From Tabrizicola soli (lineage in GTDB: Bacteria; Pseudomonadota; Alphaproteobacteria; Rhodobacterales; Rhodobacteraceae), in NCBI RefSeq assembly GCF_015999335.1, contig NZ_JAEACP010000002.1, positions 124,001-188,000 on the forward strand: 64,000 bases of DNA. Reading direction: 5' to 3'. Shown here piece after piece: positions 1-64,000 of the stretch (the first letter of the stretch is position 1; every line of letters begins with the position of its first letter). A program made the position numbers and the translations under genes. The notes beneath the pieces were generated by a model. The model made no database searches and had not been told where the DNA came from. It was given only the letters and a program-made list of their open reading frames with translations.

Positions 1-400
1 CCAGCGCGGCCCAGATCTGCCGGGTGAAGGTCGCGACGCTGGTCTTGCCGTTGGTGCCGGTCACCGCGACCATGCACTCCGGCTGCGGCCCGAACCAGAG
101 CGCGGCCGCACAGGCCAGCGCGGCGCGGGGGTCCTCGGCCAGGACCAGGGCCGCGTCGCTGTCGGCCAGTTCTGCGGCCGCAAGCCGCGCCCCCTCGGCA
201 TCGGTCAGGATCGCGGCCGCGCCCTGTTCCAGCGCAGCGGGGATGAAGCGGGCGCCATGGGTCGCGCTGCCGGGCAGTGCTGCGAAAAGCATTCCCGCCC
301 GGACCGCGCGGCTGTCCGCGGTCACGCCGGAAAGCGCCGGGTCGCGTCCGGCCCGGGCGGTCAGGCCCAGGTCCGATAACCGTATCGCGCGCGAAGTCAT
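1..400 (-). CDS. murE: UDP-N-acetylmuramoyl-tripeptide synthetase MurE, N-terminal part (cut by window edge)
   Basis: Only the first 133 codons are inside the window; the gene runs off the left edge. MurE adds meso-diaminopimelate to UDP-MurNAc-L-Ala-D-Glu in the cytoplasm during peptidoglycan precursor synthesis. The visible part shows the Mur ligase N-terminal domain (TADSRAV, then an alanine-rich stretch) and, near residue 112, the ATP-binding loop VTGTNGKTS that is diagnostic of Mur ligases. MurE is preferred over MurF because the gene directly follows ftsI in the conserved dcw order; the stop of ftsI is 13 bases upstream of its ATG. The call rests on one domain and on gene order, so the exact Mur enzyme is inferred. 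Confidence 0.88.
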   Translation of the reverse strand, partial: MTSRAIRLSDLGLTARAGRDPALSGVTADSRAVRAGMLFAALPGSATHGARFIPAALEQGAAAILTDAEGARLAAAELADSDAALVLAEDPRAALACAAALWFGPQPECMVAVTGTNGKTSVATFTRQIWAAL

Positions 401-413
401 CCGCCGCCCCCTG

Positions 414-2204
414 TCAGTTGCTGGCGGCTGTTACCGCATCCGGAGCAGGGGGTTCAAGCTTGGGACGCAGCCCCATGAGCGGCGCGACGCGACGGATGAT
501 CTCGGAGGCGACGGGAACGGCGGTCCAGCCGGCGGTGCGGCGGGCCTGCGACAGCGTGGTGTCCATCGGCTCGTCCAGGGTCACGATCAGCACATATTGC
601 GGGTTCGAGGCCGGAAACACCGAGGCGAAGGTGTTGACCACCTTGTCCTTGTAGTAGCCGCCGGTCTTCTTCGGCTTGTCCGCCGTCCCGGTCTTGCCCG
701 CGACCTCGTAGCCCGGCACCTCGCCAAGGCTGGCGGTGCCTTCGGTCACCACACGGCGCAGCATGGTGACGGCATCATGGGCGGTCTTCTCGCTCATCAC
801 CCGGACGCCGGTGGTCGGCCCCTCGCGTTTCAGGAGCGTGGGCTTGATCATCACCCCGCCGTTGGCGATCGCCGCATAGGCGGCGGCCAGGTGCATCGGG
901 CTGGCCGACATGCCGTGCCCGTAAGAGGTGGTAATGGTGACGATCTCGGGCCATTTCTTCGGGATCAGCGGCCGCGCGCCCGGCGCCTCGACCAGTTCCA
1001 GCGGCGTCGGCTCGAAGAAACCCAAAGATTTCAGGAAGGCCTGCTGGCGCAAGGGACCGATCATCAGCGCGATATGCGCCGTGCCGACGTTCGACGACTT
1101 GGCGATGACATCCGTCACCGACAGGAGCGGGCCATAGTTCTTGCCCTCGAACTCCTTGATCTTGTGCTTGCCCCAGACCATCGGCGCATTGGCGTCGACC
1201 ATGGTGGCGGGCGTGACCAGGCCCAGTTCCATCGCCTGGGCCACGGCAAAGATCTTGAAGGTGGACCCCAACTCGTAGACCCCCTGCACCGCGCGGTTGA
1301 ACAGCGGACTGTCGCCGGGTTCGGCGTTCTTGTCGACCAGGGGATTGGGCCGGTCGTTCGGATCGAAATTCGGCAAGGAGGCCAGGGCAAGGATCTCGCC
1401 GGTGCGCACGTCCATCAGGATCGCCGCCGCACCCTTGGCGTTCAGCATCTGCATCCCGGCGAAGAGGACCTCCTCGATCGTGGCCTGCAGCGAGAGGTCC
1501 AGCGAAAGCGTCAGCGCCCTGCCCGCCTGGGCCGGGTCGCGCAGCCGCGCGTCCAGCGCCTTCTCGACGCCCGCCGTGCCGATCACCTCGGCCGAATGCA
1601 CGCCCTCGGCCCCGAAGGAAGTGCCGCCAAGGACATGCGCGGCCAGCGTGCCATTCGGATAAAGCCGCATCTCGCGCGGGCCGAAGAGAAGGCCGGGGTC
1701 GCCGATCTCGTGCACGAGCTGCATCTGTTCGGGGCTGAGGACCTTCTTGATCCAGACGAAGCTGCGCCCGTCGGTGAACCGCCGCTCCAGCGCCTTGGCG
1801 TCGAGGTCGGGGAAGATTTCGGCCAGCTTCACGGCCACGCCCTTGGGGTCCACCATGACCTTGGGATGCGCGTAAAGCGCGTGGGTGGTCATGTTGGTGG
1901 CCAGGATCCGGCCGTTGCGGTCGGTGATGTCGGCGCGTTGCGCGATGATCTCGGCGCCGGGGGCGGAGGCGCGCGGCTCCACCGGCTCGGTCGCGGCCAT
2001 CAGGCCCATGCGGGCGCCGATCGCGCCGAAGGCGACGACAAAGCCCAGAGACAGGAGCAGCAGCCGGAACTCGGCGCGCGAGCGGGATTTCTCGCGCATC
2101 GCCTCGTGCCGCAGGCGCAGGTTCTCCTTCTCGATCTGGTCGGGGTTCAGCCCGTCCTCGCGGGCTTGCAGGATCCGGGCGAGCGGCCGCAGGGGCGTGC
2201 GCAT
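414..2204 (-). CDS. ftsI: Peptidoglycan D,D-transpeptidase FtsI (PBP3)
   Basis: A 596-residue class B penicillin-binding protein that cross-links septal peptidoglycan in the divisome. Residues 47-68 form one membrane anchor after a basic cytoplasmic tail; the PBP dimerisation domain follows (about 85-225) and then the transpeptidase domain. The three active-site motifs are visible: STFK at 314-317 (nucleophile Ser314), SSN at 370-372 and KTG at 504-506. The ATG at 2204 is chosen because it overlaps the ftsL stop in a TGATG junction; a longer open frame upstream would only overlap ftsL. It sits between ftsL and murE as in other dcw clusters and is probably translated by coupling with ftsL. Confidence 0.96.
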   Translation of the reverse strand: MRTPLRPLARILQAREDGLNPDQIEKENLRLRHEAMREKSRSRAEFRLLLLSLGFVVAFGAIGARMGLMAATEPVEPRASAPGAEIIAQRADITDRNGRILATNMTTHALYAHPKVMVDPKGVAVKLAEIFPDLDAKALERRFTDGRSFVWIKKVLSPEQMQLVHEIGDPGLLFGPREMRLYPNGTLAAHVLGGTSFGAEGVHSAEVIGTAGVEKALDARLRDPAQAGRALTLSLDLSLQATIEEVLFAGMQMLNAKGAAAILMDVRTGEILALASLPNFDPNDRPNPLVDKNAEPGDSPLFNRAVQGVYELGSTFKIFAVAQAMELGLVTPATMVDANAPMVWGKHKIKEFEGKNYGPLLSVTDVIAKSSNVGTAHIALMIGPLRQQAFLKSLGFFEPTPLELVEAPGARPLIPKKWPEIVTITTSYGHGMSASPMHLAAAYAAIANGGVMIKPTLLKREGPTTGVRVMSEKTAHDAVTMLRRVVTEGTASLGEVPGYEVAGKTGTADKPKKTGGYYKDKVVNTFASVFPASNPQYVLIVTLDEPMDTTLSQARRTAGWTAVPVASEIIRRVAPLMGLRPKLEPPAPDAVTAASN

Positions 2205-2557
2205 CAAAGGCCCTCCTCGATCGGTTCGGGTGCCTGAATGTCCACCGGCATGTCGATCTCGGGCAGGGTCTGCCGCGGATAGGCGACCTGGGCCGCGGTA
2301 CCGAACTGGCCCGGCTCCATCGGCAAAAGGCCGAGGCGGTCGAAGTTCACCGTCGCCAGTTCGCGCAACCGATCGGGACGGTTGAGGTAGGCCCATTCCG
2401 CGCGCTGGACCGACAGGGCCTCGCGCAGGCCGACGATCTGGCGTTGCAGGCCCGCCATCTCCTTCAGCGCGGCCTGGGTCGCATAGTTCTCGCGGTAGGC
2501 CCAGAAGCCCAGCGCGATCAGGGCGAGGAAGGAGAGGACATAAAGCACGGGGCGCAT
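2204..2557 (-). CDS. ftsL: Cell division protein FtsL
   Basis: A 117-residue bitopic protein. One hydrophobic segment (residues 4-19, VLYVLSFLALIALGFW) is followed by a periplasmic heptad-like coiled coil (about 25-65) containing the ALKEMAGLQRQIVGLREAL stretch, then a proline-rich tail. FtsL forms the FtsB-FtsL-FtsQ complex that activates the septal synthase. Sequence conservation of FtsL is weak, so size, topology and position between rsmH and ftsI carry most of the identification. Both ends use TGATG overlaps (with rsmH upstream and ftsI downstream), implying translational coupling through the three genes. Confidence 0.9.
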   Translation of the reverse strand: MRPVLYVLSFLALIALGFWAYRENYATQAALKEMAGLQRQIVGLREALSVQRAEWAYLNRPDRLRELATVNFDRLGLLPMEPGQFGTAAQVAYPRQTLPEIDMPVDIQAPEPIEEGL

Positions 2558-3561
2558 CAGCGGCGTCCTTTCGGTCGGATCTGCGGCACGCCGAGGTCGG
2601 CCGGGTCGATGGCTTGCGCGGGCGCGGCCGTACGCCGCGCGACGCGCAGCTTCGCCGACCGGGCGCGGGGGTTGCGGGCGATCTCGTCCTCGTCCGGGGC
2701 CACGGGCTTGCGGGTCACGAGGTCGAAGCGGGCCCTGGTGTCGGCCTTCGCCGGGGCATAGCGGTTGGCGTTCGCCTCATGGCCGCTGGCCAGCTGGAAG
2801 AACCGTTTCACGATCCGGTCCTCGAGGGAGTGGAAGGTGACGACGGCAAGCAGCCCACCGGGTTTCAGCGCGCGTTCGGCGGCGGCAAGCCCTTCGGCCA
2901 GTTCGGAAAACTCGGTGTTCACCGCAATGCGGATCGCCTGGAAGCTGCGGGTCGCGGGATGGCTTTGCCCCGGCTTCGGGCGAGGCAGACAGCGGGCGAC
3001 GATCTCGGCCAGCCGCGCCGTGGTGGTGATCGGCTCGACGCTGCGGGCCGCGACGATGGCATGGGCGATCCGGCGCGAGGCGCGCTCCTCGCCGTAGTGA
3101 TAGAGGATGTCGGCCAGCACGCTCTCATCGGTGGTGTTCACCAGATCGGCGGCGGAGGGGCCGGACTGGCTCATCCGCATGTCCAGGGGCCCGTCCTTCT
3201 GGAACGAGAATCCCCGCTCGGCCTGATCCAGTTGCATGGAGCTGACGCCAAGGTCGAGGACGACGCCATCCAGCGCCTCGCCCGCCAGCGTGTCGAGGTC
3301 CGAGAAGGTGCCCGCCACCAGCCGCAGCCGGTCGCCATGATCCGTGGCCCAGCCGGCCGCCATCTCCAGCGCCAGCGGATCGCGGTCGATGCCGATCACC
3401 CGATCCGCCCCGGCGGCCAGAAGCGCGCGGGTGTAGCCTCCTGCCCCCAGCGTCCCGTCCAGCCAGACGCCGGACACGGGAGAACATTCCCGCAGGATCG
3501 CGTCGATCAATACCGGGATATGGGGATCGTCGGAGGGGCGGCCTGGCAGCGGACCCGGCAT
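2557..3561 (-). CDS. rsmH: 16S rRNA (cytosine(1402)-N(4))-methyltransferase RsmH (MraW)
   Basis: A 334-residue SAM-dependent enzyme that methylates N4 of C1402 in the decoding centre of 16S rRNA. Family signatures are clear: the start [11 protein letters not shown], the SAM-binding loop [10 protein letters not shown] at about 35-44, the acidic end of strand 2 (GIDRDPLAL), [29 protein letters not shown] and the C-terminal [18 protein letters not shown]. Length is normal for the family. It lies three bases after the mraZ stop and overlaps ftsL by TGATG, the usual dcw order. Confidence 0.97.
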
Positions 3562-3564
3562 GGC

Positions 3565-4071
3565 CTACCCCGTCCGCTTGTGCCGCCCGACAAGGGTCAG
3601 CGGGTCGATGTCGTCATCCTCGTCATCCTCGGCCAGCTCGGCGTCATAGACCTCGCGGCGATAGAGGCGGAAACGGTTGGTGAAGCCGGCGAAGGCGGCC
3701 TCGGCGTCCGAAGGCAGGTCGCCCGCAAAGCCCATCTTCTCGCGCACGCGCGGGGGCAGGACGATGCGGCCGTCGGCGTCGATCTCGACCATCACGGAGC
3801 GGCTGATCAGGTCGCGCTCGGCGCGGGTGCGCTCGGGCGAGCCCATCTCCATCGCCTCGATATCCTCGGCCAGCCGGTCGGCGCCGTGCTTGGAATAGCA
3901 TTCGACGAAGGTCCGCGCCTTGCCGCCGTAGACCAGGTAGAGGCGCGCGCCGCCCTTCTCGCCCTTCTGGGGATCGTCGGAATTCAGGATGGCGCGGAAG
4001 GCGGCCGGGATCGAAACCCGGGCCTTGGCATCTACCTTCTGGTAGAACTCGCCTCTGAACGCCTCTGCCAT
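3565..4071 (-). CDS. mraZ: Transcriptional regulator MraZ
   Basis: A 168-residue first gene of the dcw cluster. It has two SpoVT/AbrB-like swapped-hairpin halves, each with the DxxxR signature: VDAKARVSIPAAFR near residues 13-26 and IDADGRIVLPPRVRE near 97-111. MraZ forms ring-shaped oligomers that bind TGGG-type repeats in its own promoter region and usually represses the cluster. The tail is unusually acidic (EDDEDDDID) before a basic end. Its leader of roughly 270 bases contains a terminator and a phased TGGG array (separate entries), so both autoregulation and premature termination are likely to control the gene. Confidence 0.96.
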   Translation of the reverse strand: MAEAFRGEFYQKVDAKARVSIPAAFRAILNSDDPQKGEKGGARLYLVYGGKARTFVECYSKHGADRLAEDIEAMEMGSPERTRAERDLISRSVMVEIDADGRIVLPPRVREKMGFAGDLPSDAEAAFAGFTNRFRLYRREVYDAELAEDDEDDDIDPLTLVGRHKRTG

Positions 4072-4118
4072 GCCTTTCGGCCTTCCAAAATGTCCGTCGA
4101 GCCCGGGGCGATGGAATG

Positions 4119-4157
4119 AAAAAGGCGGATCGGGTTGCTGCCACTACCCGATCCGCC
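4119..4157 (-). terminator. Rho-independent terminator inside the mraZ leader
   Basis: On the minus strand a perfect 12-bp stem (GGCGGATCGGGT at 4157-4146 pairs with its complement at 4135-4124) closes a 10-base loop and is followed at once by five T residues (4123-4119). It lies 48 bases before the mraZ ATG, inside the transcript that feeds the dcw cluster, so it must be read through for mraZ expression. Termination here would release the leader as a separate small RNA. Confidence 0.9.
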
Positions 4158-4339
4158 GCTGTCCCATCGCTGGGCGTCCAGCTACGCGCGCCACCTGGGG
4201 GAGATGTCTGCTCGCTCGCGCGCCGGATCTGTGTCGCCGATGAAAGGGGCTGCCTGTATGAAGGTGCCTTACGCCTTGGTTCGGGGTCTTTTAGCCGCCC
4301 CTGCCATTCACTGCCCATCGCATCGTCGTGAGCTCAAAG
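4119..4339 (-). ncRNA. upsM: UpsM-like leader sRNA of the dcw cluster
   Basis: In Rhodobacter sphaeroides the mraZ leader is about 268 nt long, contains a Rho-independent terminator, and terminated transcripts form the abundant sRNA UpsM; the leader is described as conserved in Rhodobacteraceae. Here the same layout is seen: no gene for over 600 bases upstream of mraZ, a strong terminator 48 bases before its ATG, and a structured, GC-rich leader. The 3' end is set by the T-tract; the 5' end (about 4339) is inferred from the R. sphaeroides leader length and from a TGTAAT -10-like hexamer at 4353-4348. No sequence alignment was possible, so homology is judged from position and architecture. Confidence 0.75.
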
Positions 4340-4343
4340 TGCA

Positions 4344-4377
4344 TGGGATTACATGGGAACGCAAGGGAAAATTTGGG
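4344..4377 (-). promoter_or_regulatory. Phased TGGG repeats, probable MraZ operator
   Basis: Four 4-base blocks, TGGG (4344-4347), TGGG (4354-4357), AGGG (4364-4367) and TGGG (4374-4377), occur at exactly 10-bp period on the plus strand. MraZ operators in Escherichia coli are TGGGN repeats separated by 5-base spacers, the same 10-bp phase. The array sits at the expected start of the mraZ leader. It reads TGGG on the strand opposite to mraZ. One block deviates at its first base. Confidence 0.72.
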
Positions 4378-4677
4378 CGACCAGCCCTGCATCTTGTGCT
4401 GGCGGGGGGCCGGGTCCAGCATTTTGTATTGGATTTCGCTGCAAAGATCCAAGCTGTGGGAAGAACCTCCCAAGAACTCCGCTAGATATTGTGGATCGCT
4501 CACAGCGGATGACGGTCCCGTGATTTCCCGGAATTCGGGCCGAGGGGATGGAAGCCTCGGGCAAAAACCATGGTCATCCGCCGTTTCTGCCCGGAATCAC
4601 CCGTCCCGACTAGTACTTTGCCCGGCCTTTCCCATGAAATCCCGGAGGCTGTGATTCGAAATCCCCAGTGGCCCCCG
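4378..4677. other. Intergenic region between the dcw promoter and the TetR gene
   Basis: About 300 bases lie between the TGGG array and the tetR stop. No convincing coding frame, tRNA or terminator is visible. A sequence resembling a T-loop (TTCGAATC, minus strand near 4650) has no matching tRNA stems. Confidence 0.5.
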
Positions 4678-5262
4678 TCAGGCCGGACGGCCGAACAGAA
4701 GCCGCAGGTAGCGCTCCAGATGGTCGAACGCCTCACGCGCGGGGGCGGGATCGTCCAGCGCCTTGGCCAGCACGATGCCGCCCTGCACCGCGACCTGGAC
4801 CATCCGGCCCAGGCTTTCGGCCGTCACCCCCGCCACCGGATGCGCGGCAAGCGCGGCGGCGAGGTGGGCGCGGACATGGTCGACGCCCGAGCGGATGCTG
4901 GCCGCCGCCGCCGCCCGGATCGGGGGCGAGCTTTCATACGCCTCCTGCACCGTTGTCCCGGCGACGCAGGAAAACTCGGGGATCGGCATCTCCAGAAGCT
5001 GGCGCCGCAGGTCGAGATAGGCCAGCACCCGGTCCAGCGGATCGGGCAGACTGTTGTAGGCATGGGCCGCGAACATCGCGCCGGTGGTTTCGGTCCAGTC
5101 CTCGATCAGGGCGACGCCCAGGGCCTCTTTCGACGGGAAATGGTGGAAGAAGGCGCCCTTGGTCACCCCGGCGGCGGCGCAGAGGTCGTCGACGCTGGTG
5201 GCCGCAAAGCCCTTGTGGCGAACCAGCGCGCGCGCGGCCACGCACCCCCCCCCGCCCCCCAC
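4678..5262 (-). CDS. TetR family transcriptional regulator with disrupted N-terminus
   Basis: From about residue 8 the product is a normal TetR/AcrR protein: the helix-turn-helix reads ALVRHKGFAATSVDDLCAAA then GVTKGAFFHHFPSKEAL, followed by a helical ligand-binding domain with a C-terminal pattern typical of the TetR_C group. The start is abnormal. An ATG at 5310 overlaps the stop of the upstream VOC gene by ATGA, as expected of an operon, but its frame meets TAA after eight codons (5286-5284) and then a glycine-rich, low-complexity run (G tracts at 5262-5240) before rejoining the normal protein in the same frame. Only a GTG at 5262 gives an open frame, and it cuts into helix 1. Either the gene is damaged or the sequence is faulty there. 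It probably controlled the two VOC genes and itself. Confidence 0.75.
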   Translation of the reverse strand: MGGGGGCVAARALVRHKGFAATSVDDLCAAAGVTKGAFFHHFPSKEALGVALIEDWTETTGAMFAAHAYNSLPDPLDRVLAYLDLRRQLLEMPIPEFSCVAGTTVQEAYESSPPIRAAAAASIRSGVDHVRAHLAAALAAHPVAGVTAESLGRMVQVAVQGGIVLAKALDDPAPAREAFDHLERYLRLLFGRPA

Positions 5263-5306
5263 GCCCCCGGGTACCCCGGCCCGTTACGGCACTGCCGCGC
5301 CTGTCG

Positions 5307-5765
5307 TCATGGCCCCTTGTCCCAGAGTGCGGGATCGGGTGTCAACACGGCCCATTTCAGCCCGAAGGGATCGGCCAGCAGGCCCCAGGTATCGCCCCAG
5401 AACTGCCGCTCATAGGGCGCGAGCACCGTGCAGCCTGCCGCGACCGCCCGGTCCCACCACATCTGCCCATCCGGCACGACCAGTTGCAGATGCCCGCGCG
5501 GCATCGGGCTGTCCGAGGCCCGGGTGCCCGACATGTCGCTGTAATCGGTCAGCATCAGCGCGCCGCCGTTGATCTCGAGCTGCAGGTGCATGAACTTGCC
5601 GGGTTCTCCCTCCATCGGCATCCGGCCGATGTCGCGGGCGGCGAAGGCCTTCTCGTAGAAGGCGGCCGCCGCGCCGCATTGGCCGGCAAGGCCGAGATAC
5701 GGGATCACGCCCTGCATGATACGGTCGCCGGGCCGATAGCGTTGCTCTTGCGGAATGTCGCTCAT
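5307..5765 (-). CDS. VOC family protein (glyoxalase/PhnB-like)
   Basis: A 152-residue protein with paired beta-alpha-beta-beta-beta modules of the vicinal oxygen chelate fold: GVIPYLGLAGQCGAAAAFYE, then KFMHLQLEINGGALMLTD and, in the second half, HLQLVVPDGQMWWDRAVAAG and WGDTWGLLADPFGLKWAV. This resembles PhnB-like VOC proteins, many of unknown function; metal ligands and substrate cannot be assigned here. The gene lies 9 bases after a second VOC gene and its stop overlaps the ATG of the TetR gene, so the three probably form one operon. Confidence 0.85.
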   Translation of the reverse strand: MSDIPQEQRYRPGDRIMQGVIPYLGLAGQCGAAAAFYEKAFAARDIGRMPMEGEPGKFMHLQLEINGGALMLTDYSDMSGTRASDSPMPRGHLQLVVPDGQMWWDRAVAAGCTVLAPYERQFWGDTWGLLADPFGLKWAVLTPDPALWDKGP

Positions 5766-5774
5766 CCTGGCCCC

Positions 5775-6251
5775 CTATGCCGCTGCGGCCTGGACGGCGG
5801 CCAGGTCGATCTTGCCCATCTGCATCACCGCCGCCAGCGCCCGCTCGGCCCGGGCGCGGTCGGGCTGCAGCATCAGGCGCGAGACCTCGGCCGGGACCAC
5901 CTGCCAGGACAGACCATAGCGGTCCTTCAGCCAGCCGCAGGGGCCGTGGCTGCCCCCATCCGCGGCCAGCGCCTCCCATAGGCGGTCGGTCTCGGCCTGA
6001 TCGGGGGTCTCGACCATGATCGAGACGCATTCGGAGAGCGGGAACGTCGGGCCCGCGTCGAGGATCTGGTAGGGCACGCCGCGCAGGATGAAATCCACCA
6101 CCTCGAAATGCATGTTGCCATCGGGGCCCCCGTTGTCGCTGGCATAGAAGCCGGTGACGCGGCTGTCGGGGATCAGGGAACAGTAGAACTCGGCGGCCTC
6201 GCGGCCACGGCCGTTGAACCACAGGACGGTACGGATCGGTTGGGTCATCAT
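5775..6251 (-). CDS. VOC family protein (PhnB / 3-demethylubiquinone methyltransferase-like domain)
   Basis: A 158-residue VOC-fold protein: TVLWFNGRGREAAEFYCSLI at the start, a GNMHFEVVDFILRGVPYQIL strand region, SIMVETPDQAETDRLWEAL and YGLSWQVVP. Such proteins are often labelled 3-demethylubiquinone-9 3-methyltransferase, but that name is misleading; they lack a SAM fold and their substrates are mostly unknown. Two adjacent ATG codons (6251 and 6248) follow a GGAGG ribosome site; 6251 is used. It is first in a VOC-VOC-TetR operon with a promoter-operator just upstream (separate entry). Confidence 0.86.
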   Translation of the reverse strand: MMTQPIRTVLWFNGRGREAAEFYCSLIPDSRVTGFYASDNGGPDGNMHFEVVDFILRGVPYQILDAGPTFPLSECVSIMVETPDQAETDRLWEALAADGGSHGPCGWLKDRYGLSWQVVPAEVSRLMLQPDRARAERALAAVMQMGKIDLAAVQAAAA

Positions 6252-6271
6252 CTGGTCCTCCTCTAACCACA

Positions 6272-6300
6272 ATGATACCAACCAGTCGGTATGCATACAA
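6272..6300 (-). promoter_or_regulatory. Promoter with TetR-type operator for the VOC-TetR operon
   Basis: On the minus strand TTGTAT (6300-6295) and TATCAT (6277-6272) are 17 bases apart, a plausible sigma-70 promoter about 20 bases before the first VOC start. The spacer and -10 carry an 18-bp imperfect palindrome, ATACCAACCAGTCGGTAT at 6275-6292 (7 of 9 base pairs match), placed where a TetR dimer would block RNA polymerase. The regulator is inferred from its being the operon's last gene. Confidence 0.6.
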
Positions 6301-6302
6301 AC

Positions 6303-6336
6303 CAAAAGAAACCCCGGCAGCGGAAAGCTGCCGGGG
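6303..6336 (-). terminator. Rho-independent terminator of mrp
   Basis: A perfect 10-bp stem (CCCCGGCAGC with complement GCTGCCGGGG, five-base loop) lies 11 bases after the mrp stop and is followed on the minus strand by TTTCTTTT. Confidence 0.88.
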
Positions 6337-6346
6337 CCGGGGCAGG

Positions 6347-7420
6347 TCAGGCCATGCCGCCGGCGATCAGGCGGCGGGCAAGGGCGCGATAGGGCTCGGC
6401 CAGCGGGCTGTCGGTCGCGGCGATGGGGGTGCCGCTGTCGCCGGCCACGCGCACGTCCAGCGCCAGCGGCAACTCGCCCAGGAAGGGCAGGTCCAGCTTC
6501 CTCGCCTCGGCCGCAACGCCGCCATGGCCGAAGATCGGGGTGACATGGCCGCAGTTCGGGCAGCAGAAGGTGGACATGTTCTCGATCAGGCCCAGGACCG
6601 GGGTCTTCAGCTTGGAGAACATGTCCAACGCCTTGCGCGCATCCAGCAGCGCCACGTCCTGCGGGGTGGAGACGACCAGCGCCCCGGTCAGCTGCGTGCG
6701 CTGCGCCAGCGTCAGCTGCACATCCCCCGTCCCCGGCGGCAGGTCGATGATCAGGATATCCAGCTTGCCCCAGGCCACCTGCCCCAGAAGCTGCTGCAGC
6801 GCCCCCATCAGCATCGGGCCGCGCCAGATCACGGCCTCGTTCTCCTTCAGCATCAGCCCGATCGACATCATGGTGACGCCATGCGCGACCAGAGGCTCGA
6901 TGGTCTTGCCATCGGGAGAGGCGGGACGCTGGTTCACCCCCATCATCTTCGGCTGGCTCGGCCCGTGGATGTCGGCATCCAGCAGCCCGACCCGCCGCCC
7001 CTCCCGCGCCAGCGCCACGGCCAGGTTCGAGGCGACGGTGGATTTCCCCACGCCGCCCTTGCCGCTGGCGATGGCGATGATCCGGTCGATCCCCGAGATC
7101 CGCTGCGGCCCGCCCTGCTGCGGCGTCGGGTGCTGGCCGATCTTCAGGCTGGGCGGGGCAGCCTTTGGCGCCGGACCATGCGCCGTCATCACCACCTGGA
7201 CCGAGGTCACGCCGGGCAGCGCCTTCAGCCGCGCCTCGGCCTCGGCCTGGACGGGGCCCAGCGTGCGGGCCTCGTCCGGCGTCGCCGCCTCGATCACGAA
7301 GCGGACCGCGCCGCCCTCGACCGACAGGGCGCGAATCAGGTCGCGTCCGACCAGGTCCCCCCCGCCGGGCAGCGGAACCCCCGCCAGAACCCGCGTCACC
7401 GCTTCCCGATCGAGTGCCAT
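6347..7420 (-). CDS. apbC: Iron-sulfur cluster carrier protein Mrp/ApbC
   Basis: A 357-residue P-loop ATPase of the Mrp/NBP35 group that carries and delivers Fe-S clusters to apoproteins in the cytoplasm. An N-terminal DUF59/MIP18-like domain (residues 1-80) precedes the deviant Walker [10 protein letters not shown] at 120-128, then [28 protein letters not shown] and the cluster-ligand motif FCCPNCGH with CxxC. The ATG at 7420 (MALDREAV) fits family N-termini and follows GGGGGA; an in-frame ATG at 7435 preceded by AGGAG is an alternative. A strong terminator follows, so the gene is probably monocistronic. Confidence 0.95.
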
Positions 7421-7671
7421 TGCATCCCCCGCCATCGAACTCCTGACCCTTATCGTCGTGATTATCGCGCAGAGAGGCAAGACCTGTTGACCAGTTGCTC
7501 AAAATTTCGGCGAAGGCATTAAAAAAGCATGAATATTTCGCGACGAGAGCCATGCGGATGCCGCATGGCAGCATTGCAGCCGGGGGCTATTGTGCAGTTG
7601 CAGCATAAGGTCCATCTTGCCCTCAACAGCGCAACAGAACGCCGCTGAAGCACTACAGAGGCTCATACGAG

Positions 7672-7887
7672 ATGGCATACGTCAACAGCACCCGCGTCGC
7701 CCAGAAAGGTCTTCTCGACCGGCTGGCAGACCTCAAGGACCGCGTCCTGGCCGCGATCCAGGCCCGCAGGCTCTATGCCCAGACCGTGGCTGAACTGAAC
7801 GCCCTGAGCGACCGCGACCTCGCGGATCTCGGCATCAGCCGGCTCGGCATCGTCGAAGTGGCGCGCGAGGCCGCCTTCGGCAAGTAA
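7672..7887 (+). CDS. DUF1127 small protein (CcaF1-like)
   Basis: A 71-residue basic protein ending in a DUF1127 domain, LNALSDRDLADLGISRLGIV (about residues 43-62), preceded by a helical basic region with VLAAIQARRLYAQ. In Rhodobacter sphaeroides a DUF1127 protein, CcaF1, is encoded directly upstream of four CcsR small RNAs, co-transcribed with them from a stress promoter, and affects RNA maturation and turnover. The same order is present here (four CcsR-like RNAs start within 20 bases of the stop), so a CcaF1-like role is likely. The 250 bases upstream are relatively AT-rich and hold the promoter; TTGCTC (7494-7499) and ATTAAA (17 bases further) are a weak candidate only. Confidence 0.88.
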   Translation: MAYVNSTRVAQKGLLDRLADLKDRVLAAIQARRLYAQTVAELNALSDRDLADLGISRLGIVEVAREAAFGK

Positions 7888-7892
7888 GGTTT

Positions 7893-7998
7893 CGTGAAGG
7901 CCCCCTCCTCCTCCCTGGGGCCTGTACGATCGGCGGCGATGCCCTCCTCCTCCCTGGCATCGCCGTCCCTTCCCTTCGGGGGCACCAGCCCCCAGAGA
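7893..7998 (+). ncRNA. ccsR1: CcsR-type sRNA, copy 1 of 4
   Basis: Two hairpins present the motif CCTCCTCCC in their loops, at 7907-7915 (stem GGCCCC/GGGGCC, 7899-7922) and 7946-7954 (nine-bp stem GGCGATGCC/GGCATCGCC, 7935-7964). A further GGGGGC/GCCCCC-type hairpin follows near 7977-7993. The motif is complementary to Shine-Dalgarno sequences and is the hallmark of CcsR RNAs in Rhodobacter. Ends are estimated from the hairpin boundaries. Confidence 0.85.
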
Positions 7999-8098
7999 TC
8001 CGGGTGACCCTCTCCTCCTCCCTTGGGTCATCTGGCGGCGGCGGCCCCTCTCCTCCTCCCTCGGGGTCGCCGCACAAACCATCCGGGCCGTCGTGGCC
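7999..8098 (+). ncRNA. ccsR2: CcsR-type sRNA, copy 2 of 4
   Basis: Motif CCTCCTCCC lies in loops at 8014-8022 (stem TGACCC/GGGTCA, 8005-8030) and 8052-8060 (stem GGCGGCCCC/GGGGTCGCC, 8040-8071, one G-U pair). The second hairpin is repeated base for base in copy 4. Ends are estimated. Confidence 0.85.
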
Positions 8099-8202
8099 CA
8101 GAGATTGGATGCCCCCTCCTCCTCCCTGGGGCGTTCGATACCGCGGCAGCGCCCCTCCTCCTCCCGGGCGCTGCCGCCCCCATCCGGGGCCATGTGCCCC
8201 AC
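8099..8202 (+). ncRNA. ccsR3: CcsR-type sRNA, copy 3 of 4
   Basis: Motif CCTCCTCCC lies in loops at 8118-8126 (stem GCCCC/GGGGC, 8111-8132) and 8157-8165 (very stable 12-bp stem GCGGCAGCGCCC with its complement, 8143-8177). Loop types match copy 1 (CTCCTCCTCCCT). Ends are estimated. Confidence 0.85.
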
Positions 8203-8341
8203 CGGCTTCGGATGCCCTCTCCTCCTCCCTTGGGCATCTGGACCAGCGGCGGCCCCTCTCCTCCTCCCTCGGGGTCGCCGCCTCTCTCCCCCTTGCAGCC
8301 CTGTCCCCGCCACCGGATAGTCCCCCGAACGCGTTCGGGGG
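8203..8341 (+). ncRNA. ccsR4: CcsR-type sRNA, copy 4 of 4, with end hairpin
   Basis: Motif CCTCCTCCC lies in loops at 8221-8229 (stem GATGCCC/GGGCATC, 8211-8238) and 8260-8268 (stem GGCGGCCCC/GGGGTCGCC, 8248-8279). It closely matches copy 2. A perfect 20-bp palindrome at 8322-8341 probably closes the array; no T-tract follows. Ends are estimated. Confidence 0.83.
8322..8341 (+). promoter_or_regulatory. Perfect palindrome before the BenE-type gene
   Basis: CCCCCGAACGCGTTCGGGGG is fully self-complementary and ends four bases before the transporter ATG at 8346. Its right arm supplies the only G-rich, Shine-Dalgarno-like sequence for that gene, so the hairpin could both end the sRNA array and hide the ribosome site. 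Confidence 0.6.
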
Positions 8342-8345
8342 TGAC

Positions 8346-9491
8346 ATGCGGGTTTCGGTGATTTCGGCGGCGACGGTCGCGGCCCTTGTGGGTTACGCGG
8401 CCAGCGTGGCCATCGTGCTGGCCGCGGCCAACGCGCTGGGGGCGACGGAGGCGCAGGCGGCAAGCTGGCTGCTGGCGGTGTCGCTGGCCAAGGCGGCGGG
8501 CTCGGCCTTCCTCTCCTTCCGCTACCGGGTGCCGGTGGTGCTGGCCTGGTCCACTCCCGGCGCTGCGCTGATCGCCGCGACCGAGGGCATCACCCTGGCC
8601 GAGGGCGTGGGCGCCTTCATCGTCGCCGGCCTTCTGATCGCCGCCACCGGCCTGATCCGGCCGCTGGGCGCGCTGGTCGCGCGCATCCCCGACGGAATCG
8701 CGGCCGGGATGCTGGCGGGCGTGCTTCTGCCGTTCTGCCTGAAGGGCGCTGGCGCGGCCGAGGCTCTTCCCGCCGTGGTCCTGCCGATGATCGCGGTCTT
8801 TCTTCTGGTGCGGCTGCTCAACCCCGCTCTGGCGGTGCTGGCGGCCTTTGCCACCGGCATCCTGCTGGCGCTCGCCACGGGGGCGGATGTCTCGACCCTC
8901 GCCCTTGCCGCGCCGGTGCTGGAGCCGGTCGCCCCCGAGTTCCGGCTCTCGGTCCTGCTCGGCCTCGGGTTGCCGCTCTATCTTGTCACCATGGCCTCGC
9001 AGAACCTGCCCGGCTTCGCCACCCTGCGCGCGGCGGGATACGAGCCGCCGGTCACGCCGGCGCTGACGGTGACGGGGCTTCTGTCGGCGGTGACGGCCCC
9101 GTTCGGGGCGCATACGGTCAGCATGGCGGCGATCACGGCGGCGATCTGCCTGGGGCCGGACGTCCACCCCGAGAAGGAACGCCGCTGGATCGTGGGCCTG
9201 GCCTATGCCGGAGCCTGGGTGATTCTGGGGCTGCTGAGCCCTGCGGTGCTGCAACTGCTGGCCGCGCTGCCCGGCCCGATGGTGCTGGCGCTGGTGGCGC
9301 TGGCGCTGCTCTCGCCGCTGATGGGCGCGCTGACGGCGGGGTTCGCCCTGCCCGAACAGCGATTCGCGGCGGTGCTGACCCTGGCGGTCACCGCTTCGGG
9401 CGTCGCGGCCTTCGGCATCGGCGCGGCGTTCTGGGGGCTGGTGGCCGGAATCGGCGCGCAGGGGCTGGACCGGCTGAAATCCGGGCGCTGA
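8346..9491 (+). CDS. benE: BenE family transporter (benzoate/H+ symporter-like)
   Basis: A 381-residue, almost entirely hydrophobic protein with about 11-12 membrane segments. It fits the BenE/YdcO group of the nucleobase-ascorbate-type fold: the early FRYRVPVVLAWSTPGAAL motif, IPDGIAAGMLAGVLLPFCLK, and LYLVTMASQNLPGFATLRAAG in the middle are family hallmarks. BenE of Acinetobacter imports benzoate; the actual substrate here is not shown because no aromatic catabolic genes are nearby. The start ATG lies in the arm of a strong hairpin (separate entry). It faces uvrD convergently, with two palindromes between them. Confidence 0.9.
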   Translation: MRVSVISAATVAALVGYAASVAIVLAAANALGATEAQAASWLLAVSLAKAAGSAFLSFRYRVPVVLAWSTPGAALIAATEGITLAEGVGAFIVAGLLIAATGLIRPLGALVARIPDGIAAGMLAGVLLPFCLKGAGAAEALPAVVLPMIAVFLLVRLLNPALAVLAAFATGILLALATGADVSTLALAAPVLEPVAPEFRLSVLLGLGLPLYLVTMASQNLPGFATLRAAGYEPPVTPALTVTGLLSAVTAPFGAHTVSMAAITAAICLGPDVHPEKERRWIVGLAYAGAWVILGLLSPAVLQLLAALPGPMVLALVALALLSPLMGALTAGFALPEQRFAAVLTLAVTASGVAAFGIGAAFWGLVAGIGAQGLDRLKSGR

Positions 9492-9536
9492 ACGATTTCC
9501 GAACGGAAATCGTGCCGAATTCCGTTCGGAATTCGG
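9492..9536. repeat. Palindrome doublet, family A copy 1
   Basis: Two perfect inverted repeats stand side by side: 9492-9513 (arms ACGATTTCCG/CGGAAATCGT, AA centre) and 9515-9536 (arms CCGAATTCCG/CGGAATTCGG, TT centre). They lie between two convergent genes and may act as a bidirectional terminator. A nearly identical first unit recurs at 62422. Confidence 0.85.
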
Positions 9537-9542
9537 TTGCGC

Positions 9543-11945
9543 CTAGAAGGGAACGTCGTCCACCTGATCGGCCGGAATCACCCAGCGCGCGACGACCTTC
9601 TTCAGCCCGGCGCGGTCGAATTCCACGTCCAGCTTGTCGCCTTCGATCCCGACGATCTCGCCATAGCCGAATTTCTGGTGGAACACCCGGTCGCCCAGCA
9701 CATAGGGCGACAGCGCCTCGGCGTCGATCACCACGTGCCGCGCTTCCACCGGCTGCCGGATCGGCCGATGCGACTGATTCTCCTGCATCCGCCGCCAGCC
9801 GGGCGAATTGTAGACATCGGCCTTGGACACCCGGTCCTCGAGGCTGGAGCCAAAGCCCACCTGTGCCGCCGCACCATAGCCGCCGCCGTAAAGGCCCGGC
9901 GCGGTCAGCACTTCGACATGGTCGGGCGGCAGCTCGTCGATGAAGCGCGAGGGAAGCTGGCTTTGCCACTGGCCATAGACCCGCCGGTTCGAGGCGAAGC
10001 TGATCGTGCACAACTCCTCGGCCCGGGTGATGCCGACATAGGCCAGACGCCGCTCCTCCTCCAGCCCCTTCACGCCCGATTCGTCCATGCTGCGCTGGCT
10101 GGGGAAAAGCCCATCCTCCCAGCCCGGCAGGAAGACCACCGGAAACTCCAGCCCCTTGGCGGCGTGGAGGGTCATGATCGTGACCTTTTCCTCCGCCCCT
10201 TCGGTGTCGTTGTCCATGATGAGGCTGACGTGTTCAAGGAAGCCCTGCAGGTTGTCGAACTGCTCCAGCGCCTTCACGAGTTCCTTCAGGTTGTCGAGCC
10301 GCCCCGGAGCCTCGGGCGTCTTGTCGTTCTGCCACATCTCGGTGTAGCCCGATTCGTCCAGGATCGTCTCGGCCAGCCGGATATGGTCGTATTCGGGGTG
10401 GAAGGTCGCGGCGTGCCAGCGGTCCACGCCTTCGACGAAGGCGCGAAGCTGCGCCGCCCCCTTGCCGGGGATCACGCCCTTGGCCAAGGCTTCCCGCGCG
10501 CCGTCCAGAAGCGGCACACCCGCCGCCCGCGCCAGCACGTTGATCTTCGATTGCGCCGTGTCACCCAGCCCTCGCTTCGGCAGGTTCACCACCCGTTCGA
10601 AGGCGAGGTCGTCGTCGGGCGAGACCGCAAGCCGGAAATAGGCCATCGCGTCGCGGATTTCCTGGCGTTCGTAGAAGCGCGGCCCACCGATCACGCGGTA
10701 GGGCAGGCCGATGGTCAGGAAACGGTCCTCGAAGGCGCGCATCTGGTGGCTGGCGCGAACGAGGATCGCCTGCCGGTTCAGGTCCACCGGCTCCATGCCC
10801 CTTGTGCCGCGCTGGATCGCCTCGATCTCCTCGCCGATCCAGCGCGCTTCCTCCTCGCCGTCCCAATGGCCGATGAGGCGGACTTTCTCGCCCAGGGCCC
10901 CGGCCGTCCACAGCGTCTTGCCCAGCCGTCCCGCGTTCTTTGCGATGAGCCCCGAAGCCGCCGCAAGGATATGGCCGGTCGAGCGGTAGTTCTGCTCCAG
11001 CCGGATCACCTGCGCGCTGGGGAAATCCTTCTCGAACCGCAGGATGTTGCCGACCTCTGCGCCGCGCCAGCCGTAGATCGACTGGTCGTCGTCGCCGACA
11101 CAACAGATGTTCTTGTGCGCCTGTGCCAGGAGCCGCAGCCAGAGATACTGGGCGACGTTGGTGTCCTGGTATTCGTCGACGAGGATGTAGCGGAACCAGC
11201 GCTGATACTGTTGCAGTACGTCCGGGTAGTTCTGGAAAATCATCACGCAGTGCAGCAGGAGGTCGCCGAAATCGGTGGCGTTCAGTGTCTTCAGCCGGTC
11301 CTGATAGGCGGCGTAAAGCTCGGTCCCCCGGTTGTTGTAGGCGGAAGCTTCGGACGACGGCACCTTCTCCGGCGTCCAGGCGCGGTTTTTCCAGCCGTCG
11401 ATCAGCCCAGCCAGCATCCGGGCGGGCCAGCGCTTCTCGTCGATGTTCGCCGCCAGCACCAGCTGCTTTAACAGCCGAAGCTGGTCGTCGGTGTCGAGAA
11501 TGGTGAAGTTCGGCTTCAGACCCACCAGCTCGGCATGCCGCCGCAGGATCTTGACCGATATGGCGTGGAAAGTGCCCATCCACTGGAGGCCGTGGTCGCG
11601 CAAGAGGTGTTGCAGCACAAAAGGCGTGCGATGAAGTCGGTCCTTCATCTCCCGCGCCGCCTTATTTGTGAATGTCACCGCAAGGATCTCGCGTGAAGTG
11701 CACTTACCCAAGGTGAGCAGGTGCGCTACTCGCGCCATAAGTGCTTTCGTCTTGCCGGTGCCCGCGCCTGCCAGCATTAGCACCGGGCCGTCCAAAGCTT
11801 CTACAGCCGCACGCTGGGCTGAATTAAGATCATTCAAATAGTCAAAGTTTTGCGCAGCCTGCGCGCGCCCCGCCATCGCCCGCTGCGACAGCGGCACCGG
11901 GGCGGCGGCAGCCGCGAATGCCTCGTCTTCATCCCATCCGTTCAT
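9543..11945 (-). CDS. uvrD: ATP-dependent DNA helicase UvrD/PcrA
   Basis: An 800-residue superfamily 1A 3'-5' helicase acting in nucleotide excision and mismatch repair. Visible motifs: Q motif LNSAQRAAVEALDGP, Walker A AGAGTGKT at 59-66, GTFHAISVKILRRH, Walker B YILVDEYQDTN, the Q-containing motif III GDDDQSIYGWRGA, and C-terminal motifs TIMTLHAAKGLEFPVVFLPG and RLAYVGITRAEE. The last 50 residues form the PcrA/UvrD Tudor-like module (GDRVFHQKFGYGEIVGIEGD). Length is slightly above the E. coli protein. It diverges from pyc across 199 bases and is probably monocistronic. Confidence 0.95.
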   Translation of the reverse strand: MNGWDEDEAFAAAAAPVPLSQRAMAGRAQAAQNFDYLNDLNSAQRAAVEALDGPVLMLAGAGTGKTKALMARVAHLLTLGKCTSREILAVTFTNKAAREMKDRLHRTPFVLQHLLRDHGLQWMGTFHAISVKILRRHAELVGLKPNFTILDTDDQLRLLKQLVLAANIDEKRWPARMLAGLIDGWKNRAWTPEKVPSSEASAYNNRGTELYAAYQDRLKTLNATDFGDLLLHCVMIFQNYPDVLQQYQRWFRYILVDEYQDTNVAQYLWLRLLAQAHKNICCVGDDDQSIYGWRGAEVGNILRFEKDFPSAQVIRLEQNYRSTGHILAAASGLIAKNAGRLGKTLWTAGALGEKVRLIGHWDGEEEARWIGEEIEAIQRGTRGMEPVDLNRQAILVRASHQMRAFEDRFLTIGLPYRVIGGPRFYERQEIRDAMAYFRLAVSPDDDLAFERVVNLPKRGLGDTAQSKINVLARAAGVPLLDGAREALAKGVIPGKGAAQLRAFVEGVDRWHAATFHPEYDHIRLAETILDESGYTEMWQNDKTPEAPGRLDNLKELVKALEQFDNLQGFLEHVSLIMDNDTEGAEEKVTIMTLHAAKGLEFPVVFLPGWEDGLFPSQRSMDESGVKGLEEERRLAYVGITRAEELCTISFASNRRVYGQWQSQLPSRFIDELPPDHVEVLTAPGLYGGGYGAAAQVGFGSSLEDRVSKADVYNSPGWRRMQENQSHRPIRQPVEARHVVIDAEALSPYVLGDRVFHQKFGYGEIVGIEGDKLDVEFDRAGLKKVVARWVIPADQVDDVPF

Positions 11946-12144
11946 CCCGCCAGTATATACGCATCCCCGGCCGGGGAAAGGCCCGCGTTCACCGATTGTT
12001 CAGGCCCCGCATCCCGTCGCAGGGCCGCGCCGAAACCACGCAGCGGCGGACTGTCGCATTTCTGTCGGAAAACGGCGGCAAACCCCCTTGTGCTGCACCG
12101 CAGCGCCCCTAATCTGCCCCCGTTCTGCCCCGGGGAGGCCGCCA

Positions 12145-15100
12145 ATGCCTGAGTTCAAGAAGATCCTGATCGCCAACCGCGGCGAGATCGCCATCCGCGT
12201 GATGCGTGCCGCGAACGAGCTTGGGAAACGCACCGTCGCGGTCTATGCCGAAGAGGACAAGCTGGGCCTGCACCGCTTCAAGGCCGACGAGGCCTATCGC
12301 ATCGGCGAGGGCCTGTCGCCGGTGGGCGCCTATCTCTCGATCCCCGAGATCATCCGGGTCGCCAAGATGGCGGGCGCGGATGCGGTGCACCCGGGCTATG
12401 GCCTTCTCTCCGAGAACCCGGATTTCGTCGAGGCCTGCGACCAGGCCGGAATCACCTTCATCGGTCCGCAGGCCGAGACGATGCGCGCCCTCGGCGACAA
12501 GGCCAGCGCCCGGCGCGTCGCGGTGGCGGCGGGCGTGCCCGTCATCCCGGCGACCGAGGTGCTGGGCGACGACATGGCGAAGATCAAGAAACAGGCCAAA
12601 GAGATCGGCTATCCCTTGATGCTCAAGGCCAGCTGGGGCGGCGGCGGGCGCGGGATGCGTCCGATCCTCTCCGAGGACGAGCTCGAGGCCAAGGTGCGCG
12701 AGGGCCGGCGCGAGGCCGAGGCCGCCTTCGGCAATGGCGAGGGCTACCTGGAAAAGATGATCCTGCGCGCCCGCCATGTCGAGGTGCAGATCCTCGGCGA
12801 CAAGGCCGGCAACGTCTGGCACCTGTGGGAGCGGGACTGCACCGTGCAGCGCCGCAACCAGAAGGTGGTCGAACGCGCCCCCGCGCCCTACCTCACGCAG
12901 GAACAGCGCGAGGAAGTCTGCGAGATGGCCAAGCGCATCTGTTCCCATGTGAACTACGAATGCGCCGGCACCGTCGAATTCCTGATGGATATGGACGAGG
13001 GCAAGTTCTACTTCATCGAGGTGAACCCCCGCGTCCAGGTCGAACACACCGTCACCGAGGAGGTGACCGGCATCGACATCGTCCAGGCCCAGATCCTGAT
13101 CGAGGAAGGCAAGACCCTGCCCGAGGCGACGGGCGTCGCCTCCCAGGCGGAGGTGAAGCTGAACGGCCATGCGCTGCAGTGCCGCGTCACCACCGAGGAC
13201 CCGCTGAACAACTTCATCCCGGATTATGGCCGCCTGACCGCCTATCGCTCGGCCACCGGCAACGGCATCCGGCTGGACGGCGGCACCGCCTATGCCGGCT
13301 CGGTCATCACGCGCTACTATGACTCGCTGCTGGTGAAGGTCACCGCCCATGCCCAGACGCCCGAGAAGGCGATCAGCCGGATGGACCGCGCGCTGCGCGA
13401 ATTCCGCATCCGCGGCGTGGCCACGAACATCGAGTTCGTGATCAACCTCCTGAAGCACCCGACCTTCCTGGACGACACCTACACGACCAAGTTCATCGAC
13501 ACGACGCCCGAGCTCTTCAACTTCAAGCGCCGCAAGGACCGGGCGACCAAGATCCTGACCTATATCGCCGACATCACGGTGAACGGTCACCCCGAGACGG
13601 CGGGCCGCGCCCTGCCCCCGGCCGAGGCCCGCGCGCCGAAGCCCCCGGCGCTGAAGGCCGAACCCGCCTATGGCACGCGCAACCTCCTGGAACAGAAGGG
13701 CCCGCAGGCCGTCGCCGACTGGATGAAGGCGCAGACCAAGGTCCTTCTCACCGACACCACGATGCGCGACGGGCACCAGTCCCTGCTGGCCACCCGGATG
13801 CGGTCCTTCGACATGATCCGCGTGGCGCCCGCCTATGCCGCGAACCTGCCGCAGCTCTTCTCGGTCGAGTGCTGGGGCGGGGCCACCTTCGACGTGGCCT
13901 ACCGCTTCCTGCAGGAATGCCCCTGGCAGCGGCTGCGCGACCTGCGCGCCGCCATGCCGAACCTGATGACGCAGATGCTGCTGCGCGCCTCGAACGGGGT
14001 GGGCTACACGAACTACCCCGACAACGTGGTGCAGGCCTTCGTGAAACAGGCCGCAGCCTCGGGCGTGGACGTGTTCCGCGTCTTCGACAGCCTGAACTGG
14101 GTCGAGAACATGCGCGTCGCGATGGACGCCGTGGTCGAGGCCGGCAAGGTCTGCGAGGGCACGATCTGCTATACCGGCGACCTGCTCGATCCGTCGCGGC
14201 CGAAGTACGACCTGAAATACTACGTTGCCATGGGCAAGGAACTGAAGGCCGCCGGCGCGCATGTGCTGGGGCTGAAGGACATGGCGGGCCTTCTGAAACC
14301 CGCCGCCGCCCGCGTGCTGGTCAAGGCGCTGAAGCAGGAGGTGGGCCTGCCAATCCACTTCCACACCCATGACACCTCGGGCGCGGGGGCGGCGACGATC
14401 CTGGCCGCCTGCGACGCGGGCGTGGATGCGGTGGACGCGGCGATGGACGCCTTCTCGGGCGGGACCTCGCAGCCCTGCCTGGGATCGATCGTCGAGGCGC
14501 TGCGCCATACCGAACGCGACACCGGCCTTGATATCGCCGCGATCCGCGAGGTCTCGAACTACTGGGAAGGCGTGCGCAAGCAATACGCCGCCTTCGAATC
14601 GGGCCTGCCCGCCCCGGCCTCCGAGGTCTACCTGCACGAGATGCCGGGCGGCCAGTTCACCAACCTCAAGGCCCAGGCCCGCAGCCTCGGCCTCGAGGAA
14701 CGCTGGCACGAGGTGGCGCAGGCCTATGCCGATGCGAACCGGATGTTCGGCGACATCGTGAAGGTCACGCCCTCGTCCAAGGTCGTGGGCGACATGGCGC
14801 TGATGATGGTCGCGCAGGGCCTGACCCGTGCCCAGGTCGAGGATCCGGCCGTGGACGTGGCCTTCCCCGATTCGGTGGTGGACATGCTGAAGGGCAACCT
14901 CGGCCAACCGCCGGGCGGCTGGCCGGACGGGATCCTGAAGAAGGTGCTGAAGGGCGACAAGCCGATCAGCGAGCGTCCCGGCGCCTCGCTCGCCCCGGTG
15001 AACCTCGACGCCGCGCGGCAGAAGCTCGCGGCCGAGATGAAGGCCGGCGCGGAAGAGGCCGAGGATGCCCAGGTCGATGAAGAGGACCTGAACGGCTATC

Positions 15101-15606
15101 TGATGTATCCCAAGGTCTTCATGGACTATCGCGCCCGGCACCGGATCTATGGCCCGGTGCGGGTCCTGCCGACACGGACCTTCTTCTACGGGATGCAACC
15201 CGGCGACGAGATCAGCGCCGAGATCGACCCAGGCAAGACGCTGGAAATCCGCCTGCAGGCGGTCAGCGAGACCACGGACGAAGGCGAGGTCCGCGTCTTC
15301 TTCGAGCTGAACGGCCAGCCCCGGGTGATCCGGGTGCCGAACCGTGCGGTGAAGGCAAAGACGGCGGCGCGGCCCAAGGCGGCCGAGGGCAACCCGGCCC
15401 ATGTCGGCGCGCCGATGCCGGGCTCCATCGCCTCGGTCGCGGTGTCGGTGGGGCAGAAGGTGCGCGCGGGCGACCTCTTGCTGACGATCGAGGCGATGAA
15501 GATGGAAACCGGCCTTCACGCCGACCGCGAGGCGCTGGTGAAGGCGATCCATGTCCATCCCGGCGCGCAGATCGAGGCGAAGGACCTGCTGGTCGAACTG
15601 GAGTGA
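12145..15606 (+). CDS. pyc: Pyruvate carboxylase
   Basis: A 1153-residue single-chain alpha4-type pyruvate carboxylase making oxaloacetate from pyruvate, bicarbonate and ATP (anaplerosis). Domains in order: biotin carboxylase N-part from KILIANRGEIAIRVMRAA, ATP-grasp with the glycine loop SWGGGGRGMRP and the MKMI-type EVNPRVQVEHTVTE motif, carboxyltransferase from about 530 (TDTTMRDGHQSLLATRMR, FRVFDSLNWVENM, FHTHDTSG metal-binding), the PYC/OADA allosteric region, and a biotinyl domain with EAMKM, the biotinylated lysine being about residue 1119. The start ATG follows GGGGAGG by eight bases. Full length indicates a complete enzyme. Confidence 0.97.
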   Translation: MPEFKKILIANRGEIAIRVMRAANELGKRTVAVYAEEDKLGLHRFKADEAYRIGEGLSPVGAYLSIPEIIRVAKMAGADAVHPGYGLLSENPDFVEACDQAGITFIGPQAETMRALGDKASARRVAVAAGVPVIPATEVLGDDMAKIKKQAKEIGYPLMLKASWGGGGRGMRPILSEDELEAKVREGRREAEAAFGNGEGYLEKMILRARHVEVQILGDKAGNVWHLWERDCTVQRRNQKVVERAPAPYLTQEQREEVCEMAKRICSHVNYECAGTVEFLMDMDEGKFYFIEVNPRVQVEHTVTEEVTGIDIVQAQILIEEGKTLPEATGVASQAEVKLNGHALQCRVTTEDPLNNFIPDYGRLTAYRSATGNGIRLDGGTAYAGSVITRYYDSLLVKVTAHAQTPEKAISRMDRALREFRIRGVATNIEFVINLLKHPTFLDDTYTTKFIDTTPELFNFKRRKDRATKILTYIADITVNGHPETAGRALPPAEARAPKPPALKAEPAYGTRNLLEQKGPQAVADWMKAQTKVLLTDTTMRDGHQSLLATRMRSFDMIRVAPAYAANLPQLFSVECWGGATFDVAYRFLQECPWQRLRDLRAAMPNLMTQMLLRASNGVGYTNYPDNVVQAFVKQAAASGVDVFRVFDSLNWVENMRVAMDAVVEAGKVCEGTICYTGDLLDPSRPKYDLKYYVAMGKELKAAGAHVLGLKDMAGLLKPAAARVLVKALKQEVGLPIHFHTHDTSGAGAATILAACDAGVDAVDAAMDAFSGGTSQPCLGSIVEALRHTERDTGLDIAAIREVSNYWEGVRKQYAAFESGLPAPASEVYLHEMPGGQFTNLKAQARSLGLEERWHEVAQAYADANRMFGDIVKVTPSSKVVGDMALMMVAQGLTRAQVEDPAVDVAFPDSVVDMLKGNLGQPPGGWPDGILKKVLKGDKPISERPGASLAPVNLDAARQKLAAEMKAGAEEAEDAQVDEEDLNGYLMYPKVFMDYRARHRIYGPVRVLPTRTFFYGMQPGDEISAEIDPGKTLEIRLQAVSETTDEGEVRVFFELNGQPRVIRVPNRAVKAKTAARPKAAEGNPAHVGAPMPGSIASVAVSVGQKVRAGDLLLTIEAMKMETGLHADREALVKAIHVHPGAQIEAKDLLVELE

Positions 15607-15612
15607 ATGCGT

Positions 15613-15634
15613 AGGGTGGGTGTTTCACCCACCC
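15613..15634. repeat. Palindromic GGTGGGTG repeat, family B
   Basis: AGGGTGGGTG-TT-TCACCCACCC, just after the pyc stop. It belongs to a dispersed imperfect palindrome seen also at 27214, 38877, 38933, 38980, 50670 and 50707. Confidence 0.8.
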
Positions 15635-15652
15635 CACCTGCCGGGTTCCGGC

Positions 15653-15850
15653 TCAGAAACGGTCGAAGAAGTTGCGGACTTCCCGCTCGGCCTCATCCCG
15701 GGTGCGGCCGTACCGCTCCTGGATCAGGCCCGACAGCTTGTCCTTGTGCCCCTCGGCGATGTCGAGCTCGTCATCGGTCAGCTTGCCCCACATGACCTTG
15801 GCCTCGCCCTTGATCTGCTTCCACTTGCCTGCGATCTGGTCGTTGTTCAT
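15653..15850 (-). CDS. CsbD family stress-response protein
   Basis: A 65-residue hydrophilic protein. The whole sequence matches the CsbD family: [18 protein letters not shown] start, [10 protein letters not shown]-like [19 protein letters not shown] centre, and a C-terminal helix. In other bacteria CsbD proteins are induced by general or envelope stress; their molecular role is unclear. The ATG at 15850 is preceded by GGAGA and gives the family start; the upstream open frame has no family similarity. It stands alone between the pyc repeat and an EF-hand gene. Confidence 0.9.
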
Positions 15851-15956
15851 CTCGCGTCTCCTTTGCTGCGCGCCGCGACCTTGCGGCACCATGCCAGACT
15901 GACGCGCGCGCCCCACCCCCGGTTCCGGCCCTTGCCCCCGCTCGGCGGCATCCGGC

Positions 15957-15991
15957 CAAAGGAAAGGGGCCGCCCCTCTCGGGACGGCCCC
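15957..15991 (-). terminator. Terminator after the EF-hand gene
   Basis: GGGGCCG/CGGCCCC arms (15991-15985 and 15972-15966) with a GC-rich inner part, followed on the minus strand by TTTCCTTTGG, 24 bases after the stop of the EF-hand gene. Confidence 0.7.
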
Positions 15992-16014
15992 TCGTCCGAT
16001 CAACCGGATGTGGC

Positions 16015-16263
16015 TCAGGCGGCGAAGGCGCCGGCGTCCACAGCGGCTTTCAGCTCTTCGGCCGACAGTTCGCCCGAAGCGTCGGTGTCGGCGGCCTTGA
16101 AGGTCTCTTCGGTCACGGCGGCGTAGACAGCCTGGACTTCGGCCAGCGAGAAGGTGCCGTTAGCGTCAGTGTCGACAACTTCCGCAGCCGGAGCGGCGTC
16201 TTCAGCGAAAGCGGCGACGGCGGTCAGGGCCGAAGCGGCCAGAACGAGAGCGAACTTCTTCAT
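16015..16263 (-). CDS. Small secreted EF-hand protein
   Basis: An 82-residue protein with a clear Sec signal peptide ([20 protein letters not shown], cleavage likely after AFA) and two EF-hand loops: [12 protein letters not shown] (about 32-43) and [12 protein letters not shown] (about 60-71). Both loops have Asp at positions 1 and 3, Asx/Ser at 5 and Glu at 12, the calcium ligands of canonical EF-hands. It is therefore probably a periplasmic calcium-binding protein; a partner is not evident. It has its own terminator, and a long AT-richer region upstream probably carries its promoter (TTGCAA at 16369-16364 is a candidate -35). Confidence 0.85.
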
Positions 16264-16513
16264 TTACTTTCTCCAGAATGCGGCAACGCAGCGAAGTGCG
16301 GCCGCGCAAGAAGGCCCGATGCCTTCGCGGCGCAAGTTATTAGGATCATTGCCAGATACCAGACTGTTGCAATATCTTCACGCCGGTTTTACCGCCGCAT
16401 TTCTCCCATTGACGCTGCGCGCGCACTGATGCTGGTGGGCAGATTGCCCTTTCACAAACCGCCCCTCCGACGCCTGAGTCGCAGAAATTTTCGCAGCCGA
16501 CGCACTTTTCCCC

Positions 16514-16540
16514 TTGCGGCCATCTGCAGGTCTTTATACA
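16514..16540 (+). promoter_or_regulatory. Probable promoter of tRNA-Gly
   Basis: TTGCGG (16514-16519) and TATACA (16535-16540) stand 15 bases apart, 22 bases before the mature tRNA 5' end. The spacing is short but both hexamers are recognisable in an otherwise GC-rich context. Confidence 0.5.
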
Positions 16541-16561
16541 TCCCCCCTCGTCCAGACCGGC

Positions 16562-16636
16562 GCGGGCGTAGCTCAGGGGTAGAGCATAACCTTGCCAAGG
16601 TTAGGGTCGTGAGTTCGAATCTCATCGCCCGCTCCA
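16562..16636 (+). tRNA. tRNA-Gly (GCC anticodon)
   Basis: A 75-base tRNA including an encoded CCA. The acceptor stem GCGGGCG pairs with CGCCCGC, the D arm GCTC..GAGC, the anticodon stem-loop AACCTTGCCAAGGTT carries anticodon GCC, and the T arm is GTGAG-TTCGAAT-CTCAT. All arms pair well. Confidence 0.97.
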
Positions 16637-16651
16637 GTCGGACCAGCCAGA

Positions 16652-16675
16652 GGGCGCCCAACCGGGCGCCCTTTT
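16652..16675 (+). terminator. Terminator of tRNA-Gly
   Basis: GGGCGCCC-AACC-GGGCGCCC followed by TTTT, starting 15 bases after the tRNA. It separates the tRNA from hisB. Confidence 0.9.
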
Positions 16676-16746
16676 GCTTTCCCGCAGGTCTTGCCGCAGC
16701 CCGCCCAAGGGTTTACCAGCCATCTGGCAACCGCCGGAGATTGCCG

Positions 16747-17334
16747 ATGCGCCAGGCCGAGATCACCCGCACCACCACCGAGACCGCGATCACGGTCAGG
16801 GTCGACCTCGACGGCACCGGCCGGCATGACTGCCAGACGGGCGTGGGCTTCTTCGATCACATGCTGGACCAGCTTGCCCGGCACAGCCTGATCGACCTGA
16901 CGGTGCGCGCGAAGGGCGACCTGCACATCGACGACCACCACACGGTCGAGGATGTGGGCATCGCCCTCGGCCAGGCTCTGGCCAAGGCGCTTGGCGACAA
17001 GCGCGGCATCCGCCGCTATGGCCATTTCCGCCTCGCGATGGACGACGCCCAGATCGCCTGCGCGCTCGACCTCTCGGCCCGGCCCTTCCTGATCTGGACC
17101 GTCGATTTCCCGACCCCGAAGATCGGCACCTTCGACACCGAACTGGTGCGCGAGTTCTTCCAGGCCCTCTCCACCCATGGCGGCATCACGCTGCATGTGG
17201 ACCGGCTGCATGGCTTCAACAGCCACCACATCGCCGAGGCCGCGTTCAAATCCGTCGCCCGCGCCCTGCGCGAGGCGGTCGAGACCGATCCCCGCCTTGG
17301 CGACGCGCTTCCCTCGACCAAGGGCGCCCTGTGA
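16747..17334 (+). CDS. hisB: Imidazoleglycerol-phosphate dehydratase HisB
   Basis: A 195-residue monofunctional HisB that converts imidazoleglycerol phosphate to imidazoleacetol phosphate in histidine synthesis. Metal-binding family motifs are present: [15 protein letters not shown] and the paired [14 protein letters not shown] and [15 protein letters not shown], which supply the manganese-ligating histidines and glutamates. Length is normal. The gene begins a his group (hisB, hisH) and is separated from hisH by two tandem palindromes, which could reduce read-through. Confidence 0.97.
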
Positions 17335-17341
17335 CGGCCGC

Positions 17342-17387
17342 GCAAATCTTTTCGAAAAGATTTGCAAGAATTTTCGAAAATTCTTGC
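17342..17387. repeat. Palindrome doublet, family A copy 2
   Basis: Two perfect palindromes overlap by two bases: 17342-17365 (arms GCAAATCTTTT/AAAAGATTTGC) and 17364-17387 (arms GCAAGAATTTT/AAAATTCTTGC), both centred on TCGA. They lie between the co-directional genes hisB and hisH, so a plain convergent terminator role does not explain them. Confidence 0.85.
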
Positions 17388-17407
17388 AGCACCCAGAGAC
17401 CAGACCG

Positions 17408-18049
17408 ATGCCCCTGACCGCCCTCGTCGACTATGATTCCGGCAACCTGCACTCCGCCGAAAAGGCCTTCCAGCGCATGGCGGCCGAGGTGGGCGGCGGC
17501 GAGATCCTCGTGACCTCCCGGCCCGAGGACGTGGCCCGCGCCGACCGCATCGTCCTGCCGGGCGACGGCGCCTTCCCCGCCTGCCGCGCGGCGCTCGGCG
17601 CCCATGGCGGGCTGTTCGAGGCGATCGAGGAAGCCGTCGTCCGCAAGGCCCGCCCCTTTCTCGGCATCTGCGTCGGCATGCAGATGCTGGCAAGCCGCGG
17701 CCACGAATACCGCCTGACCGAGGGCTTCGGCTGGGTCCCCGGCGACGTGGTCAGGATCGAACCCGCCGACCGCGCGCTCAAGGTCCCGCATATGGGCTGG
17801 AACGACCTGATCCTGGACCGGCCGCACCCGGTTCTGGAAGGTATCGAAACCGGCGACCACGCCTATTTCGTCCATTCCTACCATTTCCGCGCCACCGACC
17901 CCGGGCATCTCCTAGCCCATTGCGACTATGGCGGGCCGATCACCGCCATCGTCGGCCGCGACAACATCGTCGGCACCCAGTTCCACCCCGAAAAGAGCCA
18001 GGCCGCAGGCCTGCGCCTGATCGGCAACTTCCTGCGCTGGACGCCGTGA
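17408..18049 (+). CDS. hisH: Imidazole glycerol phosphate synthase subunit HisH
   Basis: A 213-residue class I glutamine amidotransferase that feeds ammonia to HisF. The nucleophile motif [11 protein letters not shown] (Cys about 82) and the His-Glu pair in QFHPEKSQ complete the catalytic triad; the start [15 protein letters not shown] is typical. Its partner hisF is 3.8 kb downstream rather than adjacent. The stop overlaps a GTG start of glsA (GTGA), suggesting coupled translation. Confidence 0.97.
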
Positions 18050-18954
18050 CCGGGACGCTGGCGCAGCATCTGGCCGAGATTGCGGCCGAGATGGCAGCGC
18101 GCAGCGAACGGGGCCGCGTGGCCGACTACATCCCCGAGCTTGCCGCCGTCGACCCGGACCAGTTCGGCATCTCGGTCTGCCTGGCCGACGGAACCCAACT
18201 CTCGGCCGGGGACAGCGCCACGGCTTTCTCGATCCAGTCGATCTCCAAGGTCTTCGGCCTGGCCATCGCGCTTGGCCGCCTTGGCGACCAGCTCTGGACC
18301 CGCGTCCGGCGCGAGCCTTCGGGCCTCGCCTTCAACTCGATCCTCCAGCTCGAGAACGAGGGCGGCATCCCGCGCAACCCCTTCGTCAACGCCGGCGCCA
18401 TCGTGACCACCGACGCCGCCCTGGGCAAGCGCCCGCCGCGCGAATACCTGGCCGAGCTTCTCGGCTTCGTCCGCGCCGCCGCCGGGGCCGACGACATCCA
18501 CATCGACCGCAAGGTCGCCCGCTCGGAAACCGAGACCGGCCACCGCAATTTCGCTATGGCGCATTTCCTGAAGGCGCAGGGCAACCTGACGAACCCGCCC
18601 GACCACGTCCTCGGCGCCTATTTCCACCAATGCGCCATCGCCATGACGGTGGAGCAGCTGGCCCGCGCTGGCCGCTTCCTGGCCGGGATCCAGCACCTGA
18701 TCGCGCCCGAGCGCGTGCGCCGGATCAACGCGCTGATGCTGACCTGCGGCCATTACGACGGTTCGGGCGAGTTCGCCTTCCGCGTCGGCCTGCCCGGCAA
18801 GTCCGGCGTCGGCGGCGGCATCCTGGCCATCGCCCCCGGCCGCGCCTCGGTCGCGGTCTGGTCGCCGGGGCTGAACGCACAGGGCAATTCCAGGCTGGGC
18901 ACCGAGGCGCTGGAGATGCTGGCGCGGCGCACCGGCTGGTCGATCTTCGGCTAG
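18046..18954 (+). CDS. glsA: Glutaminase GlsA
   Basis: A 302-residue serine-dependent beta-lactamase-related glutaminase that hydrolyses glutamine to glutamate and ammonia. The SxxK catalytic motif is S65-I-S-K68 in [29 protein letters not shown] and the C-terminal [15 protein letters not shown] are family signatures. The start GTG at 18046 overlaps the hisH stop, and no better start exists downstream before the family N-terminus. The stop shares a CTAG tetranucleotide with the stop of the convergent VOC gene. Pairing with a HisH glutaminase subunit may be chance or reflect ammonia/glutamate balance. Confidence 0.94.
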
Positions 18955-19358
18955 GCCTCCCACAGCCGGGGCTCGGCGAATTCCACCGAATTCCCGGCCG
19001 GATCGCGCAGGTAAAGCGAGCGTGCCCCGTTCGGCCAGTCGAACTCGGCCTCCACCGTCAGGCCCGCAGCGCCGAACCGCTCGCGCCAGGCCGCGATTTC
19101 CTCCCGGCTGGCGGAAAAGCACACATGCCCCGGCCCCCGCGCGCCATGCACCGGCACCGGCAGCGCGGGATTGCCGGACGGATGCTCGGTCGCGTCCGGG
19201 TCGAAGACCAGCAGCACTCCCTGCCCCACCCGGAAGAACACATGCCGCCCCGGGACCTTCACGATCACCGGCAGGCCCAGGAGCCCGCCATAGAACGCCT
19301 CCGCCGCGCCAAGGTCGGCGGCATAGATCGCGGTCTCCAGGATGGCTTGCGGCTGCAT
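18951..19358 (-). CDS. VOC family protein (glyoxalase/fosfomycin-resistance-like)
   Basis: A 135-residue VOC protein with [20 protein letters not shown] at the start, [19 protein letters not shown] and the closing [20 protein letters not shown]. The last motif, with a Glu near the C-terminus, is the classical metal-ligand position of glyoxalase/bleomycin-resistance folds. Function is unassigned. It is convergent with glsA (4-base overlap through CTAG) and lies 31 bases after the start of nothing else; the upstream EamA gene on the same strand ends nearby, so they may share a transcript. Confidence 0.85.
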
Positions 19359-19389
19359 CCCCCCAGCCTGCGCCCCCGGCCCCCGAAGG

Positions 19390-20259
19390 TCAACGGCCCC
19401 GCGTCCGCTCGATCAGCGCCAGCCCGCCCAGGATCAGCGCCAGCCCCGCCAGATGCCGCGCCTCCAGCCGCTCGTCCAGCACCAGCCAGCCCAGGCCCGC
19501 CGCCGAGAACGGGATCAGGAAGGTGACCAGCGAGATCGCCGTCGCCCCGGCCCGCGCAAGGATGCGGAAGTAGATGAGATAGGCCAGCGCCGTGGACAAC
19601 CACGCCAGCCCCAGCACCGCCGCGACCGGCACGGCACCCGGCCAGGGCAGCGCCCAGGGCCGGTCCAGCGCCAGCCAGATCGGGGTCAGCATCACCGTGC
19701 TCGCCGTCACCAGCCCCGCCGCGGTTTGCAGGGGCGTCACCCCTGCCCTCCGGAACCGCCGCCCCCAGACCCCGGCCAGGGCATAGAACAGCGCCGCCAC
19801 CAGGCAGGCCAGCATCGCCGGCAGCGCCCCGCCCAGATCCTCGCCCGCCATCATCGCCAGCACCCCGGCGAACCCGAGCCCCACGCCCGCCGCCTTCATC
19901 GGCGACAAGCGTTCATCCTGCGTCGCCAGATGCGCCACCAGCACGGTGAACAAGGGCGTCGTCGCATTGAGAACCGAGGCCAGCGCCCCGGTGATCTGCC
20001 CCTGCGCCAGCACGAAAAGGCTGAACGGCACCAGGTTGTTCAGCACTCCCATCACCGCCAGCGCGCCCCAGACCCGCCGGGGTGGCATCCCCTGGCCCGA
20101 AAGCCTTGCCGCCAGCACCAGAAGCACCGCCGCCAGCGCCACCCGGCCCCAGACGATGCTGACCGGCGGCAAGCCGGCCAGGGCCAGTTCGTTGAACAAG
20201 AAGGACCCGCCCCAAAGCAGGGACAAGCTCCACAGAAGTATCCAGTCGATCGCGCGCAT
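19390..20259 (-). CDS. EamA/DMT family transporter
   Basis: A 289-residue membrane protein with ten hydrophobic segments arranged as two EamA repeats. Repeat 1 begins ILLWSLSLLWGGSFLFNE, a common DMT start, and contains ALASVLNATTPLFTVLVAH; repeat 2 contains STALAYLIYFRILARAGATA and ISLVTFLIPFSAAGLGWLVL. Members export amino acids or metabolites; the substrate is not predictable. It lies upstream of the VOC gene on the minus strand. Confidence 0.92.
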   Translation of the reverse strand: MRAIDWILLWSLSLLWGGSFLFNELALAGLPPVSIVWGRVALAAVLLVLAARLSGQGMPPRRVWGALAVMGVLNNLVPFSLFVLAQGQITGALASVLNATTPLFTVLVAHLATQDERLSPMKAAGVGLGFAGVLAMMAGEDLGGALPAMLACLVAALFYALAGVWGRRFRRAGVTPLQTAAGLVTASTVMLTPIWLALDRPWALPWPGAVPVAAVLGLAWLSTALAYLIYFRILARAGATAISLVTFLIPFSAAGLGWLVLDERLEARHLAGLALILGGLALIERTRGR

Positions 20260-20308
20260 GGCGCCTTGATGCCAGAAGCCGCGCGCCGCCGCGACCCGGA
20301 GCTTGCGG

Positions 20309-20698
20309 CTATTTCACCCGCACCCAGGTCCCGCCGTCGCGGCAGATCCCCAGCATGCAGCCCCTGACCTTCAGGCTGTCCCCCGCCAGCATCATGTCGC
20401 CGCCATAGGTCTTGTCCCGGTCCGGCGACCAGATCTTGCCGTCGTCATAAAGCCCGTCCGGATAGGCCACCATATCCCAGACGATGCGCTTGCCGACATT
20501 CGGGCTCTCGATCTCCTCGCCCGCGCCGTCGAAGGCACAGACGAGCGTGCCGCAATAGGCCGGGCCGCAGGGCCTGATCTCGACATGGCCGAAATTGCCG
20601 TTGTCGTCCTTCCGGGTCTGCCAGACCCCCTCGACCGGATCGGCGGCCGCCGTCCCGGCCAGCAGCGCCAGACCTGCGGCAAAAGCGAAAGCCTTCAT
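20309..20698 (-). CDS. DUF2147 domain secreted protein
   Basis: A 129-residue protein with a Sec signal peptide (MKAFAFAAGLALLAGTAAA) and a DUF2147 lipocalin-like domain: EGVWQTRKDDNGNFGHVEI, WDMVAYPDGLYDDGKIWSPD-type core and LKVRGCMLGICRDGGTWVRV at the end. Four cysteines suggest two disulfides. The function of the family is unknown. The ATG at 20698 gives a proper signal peptide, unlike longer frames. Confidence 0.87.
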   Translation of the reverse strand: MKAFAFAAGLALLAGTAAADPVEGVWQTRKDDNGNFGHVEIRPCGPAYCGTLVCAFDGAGEEIESPNVGKRIVWDMVAYPDGLYDDGKIWSPDRDKTYGGDMMLAGDSLKVRGCMLGICRDGGTWVRVK

Positions 20699-20842
20699 GT
20701 TGCATCCTCCTCGCAATCTCCCTGCCCGCGACCTTGCGCCACCTGCAAAACCGATCAAGCGTGACGTCGGGTCGCGTCTGGCGGCTTTTCATTCCCCGCG
20801 CCCCATGCCAAAGACCGCCCGACCGAAAGCGGAGAGGCTGTC

Positions 20843-21562
20843 ATGATCCTTTACCCGGCCATCGACCTGAAGGACGGCCAGTGCGTCCGGCTCCTGCGCG
20901 GCGAGATGTCGGCCGCCACCGTCTTCGGCGACGACCCCGCCGCCCAGGCGCTGAAGTTCCAGGCCGCGGGCTGCGCGTGGCTCCACCTCGTCGACCTGAA
21001 CGGCGCCTTCGCCGGCCAGCCGGTGAACGCCGCCGCCGTGGAGTCCATCCTGAAGGCCGTTCGCGTGCCCGCCCAGCTCGGCGGCGGCATCCGCGACATG
21101 GCGACGATCTCCATGTGGCTGGAAAAGGGGCTTTCCCGCGTGATCCTCGGCACCGTGGCGGTGGAAGACCCCGCCCTGGTGCGCGAGGCCGCCCGCGCCT
21201 TCCCCGGCAAGGTCGCCGTGGGCATCGACGCCCGCAAGGGCCGCGTCGCCACGAAGGGCTGGGCCGAGGAGACCGATGTGATGGCCACCGACCTCGCCCG
21301 CTCGTTCGAGGACGCGGGCGTCGCCGCGATCATCTACACCGACATCGACCGCGACGGCGCGATGCAGGGCCCGAACATCGAGGCGACCGAGGCGCTCGCC
21401 CGCGCCGTGTCGATCCCGGTGATCGCCTCCGGCGGCGTCTCCCGCATGGCGGACCTCCTCGCGCTGCGCGACACCCGGGTCATCGCCGGCGCCATCTCCG
21501 GCCGCGCGCTCTACGACGGGGCGATCGACCTGGCCGAGGCGCTGCAGGCTCTCGCGACCTGA
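20843..21562 (+). CDS. hisA: 1-(5-phosphoribosyl)-5-[(5-phosphoribosylamino)methylideneamino]imidazole-4-carboxamide isomerase HisA
   Basis: A 239-residue (beta-alpha)8 isomerase of histidine synthesis. The catalytic aspartates lie in [14 protein letters not shown] (Asp8) and [14 protein letters not shown] (about Asp127); phosphate-binding loops PAQLGGGIR and [13 protein letters not shown] are present. It starts the hisA-hisF-hisE group but is separated from hisF by about 300 bases. Confidence 0.96.
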
Positions 21563-21865
21563 CCCCCCGGGCCGCTCTGGCTCGCGACGCGCAACCCGCA
21601 CATTCACCTGTTCATAAATATCCCACGGGGGTTCGGGGGTGTGAAACCCCCGACGGCCCGAGGAGGAGGCGAAGCCCGACGACGAGACAAGGGCTTGCGC
21701 GGAACGCGCTCGTTCTGCAAACCGCTCCCACCCGCGACTCCTTTCCAGAAGCTTAACGCCCACATCCAACCCCTTGATTTTCTGTCCGTCGAAATTGCGC
21801 CACGCGTGGCGCTGCCCCCCCCAATCCCGCTTGCCTTTCCCGCCCCCACGCGGCATTCCTGCCCC
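21563..21865. repeat. Intergenic region hisA-hisF with family C repeat and hairpin
   Basis: This 303-base gap contains AAATATCCCACGGGGG at 21616-21631, whose exact reverse complement recurs at 52818-52833, and a hairpin CGGGGGT/ACCCCCG at 21634-21652 with loop GTGAA. No gene is apparent. A promoter for hisF may lie in the AT-richer part near 21760-21800 but none is certain. Confidence 0.7.
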
Positions 21866-22627
21866 ATGCTGAAGACCCGCATCATCCCCTGCCTCGACGT
21901 GGCCGACGGTCGCGTGGTGAAAGGCGTGAATTTCGTCGACCTGATCGACGCCGGCGACCCGGTCGAGGCTGCGAAGGCCTACGACGCCGCCGGTGCGGAC
22001 GAGCTGTGCTTCCTCGACATCATGGCGACCGAGGACAACCGGGCCACGATGCTCGACCTCGTGACCCGCACTGCCGAGCAGTGCTTCATGCCCCTTACCG
22101 TCGGCGGCGGGGTGCGGACGCCCGAGGATGTGCGCAAGCTTCTTCTTGCGGGGGCCGACAAGGTCAGCTTCAACTCCGCCGCCGTGGCCGACCCCGAGGT
22201 GGTGGCCCGCGCCGCCGACCGTTTCGGCAGCCAGTGCATCGTGGTGGCCATCGACGCCAAGACCGTCTCGCCCGGCAAATGGGAGATCTTCACCCACGGC
22301 GGCCGCCGCGCCACCGGAATCGACGCGGTCGACTTCGCCCGCACCGTCGCCGCGAAGGGGGCGGGAGAGATCCTGCTGACCTCGATGGACCGCGACGGCA
22401 CGAAACAGGGTTTCAACATCCCCCTCACCCGCGCCATCGCGGACGCTGTCGACATTCCCGTCATCGCCAGCGGAGGCGTCGGCACGCTGGACCACCTGGT
22501 CGAGGGGATCACCGAGGGCCACGCCTCGGCCGTCCTCGCCGCCTCGATCTTCCACTTCGGCACCTTCACCATCGGCCAGGCCAAGGCCCACATGGCCGCC
22601 GCCGGCATCCCCGTGAGGCTGACGTGA
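21866..22627 (+). CDS. hisF: Imidazole glycerol phosphate synthase cyclase subunit HisF
   Basis: A 253-residue (beta-alpha)8 cyclase that, with HisH ammonia, forms imidazole glycerol phosphate and AICAR. Catalytic aspartates are in [16 protein letters not shown] (Asp11) and [14 protein letters not shown] (about Asp131); [13 protein letters not shown] binds phosphate. The stop overlaps a GTG start of hisE (GTGA), consistent with coupling. Confidence 0.97.
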
Positions 22628-22929
22628 GCCTGGAAGCCCTCGCCGCCACCATCGCCGCCCGCAAGGGGGCCGACCCGGAAACCTCCTGGACCGCCAAGCT
22701 TCTTGCCAAGGGGCCGGAGAAATGCGCCGAGAAGTTCGGGGAAGAGGCGGTCGAGGCGATCATCGAGGCCGTCAAGGGCGACCGCGCCCGTCTGACGGCC
22801 GAGGCCGCGGATGTGCTTTACCACCTCCTCGTCATGCTCGCCGCGCGCGACGTGACCCTTGGCGACGTGCTGGCGGAACTCGACCGCCGCGAAGGCACCT
22901 CGGGGATTGCCGAAAAAGCCGGACGCTGA
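22624..22929 (+). CDS. hisE: Phosphoribosyl-ATP diphosphatase HisE
   Basis: A 101-residue stand-alone HisE (not fused to HisI) that removes pyrophosphate from phosphoribosyl-ATP. It is an all-alpha MazG-like fold with [20 protein letters not shown] and the metal-binding [10 protein letters not shown] plus [13 protein letters not shown]. The GTG start at 22624 overlaps the hisF stop. Three palindromes follow immediately. Confidence 0.95.
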
Positions 22930-22996
22930 CCGATTTCTTCGAAGAAATCGGACCGGAGCCTTCAAGGCTCCGACCCGGAATTTTTGAAAATTCCGG
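22930..22996. repeat. Palindrome triplet, family A copy 3
   Basis: Three consecutive palindromes: 22930-22951 (centre TTCGAA, arms CCGATTTCTTC/GAAGAAATCGG), 22954-22972 (CGGAGCCTT/AAGGCTCCG) and 22975-22996 (CCGGAATTTT/AAAATTCCGG). They fill the gap between convergent hisE and the CoA-binding gene and may terminate both. Confidence 0.85.
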
Positions 22997-22998
22997 CG

Positions 22999-23406
22999 CT
23001 ACAGCCCCAGCCGCGGGATCTCGATCGCCGGGCAGCGGTCCATCACCGCCCTGAGCCCCGCCGCCCTGGCCCGCGCGGCCGCCGCCTCGTCCACCACGCC
23101 CAGTTGCATCCAGACCACTTTGGCTCCGGCTGCGATCGCCTGATCCACCACGCCGCCCGCTTCCTCGCTGCGGCGGAAGATGTCCACCATGTCGACCGGC
23201 CCCGCCTCGGACAGGCTGGCCACCACCGTCTCGCCCAGTGCCGTCTGGCCTGCCTGGCCGGGGTTGACCGGAATCACCCGGTACCCACGCGCCTTCAGGA
23301 AGGCCGCGACCCGGTGGCTTGGCCGGTCGGGTTTCGGCGACCAGCCCACCAGCGCGATGGTCTTGGTCGAGGTCAGGATCTCGCGGATCTCGGAATCGGT
23401 CGGCAT
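22999..23406 (-). CDS. CoA-binding domain protein (YccU-like)
   Basis: A 135-residue Rossmann-fold protein. TKTIALVGWSPKPDRPSHRVA carries the nucleotide-binding glycine motif, then GYRVIPVNPGQAGQTALGE, VDMVDIFRRSEEAGGVVDQA and VVWMQLGVVDEAAAARA, the order seen in stand-alone CoA-binding proteins related to succinyl-CoA synthetase alpha. The cellular role of these small proteins is not established. It lies downstream of a candidate small RNA and rlmB on the same strand. Confidence 0.88.
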   Translation of the reverse strand: MPTDSEIREILTSTKTIALVGWSPKPDRPSHRVAAFLKARGYRVIPVNPGQAGQTALGETVVASLSEAGPVDMVDIFRRSEEAGGVVDQAIAAGAKVVWMQLGVVDEAAAARARAAGLRAVMDRCPAIEIPRLGL

Positions 23407-23416
23407 GATACCCCCT

Positions 23417-23454
23417 GAAAGAAAAAGGGTGCCAAGGGATCACCCCAGGCACCC
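23417..23454 (-). terminator. Rho-independent terminator downstream of rlmB
   Basis: GGGTGCC/GGCACCC arms (23454-23448 and 23433-23427) with an inner GGG/CCC, followed on the minus strand by TTTTTCTTTC. It ends a transcript 110 bases beyond the rlmB stop. Confidence 0.88.
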
Positions 23455-23530
23455 AGTCGCGGAACGAGGGACAGTGAAGTCAAGGACGGGGTTCCGGTCC
23501 CGTGCCTCCTTACTGTCATTTAGGAATCTG
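23422..23530 (-). ncRNA. Candidate structured 3' RNA after rlmB
   Basis: Between the rlmB stop and the terminator a compact fold is visible on the minus strand: ACAGT (23516-23512) plus AAGG pair with CCTT plus ACTGT (23485-23482 and 23475-23471), enclosing an ACGGG/CCCGT hairpin (23503-23486), then the terminator stem. A GGAGG sequence lies in the outer internal loop. This is typical of a 3'-UTR-derived sRNA, but there is no homology evidence and an overlapping short ATG frame cannot be excluded. Confidence 0.4.
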
Positions 23531-23564
23531 AACGCCCGGTTAAAGGCCCGTCGCAGAGTCGTGA

Positions 23565-24353
23565 TCATCCCCGCGTCGCGGCGTATAGCGATACGGCGGC
23601 GGCGTTCGAGACGTTGAGGCTGCCGAAGGCCCCGGCAAAGGGGATGCGGGCCAGCACGTCGCAGGTCTCGCGCGTCCTTTCCCGCAGCCCGGGCCCTTCC
23701 GCGCCGAGGACAAGGGCGATCGGCCTGCCGTTCGCGCCCGCCACCGCCTGATCCAGCGTCACCGGAGCCTCGCCGTCCAGCCCGATCAGGGTGAAGCCCA
23801 TGTCGCGCAGCGCCTCCATCGCCTCGGCCAGGTTCGTCACCTTCAGATAGGGCTGCCGCTCCAGCGCGCCGCTTGCGGTCTTGGCCAGCGCCCCGGTCTC
23901 GGGCGCCGAATGATGCTTCGGCGCGATCACGGCGCGCGCGCCGAACACCTCGGCCGAGCGCAGGATCGCACCGACGTTATGCGGGTCCGTCACCCGGTCG
24001 AGAAGGACCACCAGCGGCAGCCCCTCGCCCGCCGCACAGACATCGGCGAACCTGCCCCAGTTCAAGGGCTTCACCTCGACCGCCGCACCCTGGTGGACCG
24101 AGCCTTCGTCGATCGGCACGTCGAAGCGGCGCGGCTCGACCACTTCCGGGGTCATCCCCGAGGCCGCAACCGCCGCCTCCAGCTTATCGAGCGCGTTCTT
24201 AGTCAGCACCAGGCGCAGCTTCTCGCGCTTCGGATTCATCAGCGCGTCGCGCACCGCATGGAGGCCGAAAAGCCAGACGGTCTCCCGCGCCTCGCGCCGC
24301 TCGCCGCGTTCCTTCTCGACCACCCAGGCCGGTTTCTTTCCACCCGCCGCCAT
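23565..24353 (-). CDS. rlmB: 23S rRNA 2'-O-ribose methyltransferase RlmB-like (SpoU family)
   Basis: A 262-residue SPOUT methyltransferase. A substrate-binding domain (WLFGLHAVRDALMNPKREKL) is followed by the trefoil-knot catalytic part with the three SpoU motifs: LDRVTDPHNVGAILRSAEVF, ALVLGAEGPGLRERTRE and IPFAGAFGSLNVSNAAAVSLY. RlmB modifies G2251 of 23S rRNA in E. coli; the target here is inferred from domain layout. The ATG at 24353 precedes MAAGGKKPAWV; longer frames would run into the tRNA-Tyr region on the other strand. Confidence 0.9.
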   Translation of the reverse strand: MAAGGKKPAWVVEKERGERREARETVWLFGLHAVRDALMNPKREKLRLVLTKNALDKLEAAVAASGMTPEVVEPRRFDVPIDEGSVHQGAAVEVKPLNWGRFADVCAAGEGLPLVVLLDRVTDPHNVGAILRSAEVFGARAVIAPKHHSAPETGALAKTASGALERQPYLKVTNLAEAMEALRDMGFTLIGLDGEAPVTLDQAVAGANGRPIALVLGAEGPGLRERTRETCDVLARIPFAGAFGSLNVSNAAAVSLYAATRG

Positions 24354-24472
24354 GTCCCGACCCCATGAAAACCAGCCGGGACCTTTGCGCGGGCCCGCCC
24401 CCCGATGCAAGCCGAAAACTTGCCTGACCACCCTTGACGCCCCCCTCCCCCTTGGGTAGACCCACCCCCGGC

Positions 24473-24556
24473 GGGCGACGAGCTGCAAGGTGCGGCAGGG
24501 GACTGTAACTCCCCCGGGGCGACCCACGCCTGGTTCGATTCCAGGGTCGCCCACCA
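24473..24556 (+). tRNA. tRNA-Tyr (GTA anticodon)
   Basis: An 84-base type II tRNA with encoded CCA. Acceptor stem GGGCGAC/GTCGCCC, D arm GCTG/CGGC, anticodon stem GGGGA/TCCCC with loop CTGTAAC (anticodon GTA), a long variable arm (GGG-GCGA-CCC) and T arm CCTGG-TTCGATT-CCAGG. The long variable arm fits bacterial tRNA-Tyr. A small hairpin (CTTGCG/CGCAAG, 24602-24617) follows before the convergent PACE gene. Confidence 0.95.
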
Positions 24557-24621
24557 TTCCATCCGAATGGTGTACTACAGTTCCGGCCCCGCTCCACGGG
24601 CCTTGCGTGGGCGCAAGTGCT

Positions 24622-25062
24622 TTAGCCGTCCGGGCTCGGCAGCGGTACCGCCAGGTCGTAAAGCCAATTGAAGACAAAGGCATAGACCAGGTAGAAACCG
24701 GCCAGCGAGACGTCCATCAGGAAAGCTTCCCACAGCGGCACCGCCAGATACCAGGCGATGAACGGGACCAGGAGAATCAGTAGTCCGGCCTCGAACAGCA
24801 CCGCATGGGCGGCCCGAAGGCGCAGCGATTTCTTTAGGCCGAGGCCGAGGCGGAGCAGTGCAAGGTCGAAGACCAAGTTGTAGCCATAGGTCCACAGCAT
24901 CGCCAGCGCGGTGCTGACCAGGGCCACCACACCGAAATGTCCGACATCCACGTCGAAGACCGATCCGCCCAGGGGCGCGACCAGGACCAGCGCGATCAGT
25001 TCGAACAGGATCGCGTGGCGCAGGCGGTCGCGCGGGCTTCGCATCTGCACCTTGCCGGCCAT
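24622..25062 (-). CDS. PACE family efflux transporter
   Basis: A 146-residue membrane protein with four segments in two bacterial transmembrane pair repeats. Each repeat starts with a conserved helix: RLRHAILFELIALVLVAPLG and RAAHAVLFEAGLLILLVPFI, both with the family Arg/His...Glu pattern, and ends with WTYGYNLVFDLAL and VYAFVFNWLYDLA. AceI-type PACE proteins export chlorhexidine and other biocides, natural substrates probably being short polyamines. ATG at 25062 follows AGGAG; ATG at 25044 is an alternative. Confidence 0.9.
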   Translation of the reverse strand: MAGKVQMRSPRDRLRHAILFELIALVLVAPLGGSVFDVDVGHFGVVALVSTALAMLWTYGYNLVFDLALLRLGLGLKKSLRLRAAHAVLFEAGLLILLVPFIAWYLAVPLWEAFLMDVSLAGFYLVYAFVFNWLYDLAVPLPSPDG

Positions 25063-25200
25063 GACTCCTGCCCCCAGCGACGGGTCCGTCCCGCCGTCCG
25101 GTACCCTAGCCCTTGCGGCCGGGGCCGCAAGCCCGCTGCGCTTCCTCTTGCGGCGCGGCCTCCGGAATGCGACACCCTCGGTCACACTACGGGGTCCGCC

Positions 25201-25995
25201 ATGTCTTTCTCCATCCAATTCACCCATGCCATCACCCGCCGCCCGGCGGCCTCGATCACGCGCGGCCTGCGCGCGGTGGATACCGGCAACCCCGACCTCG
25301 CGCTGATGCAGGCGCACCACGACAGCTATATCGCCACCCTGCGCGAGACCGGGGCCACGGTGATCGAACTGCCGCCCCTGGACGCCTATCCCGACAGCGT
25401 CTTCGTCGAGGATACCGCGCTTTGCCTGCCGCAGGGCGCTGTCGTCATGCGCCCCGGCGCGCCCTCGCGGCTGGGCGAGGCGGCGGAAATGGCCCCGCAT
25501 CTGCACGCGCTTTACGGCGAGGTGGTCGGGATCACCGGCGCGGAGAGCTTCATCGAGGGCGGCGACATCCTGGTCACCGAACGCGAGATCCTCGTCGGCC
25601 GCTCGGCGCGCACCAATGCCGCGGGCATCGCCGAGCTGGCGCGGCTGGTCGCCCCCTGGGGCCACGAGCTGCGCGAGGTCCACACGCCCCCCGGTGTGCT
25701 GCATTTCAAGACCGACTGCTCGCTCCTTGACGTGGACACGATCCTGTCCACCACGCGCCTCTCGGCCTCGGGCTGCTTCGATGGCTACCGGGTGATCGAC
25801 GTCGCCGAAGGCGAGGAGGCGGCGGCCAACACGATCCGCTTCAACGACCTGGTGCTGATGCCGGCAGGCTTCCCCCGCACCCGCGACGCCATCGCGGCGG
25901 CGGGCTATACCGTGCGCGAGATCGGCAATTCGGAATGCGCCAAGCTGGACGGCGGGATGTCCTGCCTGTCGCTGCGGTTCACCCCGCGGAAATGA
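25201..25995 (+). CDS. Dimethylarginine dimethylaminohydrolase (DDAH/arginine deiminase fold)
   Basis: A 264-residue guanidine-modifying enzyme. The FVEDTALCL motif (substrate guanidinium), GGDILVTEREILVG, catalytic His in GVLHFKTDCSLLD and the nucleophile Cys255 in LDGGMSCLSLRF match bacterial DDAH, which hydrolyses N-omega-methylated arginines to citrulline and methylamines. Some relatives act on arginine or agmatine-like substrates. Its stop overlaps the ATG of the next gene (ATGA), so the two are likely co-translated. Confidence 0.9.
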   Translation: MSFSIQFTHAITRRPAASITRGLRAVDTGNPDLALMQAHHDSYIATLRETGATVIELPPLDAYPDSVFVEDTALCLPQGAVVMRPGAPSRLGEAAEMAPHLHALYGEVVGITGAESFIEGGDILVTEREILVGRSARTNAAGIAELARLVAPWGHELREVHTPPGVLHFKTDCSLLDVDTILSTTRLSASGCFDGYRVIDVAEGEEAAANTIRFNDLVLMPAGFPRTRDAIAAAGYTVREIGNSECAKLDGGMSCLSLRFTPRK

Positions 25996-26966
25996 GCTTC
26001 AACATCCTCGCCGTCGGGCAGGCCGGGCGGCTGGAGTTCGAGGCGATCGTGCTCGCGGCCTCGCTGCGCCATTCCGATCCCGGTTTTTCGGGCAGGCTTT
26101 TCATCGCCGAGCCGCAGCCGGGCGGCAAATGGCCGGGTGACCCGCGCCTGTCGGACCGCGCCCGGGCGATCCTGACCGGGCTTGGCGCCGAGATCCTGCC
26201 CTTTGAGGCGCGGGCCTTCGGCGCCGACTATCCCCAGGGCAACAAGATCGAGGCGCTGCCGGCCCTGCCCGAGGCGCCGTTCCTCTTCCTGGACACCGAT
26301 ACGCTGATCACCGGGCCGGTCTCGGGCATCGCCTTCGACGTCTCCCGCCCCTCGGCCTCGATGCGGCGCGAGAACACCTGGCCGGGGGTGGAGCTTTACG
26401 GCCCCACCCCGAGCCAGACCTGGAAATCGCTTTACGACCGCTTCGGCCTGGACTTCGACAGCTCGCTCGACCCGAGCCAGCCCGAGGACTACTGGCAGCG
26501 TTTCCTCTACTTCAACGCGGGCTGGTTCTTCCACGAAAGCCCATCCCGCTTCGGCGGCCGTTTCCTCGCTTGGGCGAGAGAGATCCGCGACAACCCGCCT
26601 GCGGAACTGGTCTGCCAGGAGCTATTCCCCTGGTTGGACCAGATCACCCTGCCGTTGGTGATCCATTCCTTCGGCGGCGGCCGTCCGGGGCCGGAGCTGG
26701 CCGCGCTGGATGGCGCCGCCACCTGTCATTATCGCACCCTGCCGCTCCTCTATGCGCGGGAAAGCGACCGCGCTGTCGCGGTGCTGGAGGAGGTCGCCCG
26801 CGACAAGGCGCTGCGCCCCGCCTTGCGCGACTGGGAGGCGCTGCGGGTGATGGTCTACCAGAACCGGGGCCGCAAGGTGCGCGCGCTCTTCGACCGCGAC
26901 CGCCTGCCGCACCGCGAGCAGGCGATCCGCAACACGCTGAAACGCGAGGGCTTCTGGCTGCGCTAG
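25992..26966 (+). CDS. Glycosyltransferase-like protein of unknown function
   Basis: A 324-residue soluble protein. The N-terminal half resembles a GT-A fold: FNILAVGQAGRLEFEAIVLA at the start, and a DxD-like metal motif in APFLFLDTDTLITGPV near residues 95-110, followed by YFNAGWFFHESP, similar to GT8-type enzymes where a donor-sugar loop follows the DxD. I do not recognise a named family. It is translationally coupled to the upstream DDAH gene. Cytoplasmic location is inferred because no signal or membrane segment is seen. Confidence 0.72.
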   Translation: MSFNILAVGQAGRLEFEAIVLAASLRHSDPGFSGRLFIAEPQPGGKWPGDPRLSDRARAILTGLGAEILPFEARAFGADYPQGNKIEALPALPEAPFLFLDTDTLITGPVSGIAFDVSRPSASMRRENTWPGVELYGPTPSQTWKSLYDRFGLDFDSSLDPSQPEDYWQRFLYFNAGWFFHESPSRFGGRFLAWAREIRDNPPAELVCQELFPWLDQITLPLVIHSFGGGRPGPELAALDGAATCHYRTLPLLYARESDRAVAVLEEVARDKALRPALRDWEALRVMVYQNRGRKVRALFDRDRLPHREQAIRNTLKREGFWLR

Positions 26967-26968
26967 GC

Positions 26969-27124
26969 TCAGCTGCCCGGAACCACGCAATCGGCCGCAT
27001 CCAGCTTCTGCACCGGATCGCTCGGGCCGCACTGGTCGCCCCCGACCGGATACTGCCCGGTCTCCGCGCAGGCCGTCAGGCCAAGGAGCGCCGCAAGAAG
27101 TCCGATCGTCACAATCCCTTTCAT
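26969..27124 (-). CDS. Small lipoprotein
   Basis: A 51-residue predicted lipoprotein: MKGIVTIGLLAALLGLTACA has a short basic start, a hydrophobic core and a lipobox LTAC, so Cys19 would be acylated. The mature peptide is about 33 residues with two further cysteines (DQCGPS and ADCVVPG) that could form a disulfide. No family is recognised. Convergent with the glycosyltransferase-like gene, 2 bases apart. Confidence 0.75.
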   Translation of the reverse strand: MKGIVTIGLLAALLGLTACAETGQYPVGGDQCGPSDPVQKLDAADCVVPGS

Positions 27125-27213
27125 CGCCACCCTCCGACCCATCCGAATTGCCCGCCCAGACTGCCCCGCCCGGCACACCGCCGCCTTGACGCAAATCAAC
27201 CGCCCGGCAGCGT

Positions 27214-27234
27214 AGGGTGCGCTACAGCGCACCT
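27214..27234. repeat. Palindromic repeat, family B variant
   Basis: AGGGTGCGCTACAGCGCACCT, about 140 bases before metY. The same inner palindrome (GGTGCGCT-RYAGCGCACC type) recurs at 50707-50728. Confidence 0.75.
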
Positions 27235-27371
27235 CGGACGGCAGCCGGAAGGATTTCCCTCCGATCCCCCGCAGCAAGCCATTGATTTCCCTATCATCAT
27301 CCTTCACGACCCGCCCCCGTTGCGCCTGCCCGCATCCTTGCATACCCTGCCGCCAGATACGGGAGGACCCC

Positions 27372-28655
27372 ATGACCGACAGACCCCTTGGCTTCGAAAC
27401 CCTCGCCATCCACGCTGGCGCCGAGCCCGACCCCGCCACCGGGGCCCGGCAGATTCCGATCTACCAGACCACGGCCTATGTCTTCCGCGACGCCGAACAC
27501 GCGGCCAGGCTGTTCAACCTGCAGGAAGTCGGCAACATCTATTCCCGCCTGACCAATCCCACCGTCTCGGCGCTGGCGAACCGGGTCTGCGCGCTGGAAG
27601 GCGGGGCCGGCGCCATCGCCTGCTCCTCGGGCCATGCGGCGCAGATCATGGCGCTGTTCCCGCTGATGCAGCCGGGGCGCAACGTCGTCGCCTCGACCCG
27701 GCTTTACGGCGGCACGATCCAGCAGTTCTCGAACACGATCCGCAAGTTCGGCTGGTCGGCGAAATTCGTCGACTTCGACGATCCCAAGGCGATCGAGGCC
27801 GCGATCGACGGCGACACCCGCGCGCTGTTCTGCGAGACGATCTGCAACCCCGGCGGCGCGATCTCGGACATTCCCGCCATCGCCCGCGTGGCGAACCAGG
27901 CCGGCATCCCGCTGATCGTCGACAACACCACCGCCAGCCCCTACCTCTGCCGCCCGATCGAGCTGGGCGCGACCATCGTCGTGCACTCGGCCACCAAATA
28001 CCTGACCGGCAACGGCACCGTCACCGGCGGGATCATCGTCGATTCGGGCAAGTTCGACTGGTCGGCCTCGGACAAGTTCCCCTCGCTTTCGCAGCCCGAG
28101 CCGGCCTATCACGGCCTTGTCTTCCATCCGACGCTGGGCGGCATGGCCTATACCTTCCACTCCATCGCCATCGGCCTGCGCGACCTCGGCATGACGATGA
28201 ACCCGCAGGGCGCGCATTACACGCTGATGGGGATCGAGACGCTGGCGCTCCGGATGCAGCGCCATGTCGAGAACGCGAAGATCGTGGCCGAGTGGCTGGA
28301 GCAGGATCCGCGCGTCGGCTCGGTCACCTGGCCGGGGCTGAAATCCTCGCCCTACTACCATCTGGCGCAGAAGATCACGCCCAAGGGGCCGGGCGCGCTG
28401 TTCACCTTCACGGTGAAGGGCGGGTATGAGGCCTGCGTCAAGCTGATCGACAACGTGAAGCTGTTCAGCCACGTCGCGAACCTGGGCGACACCCGCAGCC
28501 TGATCATCCATCCGGCCTCGACCACCCACCGGCAACTGTCCGAAGAGGCGCAGATCAAGGCCGGCGCCGCGCCGGATTCGGTGCGGCTCTCGATCGGGAT
28601 CGAGAATGTCGAGGACATCATCGCCGATCTCGATCAGGCGCTGTCCAAGGCCTGA
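27372..28655 (+). CDS. metY: O-acetylhomoserine sulfhydrylase / aminocarboxypropyltransferase
   Basis: A 427-residue PLP enzyme of the Cys/Met metabolism family. It makes homocysteine from O-acetylhomoserine and sulfide. Seen: FETLAIHAGAEPDPATGARQ and IYQTTAYVFRD at the start, IYSRLTNPTVSALANRV, ACSSGHAAQIMAL, VDNTTASPYLCRPIELGA and the PLP-lysine motif VVHSATKYLTGNG (Lys about 209), ending with HPASTTHRQLSEEAQ and SVRLSIGIENVEDI. Length fits the MetY subgroup rather than the shorter MetB/MetC. GGGAGGA precedes the ATG. No SAM riboswitch was recognised in the leader. Confidence 0.94.
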   Translation: MTDRPLGFETLAIHAGAEPDPATGARQIPIYQTTAYVFRDAEHAARLFNLQEVGNIYSRLTNPTVSALANRVCALEGGAGAIACSSGHAAQIMALFPLMQPGRNVVASTRLYGGTIQQFSNTIRKFGWSAKFVDFDDPKAIEAAIDGDTRALFCETICNPGGAISDIPAIARVANQAGIPLIVDNTTASPYLCRPIELGATIVVHSATKYLTGNGTVTGGIIVDSGKFDWSASDKFPSLSQPEPAYHGLVFHPTLGGMAYTFHSIAIGLRDLGMTMNPQGAHYTLMGIETLALRMQRHVENAKIVAEWLEQDPRVGSVTWPGLKSSPYYHLAQKITPKGPGALFTFTVKGGYEACVKLIDNVKLFSHVANLGDTRSLIIHPASTTHRQLSEEAQIKAGAAPDSVRLSIGIENVEDIIADLDQALSKA

Positions 28656-28672
28656 ACCCCGCAGCACGGAGG

Positions 28673-29443
28673 TCAGCCCCCCGGGGCGGCCTCCAGCGGC
28701 GGCAGGGCGATGACGCCCTTCGGCAGCGGCGCAAGCCAGGCGACCTCGGCCGTCAGCCTGACCGGCGCCGCCTCGGACCAGTCCACCGCAAGGCGCTGGA
28801 TCCGGCAGAACAGTCCCTCCTCGGGGCAGGCGGCCTGCGCCTGGACAAGGGCGGCGGCAAGCGCGGCCTCGGGGGATTCCGTGCCCTCGGCGCCGGGGTC
28901 GAGGTCCAGGGTCCGGCGGGCTCCGGTCAGGACATGGGTGCCGAGGTCCGGCAGTTCCTCGGCCTCGGGCTTCAGGCGGAACACCAGTTCGATACGGAAC
29001 CGCGCCGTGCCCTGCAGCGGATCGACGCTGCCCGCCTCGACCCGCGCCCGGTTCACCGCGCAATCGGCGGCCAGGGTGGAGGTCATTTCCTTGCACAGCA
29101 TCTCGGCCAGCATCGGGGCGCGGATGTCGGCCAGAACCTGCAGATAGGGCGCATCGGGCAGTTTCTCGCCCTGGACCAGCAGCTCGGCCAGGCGCGCATC
29201 GCGCAGGATGGTGACCGTCCGGGCCGGCATGAAGCGATCCTGCCGCAGGAAGGCCAGCGCCTCGTCCTGTGGCACCAGCCCGCCCGAGGGCGAGATCAGC
29301 CAGCCCTGCCGAGGCATCCCCGGCGGCGGCGGCGGCAGCTCGGCCTCGGCGCGCGGCGGGGGAGAGCGGAAATGCTTCCAGCCGGCCGTGCCGAAGCCCA
29401 CGGCCATCAGCAGCAGGCCGGATGCGATCAACAGGCGCGGCAT
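28673..29443 (-). CDS. Hypothetical membrane-anchored protein
   Basis: A 256-residue protein with an N-terminal hydrophobic anchor (LLIASGLLLMAVGFGTAGW), a proline-rich linker (ELPPPPPGMPRQGW) and a periplasmic alpha/beta domain of about 200 residues with conserved-looking cysteines (MLCKEM, ADCAVN, AACPEEGLFC). No family is recognised. Its ATG overlaps the stop of the 351-residue gene upstream in a TGATG junction, so the two form an operon and may act together at the membrane. Confidence 0.75.
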   Translation of the reverse strand: MPRLLIASGLLLMAVGFGTAGWKHFRSPPPRAEAELPPPPPGMPRQGWLISPSGGLVPQDEALAFLRQDRFMPARTVTILRDARLAELLVQGEKLPDAPYLQVLADIRAPMLAEMLCKEMTSTLAADCAVNRARVEAGSVDPLQGTARFRIELVFRLKPEAEELPDLGTHVLTGARRTLDLDPGAEGTESPEAALAAALVQAQAACPEEGLFCRIQRLAVDWSEAAPVRLTAEVAWLAPLPKGVIALPPLEAAPGG

Positions 29444-30498
29444 CAGAAGCTTGCCCCCTGCCGAAGGTAGTCCAGATCGCCAAAGGCGAAGGTCAGGGCA
29501 ATGGCCTTCACCCGCGCCGCGAAATTCTCGCCCTTGCCGGCCTGGCCGCGGATCTCGAAGAACTGGTCCTGGGTCGTGCGGATCTTCGCACCGTTGACCG
29601 GGGCATAGCCGGCCTTCGGGTCCTCGGCCCCCGGAACCGGACCGACCAGCGAGATCGTGCCCCGGTCGAAGCCGATCCGGCTGGAGGAGGCCGTCACCCC
29701 GAAGACATCCAGGAACCAGCGGTCATAGGCCCCGTCCGATGTGCCCTCGGGCCCATAGGCCGGATGGATGCCGCAGCTTGCCAGGCCCGAGTCCAGGATG
29801 ACCTCGACCGGCACCACCGGGTCCAGGTTGGCGATACCGGCCTGGGTGCCGCCCAGCAGGATCACCCGCTCGATCCGGGCGCCGGGGGCGAGGTGCAGGT
29901 TCCACATCCGGTTGCCCGCGCCCGTCTCGAGGACCAGATAGACCGGGGCCGAGGTTTCGGTCACCGCGACGTCATAGGCCTCATAGGCGGGACCGGAGAG
30001 GTCCAGCATCGCGGCATTTCCGGTCTGGCGGTAGTGATCGGCCAGACGCTGCACCCCGGCGGCAAGGTCGCTGTCGTTGTAGGTGGACAGCGCCAACCCG
30101 ATCCCGCTGGCCCCGGCTGTGACATGTCCGAAATGCGTCCCCTCCTGCGGCGGAGTCGGGCGGCAACCCATGATCGGACGGATCGTGGTGACCTCGGCCG
30201 GGATGTCGGCTCCGGCCTGCGTGGTATAACCGGCCACCACATCCCCGATGAAGACCGGCCGGTTGCCGGCCCCCGCCGCGATCGGCCCCATGGCGCGCAG
30301 GCCGCCGGCGTCCTCCTCCAGGAAATCCTGCGGCAGCTGGCCCGTGCGGCCATGGGCCCCGAAGACGCCCGCGCTTTCCAGATAGTCCAGCGCCCTCGGA
30401 GGCAGGATCCGCTCCAGCGGGCCGGGCCCGCCCAGCACCAGAGCCACCGCCGCAAGCGCGGCAGCGCCCAGGATGGCCAAGCTGATCCGACGCACCAT
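29443..30498 (-). CDS. Hypothetical exported protein
   Basis: A 351-residue protein with an N-terminal membrane anchor or signal (ISLAILGAAALAAVALVLGG). The rest is predicted periplasmic, with an RPIMGCRPTPPQEGTHFGHV segment, a long beta-rich middle (PVYLVLETGAGNRMWNLHLA, RIERVILLGGTQAG) and a late ASCGIHPAYGPEG segment; two or three cysteines could pair. The ATG at 30498 gives the membrane segment at once; a longer frame upstream is arginine-rich and unlike a real N-terminus. Operon partner of the 256-residue protein. No function can be assigned. Confidence 0.75.
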   Translation of the reverse strand: MVRRISLAILGAAALAAVALVLGGPGPLERILPPRALDYLESAGVFGAHGRTGQLPQDFLEEDAGGLRAMGPIAAGAGNRPVFIGDVVAGYTTQAGADIPAEVTTIRPIMGCRPTPPQEGTHFGHVTAGASGIGLALSTYNDSDLAAGVQRLADHYRQTGNAAMLDLSGPAYEAYDVAVTETSAPVYLVLETGAGNRMWNLHLAPGARIERVILLGGTQAGIANLDPVVPVEVILDSGLASCGIHPAYGPEGTSDGAYDRWFLDVFGVTASSSRIGFDRGTISLVGPVPGAEDPKAGYAPVNGAKIRTTQDQFFEIRGQAGKGENFAARVKAIALTFAFGDLDYLRQGASF

Positions 30499-30595
30499 TA
30501 ACCCCGCTCCTGCCACCTTCCGGCGCTGTCTTGCGGAAAACTTGGGCAAAATCAGGCCGAAACGGCGGTGCAGTTGCGGTTTCGGCCCGATCCTG

Positions 30596-31291
30596 TCACT
30601 CGGCGATCTCGTAGAAGATCGTGACCGAGGCCGCCACGTCCATCGCGCCCGCCGCCACCGGCACCGGGGCCGCCGCAAGCTCGGCCTTGTACATCGGCAC
30701 CGGCCCGCCCTCCGGCGCGCCCTCGCTTATCGAGAGGATGCGGCCCAGCTTCACCCCCGCCGCCGCGGCCAGAAGCTCGGCCCGTGCGCGGGCATCGGCC
30801 ACCGCCTCCTTGCGCGCCTCGTCCAGAAGCGGCTCGGGATCGGCAAAGCCGAAGCTCAGTCCGTTCAGCGTGTTGGCCCCGTCCTGCACCGCCGCGTCCA
30901 GCACCGGGCCCAGCCCCGCCAGATCCCGGATCGTCACCGTCAGCAGGTTCGCCGCGACATAGCCCGAGATCGTCGGCGTGCCGCTGTCATAGCCGGTCCA
31001 GTTCGGATTGACCGACAGGTTCGAGGTCTGCATGTCCCGCGCCTCGACGCCGGCCGCGGCCAGCCGGGCCATCACCGCCTCCATCGCGGCGGAATTGGCG
31101 GCCAGCGCGGCCACCGCCGTCTCGCCCTGCGTGGTCACTCCGATCGAGAGGGTGGCGACGTCGGGGGCCGCCTCGACCGTGCCGGTGCCGGTGACGTTGA
31201 TCATCGGCACCCGCGCCTCCTCGGCCATGGCGGTGGCCGCGAGCGGCAGGGCAAGGGCGGCTGCAAGGGCGAGGGCAGAGAGTTGGCGCAT
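30596..31291 (-). CDS. SIMPL domain (DUF541) periplasmic protein
   Basis: A 231-residue protein with a Sec signal peptide (LSALALAAALALPLAATAMA) and a SIMPL/DUF541 domain: VPMINVTGTGTVEAAPDVAT at the start, AVMARLAAAGVEARDMQTSN, ISGYVAANLLTVTIRDL and AVADARARAELLAAAAGVKL. The family includes oxidative-stress defence and outer-membrane-linked proteins; the biochemical role is unknown. It is divergent from the 936-residue membrane protein gene. Confidence 0.9.
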   Translation of the reverse strand: MRQLSALALAAALALPLAATAMAEEARVPMINVTGTGTVEAAPDVATLSIGVTTQGETAVAALAANSAAMEAVMARLAAAGVEARDMQTSNLSVNPNWTGYDSGTPTISGYVAANLLTVTIRDLAGLGPVLDAAVQDGANTLNGLSFGFADPEPLLDEARKEAVADARARAELLAAAAGVKLGRILSISEGAPEGGPVPMYKAELAAAPVPVAAGAMDVAASVTIFYEIAE

Positions 31292-31452
31292 CGGGTTTCT
31301 CCTTGGTTCGACGCAGGTTTTCGGTTTTGTGACGTCGCAGGCAAGCCGATCCTTGGCCCTTTTCCTTTCTTTCGGCGAAAAGCTGCTGTAGTTCTGCGCC
31401 ACGCCCGCGCGGCAAGTTCCCGCGCTTTCATTTTCCGTGCTAGACCCGCCGC

Positions 31453-34263
31453 ATGAAACCGACTTTCGCACTTGATCTCACCCGCGACGTCGTGGGCCTT
31501 CTGCACCGGACGCCGAAAGGCTGGCTCCCGCTCGGCGAGGTGGCCTTCGACGCCCCCGACCTGGACGAGGCGCTGGCCTATCTGCGCAAGACTGCGCTCG
31601 GTCTATCTCCGATGGGAATGGCCACCAAGATCGTCCTGCCCAACAGCCAGATCCTCTACACCGAGGTCAACGCCCCCGGCCCCAGCCGCGACGAGAAGCG
31701 CCGCCAGATCGCCGCCGCGCTCGAGGGGCGGACGCCCTATGGCGTGGACGACTTGCTGTTCGACTGGTCCGGCAAGGGCGCGACCGTGAAGGTCGCCGTC
31801 GTGGCGCGCGAGACCCTGGAGGAGGCCGAGGGCTTCGCGACCCGACACCGGCTGAACCCGGTCGGCTTCGTCGCGATCCCCGAGGATGGCACCTTCGTGG
31901 GCGAGCCTTTCTTCGGCCAGACCGCCGCCGCCGCCGACATCCTTGCCGAAGGCGAGACGGTCGAGAAGGACCGCGAGCCGGTCTCGATCCTGCAACGCGA
32001 CCTGCCCGCCGCCCCTCCCCCGGCGCACGCGCCTGCCGCCGCCGAAGCGCCTCCCGTGGCCGAGGCTCCGCCCGTGGTGGAGGAGCCTGCCGCCCCGCCG
32101 GCCGAAGCCGCGATTGCCGCGGACGACAGCCCGTCCGATCTGGACGAGGCGCGGACCACCGACCAGCCGCCCGCACCGGACCTGCCCGAGACCCCCGCGC
32201 CCGAGACTCCCGTACCCGAGGCAGAGCCGGTCGTCGAAGACCTCGCCCGGCCGGAACCCGTCCGCCAGCCCGAGCCCGTGTCCAAGCCCGCGCCGGCCGC
32301 AGAACCCGTCGCGGCAATGCCCGCGCCGCCCGCCGCCCCGGAAGCTGCAACGCCGCGCGTTGACGAGGTCGAGGAAGCCCCCTTCGCCGAGGTGGCCGAC
32401 GAGGACACGCCCCCCGCGCCGCCCCCGGTGGTGCCGAAGCCCAGCGTGACCGCGCCGGAGCTGGAGGATGAAATCCCCCCCGCCCCGCCCTCGGCGGCGC
32501 TGATGGCCTTTGCCAGCCGCCGCTCCGGGACCCAGGGCGCGGCGCCCTCCTCCGCCCCGCCGGTCGCCGCCCCGCCCCGTGGGGCCGAGGCCACGCTGCG
32601 CCCCGGGGCCGTGCCGCCGGCGGCCAGCCGGCCCGCGCCCGCCACCAAGGGCTTTCAGGGCCTGGTCACCGCCCCCACGATTCCCGGCACCCGCAGCAAG
32701 CCGAAGCTGAAGCCCGGCACCGAGATCCCGCGTCCGGCGATGCCCGGCCCGGTGACGGTGAAATCGCCCACGCGCCCCGGCGGAACCTTCGGCGCGGCAG
32801 CCCCCGCACGCGGCCGGACTGGGACCATGCTTGCCGTTCTGGTGGCCCTGCTCCTCTTGTTTCTCGCGGTGATCGCGGCTTTGACCTCGCTCTATCGCGT
32901 GGGCAGCGACAGCACCCAGTCCGAGGCGATCACAGTGGTGGAGGGCGATGGCGTCGAAGCCGGTATCGACGACGAGATGCTGGCCGACATGCAGGACCCC
33001 GAGGGTCAGACGGCTCCGCTGGCGGAAGCGGCCGATGCCGCCCCGGAGGCCGACCCCGCTGCGGTGAACCTGGCCCTGGAAGAAGCCGTGCCGGAAGCTG
33101 CCCCCGAGGCGGCCGCGACGGTTGTTGCCGAACCCGCACCCGAGACCGCCGTCGCGACCGAGGTGGCGGCGGCCGACGCCCCGGCCGAGGATCAGGACGA
33201 GATCTTCCTCTCCGCCATGGACGCGCCGCCGCCGGCGCTGGATGCCCTGGCCCTGCCCGCCCCGGTCGACCGGGCCGACGCTGCCCCCGCGCCCACGATG
33301 CCGCCCCCGGCCTTCGGCACCGTCTACCAGTTCGATGCGAACGGCCTTCTGAAGCCCACGAAGGAGGGGATCGTCAGCCCCGAAGGCGTGTTCCTGATCG
33401 CGGGCAAGCCGCCGCGCCTGCCGCCCTCGCGCAGCGAAGCCGCCGCCGCCCAGGCCGCCGCCGCGCAACCCGCGCCGGCCGCTCCCGCCACCGCCGCCGA
33501 TGCCTCGCTGGTGACCGCCACCGAAACGGCCGAGCCTGCGACTGCCCCCGCCTATGCCGACCCGGCGCTCGCCGAATTCCGCCCCCGCCCCCGGCCCGAG
33601 ACGCTGGTTCCCCCCGCCAACGGCAATGGAGCCGCGCTCACGCCCGATCCGGCCGCGGCGGCGGAATTCGCCGGTCGCCGCCCCCTGCCCCGCCCCGAGA
33701 CCGTTCTTGCTGCGGCCGCCGCCGCCAAGCCGGCCGACCTTGGCGCACAAGGCGCCTCGCTTGCCGCCCAGGCCGAGGCGAACCTGGCCGCAGCCGAGGC
33801 GCTGGAGACGCGGAATCCTTCCATCGTCGCCATCTCGATGCGCCCTGCAGCCCGGCCGAAGGACTTCGCCGGCGCGGTCGAGGCCGCCGTCGCCGCCGCC
33901 GTGCGCGCGCCCGAACCGCAGGAAGTCGCCGCCGCCGCTCCGGCCCCGGAGGCCAAGCCCGAGGAACTGGACGAGGCGGACGAGCCCGAGACCGCCAGCG
34001 CGGCTCCCTCGATCCCGACCAAGGCCAGCGTGGCCAAGCAGGCGACCTTTGCCGATGCGATCAACCTGTCGAAGCTGAACCTGATCGGGACCTACGGCAC
34101 CGACTCGCGCCGGTATGCGCTGATCCGGCAGTCGAACGGGCGCTACAAGAAGGTCACGGTGGGCGACAAGATCGACGGAGGGACGATCAAGGCGATCACC
34201 GAGACCGAGGTCCGCTACCAGAAGGGCGGTCGGCTGCTCAGCCTGAAGCTGCCCCGGGCGTGA
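31453..34263 (+). CDS. Large single-pass protein with pilus/secretion-like ends
   Basis: A 936-residue protein with three parts. Residues 1-160 look like a partial actin-like fold as in PilM/GspL (FALDLTRDVVGLLHRTPKGW, then ILYTEVNAPG and EGRTPYGVDDLLFDW). Residues 170-455 and 490-860 are long Ala/Pro/Glu-rich low-complexity linkers. A single membrane helix lies at about 457-480 (AVLVALLLLFLAVIAALTSL). The last 65 residues (INLSKLNLIGTYGTDSRRYA, VTVGDKIDGGTIKAI, YQKGGRLLSLKLP) resemble the HR/PilP-type beta domain of GspC or PilP. Topology would place the first part in the cytoplasm and the last in the periplasm. Function is unknown; similarity to secretion/pilus parts is by eye only. Confidence 0.7.
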   Translation: MKPTFALDLTRDVVGLLHRTPKGWLPLGEVAFDAPDLDEALAYLRKTALGLSPMGMATKIVLPNSQILYTEVNAPGPSRDEKRRQIAAALEGRTPYGVDDLLFDWSGKGATVKVAVVARETLEEAEGFATRHRLNPVGFVAIPEDGTFVGEPFFGQTAAAADILAEGETVEKDREPVSILQRDLPAAPPPAHAPAAAEAPPVAEAPPVVEEPAAPPAEAAIAADDSPSDLDEARTTDQPPAPDLPETPAPETPVPEAEPVVEDLARPEPVRQPEPVSKPAPAAEPVAAMPAPPAAPEAATPRVDEVEEAPFAEVADEDTPPAPPPVVPKPSVTAPELEDEIPPAPPSAALMAFASRRSGTQGAAPSSAPPVAAPPRGAEATLRPGAVPPAASRPAPATKGFQGLVTAPTIPGTRSKPKLKPGTEIPRPAMPGPVTVKSPTRPGGTFGAAAPARGRTGTMLAVLVALLLLFLAVIAALTSLYRVGSDSTQSEAITVVEGDGVEAGIDDEMLADMQDPEGQTAPLAEAADAAPEADPAAVNLALEEAVPEAAPEAAATVVAEPAPETAVATEVAAADAPAEDQDEIFLSAMDAPPPALDALALPAPVDRADAAPAPTMPPPAFGTVYQFDANGLLKPTKEGIVSPEGVFLIAGKPPRLPPSRSEAAAAQAAAAQPAPAAPATAADASLVTATETAEPATAPAYADPALAEFRPRPRPETLVPPANGNGAALTPDPAAAAEFAGRRPLPRPETVLAAAAAAKPADLGAQGASLAAQAEANLAAAEALETRNPSIVAISMRPAARPKDFAGAVEAAVAAAVRAPEPQEVAAAAPAPEAKPEELDEADEPETASAAPSIPTKASVAKQATFADAINLSKLNLIGTYGTDSRRYALIRQSNGRYKKVTVGDKIDGGTIKAITETEVRYQKGGRLLSLKLPRA

Positions 34264-34358
34264 GCGCCACGCGGGCAGGCAAGCCGTCTCGTTTCAAATC
34301 AACGGGTTGACGATGCACATTTACCTTTCGTCAGGGAATGGCCCCGCCTCCGGACCCG

Positions 34359-34417
34359 CTCGTCGATGACTTCGTCGCTCCTCGCCGCCCGGCGACGAGG
34401 AGACGAAGTCGAACGAG
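34359..34417. terminator. Long hairpin between convergent genes
   Basis: GACTTCGTC (34368-34376) pairs with GACGAAGTC (34402-34410), with further pairing inside (CCTCG/CGAGG) and outside (CTCGT/ACGAG). There is no T-tract, but the place, between the 936-residue protein gene and cobT, fits a bidirectional transcription stop. Confidence 0.6.
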
Positions 34418-34427
34418 GAGCGTCCGG

Positions 34428-35438
34428 TCAGGAACCGGCCGCGACCCCGGCCTCGGCGAAGGTCGCCATGCCGGAATGGCAGGCGACCGCGCCCTGCACC
34501 ACCCCGATCGCCAGCGCCGCACCGGACCCTTCGCCCAGACGCAGGCCAAGCGACAGGAGCGGCTCTTTCCCCAGCCGCTCCAGCAGGCGGGGATGCGCGC
34601 CCTCGGCCGATTGATGCCCGGCGATGCAATGGTCAAGCGCGCCGGGCACCGACCGTTCCAGCACCGCAGCCGCGGCGCAGACGACGAAACCGTCGAGAAT
34701 CACCGGCACCCGGTGCATCCGCGCGGCGAGGATCGCGCCGGTCATCGCCGCCAGTTCGCGCCCGCCGAGGCAGCGCAGGACCTCGAGCGGATCGCCCAGA
34801 ACCGCGGCGTGGCGCGCCAAACCGGCGGCGACGGCGGCCTCTTTCCGGCCAAGTCCCGCATCGTCCACCCCGGTGCCGCGCCCGGCCCAGCCCGTGCCGC
34901 CGTAAAGCGCCGCGGCCAGCGCGGCGGCGACGGTGGTATTGCCGATCCCCATCTCGCCCGCAACGAACAGGTCAGCCTCGGGATCGACGGCGCCGTAGCC
35001 CGCGCGCAGCGCCGCGACGACCTCGGCCTCGGTCATCGCGGGGCCTTGGGTGAAATCGGCGGTCGGACGCTCCAGTTCCAGCGGGACGACATCCAGCTTC
35101 GCGCCAAACGCCTTCGCCAGCTGGTTGATCGCCGCCCCGCCATGGGCGAAGTTCGCCACCATCTGCACCGTGACCTCGGGCGGGAAGGCCGAGACCCCCT
35201 GCGCGGTGACGCCATGATTTCCCGCGAAGATCACGATCTGCGGCCGGCCGGCATGCGGCTTGTCGGTGCCCTGCCAGCCCGCCAGCCAGAGCGCCACCTG
35301 CTCGAGTCGCCCAAGCGCGCCGGGCGGCTTGGTCAACTGGCCGTTCCGCGCCCCGGCCCCGGCCAGCGCCGCCGCGTCGGGCGTGGGAAGGCGGTCGAGG
35401 AGGCTGCGAAATTCGGCGAGGGTCTGGAACGGCATCAT
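34428..35438 (-). CDS. cobT: Nicotinate-nucleotide--dimethylbenzimidazole phosphoribosyltransferase CobT
   Basis: A 336-residue enzyme that makes alpha-ribazole phosphate for the lower loop of cobalamin. Family motifs: [57 protein letters not shown], and the catalytic-glutamate region [20 protein letters not shown]. Length is normal. It diverges from cobS across 132 bases; the products act in consecutive steps of nucleotide loop assembly. Confidence 0.96.
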
Positions 35439-35570
35439 CTACTCCCGATTGATCCTGAGACGGCTTGGGGCTACCCCATGGCCCAAGGCAGGGCCAGCCG
35501 GGATGTGCCGCTTTGGGCCTGCTTCGCGACATGGCGTCGGATTGCCGCAGGGTGAACTGGGGGAAGTGGA

Positions 35571-36299
35571 ATGTGGGATGATCTTGCCTCGGGCTTTGCG
35601 CTGCTGACGCGGCTGCCGATGCCGGAGCACCGGGGGACGGGCGCGGCCTCGGCCTGGGCCTGGCCGCTGGTCGGCGCGACGCTGGGGGCGCTGGCCGCCG
35701 CGCTGGCGGGGATCGCGCTGTGGCTGGGCTTCACGCCGGGGGTCACGGCGGCCATGGTGCTGGCGCTGGGGGCGATCCTGACCGGGGGCCTGCATGAGGA
35801 CGGCCTGTCGGATACGGCCGACGGGTTGTTCGGCGGCTGGACGCGCGAGCGGCGGCTGGAAATCATGAAGGACAGCCGGGTCGGAAGCTACGGCGTGCTG
35901 GCGCTGCTGCTGGTCACCCTGGCGCGCTGGTCGGCGCTGGTGACGATCCTCACCGCCGGAGAGATCTGGGCGCTGGTCGCGGTGGGCGCGCTGGCGCGGT
36001 CGCCGATGGCGGCGCTGATGGCGGGCCTGCCGAATGCGCGCGGCACCGGGCTGAGTCATGCGACCGGCCGCCCGCCGCGGGACCGGGTGCTGGCCGGGAT
36101 CGGGATCGCGGTGCTGATCGCGCTGATCTTCACCGGGGGCACCGCGCTGCCCATGGCGGCGCTGGTGGTGCTGGCCTCGCTGTGGCTGGCGCGGCTGGCG
36201 CTGCGGCGGATCGGCGGGCAGACCGGCGATATCCTGGGCGCGGCGGAGCAACTGGCCGAGGTGGCCTGCCTGGCCGTCCTTGCCGCCAGCGCGGGGTAA
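35571..36299 (+). CDS. cobS: Adenosylcobinamide-GDP ribazoletransferase CobS (CobV)
   Basis: A 242-residue inner-membrane enzyme with about six hydrophobic segments that joins adenosylcobinamide-GDP to alpha-ribazole (phosphate). The hallmark motif TGGLHEDGLSDTADGLFGGW with conserved aspartates is at about 65-85, followed by RRLEIMKDSRVGSYGVLALL. The start FALLTRLPMP is typical. Divergent to cobT. Confidence 0.96.
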   Translation: MWDDLASGFALLTRLPMPEHRGTGAASAWAWPLVGATLGALAAALAGIALWLGFTPGVTAAMVLALGAILTGGLHEDGLSDTADGLFGGWTRERRLEIMKDSRVGSYGVLALLLVTLARWSALVTILTAGEIWALVAVGALARSPMAALMAGLPNARGTGLSHATGRPPRDRVLAGIGIAVLIALIFTGGTALPMAALVVLASLWLARLALRRIGGQTGDILGAAEQLAEVACLAVLAASAG

Positions 36300-36383
36300 G
36301 TCTGCGTTCCGCGCGCATCCGAAGCTCTGGCATTTGCGCCTGCGCCGCGATACATCGGCGGAACCAGACGCAGGATGCCGCCC

Positions 36384-37466
36384 ATGTCAGATTACTCCGA
36401 CGCCATTTCCTCGATCGAGGACATCATCGAGGATGCCCGCAACGGGCGGATGTTCATCCTCGTCGATCACGAGGACCGCGAGAACGAGGGCGACCTGGTG
36501 ATCCCGGCGCAGATGTGCACGCCCCATGCGATCAACTTCATGGCGACGCATGGCCGGGGCCTGATCTGCCTGGCGATGCCGAAGGAACGGATCGACGCCC
36601 TGGGCCTGCCGCTGATGAGCCCGAAGAACTCCAGCCGGCACGAGACGGCCTTCACGCTCTCGATCGAGGCGCGCGAGGGGGTGACGACCGGGATCTCGGC
36701 CGCCGACCGGGCGCGGACGGTCTCGGTCGCGATCGACCCGACCAAGGGCGCGGCCGACATCGCGACGCCGGGCCACATCTTCCCGCTGCGCGCCCGCGAG
36801 GGCGGCGTCCTGATCCGCGCGGGCCATACCGAGGCGGCGGTCGACGTCAGCCGCCTGGCCGGGCTGAACCCCTCGGGCGTGATCTGCGAGATCATGAACG
36901 ACGACGGCACCATGGCGCGGCTGCCGGACCTGATCACCTTCGCCCAGAAGCACGGGCTGAAGATCGGCACGATCAGCGACCTGATCGCCTATCGCCGCCG
37001 GCATGACAACCTGATCACGGAAAAGGCGGTGAAGTCGGTCGCCTCGGCGCATGGCGGCGACTGGCTGATGCGGGTCTTTGCCGACGAGACCCATGGCGAC
37101 GAGCATATCGTGCTGTCGAAGGGCGATCTTGCCGCCCCCGGCCCGGTGCTGGTGCGGGTCCATGCGCTGAACCCGCTGGAGGATGTGCTGGGCGTGGGCG
37201 GCGGCGGCGAGTTGCCGGCGGCGATGCGGATCATCGCGGCCGAGGGGCGCGGGGTGGTGGTGCTGCTGCGCGACACGACGATGAAGATGGTCACGCCGGG
37301 CGAACATTCGCCGCAGACGCTGCGGCAATATGGCGTGGGGGCGCAGATCCTCTCCGCGCTGGGGCTGTCGTCGATCACGCTGGTGACGAATTCCGCCGCG
37401 CCGAAGTTCGTGGGGCTGGAGGCCTACGGGCTGACGATCGCGGGCACCCGCCCGATCAAGGAGTAA
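36384..37466 (+). CDS. ribB: 3,4-dihydroxy-2-butanone 4-phosphate synthase with degenerate GTP cyclohydrolase II-like domain
   Basis: A 360-residue protein. The N-terminal domain (about 1-205) is an intact DHBP synthase: FILVDHEDRENEGDLVIPAQ binds magnesium and substrate, FMATHGRGLICLAM, DPTKGAADIATPGHIFPLRA and RAGHTEAAVDVSRLAGL follow. The C-terminal part has the length and shape of GTP cyclohydrolase II, but the zinc-binding cysteines (normally a GEC...RCDCG pattern) are missing; the equivalent stretch reads VHALNPLEDVLGVGGGGELP. It therefore probably supplies only the four-carbon unit for riboflavin. ATG 36384 has an AGGA eight bases upstream; ATG 36375 does not. It heads ribB-ribH-nusB. 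Confidence 0.93.
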   Translation: MSDYSDAISSIEDIIEDARNGRMFILVDHEDRENEGDLVIPAQMCTPHAINFMATHGRGLICLAMPKERIDALGLPLMSPKNSSRHETAFTLSIEAREGVTTGISAADRARTVSVAIDPTKGAADIATPGHIFPLRAREGGVLIRAGHTEAAVDVSRLAGLNPSGVICEIMNDDGTMARLPDLITFAQKHGLKIGTISDLIAYRRRHDNLITEKAVKSVASAHGGDWLMRVFADETHGDEHIVLSKGDLAAPGPVLVRVHALNPLEDVLGVGGGGELPAAMRIIAAEGRGVVVLLRDTTMKMVTPGEHSPQTLRQYGVGAQILSALGLSSITLVTNSAAPKFVGLEAYGLTIAGTRPIKE

Positions 37467-37470
37467 TCCC

Positions 37471-37971
37471 ATGGCCGGGACCGAGACGCATTACACGCTG
37501 CCGCTGCCCGGGTTCGACAAGCCGGTGAAGCTTCTGATCGTGGTGGCGCCCTATTACAGGGACATCGCCGACAACCTTATCGCGGGCGCGCGTGCGGTGG
37601 GCGCGGCCTGCGGGGCCGAGGTCGACCTGGTCGAGGTCCCCGGCGCGCTGGAGGTGCCCTCGGCCATCGCCATGGCGCAAAGGCTGGCGGAATATGACGG
37701 CTATGTCGCGCTCGGCTGCGTGATCCGGGGCGAGACGACGCATTACGACACGGTCTGCAACGATTCCTCCCGCGCGCTCAGCCTTCTGGGCCTGCAGGGG
37801 GCCTGCATCGGCAACGGCATCCTGACGGTCGAGAACCGGGCCCAGGCCGAGGTGCGGGCGGATCCCGCGGGCCAGGACAAGGGCGGCGGGGCGGCCGCGG
37901 CGGCCTTGCACCTGATCGCGCTTTCGCGCAAATGGGCCGGGAAATCCAAGGGGATCGGCTTCCGGGCATGA
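37471..37971 (+). CDS. ribH: 6,7-dimethyl-8-ribityllumazine synthase RibH
   Basis: A 166-residue lumazine synthase that condenses the DHBP product with the ribityl-uracil intermediate. Seen: LIVVAPYYRDIADNLIAGA, VEVPGALEVPSAIAMAQRL, LGCVIRGETTHYDTVCNDSS and GNGILTVENRAQAEVRAD, the active-site sequences of the family. It starts four bases after ribB and its stop overlaps the nusB ATG (ATGA), a conserved arrangement in alphaproteobacteria. Confidence 0.96.
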   Translation: MAGTETHYTLPLPGFDKPVKLLIVVAPYYRDIADNLIAGARAVGAACGAEVDLVEVPGALEVPSAIAMAQRLAEYDGYVALGCVIRGETTHYDTVCNDSSRALSLLGLQGACIGNGILTVENRAQAEVRADPAGQDKGGGAAAAALHLIALSRKWAGKSKGIGFRA

Positions 37972-38435
37972 CGGACAAGGGGCAGCAGAAGCGCCAGATG
38001 AAATCGGCCGCGCGGCTTTACGCCGTGCAGGCGCTTTTCCAGATGGAAGTGTCGGGCCAGACGGTCGAGGCGGTGACGCGCGAGTTCGAGACGCATCGCC
38101 TCGGCGCGACCTATGACGAGGGCGAGTTCGCCGAGGGCGACGTCGACCATTTCCGCGCCGTCGTGGGCGCGGCGGTGAACTGGCAGGCGAAGATCGACCA
38201 GATGACCGACCGCGCGCTGGTCGCGGCCTGGCCGATCGACCGGATCGACCCGGTGCTGCGCGCGCTCTTTCGCGCGGCGGGGGCGGAACTCGTCGACATG
38301 GCGACGCCGCCCAAGGTGACTATCACCGAATATGTCGACGTGGCGAAGGCCTTCTTCCCCGAGGGCAAGGAGCCGAAGTTCGTCAACGCCGTGCTCGACC
38401 ACATGGCGCGCGAGGCCAAGCCCGGGGCCTTCTGA
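37968..38435 (+). CDS. nusB: Transcription antitermination factor NusB
   Basis: A 155-residue all-helical RNA-binding protein that, with NusE, loads on boxA RNA of rRNA operons. SAARLYAVQALFQMEVSGQT at the start and IDRIDPVLRALFRAAGAEL, TITEYVDVAKAFFPEGKEPK and FVNAVLDHMAREA at the end are typical. Start ATG 37968 overlaps ribH. The ribH-nusB pairing is a common operon. Confidence 0.94.
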   Translation: MTDKGQQKRQMKSAARLYAVQALFQMEVSGQTVEAVTREFETHRLGATYDEGEFAEGDVDHFRAVVGAAVNWQAKIDQMTDRALVAAWPIDRIDPVLRALFRAAGAELVDMATPPKVTITEYVDVAKAFFPEGKEPKFVNAVLDHMAREAKPGAF

Positions 38436-38477
38436 CGCGTCGAGGGGGTGGCGAAACCCGATGATGGAGCCCGTGAC

Positions 38478-38864
38478 ATGCGCCTGCTTTCCCTTGCCGC
38501 CCTTCTGGCCGTGACAACCACCGCAGCCTGCGCCCAGGACCCTGTCGGGGTGGACTGGCGGCTCGTCTCGGTCGACGGGGTGGCGGTCGACTATCCCGCC
38601 ACCTTGCGGATCGCGGCGGATGGCGGCCTGTCCGGGCAGGCGCCGTGCAACAGCTGGTCCAGCCTGAACGGGGCAGCCCTGCCGGAACTGGATGTGCAGG
38701 GCATCCGGGCGACCCGGATGGCCTGCGACCGCCTGGGGGAGGAAGCGGCCTTCTTCGCGGCGCTGGAGGCGATGACCCGGGCCGAGGTGTCGGAGGACGG
38801 GAGACTGGTGCTGACGGGGCCGGAAGGGCGGAGCCTGGAATTCGGAAGCGTCGGGGCCGAGTGA
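38478..38864 (+). CDS. META domain (HslJ-like) exported protein
   Basis: A 128-residue protein with an N-terminal export signal (LLSLAALLAVTTTAACA; Cys may be lipid-modified but the lipobox is not canonical). The mature part has the META pattern DWRLVSVDGV, ADGGLSGQAPCNSWSSLNGA and ATRMACDRLGEEAAFFAALE. Related HslJ proteins are envelope proteins linked to novobiocin resistance in E. coli. It follows nusB but is probably separate. Confidence 0.85.
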   Translation: MRLLSLAALLAVTTTAACAQDPVGVDWRLVSVDGVAVDYPATLRIAADGGLSGQAPCNSWSSLNGAALPELDVQGIRATRMACDRLGEEAAFFAALEAMTRAEVSEDGRLVLTGPEGRSLEFGSVGAE

Positions 38865-38876
38865 CCCTGGGCCGCA

Positions 38877-39002
38877 AGGTGGGCGGATCGCCCACCCTGC
38901 GCGGGCCACGGCAGGGTGCGGACCCTGTCGTAAGGTGGGTGATTCACCCACCCTGCCCTGCGAAATCCGGGCGCGGGTTAAGGTGGGCGATTCGCCCACC
39001 CT
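38877..39002. repeat. Triple array of family B palindromes
   Basis: Three copies of AGGTGGG-YGATTCR-CCCACCCT type occur at 38877-38898, 38933-38954 and 38980-39002, between the convergent META and hydrolase genes. Each could form an 8-9-bp stem. The last one overlaps the end of the hydrolase gene. Confidence 0.85.
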
Positions 39003-39945
39003 ACGGGCGGGAGGCCTCGAAAAGCGCGGCGGCGCGGTCGAAGAACCGGCGGCGGACCTCGGGGCCTTCCATCATGATCTCGTGCTCGGCCCCCGGATAG
39101 ATGTCCAGCTCTCCCCCCGGCCAGTGGGCCATCCGCAGATGCACCGGGGCCAGGTCCACCACCTTCTCGCGCGACCCCATGGCGCAGATCACCGGCAGGT
39201 CCGGCGCAGGCCGCGCCGCGAGTGCCGCGCATTCGCGCAGCGCCGCGCGCAGCCAGGCGATCGACGGCCCGCCCAGCGCCAGCCCCGGCACCGCATGCAG
39301 CTGCGCGGCCATGTAGTCCCACATCCCGCGGTCCGTGGTCAGCACATTGCCCTCGAAGGGCGCGGTCAGGATGTAGGACTCGCCCCCCGTCGTCGGGGCA
39401 TAGCGGTGGGCATAGCGCAAGGGGCCGGCCAGCGCCGAGACCACATGCGCCACCGGGCGCAGCCAGGCGGCCATCGAGATCCCCCACATCGGCGCCGAGA
39501 ACACCGCCGAGCGGAAAGGCAGGCCGCGCATCAGGCCGCGCAGGCCGATGCAGCCGCCCATGGAATGGGCCAGGATATGCCAGGGCTCGGGCAGGCCGGC
39601 CTGCCGCGCGGCGGCCAGCATCACGTCGAAATCCTGCTGGTATTCGGAGAAATCGCCGACATGGCCCGCCATCGGATCGGGCAGCGCCCGGTCGGCCAGG
39701 CCCTGGCCGCGCCAGTCTATCGTGATGACCGACCAGCCCCGCGCGATGAGGTCGCCCGCCGCGCGGCCGTATTTCTCGACGCATTCGGTCCGGCCGGGCA
39801 GCAGGAACACCGTCCCCTTCGCCCCGCCCTGCCACCAGGCCAGCCGGATCCGCACAGCACCCGCCCGCGCCCAGACCGCGACCGCGCCCGGCGGGGAGTC
39901 GGCGATCCCTTCGTGAAAGGGCGCAGGCGTCAGTCCCTGGATCAC
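39001..39945 (-). CDS. Alpha/beta hydrolase (lysophospholipase/monoglyceride lipase-like)
   Basis: A 314-residue serine hydrolase of the Hydrolase_4 group. Seen: GTVFLLPGRTECVEKYG oxyanion region, WSVITIDWRGQGLADR, the nucleophile elbow WHILAHSMGGCIGLRG with catalytic Ser, and a late Asp (YPGAEHEIMMEGPE contains the His). The GTG start at 39945 overlaps the stop of the SCP2 gene upstream. Substrate is probably a monoacyl lipid, inferred from the family and from the neighbouring lipid-binding SCP2 protein. Confidence 0.88.
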   Translation of the reverse strand: MIQGLTPAPFHEGIADSPPGAVAVWARAGAVRIRLAWWQGGAKGTVFLLPGRTECVEKYGRAAGDLIARGWSVITIDWRGQGLADRALPDPMAGHVGDFSEYQQDFDVMLAAARQAGLPEPWHILAHSMGGCIGLRGLMRGLPFRSAVFSAPMWGISMAAWLRPVAHVVSALAGPLRYAHRYAPTTGGESYILTAPFEGNVLTTDRGMWDYMAAQLHAVPGLALGGPSIAWLRAALRECAALAARPAPDLPVICAMGSREKVVDLAPVHLRMAHWPGGELDIYPGAEHEIMMEGPEVRRRFFDRAAALFEASRP

Positions 39946-40229
39946 CCCAGCACCGCGCCAAGCTTCATCGCCTGGCCCATGCTGCCGTCCACCTTCAGCT
40001 TGCCGGACATGAAGGCCATGGTCGGGTTCATCGCGCCGTCGAGGATCGCGCGGAACACATCGGCCTCAGCGGTCAGGGTCACGTCGGCCTCCTCATCCCC
40101 GGCGCGGACGCCGGCGTGGTCCAGCATGATCGTCCCCTCGCCCGGGATGACGAACTTGGCCACCCCATCATAGCCGCCCGACAGTTTCGCCGACAGTGCC
40201 TTCACCGCCGCATCGATCAGTTCGCTCAT
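39942..40229 (-). CDS. SCP2 sterol-binding domain protein
   Basis: A 95-residue stand-alone SCP2 fold: FVIPGEGTIMLDHAGVRAG, ADVTLTAEADVFRAILDGAM and MAFMSGKLKVDGSMGQAMKL are the family pattern. Such small proteins bind lipids or acyl-CoA. It overlaps the downstream hydrolase GTG by four bases, so the pair is co-translated and probably works on lipids. Confidence 0.92.
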   Translation of the reverse strand: MSELIDAAVKALSAKLSGGYDGVAKFVIPGEGTIMLDHAGVRAGDEEADVTLTAEADVFRAILDGAMNPTMAFMSGKLKVDGSMGQAMKLGAVLG

Positions 40230-40293
40230 CGCATCTCTCCTTCGTGACCCGGGCGACACTGGCAATCCCGCGCGGATCGGTTACCTTCACGTT

Positions 40294-40857
40294 ATGGGTG
40301 TCCGTGCCGCCATTCTCAATCGTATCGTTGCGGCACTTGTTCCGCTTTTCCTGACTTGCGGCCTGGCTGCGGCCGGGGACAGTGCCCGGCTGGACGATCT
40401 GTTCACCCGGCTGCAGACCGCCGAGCCTGCAGAGGCCGCCCGGATCGAGAGCGAGATCTGGATCGAATGGTCGAAATCCGGCTCGCCCGCGATCGACCTT
40501 CTTCTGCAGCGCGGGCGCGATGCGCTGGAGCTGGGCGATACCGGGCAGGCCATCGCGCATTTCACAGCCGTCATCGACCATGACCCCGATTTCGCCGAGG
40601 GCTGGAACGGGCGGGCCACGGCCTATTTCCAGGCGGGGGAGTTCGGACCCTCGCTTGCCGACATCGCGCATGTGCTGACGCTGAACCCGCGCCATTTCGG
40701 GGCGCTGGCGGGCCTGGGCGCGATCTTCGAGGACAGCGACCGGCCGGACAAGGCGCTGGCGGCCTATCGGGCGGCGCTGGCGATCCATCCGCATCTGGAG
40801 GGCATCCCCGAGGCGGTGGAGCGGCTGGAGACCGAGGCCGAGGGGCAGGAGCTTTAA
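40294..40857 (+). CDS. TPR repeat periplasmic protein
   Basis: A 187-residue protein with a signal peptide (IVAALVPLFLTCGLAAAG) and about three tetratricopeptide repeats from residue 70: LLLQRGRDALELGDTGQAIA, FAEGWNGRATAYFQAGEFGP and FGALAGLGAIFEDSDRPDKA. TPR proteins act as protein-binding scaffolds; the partner is not evident. It lies three bases before the helicase gene on the same strand, suggesting co-transcription. Confidence 0.87.
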   Translation: MGVRAAILNRIVAALVPLFLTCGLAAAGDSARLDDLFTRLQTAEPAEAARIESEIWIEWSKSGSPAIDLLLQRGRDALELGDTGQAIAHFTAVIDHDPDFAEGWNGRATAYFQAGEFGPSLADIAHVLTLNPRHFGALAGLGAIFEDSDRPDKALAAYRAALAIHPHLEGIPEAVERLETEAEGQEL

Positions 40858-40860
40858 CCG

Positions 40861-43707
40861 ATGGACGCCCAGCGGCGGGTGACGGCGGTCCTCGGGCCGA
40901 CCAACACCGGCAAGACCCACCATGCGATCGAGCGGATGCTGGCGCACCGCACCGGGGTGATCGGCCTGCCGTTGCGGCTGCTGGCGCGGGAGGTCTATGA
41001 CCGGATCGTGGCCCGCGTCGGCCCCTCGGTCGTGGCCCTGGTCACCGGCGAGGAACGGATCGTGCCCGAGCGGACGCAGTACTGGGTCTGCACCACCGAG
41101 GCGATGCCCTTGGAGATCGGCGCGGATTTCGTCGCGGTGGACGAGATCCAGCTTTGCGCCGACGCCGACCGGGGGCATGTCTTCACCGACCGGCTCCTGC
41201 GGGCGCGCGGGCTGCACGAGACGCTGTTCCTGGGGTCGGACACCATGCGCGGGGCGATTGCGGCGCTGGTGCCGCATGTCACCTTCCTGCGCCGCGACCG
41301 GCTCTCGACGCTGACCTACACCGGGTCGAAGAAGATCAGCCGGATGCCGCCCCGGTCGGCCATCGTCGGCTTCTCCGTTGAAAACGTCTATGCCATCGCC
41401 GAATTGATCCGGCGGCAGAAGGGCGGCTGCGCGGTGGTGATGGGGGCGCTTTCCCCCCGGACACGGAACGCTCAGGTCGCGCTCTATCAGAACGGCGACG
41501 TGGATTACCTGGTCGCGACCGATGCCATCGGCATGGGGCTGAACCTCGACATCAAGCATGTCGCCTTCTCGGCCACGGCCAAGTTCGACGGGCGACGGAT
41601 GCGGGCGCTTTATCCGCACGAGCTGGCGCAGATCGCGGGCCGGGCGGGCCGCCATACCGAGGACGGGACCTTCGGCGTCACCGGCGAGGCGCGGCCCTTC
41701 GACGAGGACCTGGTCGAGGCCATCGAGACCCACCGCTTCGCCCCGGTGAAGAAACTGCACTGGCGCAACGAATCGCTGGAATTCGGCAGCGCCGAGCGGC
41801 TGATCCGCAGCCTGGAGGAGCCCACGTCAAACGACTGGCTGACCCGCGCGCGCGAGGCGGACGACCTTCTGGCCCTGAAGGCGCTGGCCGCCATGCCCGA
41901 GGTGCGGGACCGGCTGACCGAACCGAAGCGCGTGCAGCTTCTCTGGGACGTCTGCCGCATTCCGGACTTCCGTTCCTCCTCCGGCACGGAACATGCCACC
42001 CTGCTGGCGCGGATCTACGAATTCCTGGTCGGCAGGGGCCTTGGCGGCGGCCGCATCCCCTCGGACTGGCTCGCGCAGGCGATCAAGCGCATCGACCGGA
42101 CCGAGGGCGACATCGACGCGCTCTCGCGCCGGCTGGCCTATATCCGCACCTGGACCTATGTCAGTCAGCGGAAAAACTGGGTCCAGGACGAAAGCCATTG
42201 GCGCGAGGAAACCCGCGCTGTAGAAGACCGCCTGTCGGATGCCCTGCATGCGGCATTGACGCAACGATTTGTCGACCGGCGGACGTCTGTCCTGCTTCGC
42301 CGGTTGAAGCAGAAGGAGGCTCTGGTGGCCGAAGTGAACGACAAGGGCGAAGTGACGGTCGAGGGCGAATTCGCCGGCCGGCTGGAGGGATTCCGCTTCC
42401 GCCAGGATGCCAGCGCGACGGGCGATGCCGCGCGCACGCTGGCGCAGGCCGCGCTCCAGGCGCTGAAGCCCGAGTTCCACCTGCGCGCCGACCGCTTCTA
42501 CAACGCGCCGGACACCGAGCTGGACTTCACCGAACAGGGCGGCCTGATGTGGGGCAGCAATGCCGTCGGCAAGCTGGTCAAGGGCGCCGAGCCCGCGAAA
42601 CCGGCGGTCGAGGCCTTCGTGGACGAGGAAGCCGGTCCCGAGGTCGCGGAAAAGGTGCGCCGCCGCCTGCAGCACTTCATCGACCGCAAGGTCGCGGCGC
42701 AGTTCGACCCGCTTCTGGCAATGGGCCGGGACGAGACGCTGACCGGCCTCGCCCGCGGTTTCGCCTTCCGCCTGACCGAGGCGATGGGCGTCCTGCCCCG
42801 CGATACCGTGGCCGCCGAGGTCAAGGATCTGGACCAGGAGGCGCGCGGGGCGCTGCGCAAGCATGGCGTCCGCTTCGGCCAGTTCACCATCTTCCTGCCC
42901 GCGCTCTTGAAGCCCGCGCCCACCCGGCTGCGGCTGGTGTTGTGGTCGCTGTGGAACGGGTTGCAGGAGTTCCCGGAATCGCCGCCTCCGGGCCTGGTCA
43001 CCATTCCGAACGTCCAGGAAGTGCCGAAGCAGCATTACACGCTCGCGGGCTACCACCCGGCCGGCGCGCGGGCGATCCGCATCGACATGCTGGAACGCCT
43101 GGCCGACATCCTGCGGCAAAAGGACAGCCGCGCCGGTTTCGAGGCGACGCCCGACATGCTCTCGATCACCGGCATGACGCTGGACCAGTTCGCCGACCTG
43201 ATGGCGGGCCTGGGCTACAAGGGCGAGAAGGCCGAGCGGGTCAAGGTCAAGGCGGCCGAGGCGCCGAAGGCCCCCGAAATCTCCGAGGAGGCCGCCGCCG
43301 CCATCGCGGCAGGCGTGCCGATCCCGGAAGAGGTCTCGATCCTCGCCCCCGAGCCCGCGCCGGAACCCGAGGCCGCGCCGGAGATGGAGTCCTTCTACAC
43401 CTTCACCTGGGCGCCGAAGCCGCGTCCGCGCCCCGAACGTGGCGGCGAGCGCGGCCCCCGGCCCGAGCGGAAAGAGGGCGACCGCCCGCGCGGCGACCGT
43501 CCCCGGCGCGAAGGCCAGGGCGAGCGTCCGCAGGGCGACCGGCCGAAGCACGACCGGCCCAAGGGCGACCGTCCCGACCGCAAGGGCGGCAAGCCGCAGC
43601 GCGATGACCGGCAGAAAAGCTTCGAGGCCCGCCCGCCGCGCGCCGAAAAGCCGATCGACCCCGACAACCCCTTCGCCGCGCTCCTCGCGCTCAAGGGCAA
43701 GGTCTGA
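40861..43707 (+). CDS. Suv3-like superfamily 2 RNA helicase
   Basis: A 948-residue helicase resembling mitochondrial Suv3. Motif I VLGPTNTGKTHHAIE lies at 9-23; IGLPLRLLAREVYDRI follows; motif II is VAVDEIQL (DEIQ rather than DEAD); motif III region FLGSDTMRG; motif V VATDAIGMGLNLDIKHV; motif VI QIAGRAGRHTEDGTFG. A Suv3-type C-terminal domain follows. From about residue 845 the tail is a basic, Arg/Gly/Pro-rich repeat (GDRPRGDRPRREGQGERP pattern) likely to bind RNA. Alphaproteobacterial proteins of this group are thought to be relatives of the mitochondrial enzyme. Its stop is followed at once by a TTG start of an Hsp15 gene. Confidence 0.9.
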   Translation: MDAQRRVTAVLGPTNTGKTHHAIERMLAHRTGVIGLPLRLLAREVYDRIVARVGPSVVALVTGEERIVPERTQYWVCTTEAMPLEIGADFVAVDEIQLCADADRGHVFTDRLLRARGLHETLFLGSDTMRGAIAALVPHVTFLRRDRLSTLTYTGSKKISRMPPRSAIVGFSVENVYAIAELIRRQKGGCAVVMGALSPRTRNAQVALYQNGDVDYLVATDAIGMGLNLDIKHVAFSATAKFDGRRMRALYPHELAQIAGRAGRHTEDGTFGVTGEARPFDEDLVEAIETHRFAPVKKLHWRNESLEFGSAERLIRSLEEPTSNDWLTRAREADDLLALKALAAMPEVRDRLTEPKRVQLLWDVCRIPDFRSSSGTEHATLLARIYEFLVGRGLGGGRIPSDWLAQAIKRIDRTEGDIDALSRRLAYIRTWTYVSQRKNWVQDESHWREETRAVEDRLSDALHAALTQRFVDRRTSVLLRRLKQKEALVAEVNDKGEVTVEGEFAGRLEGFRFRQDASATGDAARTLAQAALQALKPEFHLRADRFYNAPDTELDFTEQGGLMWGSNAVGKLVKGAEPAKPAVEAFVDEEAGPEVAEKVRRRLQHFIDRKVAAQFDPLLAMGRDETLTGLARGFAFRLTEAMGVLPRDTVAAEVKDLDQEARGALRKHGVRFGQFTIFLPALLKPAPTRLRLVLWSLWNGLQEFPESPPPGLVTIPNVQEVPKQHYTLAGYHPAGARAIRIDMLERLADILRQKDSRAGFEATPDMLSITGMTLDQFADLMAGLGYKGEKAERVKVKAAEAPKAPEISEEAAAAIAAGVPIPEEVSILAPEPAPEPEAAPEMESFYTFTWAPKPRPRPERGGERGPRPERKEGDRPRGDRPRREGQGERPQGDRPKHDRPKGDRPDRKGGKPQRDDRQKSFEARPPRAEKPIDPDNPFAALLALKGKV

Positions 43708-44028
43708 TTGGCCGGGCCGTCGGGAAAGCCGAACCCTTCGGCAGCCCCCGGCCTGCGTCTGGACAAATGGCTGTGGCAGGCCCGGTTCTTCAAGAGCCGT
43801 GGCCTGGCCGCCGAAATGATCGAATCCGGCTCGGTCCGGGTGAACGGCACCCGCGTCACCCGCCCCGGCCGCGACGTCGGCGCGGGCGATGTCCTGACCT
43901 TTGCGCAAGGCAACCGCATCCGGGTGGTCCGCATCCTGGCCCTGGGCCAGCGGCGCGGCCCCGCAGGCGAGGCACAGGCGCTTTACCTCGATCTCGAGCC
44001 GCCTGCGACGCCGGAGCCGCTTGAATGA
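43708..44028 (+). CDS. hslR: S4 domain RNA-binding protein, Hsp15-like
   Basis: A 106-residue S4-domain protein: LRLDKWLWQARFFKSRGLAA at 17-36 and IESGSVRVNGTRVTRPGRDV are the family signature. E. coli Hsp15 binds stalled 50S subunits carrying nascent tRNA. The start is TTG at 43708, immediately after the helicase TGA; no ATG or GTG lies upstream of the S4 motif. The pairing with an RNA helicase suggests a shared role in RNA or ribosome rescue, which is inference. Confidence 0.87.
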   Translation: MAGPSGKPNPSAAPGLRLDKWLWQARFFKSRGLAAEMIESGSVRVNGTRVTRPGRDVGAGDVLTFAQGNRIRVVRILALGQRRGPAGEAQALYLDLEPPATPEPLE

Positions 44029-44079
44029 TCCGCCCGCCTGCTCTAGCTAACCCTGAACACATCGCATCCGAGTCACGCC

Positions 44080-44418
44080 ATGACCTATGTCGTCATCGAC
44101 AACTGCATCGCCTGCAAATACACCGACTGCGTCGAGGTCTGCCCGGTCGACTGCTTCTACGAAGGCGAGAACATGCTTGTCATCCATCCGGATGAATGCA
44201 TCGACTGCGGCGTCTGCGAGCCGGAATGCCCCGCCGACGCGATCCGCCCCGACACCGAGCCCAACCTCGAGGAATGGGTGGCCTTCAACCGCAAATATGC
44301 GGTGCAATGGCCGGTCATCGTGACGAAAAAGGACCCGCTGCCCGGGTATGAGGAGCGCGACGGGGAACCGAACAAGCGCGAGAAGTATTTCTCCGAAGCG
44401 CCCGGAACCGGCGGCTGA
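44080..44418 (+). CDS. fdxA: Ferredoxin FdxA (7Fe type)
   Basis: A 112-residue ferredoxin. Cluster motifs are complete: [20 protein letters not shown] (with an extended first motif, giving a 3Fe-4S site) and [18 protein letters not shown] (4Fe-4S). The remaining C-terminal half ([20 protein letters not shown]) is typical of alphaproteobacterial FdxA. It transfers electrons in the cytoplasm. A CCGGGC/GCCCGG hairpin (44453-44467) lies 35 bases after the stop. Confidence 0.96.
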
Positions 44419-44520
44419 TCGCCGACCGATTCGGGCCCCGGAAAGACGCAGGCCGGGCTTCGCCCGGATAAACCGCGACAATACAATGCTTTCCCTGCCA
44501 GGAACCCTGTTCCGCGGCAG

Positions 44521-44563
44521 TTGGAATCAGGCGCATTTTGTGTTATGGTTTGTTTACAAACAA
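44521..44563 (+). promoter_or_regulatory. Probable carD promoter with palindrome
   Basis: TTGGAA (44521-44526) and TATGGT (44544-44549) are 17 bases apart. Directly after the -10 lies TTGTTT-AC-AAACAA (44550-44563), a perfect 14-bp palindrome at the expected start site that could be an operator. The leader to carD would be about 150 bases. Confidence 0.6.
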
Positions 44564-44705
44564 GCATGGAAGCCTGTCTGACGGCTTGGCGCATTCCGCC
44601 CGGCCGTGTGTTTCTGCGACTAGCCAACTCCACACACCAGGGCTGGGGTGCCTCGGTGGGCGGAGTTTGTTGCGGAACAGGGTTCCGATCTGGGGAATGT
44701 GCCGT

Positions 44706-45215
44706 ATGACCAAACCGAAGAAGCCTGAATTCCGCCCGAACGATTTCGTGGTCTACCCCGCGCATGGCGTGGGCAAGATCATCTCGATCGAGGAGCAGCA
44801 GATCGCCGGGATTCAGCTGGAGCTTTTCGTCATCTCCTTCGAGAAGGACAAGATGACCCTGCGCGTCCCCACCCACAAGGCGCTGGACATCGGCATGCGC
44901 GCGCTGTCGGCCCCGGATGTGGTGACCAAGGCGCTGGACACGCTGAAGGGCAAGGCCAAGGTCAAGCGCGCGATGTGGTCGCGCCGGGCGCAGGAATACG
45001 AGCAGAAGATCAACTCGGGCGACCTCCTGTCGATCGCCGAGGTGGTGCGCGACCTGCACCGCGCCGACGACCAGCGCGAGCAGTCCTATTCCGAGCGTCA
45101 GCTCTACGAGGCGGCGCTGGAGCGTCTGACCCGCGAAGTCGCCGCCGTCTCCGGCGTGGACGAGGCCGGCGCGGCCAAGCAGGTCGATTCGGTCCTGGTC
45201 GGCCGCGCGGCCTGA
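44706..45215 (+). CDS. carD: CarD/CdnL family transcription regulator
   Basis: A 169-residue RNA-polymerase-binding protein. The N-terminal RID/Tudor domain reads FRPNDFVVYPAHGVGKIISI, followed by FVISFEKDKMTLRVPTHKA; the C-terminal part is helical with RRAQEYEQKINSGDLLSIAE and SYSERQLYEAALERL. CarD stabilises open promoter complexes and in Rhodobacter sphaeroides activates promoters lacking a -10 T(-7), including rRNA promoters. The ATG at 44706 follows GGGAATGTGCC; longer frames upstream are not CarD-like. A strong terminator follows. Confidence 0.95.
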   Translation: MTKPKKPEFRPNDFVVYPAHGVGKIISIEEQQIAGIQLELFVISFEKDKMTLRVPTHKALDIGMRALSAPDVVTKALDTLKGKAKVKRAMWSRRAQEYEQKINSGDLLSIAEVVRDLHRADDQREQSYSERQLYEAALERLTREVAAVSGVDEAGAAKQVDSVLVGRAA

Positions 45216-45234
45216 TCTGCCCGACACTGACTGA

Positions 45235-45262
45235 ACGGCGGTCCTTCGGGGCCGCCGTTTTT
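45235..45262 (+). terminator. carD terminator with UUCG tetraloop
   Basis: ACGGCGGTCC-TTCG-GGGCCGCCGT (10-bp stem, one G-U pair) closed by the very stable C(UUCG)G tetraloop and followed by TTTT, 20 bases after the carD stop. Confidence 0.93.
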
Positions 45263-45280
45263 CATGGCCCTGCCCTTTCG

Positions 45281-45390
45281 GCACAATTCGATTCAAATTG
45301 TGCTTTCTCTTGGAGAAATACTCCACGGGTGCGTCCAGTTGTTGCGCCATTGGTTCAAGCACCACTGGACGCGGGGGGTGTGAAACCCCC
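45281..45390. repeat. Compound intergenic repeats between carD and ribE
   Basis: Three elements follow one another: a palindrome GCACAATT/AATTGTGC (45281-45303), a degenerate family C motif AAATACTCCACGGG (45316-45329), and GCGTCCAGT/ACTGGACGC arms (45331-45339, 45364-45372) next to a GGGGGT-GTGAA-ACCCCC hairpin (45374-45390) like the one at 21634. Confidence 0.7.
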
Positions 45391-45413
45391 GGCGGCCGGC
45401 CAGAGGCGCGCGC

Positions 45414-46004
45414 TCAGTCGAACTCGCGCAGCCGCGCCACGTAGCGGGCCATGGTGTCGACCTCCAGGTTCACGCGGTCCCCGGCCTTCACCTCGCCCCA
45501 GGTGGTCACCTCCTGGGTATGCGGGATCAGGTTCACGCCGAACTCGGCCCCCGCGACCTCGTTCACCGTCAGCGAGGTGCCGTTCAGCGCCACCGACCCC
45601 TTCGGCGCGATGAACCGCGCCAGGGCCTCGGGCGCGCGGAAGGTCACGCGGACCGAGCCGCCCTCATGCCGCACCCCCACCACCTCGGCCAGCCCGTCGA
45701 CATGGCCCGAGACGATATGCCCCCCCAGCTCGTCCCCGACCTTCAGCGCGCGCTCCAGGTTCACCCTTTTGCCGGGCATCCAGCCGCCGAGATTGGTCTT
45801 GGACAGGGTCTCGGCCGAGATCTCGACGTCGAACCAGCCTTCCGGCCCCAGCGCCACCACCGTCAGGCAGACCCCGTCGCAGGCGATCGAGGCGCCGATG
45901 TCGATGCCCGCCACGTCATAGCGCGTCGCGATCCGGGCGCGCAGGTCGCCGGTGAGCTTCGTCTCGACGATCCGGCCGACATCGGTGACAATTCCGGTGA
46001 ACAT
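45414..46004 (-). CDS. ribE: Riboflavin synthase subunit alpha RibE
   Basis: A 196-residue riboflavin synthase that dismutates two lumazine molecules to riboflavin and the RibH substrate. Two tandem lumazine-binding barrels are visible: MFTGIVTDVGRIV...SIACDGVCLTVVAL and GGHIVSGHVDGLAEVVGV...VALNGTSLTVNEVAG. The start MFTGIV is invariant in the family and is preceded by GGGAGA. It stands apart from ribB-ribH and is convergent with carD. No FMN riboswitch was found upstream. Confidence 0.95.
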   Translation of the reverse strand: MFTGIVTDVGRIVETKLTGDLRARIATRYDVAGIDIGASIACDGVCLTVVALGPEGWFDVEISAETLSKTNLGGWMPGKRVNLERALKVGDELGGHIVSGHVDGLAEVVGVRHEGGSVRVTFRAPEALARFIAPKGSVALNGTSLTVNEVAGAEFGVNLIPHTQEVTTWGEVKAGDRVNLEVDTMARYVARLREFD

Positions 46005-46151
46005 CCGCTTCTCCCGCTTTTCCCCTGAGGTAAAGCCGCCCCGACCGGCTTGCAAGCCCAAGGGCCAAAGTGCCATGATCCGCGTCTGACTTCTTGCCAC
46101 GCCTGCCGCGATCGGACAGGAAAAGGGCGTGATGTACACGAGTGACCTTGG

Positions 46152-47426
46152 TTGAGCGACCGTCGTTTCCTGTTCCTGCAAGGGCCGCATGGGCCCTGGT
46201 TCCACCGCCTGGGGCGGATGCTGCGTGCGGCCGGGGCGCAGGTCTGGCGGGTGGGGTTCAATCTCGGCGACCGGATGTTCTGGCGCGGGAAAGGCTATAT
46301 CCCGTTCCGGGAAAGCCACGACCTCTGGCCCGCGACCTGCGCCGCGCTGCTGGACAGGCTGCGGATCACCGACCTGGTGCTTTACGGCGACACGCGGCCG
46401 ATCCATGCCGAGGCCGTCCGCCTGGCCCGGGCGCGCGGGATCACCGTGCATGTCTTCGAGGAAGGCTACCTGCGCCCCTATTGGGTCAGCTATGAACGCG
46501 GCGGGTCGAACGGCCATTCGCGGCTGATGCAGCTGACCCTGCCCGAGATGCAGGCCGCGCTGGACCGGGTGGACCGCGACCTGCCCGATTCGCCCGGCAC
46601 CTGGGGCGACATGCGCCAGCACATGTTCTGGGGCGCGATCTATCACGCCTTCGTGGCGCTTGGCCGCCGGGCCTATCGCAACTTCCGCCCGCATCGCGCC
46701 CTCACCGTGGGGCAGGAGTTCCGGCTGCATCTGCGGCGCTTCTTCCTGATGCCGCTCTACCGGGTCGAGCGCCGGCTTGCCACGCTTCGCATCCGGCACG
46801 GGGGGTTTCCCTATCATCTGGCGATCCTGCAGCTGGAGCATGACGCCAGTTTCCGCGACCATTCGCCCTTCGCCAGCATGACCGACTTTCTGGCGCTGGT
46901 CGTGGAAAGCTTCGCCCGTGGCGCGCCGCCGCATCACCATCTGGTGTTCAAGGCCCATCCGCTGGAAGACGGCCGCGTGCCGCTGCTGCCCGAGATCCGG
47001 CGTCTGGCGCGGCTGCACGGGATCGACGCGCGCGTGCATTTCGTCCGGGGCGGCAAGCTGGCCGGGCTTCTGGCCGAGGCGCGCACCGCCGTGACGGTCA
47101 ATTCCACCGCCGGACAACAGGCCCTGTGGCGCGGGGTGCCGCTGCGCAGCTTCGGCGCGGCGGTCTATGCCAAGCCGGAGTTCATCTCCTCGCAGCCGCT
47201 GGCCGAGTTCTTCGCCGCCCCGAATCGCCCGGATACCCGCGCCTATCGCGACTACCGGCAGTTCCTGCTGGAAACCTCGCAGCTGGTCGGGGGCTTCTAT
47301 TCCGCAAACGGCCGGCGGTACCTGCTGCGACAGGTGGTGGACCTGATGCTTGCGTCCGACGACCCCTATCAGGCGCTTCTGTCCGGCAGTGCGGCGCCAC
47401 GGCAGAATTTGCGCCTGGTGCGCTGA
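46152..47426 (+). CDS. kpsS: Capsule polysaccharide protein KpsS-like (beta-Kdo transferase)
   Basis: A 424-residue protein of the capsule synthesis family. RRFLFLQGPHGPWFHRLGRM at the start and VHVFEEGYLRPYWVSYERGG, HLVFKAHPLEDGR and VTVNSTAGQQALWRGVPLRS are the CSS/KpsS pattern. KpsS with KpsC builds the poly-Kdo linker on phosphatidylglycerol for ABC-dependent capsule export. The only start compatible with the conserved N-terminus is TTG at 46152; the frame is closed by TGA nine bases upstream of it. It leads a kpsS-kpsD/wza-kpsC group. Confidence 0.9.
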   Translation: MSDRRFLFLQGPHGPWFHRLGRMLRAAGAQVWRVGFNLGDRMFWRGKGYIPFRESHDLWPATCAALLDRLRITDLVLYGDTRPIHAEAVRLARARGITVHVFEEGYLRPYWVSYERGGSNGHSRLMQLTLPEMQAALDRVDRDLPDSPGTWGDMRQHMFWGAIYHAFVALGRRAYRNFRPHRALTVGQEFRLHLRRFFLMPLYRVERRLATLRIRHGGFPYHLAILQLEHDASFRDHSPFASMTDFLALVVESFARGAPPHHHLVFKAHPLEDGRVPLLPEIRRLARLHGIDARVHFVRGGKLAGLLAEARTAVTVNSTAGQQALWRGVPLRSFGAAVYAKPEFISSQPLAEFFAAPNRPDTRAYRDYRQFLLETSQLVGGFYSANGRRYLLRQVVDLMLASDDPYQALLSGSAAPRQNLRLVR

Positions 47427-47504
47427 TTCCGGCAGGACCGGCTGGCGCAGCCCCGGCAGTTTCGCTAGTTTCCCCGCATCGGGCGGAGCGTAAGGAATCC
47501 GGCA

Positions 47505-48641
47505 GTGCGTAAGCGGTATCTGGTCAGGGCAGTTGCCCTTCTGACCCTGGTTTCCATGGTTTCCTCCTGCGGGCTGCCCCGCTCGGGTCCGACCAAGCGC
47601 GAGGTCCTCGCCGGCGCGGTCGAACGCGCGGGCGATGCCCATGTCGTTCCCGTGACCCCCGCCGTCAGCCGGGCCACCGCGATGCAGCCGAGCTTCGGCT
47701 TCAGCGACGCCTTCCGCAAGGCGGGGCTGATGGGTTCGGACGTGATCAGCGCCGGCGATGTGCTGGGCGTCAGCGTCTTCGAGAACGTGAAGGACGACCC
47801 GCTTCTGGGCAATACCGGCCAGCGGGTCACCAGCCTGCAGCAAATCCAGGTCGACGGGCAGGGTTTCATCTACATCCCCTATGCCGGGCGCCTCAAGGCC
47901 GCCGGCCAGACGCCCGAGGGGCTGCGCCAGGCGATCACCCGCCAGCTCGAGGACCAGACCCCGGACCCGCAGGTCAGCGTCACCCGCGTGGCGGGGGACG
48001 GGGCGACGGTCTCGATCTCGGGCCAGGCGGGGGCGAACGGCGTCTACCCGATCGAGGCCCCGACACGGACGCTGGCCACGATGCTGGCAAAATCCGGCGG
48101 CGTGGCGATCGATCCCGGCGTCGCCATCGTGCGGGTGACGCGCGGCAGCCAGACCGGCAAGATCTGGCTGAAGGACCTCTACGCGAACCCCGCGCTGGAC
48201 ATCGCGCTGCGCCCCGGCGACAAGATCGTGATCGAGGAGGACAGCCGCAGTTTCATCGCGCTCGGCGCGACCGGCGGGCAAAGCCTGGTGCCCTTCGAAT
48301 CCGAGACCATGTCGGCGCTGGAGGCGATCGCCACGGTCGGCGGGCTTTCGACCGCCTCGGCCGACCCGACCGGCATCTTCGTCCTGCGCGAGGAGGGCGA
48401 GGCGGTGGCGCGGGAAGTGCTGGGACAGGCCGATCTGGTGGGCGAGCAGCGCATGATCTATGTGCTGGACCTGACCGAACCCACCGGCCTTTTCGAGGCG
48501 CGGGATTTCCAGATCCGCGACGGCGACACGCTTTACGTGACCGAGGCCCCCTTCGTGCAGTGGCAAAAGACGCTGGGCGCAGTCACCGGCACGACCGGGG
48601 CGGCGTCGAACCTGGCCAATACCGCCACTTCCGGCAACTGA
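47505..48641 (+). CDS. Polysaccharide export outer-membrane lipoprotein (KpsD/Wza type)
   Basis: A 378-residue OPX protein. The signal ends in a lipobox-like MVSSC, so it is probably an outer-membrane lipoprotein. The poly-export domain starts ISAGDVLGVSVFENVKDD with QIQVDGQGFIYIPYAGRLKA, followed by SLBB-type beta-grasp domains (VSISGQAGANGVYPIEAPTR and RPGDKIVIEEDSRSFIALGA). OPX proteins form the outer-membrane exit channel or its collar. GTG start at 47505 with AAGGA upstream. It ends with a Ser/Thr/Ala-rich tail. Confidence 0.9.
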   Translation: MRKRYLVRAVALLTLVSMVSSCGLPRSGPTKREVLAGAVERAGDAHVVPVTPAVSRATAMQPSFGFSDAFRKAGLMGSDVISAGDVLGVSVFENVKDDPLLGNTGQRVTSLQQIQVDGQGFIYIPYAGRLKAAGQTPEGLRQAITRQLEDQTPDPQVSVTRVAGDGATVSISGQAGANGVYPIEAPTRTLATMLAKSGGVAIDPGVAIVRVTRGSQTGKIWLKDLYANPALDIALRPGDKIVIEEDSRSFIALGATGGQSLVPFESETMSALEAIATVGGLSTASADPTGIFVLREEGEAVAREVLGQADLVGEQRMIYVLDLTEPTGLFEARDFQIRDGDTLYVTEAPFVQWQKTLGAVTGTTGAASNLANTATSGN

Positions 48642-48648
48642 CCCGGCC

Positions 48649-50637
48649 GTGGCGGGCAAGGGCCTGGCCGGGGTTCCGCGACGGCTCTGGCATCAGAACC
48701 TGTCGCTGGCGCGCGACCGCCGCCTGCACCGGATGCTGGAGCTTGCCGGGCACGAGCTGCGCCTGGGCCTGCCCCGGCCCGGCGACGGCGTGCTGGTCTG
48801 GGGCCGCAGCCCGACCGCCTGGCGCGGGGAACGGCTGGCGGCGGCAAGGGGCCTGCCGCTGGTCCGGGTCGAGGATGCCTTCCTGCGCTCGATCCACCCC
48901 GGCCGGGCAGGCGGGGAGGCGCCGCTGGGGCTTCTGGTGGACCCTCTCGGCGTGCATTTCGACAGCGCCACCCCCTCGGCGCTGGAGGGGATGCTGGTGG
49001 CCGGCTTGCAGGATTCGAACATTCTTGACCGGGCAAGGTTGGCAATTGCCAGAATTCAGCATCTTAATCTTTCAAAATACAACAATTTCGACCAGGATTT
49101 GCCTGCACCCGATCCCGGCTATGTCCTGGTCGTGGACCAGATCAGGGGCGATGCCGCGATCCGCCATTCCGGGGCCGGCGCCGGCGATTTTCCCGCAATG
49201 CTGGCCGCCGCGCTGCGCGAGCATCCCGAACGCCGGATCGTGATCCGCACCCATCCCGAGAGCGCCGCCGGCCTGCGTCCCGGCCATTTCGGCCGGGCCG
49301 AGGGGCGGGTCTCGCTGCTGGTCGCGCCGGTCGCGCCGCAGCGGCTGCTGGCGGCGGCGGCGGCGGTCTATACGGTGTCCTCGCAGCTGGGCTTCGAGGC
49401 GATCCTGCAGGGCCACCACCCGCGCGTCTTCGGCCAGCCCTTCTATGCCGGCTGGGGCCTGACCCGGGACGAGCGCCCCCTGCCCCGCCGCACGCGCCGC
49501 CTGACCGTCGAGGAGCTGTTCGCGGGCGCGATGATCCGCGCGCCGCTCTGGTACGACCCCTGCCGCGACCGGCTCTGCGAGGTCGAGACGGTGATCGACC
49601 AGCTCGAGGCCGAGGTCCGCGCCTTCCGCGAGGACCGGCGTGGCCATGTCGCGGCGGGGATGCGGCTTTGGAAGCGGCCGCACCTGCGGGGTTTCTTCGG
49701 CCCGCTGCGGTTCCGCGACGACCCCGAGGCGGCGGATCGGCTGGCGGCGGCGACCGGGCGCGGGCTGATGCTCTGGGCCGGGAAGGAGCCGGAGGGGTTC
49801 CGCCCGCGCGTGCCCTGCCTGCGGGTCGAGGACGGGTTCCTGCGCTCGCGCGGGCTGGGGGCGGATCTGGTGCCGCCGCTCTCGCTGGTGACCGACGACC
49901 GGGGCATCCACTACGATCCCGCGCGCCCCTCGCGGCTGGATGCGCTGCTGGCCGCTCCGATGCCGCCGGGCGGCGAGGCGCGGGCCGGGGCGCTGATTTC
50001 GGCGCTGCGTCAGCGGGGCCTGTCGAAATACAACCTCGCCGCCCCGCCCCTGCCCGCTTTGCCGAAGGGCCGCCGCATCCTGGTGCCGGGCCAGGTCGAG
50101 GACGACGCCTCGATCCTGCGGGGGGCCGGGGCGGTGCGGACGAACCTCGCCCTGCTGCAGGCGGTCAGGACGGAGAATCCGGGGGCGGTGGTGATCTACA
50201 AGCCGCATCCCGACGTGGTGGCGGGCCTGCGGGCCGGGGCGCTGACGGGGCCGGCCGACCTGGTGCTGGAGCGGGCCGATCCGGCGGCCGTGCTGGCGGA
50301 GGTGGACGAGGTCTGGACGATGACCTCGCTCCTGGGCTTCGAGGCGCTGGTCCGGGGGGTGCCGGTCACCTGCCTCGGCACGCCCTTCTACGCCGGCCGG
50401 GGCCTGACGCGGGATCTTGCTCCGGTCCCGGACTGGCGGGGGCCGGTCAGCCTGAAGCGGCTGGTCCACGCCGCGCTGGTCGAGTACCCGCGCTACCGCG
50501 ACCCGGTCAGCGGGCGGGCCTGTCCGGTGGAGGTGGTGCTGGAGCGGCTGGAATCGGGTCGGGGGCTGCGGAGGGGAAGGGTGAACCGGGGGCTGGCCAA
50601 GGCGCAGGGGGTGCTGGCGGGCCGGGGATGGTGGTAG
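48649..50637 (+). CDS. kpsC: Capsule polysaccharide protein KpsC-like (dual beta-Kdo transferase)
   Basis: A 662-residue protein of two homologous halves, each with the KpsC pattern: first VLVWGRSPTAWRGERLAAA, VRVEDAFLRSIHPG and VSSQLGFEAILQGHHPRVFG-Q-PFYAGWG; second LMLWAGKEPEGFRPRVPCLR, VEDGFLRSRGLGADLVPPLS and MTSLLGFEALVRGVPVTCLG-T-PFYAGRG. KpsC adds alternating Kdo residues to the linker lipid. GTG start at 48649, 7 bases after the OPX stop. Around 49040-49100 the base composition is notably AT-rich compared with the rest. The transport genes kpsM/T/E are not in the window. Confidence 0.92.
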   Translation: MAGKGLAGVPRRLWHQNLSLARDRRLHRMLELAGHELRLGLPRPGDGVLVWGRSPTAWRGERLAAARGLPLVRVEDAFLRSIHPGRAGGEAPLGLLVDPLGVHFDSATPSALEGMLVAGLQDSNILDRARLAIARIQHLNLSKYNNFDQDLPAPDPGYVLVVDQIRGDAAIRHSGAGAGDFPAMLAAALREHPERRIVIRTHPESAAGLRPGHFGRAEGRVSLLVAPVAPQRLLAAAAAVYTVSSQLGFEAILQGHHPRVFGQPFYAGWGLTRDERPLPRRTRRLTVEELFAGAMIRAPLWYDPCRDRLCEVETVIDQLEAEVRAFREDRRGHVAAGMRLWKRPHLRGFFGPLRFRDDPEAADRLAAATGRGLMLWAGKEPEGFRPRVPCLRVEDGFLRSRGLGADLVPPLSLVTDDRGIHYDPARPSRLDALLAAPMPPGGEARAGALISALRQRGLSKYNLAAPPLPALPKGRRILVPGQVEDDASILRGAGAVRTNLALLQAVRTENPGAVVIYKPHPDVVAGLRAGALTGPADLVLERADPAAVLAEVDEVWTMTSLLGFEALVRGVPVTCLGTPFYAGRGLTRDLAPVPDWRGPVSLKRLVHAALVEYPRYRDPVSGRACPVEVVLERLESGRGLRRGRVNRGLAKAQGVLAGRGWW

Positions 50638-50669
50638 GGGCCGGATGGGGGCCCGACTGCGCGGGATGT

Positions 50670-50728
50670 AGGGTGGGTTATGAACCCACTTTCCGGCCAA
50701 AGGCGCAAGGTGCGCTGTAGCGCACCTT
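50670..50728. repeat. Two family B palindromes between kpsC and parE
   Basis: AGGGTGGGTTATGAACCCACT (50670-50690) and AAGGTGCGCTGTAGCGCACC (50707-50726, extending TT) stand between convergent genes; the second matches the repeat at 27214. Confidence 0.8.
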
Positions 50729-50755
50729 ACGATGATGTCGACCGATGGTGCGAGG

Positions 50756-52711
<1,956 letters not shown>

Positions 52712-52817
52712 GGGGCATCCTGTCTGGGCTTGGCCGTATTAGATCACCTTGCGGGGGAGAGGCGCAAGATGTGGGGGGCGCGCTGGCCGTGACGCCGGAC
52801 CGGGAGGCACAGCCGGG

Positions 52818-52852
52818 CCCCCCGTGGGATATTTGCGCCGGTATGAAACCGG
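52818..52852. repeat. Family C repeat plus hairpin
   Basis: CCCCCGTGGGATATTT (52818-52833) is the exact reverse complement of the 21616 element; it is followed by GCCGGT-ATGAA-ACCGGC (52836-52852). It sits between parE and the GST gene. Confidence 0.8.
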
Positions 52853-52889
52853 CTTGCCTGGAGATCGTCGGCGAGACGTTTCGCCGGTC

Positions 52890-53549
52890 TTACGCGGGTT
52901 CCGCCAGCCGGGCGGTCCACATCCGCTGGAACGCCGGGCGGGCGTGGCAGGCGGCGAGCCAGGCCTGCACCGCCGGGAACTCGGCGATCAGCGTCCGGTG
53001 GCCCTGGGCATAGCGCAGGCATTCGGCGAGGTTGAGGTCGGCCACGGTGAAGCGGTCCCCGACCAGGTGGCTGTGCGCCGCCAGATGCGTCTCCAGCCGC
53101 TTCAGCGGGCGGCGCAGCTTTTCGGCGCAGATCGCGATGGCGCCCTGGCCCTCGGGCGTCTGGTCGCCGCCGGCCCCGACGATGTTCTGGATCTCCAGCG
53201 CCGGGCCCTCGACGGCCGTCACGGCGAGAAGCGTCCACTGGTCGATCAGCGCCTGTTCGGCCGGGGTGCGGGGCCCGAGGTCGCCGCCGCGGGTGCGGGC
53301 GATGTGGTTGGTGATCGCCAGCGATTCGGTAAGCGTCAGGTCGCCCTCGACATAGGCCGGGATCTGGCCCTGCGGGTTGACCTGCAGGAAGGCGGCCGAG
53401 GTGGTGTTCAGCTGCGCGTCGGGGGCGCTGGCCTGCGGCAGCCGGTAGGCCTGGATCACCGGGACATGGTCGAAGGCCATGTCCAGCTCATACATCAGCC
53501 AGACCGGGCGCGAGGCGCGGCTGCGGAAGACGCCGTAAAGGGTGGGCAT
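52890..53549 (-). CDS. Glutathione S-transferase family protein
   Basis: A 219-residue GST. The thioredoxin-like N-terminal domain (MPTLYGVFRSRASRPVWLMY with the likely catalytic Ser/Tyr region, then VNPQGQIPAYVEGDLTLTES with the cis-Pro and Ser of the glutathione site) is followed by the helical domain ending in LVGDRFTVADLNLAECLRYA. Substrate is not predictable. It diverges from the LuxR-hydrolase gene across 118 bases. Confidence 0.92.
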   Translation of the reverse strand: MPTLYGVFRSRASRPVWLMYELDMAFDHVPVIQAYRLPQASAPDAQLNTTSAAFLQVNPQGQIPAYVEGDLTLTESLAITNHIARTRGGDLGPRTPAEQALIDQWTLLAVTAVEGPALEIQNIVGAGGDQTPEGQGAIAICAEKLRRPLKRLETHLAAHSHLVGDRFTVADLNLAECLRYAQGHRTLIAEFPAVQAWLAACHARPAFQRMWTARLAEPA

Positions 53550-53667
53550 CGGAAAACTCCTGTGGTGACGGGCAAAGCCTAGTGGGTGTAGAAGACAAGA
53601 AAAAGGGGGCCCTTGCGTCGTTTGCCGGCGCAGGAGTGCGGGCCCTGAACGTGACCAGTGTGGCGAG

Positions 53668-55443
53668 ATGACCGAATCCGGGCCGAAAACCGTCGCCGCG
53701 TCCTTCGCCGATCGCGACCACCGCGCCGAGATCGTCGAGCGGCTTTACGACGTGGCGGTGGATCCGATCCGGCTGGAGAAACTGCTGGAGGCCTGGGAAG
53801 GCCGCATCGCCCCGCTGCGCGACAGTTCCATCGCGCTGGACGACCCCGAGATCGAGGCGCATCTGGCGCGGGCCTCGGTGTTCCTCGACCGCTATGAGGC
53901 CGCCGTGCGCGAGGCGGGGCCGCGTTCGGTGCTGGAGGAGATCCCGCGCTCGGCCGCCTTCCTGGCGGACGGGGGGGCGCAGGTCGCCTGCTGCAACCGG
54001 GCGGCGGCAGTTGCCTTCGGGATCGCCGAGGGCGGGCCCTTCGCCGCCCTGCCCTTCGAGGCCGAGGACCGCGAACTCTTGCAGGGCGTGATCCGCAAGG
54101 TGGCTGCGCGGCGGGCCGAGAAGGTGGTGACGCTGCGCATCCGCTCGACCGTCACCGGCAGCCCGGTGATCCTGCGGGTCAGCCCGGTCGAGGGCGGGGG
54201 ACCCAGGCCGCTGGCGCTGGTGGTCTCGACCGAACTGGTCTGGCCCGAGGGCTTTGCCGACACGGTGCAGGAGGCCTTTGGCCTGACGGCGGCCGAGGTC
54301 GAGATCGTGCGCGGGGTGACGCTGGGCCTGCCCCTCCGCGACATCGCCGAGGCGCGGGGCCGGTCGCTGGAGACGGTGCGGACGCAGGTGCGCTCGGTCC
54401 TGGCCAAGACCGAGACGCACAGCCAGTCGGAACTGGTGCGCGTGGTGCTGGGGCTGATGGATGTGGCGTTGCTGCCCCTGGGCGGGCAGGCCGGGCCGCT
54501 GCCGCGCGGGGCGCTGGAGGCCCGGCCGGTGCAGGAGATGCGCGGGCCGGACGGGCGGCGGCTGAGCTGGATCGGTTTCGGCGATCCGGCGGGGCGGCCG
54601 GTCCTCTACATGCACCTCGACTACGGGCTGATCCGCTGGCCCGCCGCGGCCGAGCGGGCGGCGGCGGCGCGGGGGTTGCGGGTGGTCGTGCCGGTCCGCG
54701 CCGGCTATGGCCGGACGGAACCCCTGCCGAAAGGCGCGGACCATCTGGAGGGGGTGACGCAGGACTATGCCGCCGTGCTGGACCATCTGGGCCTGAAGGG
54801 CGCGGTGGTGCTGCCCCTGGGCGCGGACCTGCGCTTTGCGACGAACCTGGCGAACCGGCGGCCCGACCTGGTATGCGGCATCGTCGGCGCCGCCTGCCAG
54901 CTGCCGGTGCGCACGCCCGCGCAATACGAGCGGATGGACAAGTGGCAGCGCTTCATCCTGGCCAATGCGCGCCATGCGCCAAGGGTCTTGCCCTTCCTGG
55001 TGCAGGCGGGCTTCAGCCTGGCCCGCCGCCTGGGCAAGGAGGCTTTCTTCCGCCAGGTGAACGGCGGCAGTCCGGCCGACATGGCGACCTTCGCGCAACC
55101 CGAGGTGAAGGCGGCGGTGCTGGAAGGGTCCGAGGTCTGCCTGGCGGCGAAATGGTCGGCCCATGCGGCCTTTACCGCCGAATGCATCGGGTCCGAGAGG
55201 GACTGGTCGGCGGTCGTCCGCGCGGTGCGGGTGCCGGTCCGGCTCTTGCAGGGCGATCAGGACCCGCAGTCCCCGGTGCAGACGATCCGCGAACTGGCGG
55301 CGGACTATCCGCATCTGGAGGTGGAATTCCTGGCCGGGACCGGGCAGCTTCTGTTCTTCGCGGCCTGGCCGCAGGTGCTGGAGGCGGTGGAGCGGATGCA
55401 GGCGCGGGCCGCGACGGGGCAGCCTGCGGCCGCTTACCCTTGA
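53668..55443 (+). CDS. LuxR-type regulator fused to a non-catalytic alpha/beta hydrolase domain
   Basis: A 591-residue three-part protein. Residues 1-190 look like a PAS-type sensor (AAFLADGGAQVACCNRAAAV, LRIRSTVTGSPVILRV). Residues 203-265 are a LuxR/GerE helix-turn-helix (FGLTAAEVEIVRGVTLGLPL, RSLETVRTQVRSVLAKTET). Residues 290-580 follow the alpha/beta hydrolase fold (GRPVLYMHLDYG, VTQDYAAVLDHLGLKGAVVL, VPVRLLQGDQDPQSP). The usual nucleophile elbow GxSxG is replaced by PLGAD (Gly385 in the serine place) and the usual histidine by Gln560 (AGTGQLLFF), so hydrolysis is unlikely and a ligand-sensing role is inferred. DNA target unknown; the divergent GST gene is a candidate. Confidence 0.85.
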   Translation: MTESGPKTVAASFADRDHRAEIVERLYDVAVDPIRLEKLLEAWEGRIAPLRDSSIALDDPEIEAHLARASVFLDRYEAAVREAGPRSVLEEIPRSAAFLADGGAQVACCNRAAAVAFGIAEGGPFAALPFEAEDRELLQGVIRKVAARRAEKVVTLRIRSTVTGSPVILRVSPVEGGGPRPLALVVSTELVWPEGFADTVQEAFGLTAAEVEIVRGVTLGLPLRDIAEARGRSLETVRTQVRSVLAKTETHSQSELVRVVLGLMDVALLPLGGQAGPLPRGALEARPVQEMRGPDGRRLSWIGFGDPAGRPVLYMHLDYGLIRWPAAAERAAAARGLRVVVPVRAGYGRTEPLPKGADHLEGVTQDYAAVLDHLGLKGAVVLPLGADLRFATNLANRRPDLVCGIVGAACQLPVRTPAQYERMDKWQRFILANARHAPRVLPFLVQAGFSLARRLGKEAFFRQVNGGSPADMATFAQPEVKAAVLEGSEVCLAAKWSAHAAFTAECIGSERDWSAVVRAVRVPVRLLQGDQDPQSPVQTIRELAADYPHLEVEFLAGTGQLLFFAAWPQVLEAVERMQARAATGQPAAAYP

Positions 55444-55659
55444 TGGGGTATGCGGGTCATTCCGCCAGCGGCTAGTCTGATCGGGCCGCGAGGCATTGGC
55501 GGCATCTCTTTCCGAGCTGTCCTTGATCCATGGGGCGGCAGGATCCGGATCCGTGCCGCCCCTTTTCCCTCGCATTTCGCGCCGGGGTTGATCCGGGTCA
55601 AGGCGGCGTGCAGGGTTTTGTGCATGGGTGCCGCCGGTGTACCCGGTGCAGGAGCGCAG

Positions 55660-56598
55660 ATGCCCATGGACGACAGCAAGACGATCGATACCGCCGCCGC
55701 CGTGACCGCCGGCGCCCCTGCCGCGCCGGGTCCGAAAAGCTTTCCGGTGGCGGACAGCCCCCTGCACCAGGCCTTCGAATCCGGCCGCTACCCCTATGCC
55801 CGCCTGATGGGCCGCGCCACCTACGAGGCGGAAAAGGCCCGGTTGCAGGCCGAGCTTCTGAAGGTGCAGATCTGGGCGCAGGAGACCGGGCAGAAGTTCG
55901 TGATCCTGATGGAGGGCCGCGACGCCGCCGGCAAGGGCGGCACGATCAAGCGTTTCATGGAGCATCTGAACCCGCGCTACGCAAGGGTCTGCGCCCTGAC
56001 CAAGCCCTCGGACGTGGAGAAGGGCCAGTGGTTCTTCCAGCGCTACATCGCGCATCTGCCGACGGCGGGGGAAATGGTGTTCTACGACCGCAGCTGGTAC
56101 AACCGCGCCGGGGTGGAGCGGGTGATGGGCTTCTGCACGCCCAGCGAATACCTGGAATTCATGCGCCAGGCGCCGGAGCTGGAGCGGATGCTGGTGCGCT
56201 CGGGGATCCGGCTTTACAAATACTGGTTCAGCGTGACGCAGAAGGAACAGCGCGCGCGGTTCCTGGCGCGGGAGACCGATCCCCTGAAGATGTGGAAGCT
56301 GTCGCCGATCGACAAGGCGTCCCTGGACAAGTGGGACGATTATACCGAGGCGAAGGAGGCGATGTTCTTCTACACCGATACCGCCGACGCGCCCTGGGTG
56401 ATCGTCAAGTCGGACGACAAGAAGCGGGCGCGGCTGAACTGCATGCGGCATTTCCTGTCGACGCTGGATTATCCGAACAAGGATCATGCCGTGGTCGGCA
56501 CGCCCGATCCCCTGATCGTGGGCCGCGCGGTGCAGGTGCTGGGGATGGGGCCGGAGATCTACGACTCGGCGACCCATCCGGCGATGCAGCGCGGGTAA
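55660..56598 (+). CDS. ppk2: Polyphosphate kinase 2 (PPK2)
   Basis: A 312-residue PPK2-family kinase that transfers phosphate between polyphosphate and nucleotides. Walker A VILMEGRDAAGKGGTIKRF, the lid-type TKPSDVEKGQWFFQRYIAHL, Walker B MVFYDRSWYNRAGVERVMGF and KYWFSVTQKEQRARF, plus WVIVKSDDKKRARLN, are all present. It resembles the one-domain class. The ATG at 55660 has GGAG five bases upstream; a longer frame from 55450 overlaps a stretch with no kinase similarity. Confidence 0.94.
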   Translation: MPMDDSKTIDTAAAVTAGAPAAPGPKSFPVADSPLHQAFESGRYPYARLMGRATYEAEKARLQAELLKVQIWAQETGQKFVILMEGRDAAGKGGTIKRFMEHLNPRYARVCALTKPSDVEKGQWFFQRYIAHLPTAGEMVFYDRSWYNRAGVERVMGFCTPSEYLEFMRQAPELERMLVRSGIRLYKYWFSVTQKEQRARFLARETDPLKMWKLSPIDKASLDKWDDYTEAKEAMFFYTDTADAPWVIVKSDDKKRARLNCMRHFLSTLDYPNKDHAVVGTPDPLIVGRAVQVLGMGPEIYDSATHPAMQRG

Positions 56599-56700
56599 GG
56601 GGCGGCTGTTGAATCGGGCGCTGGCGCGCGAAGCCTTTTCCTCTCGTCGTCGGGGCTTGCGCCCTCCTCCTCGGTCGCTGGGGGCGCTTCGCCCCCCCCC

Positions 56701-56770
56701 ATGCCGACTGTTTCTCGAACCGATGGCGCAACAGTCGGCATAGCCCGAGAGTATTTCTGCCAAGAGGAAG
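56701..56770. repeat. Perfect 12-bp inverted repeat plus family C-like motif
   Basis: ATGCCGACTGTT (56701-56712) and AACAGTCGGCAT (56730-56741) form a stem with a 17-base loop, followed by GAGAGTATTTCTGCCAAGAG (56747-56766), a motif of the GTATTT type also seen, inverted, at 45316. It lies about 100 bases after ppk2 and 75 bases before the DUF1007 start. Confidence 0.65.
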
Positions 56771-56815
56771 CTGCGGGTCTTGGCCCTGAAAGTCGGGTTG
56801 GGTAGGTTGCGCGCC

Positions 56816-57463
56816 ATGCGGATGATCGGCGTGATCTGTGGAGTTCTGGCGGCGGGCCCGGCGCTGGCGCATCCGCATGTGTTCATCGACGCCACGGTCG
56901 AGGTGATCCTGAACGAGCGGAACGAGGCGACCGGGATCCGCATCGGCTGGACCTATGACGAGCTTTACTCGCTGTACATCATCGGCGACCTGGGGCTGGA
57001 CCCGGATTGGGACGGCAAGCTCACGCCCGAGGAAGCGACGCGGTTGTCGGGTTTCGACATGAACTGGGACCAGGGCTTTGCCGGCGACACCCATGCGGCG
57101 CTGGCCGGGGCCGGGCTGGAGCTGTCGCGGCCGATGGAGTTTTCGGCCTCATATGCCGGGGGGAAGATCACCTCGACCCATCTGCGGGTCTTCGACGCGC
57201 CGGTGCCGCTGGCGGGGGGCGAGCTGGTGATCCGGGCCTATGATCCGGGCTATTACGTCGCCTATGCGATCCCCGGCAGCGCGGTGCTGACCGGGGGCGA
57301 GGGCTGCTCGGCCGGGGTGGTCAGGCCGGATCCCGATGCGGCGCAAAAGGCGCTGCTGGCGGCGCTGGCGGGCTATGCGCCGGATGAGGATCCGGAGGCC
57401 GAGTTTCCCGAGGTGGGGGCGAATTTCGCCGATGTGGTGCGGGTGACATGCGCCGCGGGCTAG
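56816..57463 (+). CDS. DUF1007 periplasmic protein
   Basis: A 215-residue protein with a signal peptide (RMIGVICGVLAAGPALA, then HPHVFIDATVEV: the mature end starts with a His-x-His pair). DUF1007 proteins usually sit beside NicO-type metal transporters and are thought to handle the metal in the periplasm; that pairing is exactly seen here (16-base overlap with the nicO gene). Residues 60-75 (DLGLDPDWDGKLTPEE) resemble an EF-hand-like acidic loop. ATG 56816 is chosen for the signal peptide. Confidence 0.88.
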   Translation: MRMIGVICGVLAAGPALAHPHVFIDATVEVILNERNEATGIRIGWTYDELYSLYIIGDLGLDPDWDGKLTPEEATRLSGFDMNWDQGFAGDTHAALAGAGLELSRPMEFSASYAGGKITSTHLRVFDAPVPLAGGELVIRAYDPGYYVAYAIPGSAVLTGGEGCSAGVVRPDPDAAQKALLAALAGYAPDEDPEAEFPEVGANFADVVRVTCAAG

Positions 57464-58335
57464 GGCTGGCCGGGCTGGCCCTGCTGCTGGTCCTGCTGCT
57501 TCTGTGGCTGGCTGGCGCGCTGGACGGGCCGGCCCTGTGGCTGGAGGCGGCGCAGCGCGCGACGCAGGAGCGGCTGGCGGGCGCGATCCGGGCGCTGCGC
57601 GGCGGCGAGCCGGGGGCGCTGGCCGCGTTCTGGGGCGTCTGCCTCGCCTATGGCGTGCTGCATGCGGCGGGGCCGGGGCATGGCAAGCTGGTGATCGGCG
57701 GCTATGGCGTGGCGCGGCGGGTGCCGGTCGGGCGGCTGGCGGGGCTCGCGCTTCTGTCCAGCCTGGCGCAGGCGGCGGTGGCGGTGGCGCTGGTCTATGC
57801 GCTGGTCGCGGCGCTGGGCCTGGCGCGCGGCGCGGTGGAGGGCACGGCCGAGGACTGGCTGACGCCCATGGGCCATGCGATGATCGCCGGGCTGGGGCTC
57901 TGGCTGGTCCTGCGCGGGGTCCGTGGCCTGAAGCATGATCACGGGCACGACCACGGCCATGAGCACGAGCACGGACCGGGCTGCGGCCATGCGCATGGGC
58001 CCTCGGTCGCCGAGGTGGAGCGGGTGACCGGCTGGCGCGATGCGGCGCTGCTGGTGGCGGGAATCGCGATCCGGCCCTGTTCGGGCGCGCTCTTCGTGCT
58101 GGTGCTGACCTGGCAATTGGGGATCGCGCCGGCGGGGGTGATCGGGGCCTTCGTCATGGGTCTGGGCACGGCGCTGGTCACGGTGGCGGTGGCGCTGATG
58201 GCGGTCTGGGCGCGCGAGGGCGCGCTGGCCGGGCTTGGCGGCGGCCGGGTCGCGCGGGTGCTTCCGCTGCTGGAGCTGACCTTGGGCACGGCGATCGCGC
58301 TGGCGGCGCTGATGCTTCTGTGGCGCGGGGCCTGA
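57448..58335 (+). CDS. NicO family nickel/cobalt transporter
   Basis: A 295-residue membrane protein with about six segments. The HxxxGPGHGK-type motif YGVLHAAGPGHGKLVIGGYG near residue 68-87 and AGIAIRPCSGALFVLVLTWQ near 205 are hallmarks of NicO/RcnA. A cytoplasmic or periplasmic loop between segments is rich in histidine and acidic residues (about 165-187) and probably binds metal. It overlaps the DUF1007 gene by 16 bases; the two probably form a nickel or cobalt handling unit. Direction of transport is not certain. Confidence 0.9.
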   Translation: MRRGLGLAGLALLLVLLLLWLAGALDGPALWLEAAQRATQERLAGAIRALRGGEPGALAAFWGVCLAYGVLHAAGPGHGKLVIGGYGVARRVPVGRLAGLALLSSLAQAAVAVALVYALVAALGLARGAVEGTAEDWLTPMGHAMIAGLGLWLVLRGVRGLKHDHGHDHGHEHEHGPGCGHAHGPSVAEVERVTGWRDAALLVAGIAIRPCSGALFVLVLTWQLGIAPAGVIGAFVMGLGTALVTVAVALMAVWAREGALAGLGGGRVARVLPLLELTLGTAIALAALMLLWRGA

Positions 58336-58595
58336 CGCCGCGCCGGGAGGCTTGCGGAGCGGCTGCGGCCGTATCGACCCGACCGCCTGATCGCCGGGCG
58401 CGAGGGATGACGGGCGCTGCCTCTGTCGCGCTGCGACGGATGGGCAGTCCGCGAAGCCCGCGCGCACTGGCCGATCGCGCGGCCTGACCAGGATTGCGGC
58501 AGGCCTATCCCCGCGGGCCCTTGCCGGGCCTGTCGCCGCGGCGCGGCGGATCCGGTGGCTTGTGAAGGCCGCGCCCCTTGGCTAAGCCTGACCGC

Positions 58596-59945
58596 ATGAC
58601 GCAGGACATGTCCAACTCCACCCACGCGAGGGAGACGCTCGCGCTGGGACTTCCCCTTGCGGGGTCCTCGCTGGCGCAGATGGCGCTGCATGTGACCGAT
58701 GTGGTCATGGTCGGCTGGTATGGCGTGGTGCCGCTGGCGGCGGTGGTGCTGGGGGCGTCCTCGTTCTTCATCGTCTATGTGCTGGGCGCGGGCTTTGCGC
58801 GGGCCGTGCTGCCGATGGTCGCCGCCGCCCTGGCGCGGGGCGACGAGACGCAGGTCCGGCGCGACACGCGGATGGGGCTGTGGCTCTCGATCGGCTTTGG
58901 CCTGGCGGTGGCGCCGGTCTTCTGGTGGTCGGGGCCGATCCTGCTGGCGCTGGGCCAGAAGCCCGAGGTCGCGGCCCTGGCGCAGGGCTATCTGCGGATC
59001 GCCGGGGCGGGTCTGGTGCCGGCGCTTTGCGTGACGGTGCTGCAAAGCTACCTCTCCGCCTTCGGGCGGACGCAGGTGGTGCTCTGGGTCACTCTGGCGG
59101 CGGTCGGGCTGAACATCGCGGTCAACTGGCTGCTGATCTTCGGCAACTGGGGTTTTCCCGAGATGGGCGCGCGCGGATCGGCCGTGGCGACGCTGAGCGT
59201 GCAGGTCATGTCGCTGCTGTTGCTGGGGCTATACGCCGGACTTCTGCCCGAGTTGCGGAAGTTCCACCTGTTCCAGCGGTTCTGGCGGGCGGACTGGTCC
59301 TCGCTGCGGCTGGTCTGGCGGCTGGGCCTGCCGATCGGGCTGACCGGGCTGGCCGAGGGCGGGCTGTTCCACGCCTCGGCGCTGATGATGGGCTGGATCG
59401 GCACGGTGGAACTGGCCGCGCATGGCATCGCGCTGGAAGTCGCGGCGCTGACCTTCATGCTGCATGTCGGGCTGTCCAGCGCAGCGACGATCCGGGTCGC
59501 GCGGTTCGAGGGGCGCCAGGAATGGCCCGCGCTGCGCCGGGCCGCCGGGGTGGCGGTGGCCTTGTCGCTGGTGGTGGCGGTCGGCTCGGTCACGGTGTTC
59601 CTGACCATGCCCCGGCCGATCGTGGGCCTGTTCCTGGACATGGCCAAGCCGGAAAGCGCGGCGATCCTGGCCTATGGCACGGTGCTCCTGATGGTGGCGG
59701 GGCTGTTCCAGCTGGCGGACGGGATGCAGGTCATGGCGCTGGGCCTCCTGCGCGGCGTGCAGGATACGCGGGTGCCGATGATCCTGGCGGCGGTGAGCTA
59801 CTGGCTGATCGGGATTCCCTGCAGTTACCTCCTGGCCTTCCAGGCGGGGCTGGGCGGGGTGGGGCTGTGGCTGGGGCTGGTGGTGGGCCTGTTCTGCGCG
59901 GCCGGCAGCCTGATGTGGCGGTTCTGGCGGCTGGCGCGGGTCTGA
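58596..59945 (+). CDS. MATE family multidrug/toxin exporter
   Basis: A 449-residue protein with 12 membrane segments in two MATE halves: GLPLAGSSLAQMALHVTDVV, AVVLGASSFFIVYVLGAGFA, NIAVNWLLIFGNWGFPEMGA (conserved Asn-rich motif), and in the second half GLPIGLTGLAEGGLFHASAL, ISGAAT-like LSSAATIRVARFEG. Cation-coupled drug exporter; substrates unknown. ATG 58596 is used; ATG 58608 and an upstream TTG are alternatives and none has a strong ribosome site. Confidence 0.9.
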   Translation: MTQDMSNSTHARETLALGLPLAGSSLAQMALHVTDVVMVGWYGVVPLAAVVLGASSFFIVYVLGAGFARAVLPMVAAALARGDETQVRRDTRMGLWLSIGFGLAVAPVFWWSGPILLALGQKPEVAALAQGYLRIAGAGLVPALCVTVLQSYLSAFGRTQVVLWVTLAAVGLNIAVNWLLIFGNWGFPEMGARGSAVATLSVQVMSLLLLGLYAGLLPELRKFHLFQRFWRADWSSLRLVWRLGLPIGLTGLAEGGLFHASALMMGWIGTVELAAHGIALEVAALTFMLHVGLSSAATIRVARFEGRQEWPALRRAAGVAVALSLVVAVGSVTVFLTMPRPIVGLFLDMAKPESAAILAYGTVLLMVAGLFQLADGMQVMALGLLRGVQDTRVPMILAAVSYWLIGIPCSYLLAFQAGLGGVGLWLGLVVGLFCAAGSLMWRFWRLARV

Positions 59946-60367
59946 GACCGGAGCGCCCCCTACCTTGGTGAGGGGAGGCGTTCCCCTCGCCACCCGCGCT
60001 CCTTCCCCGATCTGGAAAGGGATGGGACGGGCGACGGGCACCGGCAGGCGACGAGGCCGCTGCCGTCGCCGGCACAGGCATGACCACGCAATCCTGCCTC
60101 CGCCCCGTCGCGTCCTGCCCGCCGGCCCGCAGCACCAGACCTCTACCACTCCCACGAGGGGAGGCGCGACCTCGCACGTTTCGCACCACCCGCCATCCTG
60201 CTCCTGCGCGACCCCGAACCGCTGCCTGCCGCTCGACGTCGGGTGAACTGGAGGCAACTGCGTCGGCCCGCGCCCCCTTCTCGCGATACGTCCCGCCTTT
60301 CATACTGGCCCGAATATCCCCGCCGGAGGCATCTCGCCCCTCCACACCTCGGGGGCGTGGCGCAGGA
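59946..60367. other. Intergenic region after MATE gene, no clear gene
   Basis: Over 420 bases. A hairpin near 59970-59993 (GTGAGGGG/CCCCTCGCCAC-like) could end the MATE transcript. A family C motif lies on the minus strand at about 60333-60297 (GGCGGGGATATTC then AGTATGAAAG). The rest has no recognisable coding sequence; open frames here are arginine- and proline-rich and unconvincing. Confidence 0.55.
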
Positions 60368-62335
60368 TCAGCTGTCCGACGCGGAGAGGTCGAGCATCGC
60401 GCCCTGCCCGTCCGCGAAAAGCGCGATCGCCAGCGGGCCGTAGGGCGGAAGCCAGGGGCTGTGCCGGTGCCTGTTCCCGGCCAGGGTCAGGCTGGCGGAG
60501 GTGGCCGGCAGGCCCGGGACGGGCTGGCCGTCCACCCAGGCCCAGAGCATCGGCGCGCTGGCGGCCAGGGTCAGGCCGAGCCGCCCCTGCTGGCGCGAGA
60601 TGGTGACCGTGAGCCTTGGCGCCGCTGCGTCGCGGGGCGACAGGACCGGCGGCGCGGGCAGGTCGGGGGTGCGCGGCGGCGCGGTGCGGTGGGGGCCGGT
60701 GGCCTCGAACGCCAGGGCCAGTTGCAGGAGCGCCGCATCGTCCTGGGCGCGGCCCGCGAAGGTCAGGCCCATGGGCATCCCGGTGTCTTCCATGGTGCCC
60801 ATCGGCAGGGTGACGGTCGGGATGCCGAGGTGCCGGATCGCCAGGTTGCCGTTCGCGACCCAGGTGCCGTTGCGCCAGGCGAGATCGGCGGAGGCGGGGT
60901 TCACGTCGGCGTCCGCAGGCGCCACATCGGCCAGTGCCGGGAAGACCACGGCGTCAAGCCGAAGGTCGTCCATCCAGTCCTCGAGATCCTGCTTGCGGGT
61001 GGCTTCCAGGCCCCGGAGGCCCTCCTCCAGCGTGGGGATCCGGCGGAAGTCGTCGCAGGGATGGGCGCGGGCCTGCTCGGGGTAATGCGCGATGTCATCG
61101 TCGAACCCGGCATAGCGGTCGGGCAGCGCGCCGGGTGGGTGCGGAAAGATCGTCGCGCCGTCCACCTCGGCCAGGCTGCCCGGCGTGCCGCCGTTCGCGC
61201 GCAGGAAATCGTCCCAGGACCAGGCGGAAAGGTCGACGATCTCGTGCTTGAGGTAGCCCGGCGGGACGAGGCCGCGCGTGGCGATCGAGGGCGCGCCGGG
61301 GCGGTCGGCTTCGTAATTGGTGACCACGGGGAAATCGGTGACAAGGATGGTGGCCCCGGCCGCCTCCATCGCCTTGCGGGCTTGCTCCCAAAGCGCGATC
61401 ACCGAGGGCCGGGTCATTATCCGCTGGCCGGTGGGACCGCCGATCCCCTGCCCTCCGGCCTGGGCGTCGGCGTTGATGTACATGGCGGGGATGGCGATGC
61501 GCTTGCCCTTCAGCGTCGCGCTTGCCGCAAGGGCGGGGTAACTCGTGGGGCGGTGTCGCGAGGGTTTCGGCAAGCGAACCCAGGGCTGGGCGCGCCAGAA
61601 GTCGCCGCGCGTCTCGGGATCGTCTGCGACCAGCGTGTCGAGAAGGAGCAGGAGGTCGGCCATGCTGCGGGTATGGGGGACGACCACGTCCATCGTGGGG
61701 ACGAGCGGCCAGTTGCCCCGGACCGAGATCACCCCGCGCGACGGCGTATAGGCGCAAAGCCCGTTCAGCGCGGCGGGGGCGCGGCCGGAGGACCAGGTCT
61801 CCTCCCCCAGGCCGAAGGCCGCGAAGCTGGCGGCGGTGGCCGTGCCCGAGCCGTTGGAGGAGCCGGAGGCGAAGGCGGCGGTCAGCCAGTCGGCGCTGTA
61901 GGGGCTTTCCGCCCGGCCGTAGAGCCCGCGCTGCATGCCGCCGTTCGCCATCGGGGGCATGTTGGTCAGCCCGACCAGCACCGCCCCGGCGGCGCGCAGC
62001 CGGGCGATGGCGAAAGCATCGTCGCTGGCAATGAGCCCGGCAAAGGCGGGCGAGCCTGCGGCGACGGTCAGGCCCCTGGCCTTGAAGCTGTCCTTGGCGG
62101 TATAGGGGATGCCGTCGAGCGGGCCGAGCGCCTTTCCCGCCGCGCGCCGGAGGTCGGAGGCGCGGGCGTCGGCAAAGGCCTGCGGATTCAGGACCGGAAT
62201 GGCGTTCAGCCGGGGGCCGCAGCGGTCATAGGCGGCGATGCGCTGCAGGCAGGCGGCCAGCAGCGCGACCGAGGTGGTGCGGCCCTCGGCCAAAGCGGCG
62301 GCGAGGTCGGCGAGAGAGGCTTCGACAGGGGTCAT
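60368..62335 (-). CDS. Amidase with C-terminal extension
   Basis: A 655-residue amidase-signature enzyme. The catalytic Lys lies in GIPYTAKDSFKARG (about residue 80), and the serine-rich signature is AAFASGSSNGSGTATAASFA with the cis-Ser and nucleophile Ser positions, followed by FGLGEETWSSGRAPAALNG. Most amidases are 450-510 residues; here the last ~120 residues (from about 525, VLSPRDAAAPRLTVTISRQQ onward) form an extra beta-rich domain of unknown role. ATG 62335 gives MTPVEASLADLAAALAEG, a normal start. It lies between a palindrome doublet and an empty intergenic region. Substrate unknown. Confidence 0.88.
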   Translation of the reverse strand: MTPVEASLADLAAALAEGRTTSVALLAACLQRIAAYDRCGPRLNAIPVLNPQAFADARASDLRRAAGKALGPLDGIPYTAKDSFKARGLTVAAGSPAFAGLIASDDAFAIARLRAAGAVLVGLTNMPPMANGGMQRGLYGRAESPYSADWLTAAFASGSSNGSGTATAASFAAFGLGEETWSSGRAPAALNGLCAYTPSRGVISVRGNWPLVPTMDVVVPHTRSMADLLLLLDTLVADDPETRGDFWRAQPWVRLPKPSRHRPTSYPALAASATLKGKRIAIPAMYINADAQAGGQGIGGPTGQRIMTRPSVIALWEQARKAMEAAGATILVTDFPVVTNYEADRPGAPSIATRGLVPPGYLKHEIVDLSAWSWDDFLRANGGTPGSLAEVDGATIFPHPPGALPDRYAGFDDDIAHYPEQARAHPCDDFRRIPTLEEGLRGLEATRKQDLEDWMDDLRLDAVVFPALADVAPADADVNPASADLAWRNGTWVANGNLAIRHLGIPTVTLPMGTMEDTGMPMGLTFAGRAQDDAALLQLALAFEATGPHRTAPPRTPDLPAPPVLSPRDAAAPRLTVTISRQQGRLGLTLAASAPMLWAWVDGQPVPGLPATSASLTLAGNRHRHSPWLPPYGPLAIALFADGQGAMLDLSASDS

Positions 62336-62421
62336 GGCGGCTTCTCGTGCTGGCGATCCCGAATGGTTTGCCGCAAGGGCCGCTTTCGTCAATGGCAGGA
62401 CGGCCTCACCCGGCGCGACGG

Positions 62422-62465
62422 CGATTTCCGAACGGAAATCGTGCCGGAAATCGTTCGATTTCCGG
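62422..62465. repeat. Palindrome doublet, family A copy 4
   Basis: CGATTTCCGAACGGAAATCG (62422-62441) is identical to the core of the palindrome at 9493-9512; a second one at 62444-62465 has arms CCGGAAATCG/CGATTTCCGG around TT. Here the flanking genes are co-directional (both minus). Confidence 0.85.
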
Positions 62466-62489
62466 TGGCCCGTGCCGCCGGGGATGCGC

Positions 62490-63998
62490 CTAGAAATCGG
62501 TCGGCGCGCCGCCTTCCTGCTTCCTTCGGGCGACGAAGCGGGTCAGTTCCTCCTGCGCCGCATGGTCCATCTCCGGCGCCTCGAATTCGGCCAGGATCTG
62601 CTTGTAGATCCGGTGCGCGCGCTCGACCGTCCAGACCGATCCGTCCGCCTGCCACGCCTCGTAGTTCCGCCAGTCGCTGACGAAGGGCGCATAGAAGGCG
62701 TGCTGGTAGCGCTCCTGGGTGTGCTGGACGCCGAAATAATGCCCCCCTGCGCCGACCTCGCGGATCGCGTCGAAGGCGAGGTCGTCCTCGGTGGTGGCCC
62801 AGGTCGCCCCCTCGAAATAGCGCTGGATCATCTGCAGGACCTCGCAGTCCATGATGAATTTCTCGGGGCTCGCGATCAGCCCGCCCTCCAGCCAGCCGGC
62901 GGCGTGGTAGACCATGTTGGTGCGCGACTGGACCGAGGCCCAGAGCGAATTCGACGTCTCCCACATCGCCTGGCCGTCGGGGACGTTGGCGGCGCAGACG
63001 CCGGAGGAGCGCAGCGGCAGCCTGTAGTGCCGGACAAGCTGGCCGGTCATCTGCGTCGCGCGCATGTATTCCGGGGTGCCGAAGGCCGGGGCGCCGGACT
63101 TCATGTCCACGTTCGAGGTGAAGGTGCCGATGGCGACCGGGCAGCCCGGCGCGATGTATTGCAAAAGCGCGATGGCCGCCAGCGCCTCGGCGATCGACAG
63201 CGCCACCGCGCCGGCCAGGGTGACGGGGGCCATCGCCCCGGCCAGGGTGAAGGGCGTCACCACCACCGGCTGGCCGCGTTTCGCCATCCGCATCGCGCCG
63301 TCGAGCATCGGGTAGTCGTGCTTCAGGGGCGAGACCGAGTTGATGTTGGTATAGAGCCTCGGCTTCGCGTCGAATTCCGAATGGGTCAGCCCCCCCGCGA
63401 TGCGGACCATCTCCATCACGTCCTCGACCCGCTCGGCCCCCAGCGAATAGGCGTGGACGACCTTGTCGGTGAGGGTCAGCTTTTCGTGAAGGCAGTCGAG
63501 GTGGCGGACGCTGGCGTGGATGTCCACGGGTTCCACCGGATAGCCGCCCGCGATGTGGATGCAGTTGAAATACTGCGTCAGCTTCATGAATTCCTTGAAG
63601 GATTCGAAATCGCCCGAGCGCTTGCCGCGCTCCATGTCCCAGGCGTTCGGCGGCGAGGAGACGTTCACGAACAGCATGTGCTTGCCGCCCATGACCACCT
63701 CGTGGTCCGGGTTGCGCGGCGTGATGGTAAAGCTTTCCGGCGCGCGGGCGAGCATCTCCATCACGAAGGCTTCGTCCATGCGGACGTTGGTGCCGGTGAC
63801 GATGCAACCGGCGCGGCGCAGGTGCTCCACCGCCGCGGGGTTCAGGAACTCGATCCCGATGTCGGACAGGATCCGCATCGCAGTCTTGTGGATGCGCTGC
63901 ACCCCGTCGGCGTCCAGGGGCTCGGTCGGGGCGTCGGGGTTGACCGGGATGCGCCAGGGCATCTGGTCGATGGCGGCCGAGCCCGCGCGCACCTTCAT
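62490..63998 (-). CDS. MttB family (trimethylamine/quaternary amine) methyltransferase, probably incomplete at its N-terminus
   Basis: 502 codons are visible. ADGVQRIHKTAMRILSDIGI, RAPESFTITPRNPDHEVVMG and GKHMLFVNVSSPPNAWDMER and, further on, PVVVTPFTLAGAMAPVTLAG plus ATEDDLAFDAIREVGAGGHY-like sequences (TEDDLAFDAIREVGAGGHYF) mark the MttB superfamily. No in-frame UAG is present, so it belongs to the large non-pyrrolysine group, which includes glycine-betaine and related demethylases. The first in-frame ATG is two bases from the window end, and family N-termini are usually longer, so the true start probably lies outside. Corrinoid partner genes are not in view. Confidence 0.87.
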   Translation of the reverse strand: MKVRAGSAAIDQMPWRIPVNPDAPTEPLDADGVQRIHKTAMRILSDIGIEFLNPAAVEHLRRAGCIVTGTNVRMDEAFVMEMLARAPESFTITPRNPDHEVVMGGKHMLFVNVSSPPNAWDMERGKRSGDFESFKEFMKLTQYFNCIHIAGGYPVEPVDIHASVRHLDCLHEKLTLTDKVVHAYSLGAERVEDVMEMVRIAGGLTHSEFDAKPRLYTNINSVSPLKHDYPMLDGAMRMAKRGQPVVVTPFTLAGAMAPVTLAGAVALSIAEALAAIALLQYIAPGCPVAIGTFTSNVDMKSGAPAFGTPEYMRATQMTGQLVRHYRLPLRSSGVCAANVPDGQAMWETSNSLWASVQSRTNMVYHAAGWLEGGLIASPEKFIMDCEVLQMIQRYFEGATWATTEDDLAFDAIREVGAGGHYFGVQHTQERYQHAFYAPFVSDWRNYEAWQADGSVWTVERAHRIYKQILAEFEAPEMDHAAQEELTRFVARRKQEGGAPTDF

Positions 63999-64000
63999 GC

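Follow-up and report, generated by a model that had tools for sequence, protein, structure and literature searches.

Introduction

The founding paper on the cuckoo RNAs is reportedly that of Reinkensmeier and Giegerich (2015). An older name, RS0680a, presumably denotes the RNA now called CcsR1 of Rhodobacter sphaeroides (Cereibacter). Other traits of the ccaF1-CcsR system in this species are induction by stress, a Rho-independent terminator behind the array and binding of Hfq. The CcsR RNAs of this species have two stem loops, each with an anti-Shine-Dalgarno motif, as described for RS0680a in PMC3927594. They are co-transcribed with ccaF1 from an RpoHI/RpoHII promoter (PMC10253847, PMC8625941), the elements of which include a −35 TTG and a −12 TAT (PMC10673084). 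CcsR is processed by RNase E and then turned over by PNPase (PMC7866481), CcaF1 binds RNA and influences CcsR maturation (PMC10253847, which also names the CIN1 locus), and the FlhR mRNA is a target (PMC8307010). For cuckoo-type RNAs more generally, a fixed loop, varying stems, a varying number of modules and a link to stress have been described, and one family that blocks ribosome binding sites with a variable number of hairpin modules has already been proposed (PMC3927594). In Rhizobiales, the sRNAs ar14 and NfeR1 form one family (PMC10746234).

Here we analysed a locus of this kind in a 64-kb stretch of Tabrizicola soli DNA, hereafter the window. New relative to the described systems are the genus-wide covariation of the stems, a linker hairpin with two linker lengths, and a corrected repeat history; neither linker lengths nor a two-unit duplication is described in the portions of the literature on the motif, CcsR1, DUF1127 and cuckoo RNA that we drew on.

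A DUF1127 gene is followed by four two-hairpin units

The original prediction placed a DUF1127 gene ahead of the array, and a gene for a ccaF1-like protein of 71 amino acids indeed lies directly upstream on the same, plus strand (7672-7887; PF06568, E-value of 4.5 × 10−12). It is flanked by a divergent gene for an mrp-type P-loop NTPase on the minus strand (6347-7480, with a provisional start codon; PF10609, E-value of 4.3 × 10−98). Downstream of the array is a plus-strand benzoate transporter-like gene, benE (8346-9491; PF03594, E-value of 7.3 × 10−106), which is probably outside the system. A second, weak DUF1127-like match (E-value of 2.9 × 10−4) was found on the minus strand elsewhere in the same genome (G000:C4:77768-77896), where the RNA model described below listed no match at E-values up to 10.

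Exact copies of CCTCCTCCC occur on the plus strand at 7907, 7946, 8014, 8052, 8118, 8157, 8221 and 8260, the eight positions given by the original prediction, and nowhere else on either strand of the window; 100 shuffled windows contained 1.49 copies on average and five at most. Successive spacings of 39, 68, 38, 66, 39, 64 and 39 nt divide the copies into four pairs, with 38-39 nt inside a pair and 64-68 nt from pair to pair, which matches the predicted grouping into four RNA units. Folding of each unit likewise agreed with the prediction that every copy sits in a hairpin loop: all eight hairpins have stems of 11-12 bp and loops of 11-14 nt, with one mismatch in the stem of hairpin 1A. All four units lie on the plus strand: unit 1 (7889-7971) comprises hairpins at 7892-7929 and 7932-7967, unit 2 (7996-8078) hairpins at 8000-8035 and 8038-8073, unit 3 (8101-8182) hairpins at 8104-8139 and 8143-8177, and unit 4 (8205-8286) hairpins at 8207-8242 and 8246-8281, each hairpin with one motif copy in the order listed above. 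The four units fold with z-scores of −5.0 to −7.6, none of 200 shuffles folding equally well, and the entire region 7885-8345 has a z-score of −9.6.

Between the units, folding revealed three further plus-strand hairpins that lack the motif: GGGGGC-ACCA-GCCCCC (7978-7993), GGGCC-GTCGT-GGCCC (8085-8099) and GGGGC-CATGT-GCCCC (8186-8200). The 3′ end of the array carries a perfect 8-bp plus-strand hairpin, CCCCCGAA-CGCG-TTCGGGGG (8322-8341). This hairpin is a possible transcript end, though no T run stands behind it and it is not among the terminator-like sites in the window; the terminator scan of the window found no plus-strand site of this type from the array to benE. Genus-wide, there were few candidates for U-tract terminators after arrays, and the array in the window was without one.

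The units are homologous to CcsR1 and lie below the Rfam cut-off

Units 1-4 matched the Rfam model of CcsR1 (RF02791) at 62.3, 41.2, 51.5 and 41.2 bits, with a best E-value of 1 × 10−14, in a search thresholded by E-value. None of them reached the curated score of 65.3 bits, the best being about 3 bits short, and an Rfam search of the window at gathering scores returned tRNA alone. We therefore class the units as CcsR1 homologues and not as formal members of RF02791. The homology to R. sphaeroides ccaF1-CcsR1-4 that had been proposed is upheld by these four sub-cut-off matches out of four, by the DUF1127 partner and by the covarying stems. Three regions of the window (7887-7973, 7995-8110 and 8207-8280) also matched the ar14/NfeR1 model RF02344 at 48.1, 47.0 and 40.1 bits, none reaching its curated 58.8 bits. 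Matches in the window to the Rfam families 6C, ar7 and Scr3202 were rejected, as their scores were far under their cut-offs.

The cut-off had a similar effect in relatives, where CcsR1 matched 26 of 41 genomes at an E-value of 0.001 and only two exceeded the curated score. Among 14 control genomes, one (Thermus composti) matched, under the cut-off. Thus, the Rfam cut-off mostly misses CcsR-type arrays despite their structural support. A model built from 104 units of the genus (R1) found the four units as the sole strong matches in their own genome, at 70.6-77.5 bits; the next match had 34.7 bits, and 150 of 6354 first-look candidates were scored in this search. A structure-aware search of Rhodobacteraceae, suggested with the original prediction, was performed with R1 and gave matches in 48 of 61 genomes sampled from the family.

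The 34.7-bit match (G000:C1:178505-178586; R1 E-value of 0.019; CcsR1 27.1 bits, E-value of 3 × 10−4) was considered as a second CcsR-like locus and set aside. It lacks CCTCCTCCC, has a T-rich end and is probably a terminator. Its two hairpins are rich in GC, and the genes on either side, of LuxR type and tsf, were named from their translations alone.

We conclude that the locus belongs, as a new member, to the ccaF1-CcsR ("cuckoo", CIN1) group already described. Like the members of that group, it has hairpins with the CCUCCUCCC loop (eight of eight in the window), a small, co-oriented DUF1127 gene directly upstream, and variable paired stems around a constant loop, although loop constancy partly reflects the selection of units by their motif. 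Its two-stem-loop units resemble the R. sphaeroides CcsR RNAs. Alphaproteobacterial Cuckoo/CIN1 loci contain a variable count of CCUCCUCCC hairpins, often beside DUF1127, and we found no trait that separates the locus in the window from them. Published Cuckoo/CIN1 descriptions, as far as the sources at hand extend, give two to four hairpins, whereas the arrays that we found reach 16 motifs within the genus and 26 in one locus of the family. The ar14/NfeR1 sRNAs share the anti-Shine-Dalgarno hairpin loop of the units but differ from them in having three hairpins and an RpoD-type promoter (PMC10746234).

Gene, array and neighbours are conserved in the genus

Of the 32 genomes in the genus set, which includes the own genome, 30 had a DUF1127 match; the two genomes without one are 70% and 81% complete. 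Of the 30 loci, 29 contain 4 to 16 motifs, and the remaining one (L114), which ends at a contig edge, contains a single motif. The mrp gene adjoins all 30 loci and benE 27; the other three (L104, L112 and L114) are cut short by contig ends. CcsR1 matches on contigs other than that of DUF1127 were seen in three genomes, G011 (C108, C46), G008 (C22) and G021 (C86). The corresponding DUF1127 loci (L104, L112 and L114) end at contig edges, and assembly gaps have therefore probably split the arrays.

In a second set, mrp stands beside 32 and benE beside 10 of 33 named loci with at least three motifs, one of which (L001) repeats the genus locus of G018. Arrays with triple motifs occurred in 141 of 295 genomes of the family, compared with about ten for a reversed control pattern. 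A DUF1127-like ORF lies on the same strand at 55 of 59 family array loci, some of which come from one genome, and in 54 of these 55 its frame opens upstream of the first motif. The converse does not hold: 34 of 80 named DUF1127 loci, many from Methylobacterium, are without any motif, so DUF1127 alone does not predict an array. The Rhodobacter stress-RNA system is therefore an ordinary one, strongly conserved in the genus and common in the family.

Conservation extends to the block that separates the DUF1127 gene from the divergent mrp gene. Among the 30 upstream regions of the genus alignment, 29 of which extend to TATTGTGCA, a block with TATTGTGCA and CCATNTT is near-invariant. In the window, a putative plus-strand promoter, TATTGTGCA followed by CCATCTTG, occupies 7588-7619, with a gap of 19 nt from TTG (7590-7592) to CCAT (from 7612); most relatives read CCATGTT. 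The conserved TTG agrees with the −35 element of RpoHI/RpoHII promoters and is the sole element to do so in a comparison with those given in PMC10673084; a −12 TAT was not seen in the conserved block of the genus alignment. Thus, compared with R. sphaeroides ccaF1-CcsR1-4 through the Rfam model and published descriptions, the locus in the window shows neither a visible −12 element nor a U-tract terminator. Upstream of the putative promoter is an imperfect inverted repeat, ATGCCGC-ATG-GCAGCAT (7558-7574), which reads ATGCTGC-ATG-GCAGCAT in most relatives and may be a regulator site. The strongly conserved intergenic block as a whole (7558-7619) could bind a regulator.

Stems covary around an invariant loop

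By the original prediction, a lack of compensatory stem changes across related genomes would count against it; such changes are present, and the covariation is strong. We aligned 104 distinct units out of 125 in the genus, those numbered 1 to 4. Unpaired hairpins and one-mismatch hairpins were left out of the unit counts, so numbers refer to clean pairs of exact motifs and may differ from true positions, as at L092, L105, L109 and L100, where a locus has a degenerate or odd hairpin. In the two-hairpin structure, 88.6% of the paired cells could pair, against 80.7% after shuffling, and there were 183 double-change cells against 65.5, both reached by none of 500 shuffles. The covariation score was 0.325, against 0.185 for shuffles (0 of 500) and 0.08-0.10 when the structure was slid along the alignment. 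All five covariation measures were reached by none or one of 500 shuffles and lay above every slid version, and for 15 of 21 pairs there was a unit, or more than one, with both partners changed. The paired fraction was 98.2% in hairpin B and 77.6% in hairpin A, where shifts in stem length within the alignment probably lower it. The motif columns were invariant in hairpin B (104 of 104) and in hairpin A (103 and one gap), as expected for units selected by motif.

This pattern bears on whether the array could be part of a coding sequence instead of encoding RNAs. An open forward frame crosses the array and runs on into benE (8004-9491), there are two open reverse frames as well, and four of the seven motif spacings in the window are divisible by three. 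The other three spacings are not, however, and 21 of 29 arrays in the genus have no open forward frame across them. Moreover, benE read from the ATG at 8346 already spans positions 4-376 of the 378 in its Pfam profile, and the stems covary as RNA. On the frames and the covariation, we reject a coding repeat as extremely improbable.

Linkers, measured from motif to motif, fall into two length classes of 52-60 and 32-36 nt. An extra motif-free hairpin was found in all 71 long linkers, compared with 19% after shuffling, and most of its positions show several types of pair. None of the 18 short linkers had one, a count that is empty as evidence because trimming leaves 6-10 nt of them, less than the scoring needs for even its smallest hairpin. 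In several arrays (L094, L098, L106 and L108), long linkers take turns with short ones; all three linkers in the window are long. The linker hairpin is a concrete candidate for a processing signal.

Units 2 and 4 are closely related, with little shared between 1 and 3

The array had been read as a duplicated pair of unlike units, on the grounds that copies 1 and 3 have one loop in common and copies 2 and 4 another. The first of these observations was confirmed, as units 1 and 3 both have the loop CTCCTCCTCCCT in their first hairpin. The second holds for hairpins 2B and 4B, which are identical across 12 nt on either side of the motif, with the loop length amended to 14 nt (TCTCCTCCTCCCTC); hairpins 2A and 4A have an identity of 0.81. 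Over whole units without the motif, identity was 0.81 between units 2 and 4, 0.67 between 1 and 3, 0.67 between 1 and 4, and 0.69 between 3 and 4. Half of the claimed two-by-two duplication thus stands, that of units 2 and 4; what unit 1 has in common with unit 3 goes little further than one inner stem.

A single clean duplication that turned units 1 and 2 into 3 and 4 would account for the closeness of units 2 and 4. It would also fit the inner stem common to hairpins 1A and 3A (identity 0.73, mirrored-shuffle p = 0.001), and a period of four hairpins, which was the best in the window (0.76 versus a mean of 0.61, permutation p = 0.027). Hairpins 1B and 3B, however, are at chance level (0.60, p = 0.12), and 3A is about as similar to 4A (0.71) as 1A is to 3A. 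Furthermore, the unit nearest to unit 1 is a unit 1 of another species (L102_u1, 0.91) and that nearest to unit 2 another species' unit 2 (L091_u2, 0.95), and both types therefore look older than the array in the window. In a tree of units, those numbered 2 and 4 in the window fell in one set of ten rows (99/95), with 1 and 3 apart. Forcing units 1 and 3 into a clade cost 27 log-likelihood units and was not formally rejected on these few columns (p-AU = 0.099); the AU test also left standing the grouping of 2 and 4 alone (p = 0.21). We consider a clean origin of this kind quite unlikely.

The tree comprised 123 rows, two units of L118 having been dropped, and only 83 columns, and with its many open forks it ranks histories without settling them. 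Units numbered first grouped together in 24 of 27 cases in the free tree (83/91), with those of L101, L106 and L105 apart; forcing all 27 together gave p-AU = 0.195. A further unit type of 14 rows from 13 arrays (100/100), absent from the array in the window, takes in the final numbered unit of all 13.

Across the genus, average likeness was greater at a distance of two units than at one or three (excess 0.048, permutation p = 0.001), also with unit 1 left out (0.066, p = 0.0035); lag 2 beat lag 1 in 14 of 25 arrays and failed to do so in 11. At the level of hairpins, lag 4 was best in 14 of 24 arrays of the genus, with p under 0.05 in four of these 14, and among 66 family arrays the best lag was 2 in 28, 4 in 17 and 3 in 9. 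Block duplication is thus real in the group and its block size variable; in the window it covers units 2 and 4, and not convincingly 1 and 3.

A putative operon releasing anti-Shine-Dalgarno RNAs

Taking the observed homology, fold, covariation, partner gene, synteny and repeat relations together, we read the locus as a Tabrizicola-like ccaF1-CcsR operon in which a common transcript is processed into two-hairpin anti-Shine-Dalgarno RNAs, with a probability of roughly 0.9. The single transcript, stress induction, processing and Shine-Dalgarno pairing are extrapolated mostly from the published R. sphaeroides work. One transcript would comprise the mRNA of the CcaF1-like DUF1127 protein and, 3′ to it, the four RNAs with two hairpins each, and nucleases (RNase E in R. 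sphaeroides) would cleave inside the linkers. The two anti-Shine-Dalgarno loops of each freed RNA could then pair with GGAGG-type ribosome binding sites and so damp translation of the mRNAs under stress. Stems would be free to drift by compensatory change around a fixed loop, because they need only present that loop. Array length would shift by tandem duplication, mainly of inner units and often of two at once, with the first unit kept between most species and unit 4 in the window a sister type of unit 2.

The array might instead act in cis, stabilising or processing the ccaF1 mRNA as its structured 3′ UTR and being bound by CcaF1 for autoregulation, with loops that serve as contacts for protein or nuclease and not for antisense pairing. 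Gene and array do remain together, and the RNA binding of CcaF1 with its effect on CcsR maturation (PMC10253847) would suit such a role. An anti-Shine-Dalgarno loop amid otherwise drifting stems nevertheless suits antisense use better, the published CcsR target flhR mRNA lies in trans (PMC8307010), and the ar14/NfeR1 RNAs with the same loop are predicted to pair antisense with many mRNAs (PMC10746234). On balance, we find a cis-acting array unlikely.

For the antisense operon, the genome offers many possible partners for partial pairing, since GGAGGA occurs 4-10 nt ahead of an ATG 394 times, compared with 81 times for the reversed pattern. The full complement of the nine-base motif showed no enrichment ahead of ATG genome-wide (3 versus 2). 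The identity of the host anti-Shine-Dalgarno sequence was assumed; the 3′ end of the organism's own 16S rRNA was not found in its assembly, nor as a pattern in five relatives. It is plausible, judging from the loops, that the array titrates many mRNAs at once, as originally suggested.

More tentatively, the array could be a tunable device for anti-Shine-Dalgarno dosage, in which first and last units are fixed, the middle multiplies two-wise, and linker lengths set single or paired release. We regard this as a rather doubtful possibility. Under it, the last-unit type is the one conserved in many species, and a copy of the unit-2 type replaces it here. Since their motif numbers range from 4 to 16 within a single genus and reach 26 at one locus of the family, these arrays form a natural series for asking whether anti-Shine-Dalgarno RNAs act by dose. 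The largest array seen (L124; G220:C1, listed triples at 334949-335888) has 26 CCTCCTCCC hairpins in 1.16 kb and repeats every three hairpins, at about 140 nt. Wenxinia marina (L017, 3248-4002) has 17 hairpins, also with a period of three, and not of two or four.
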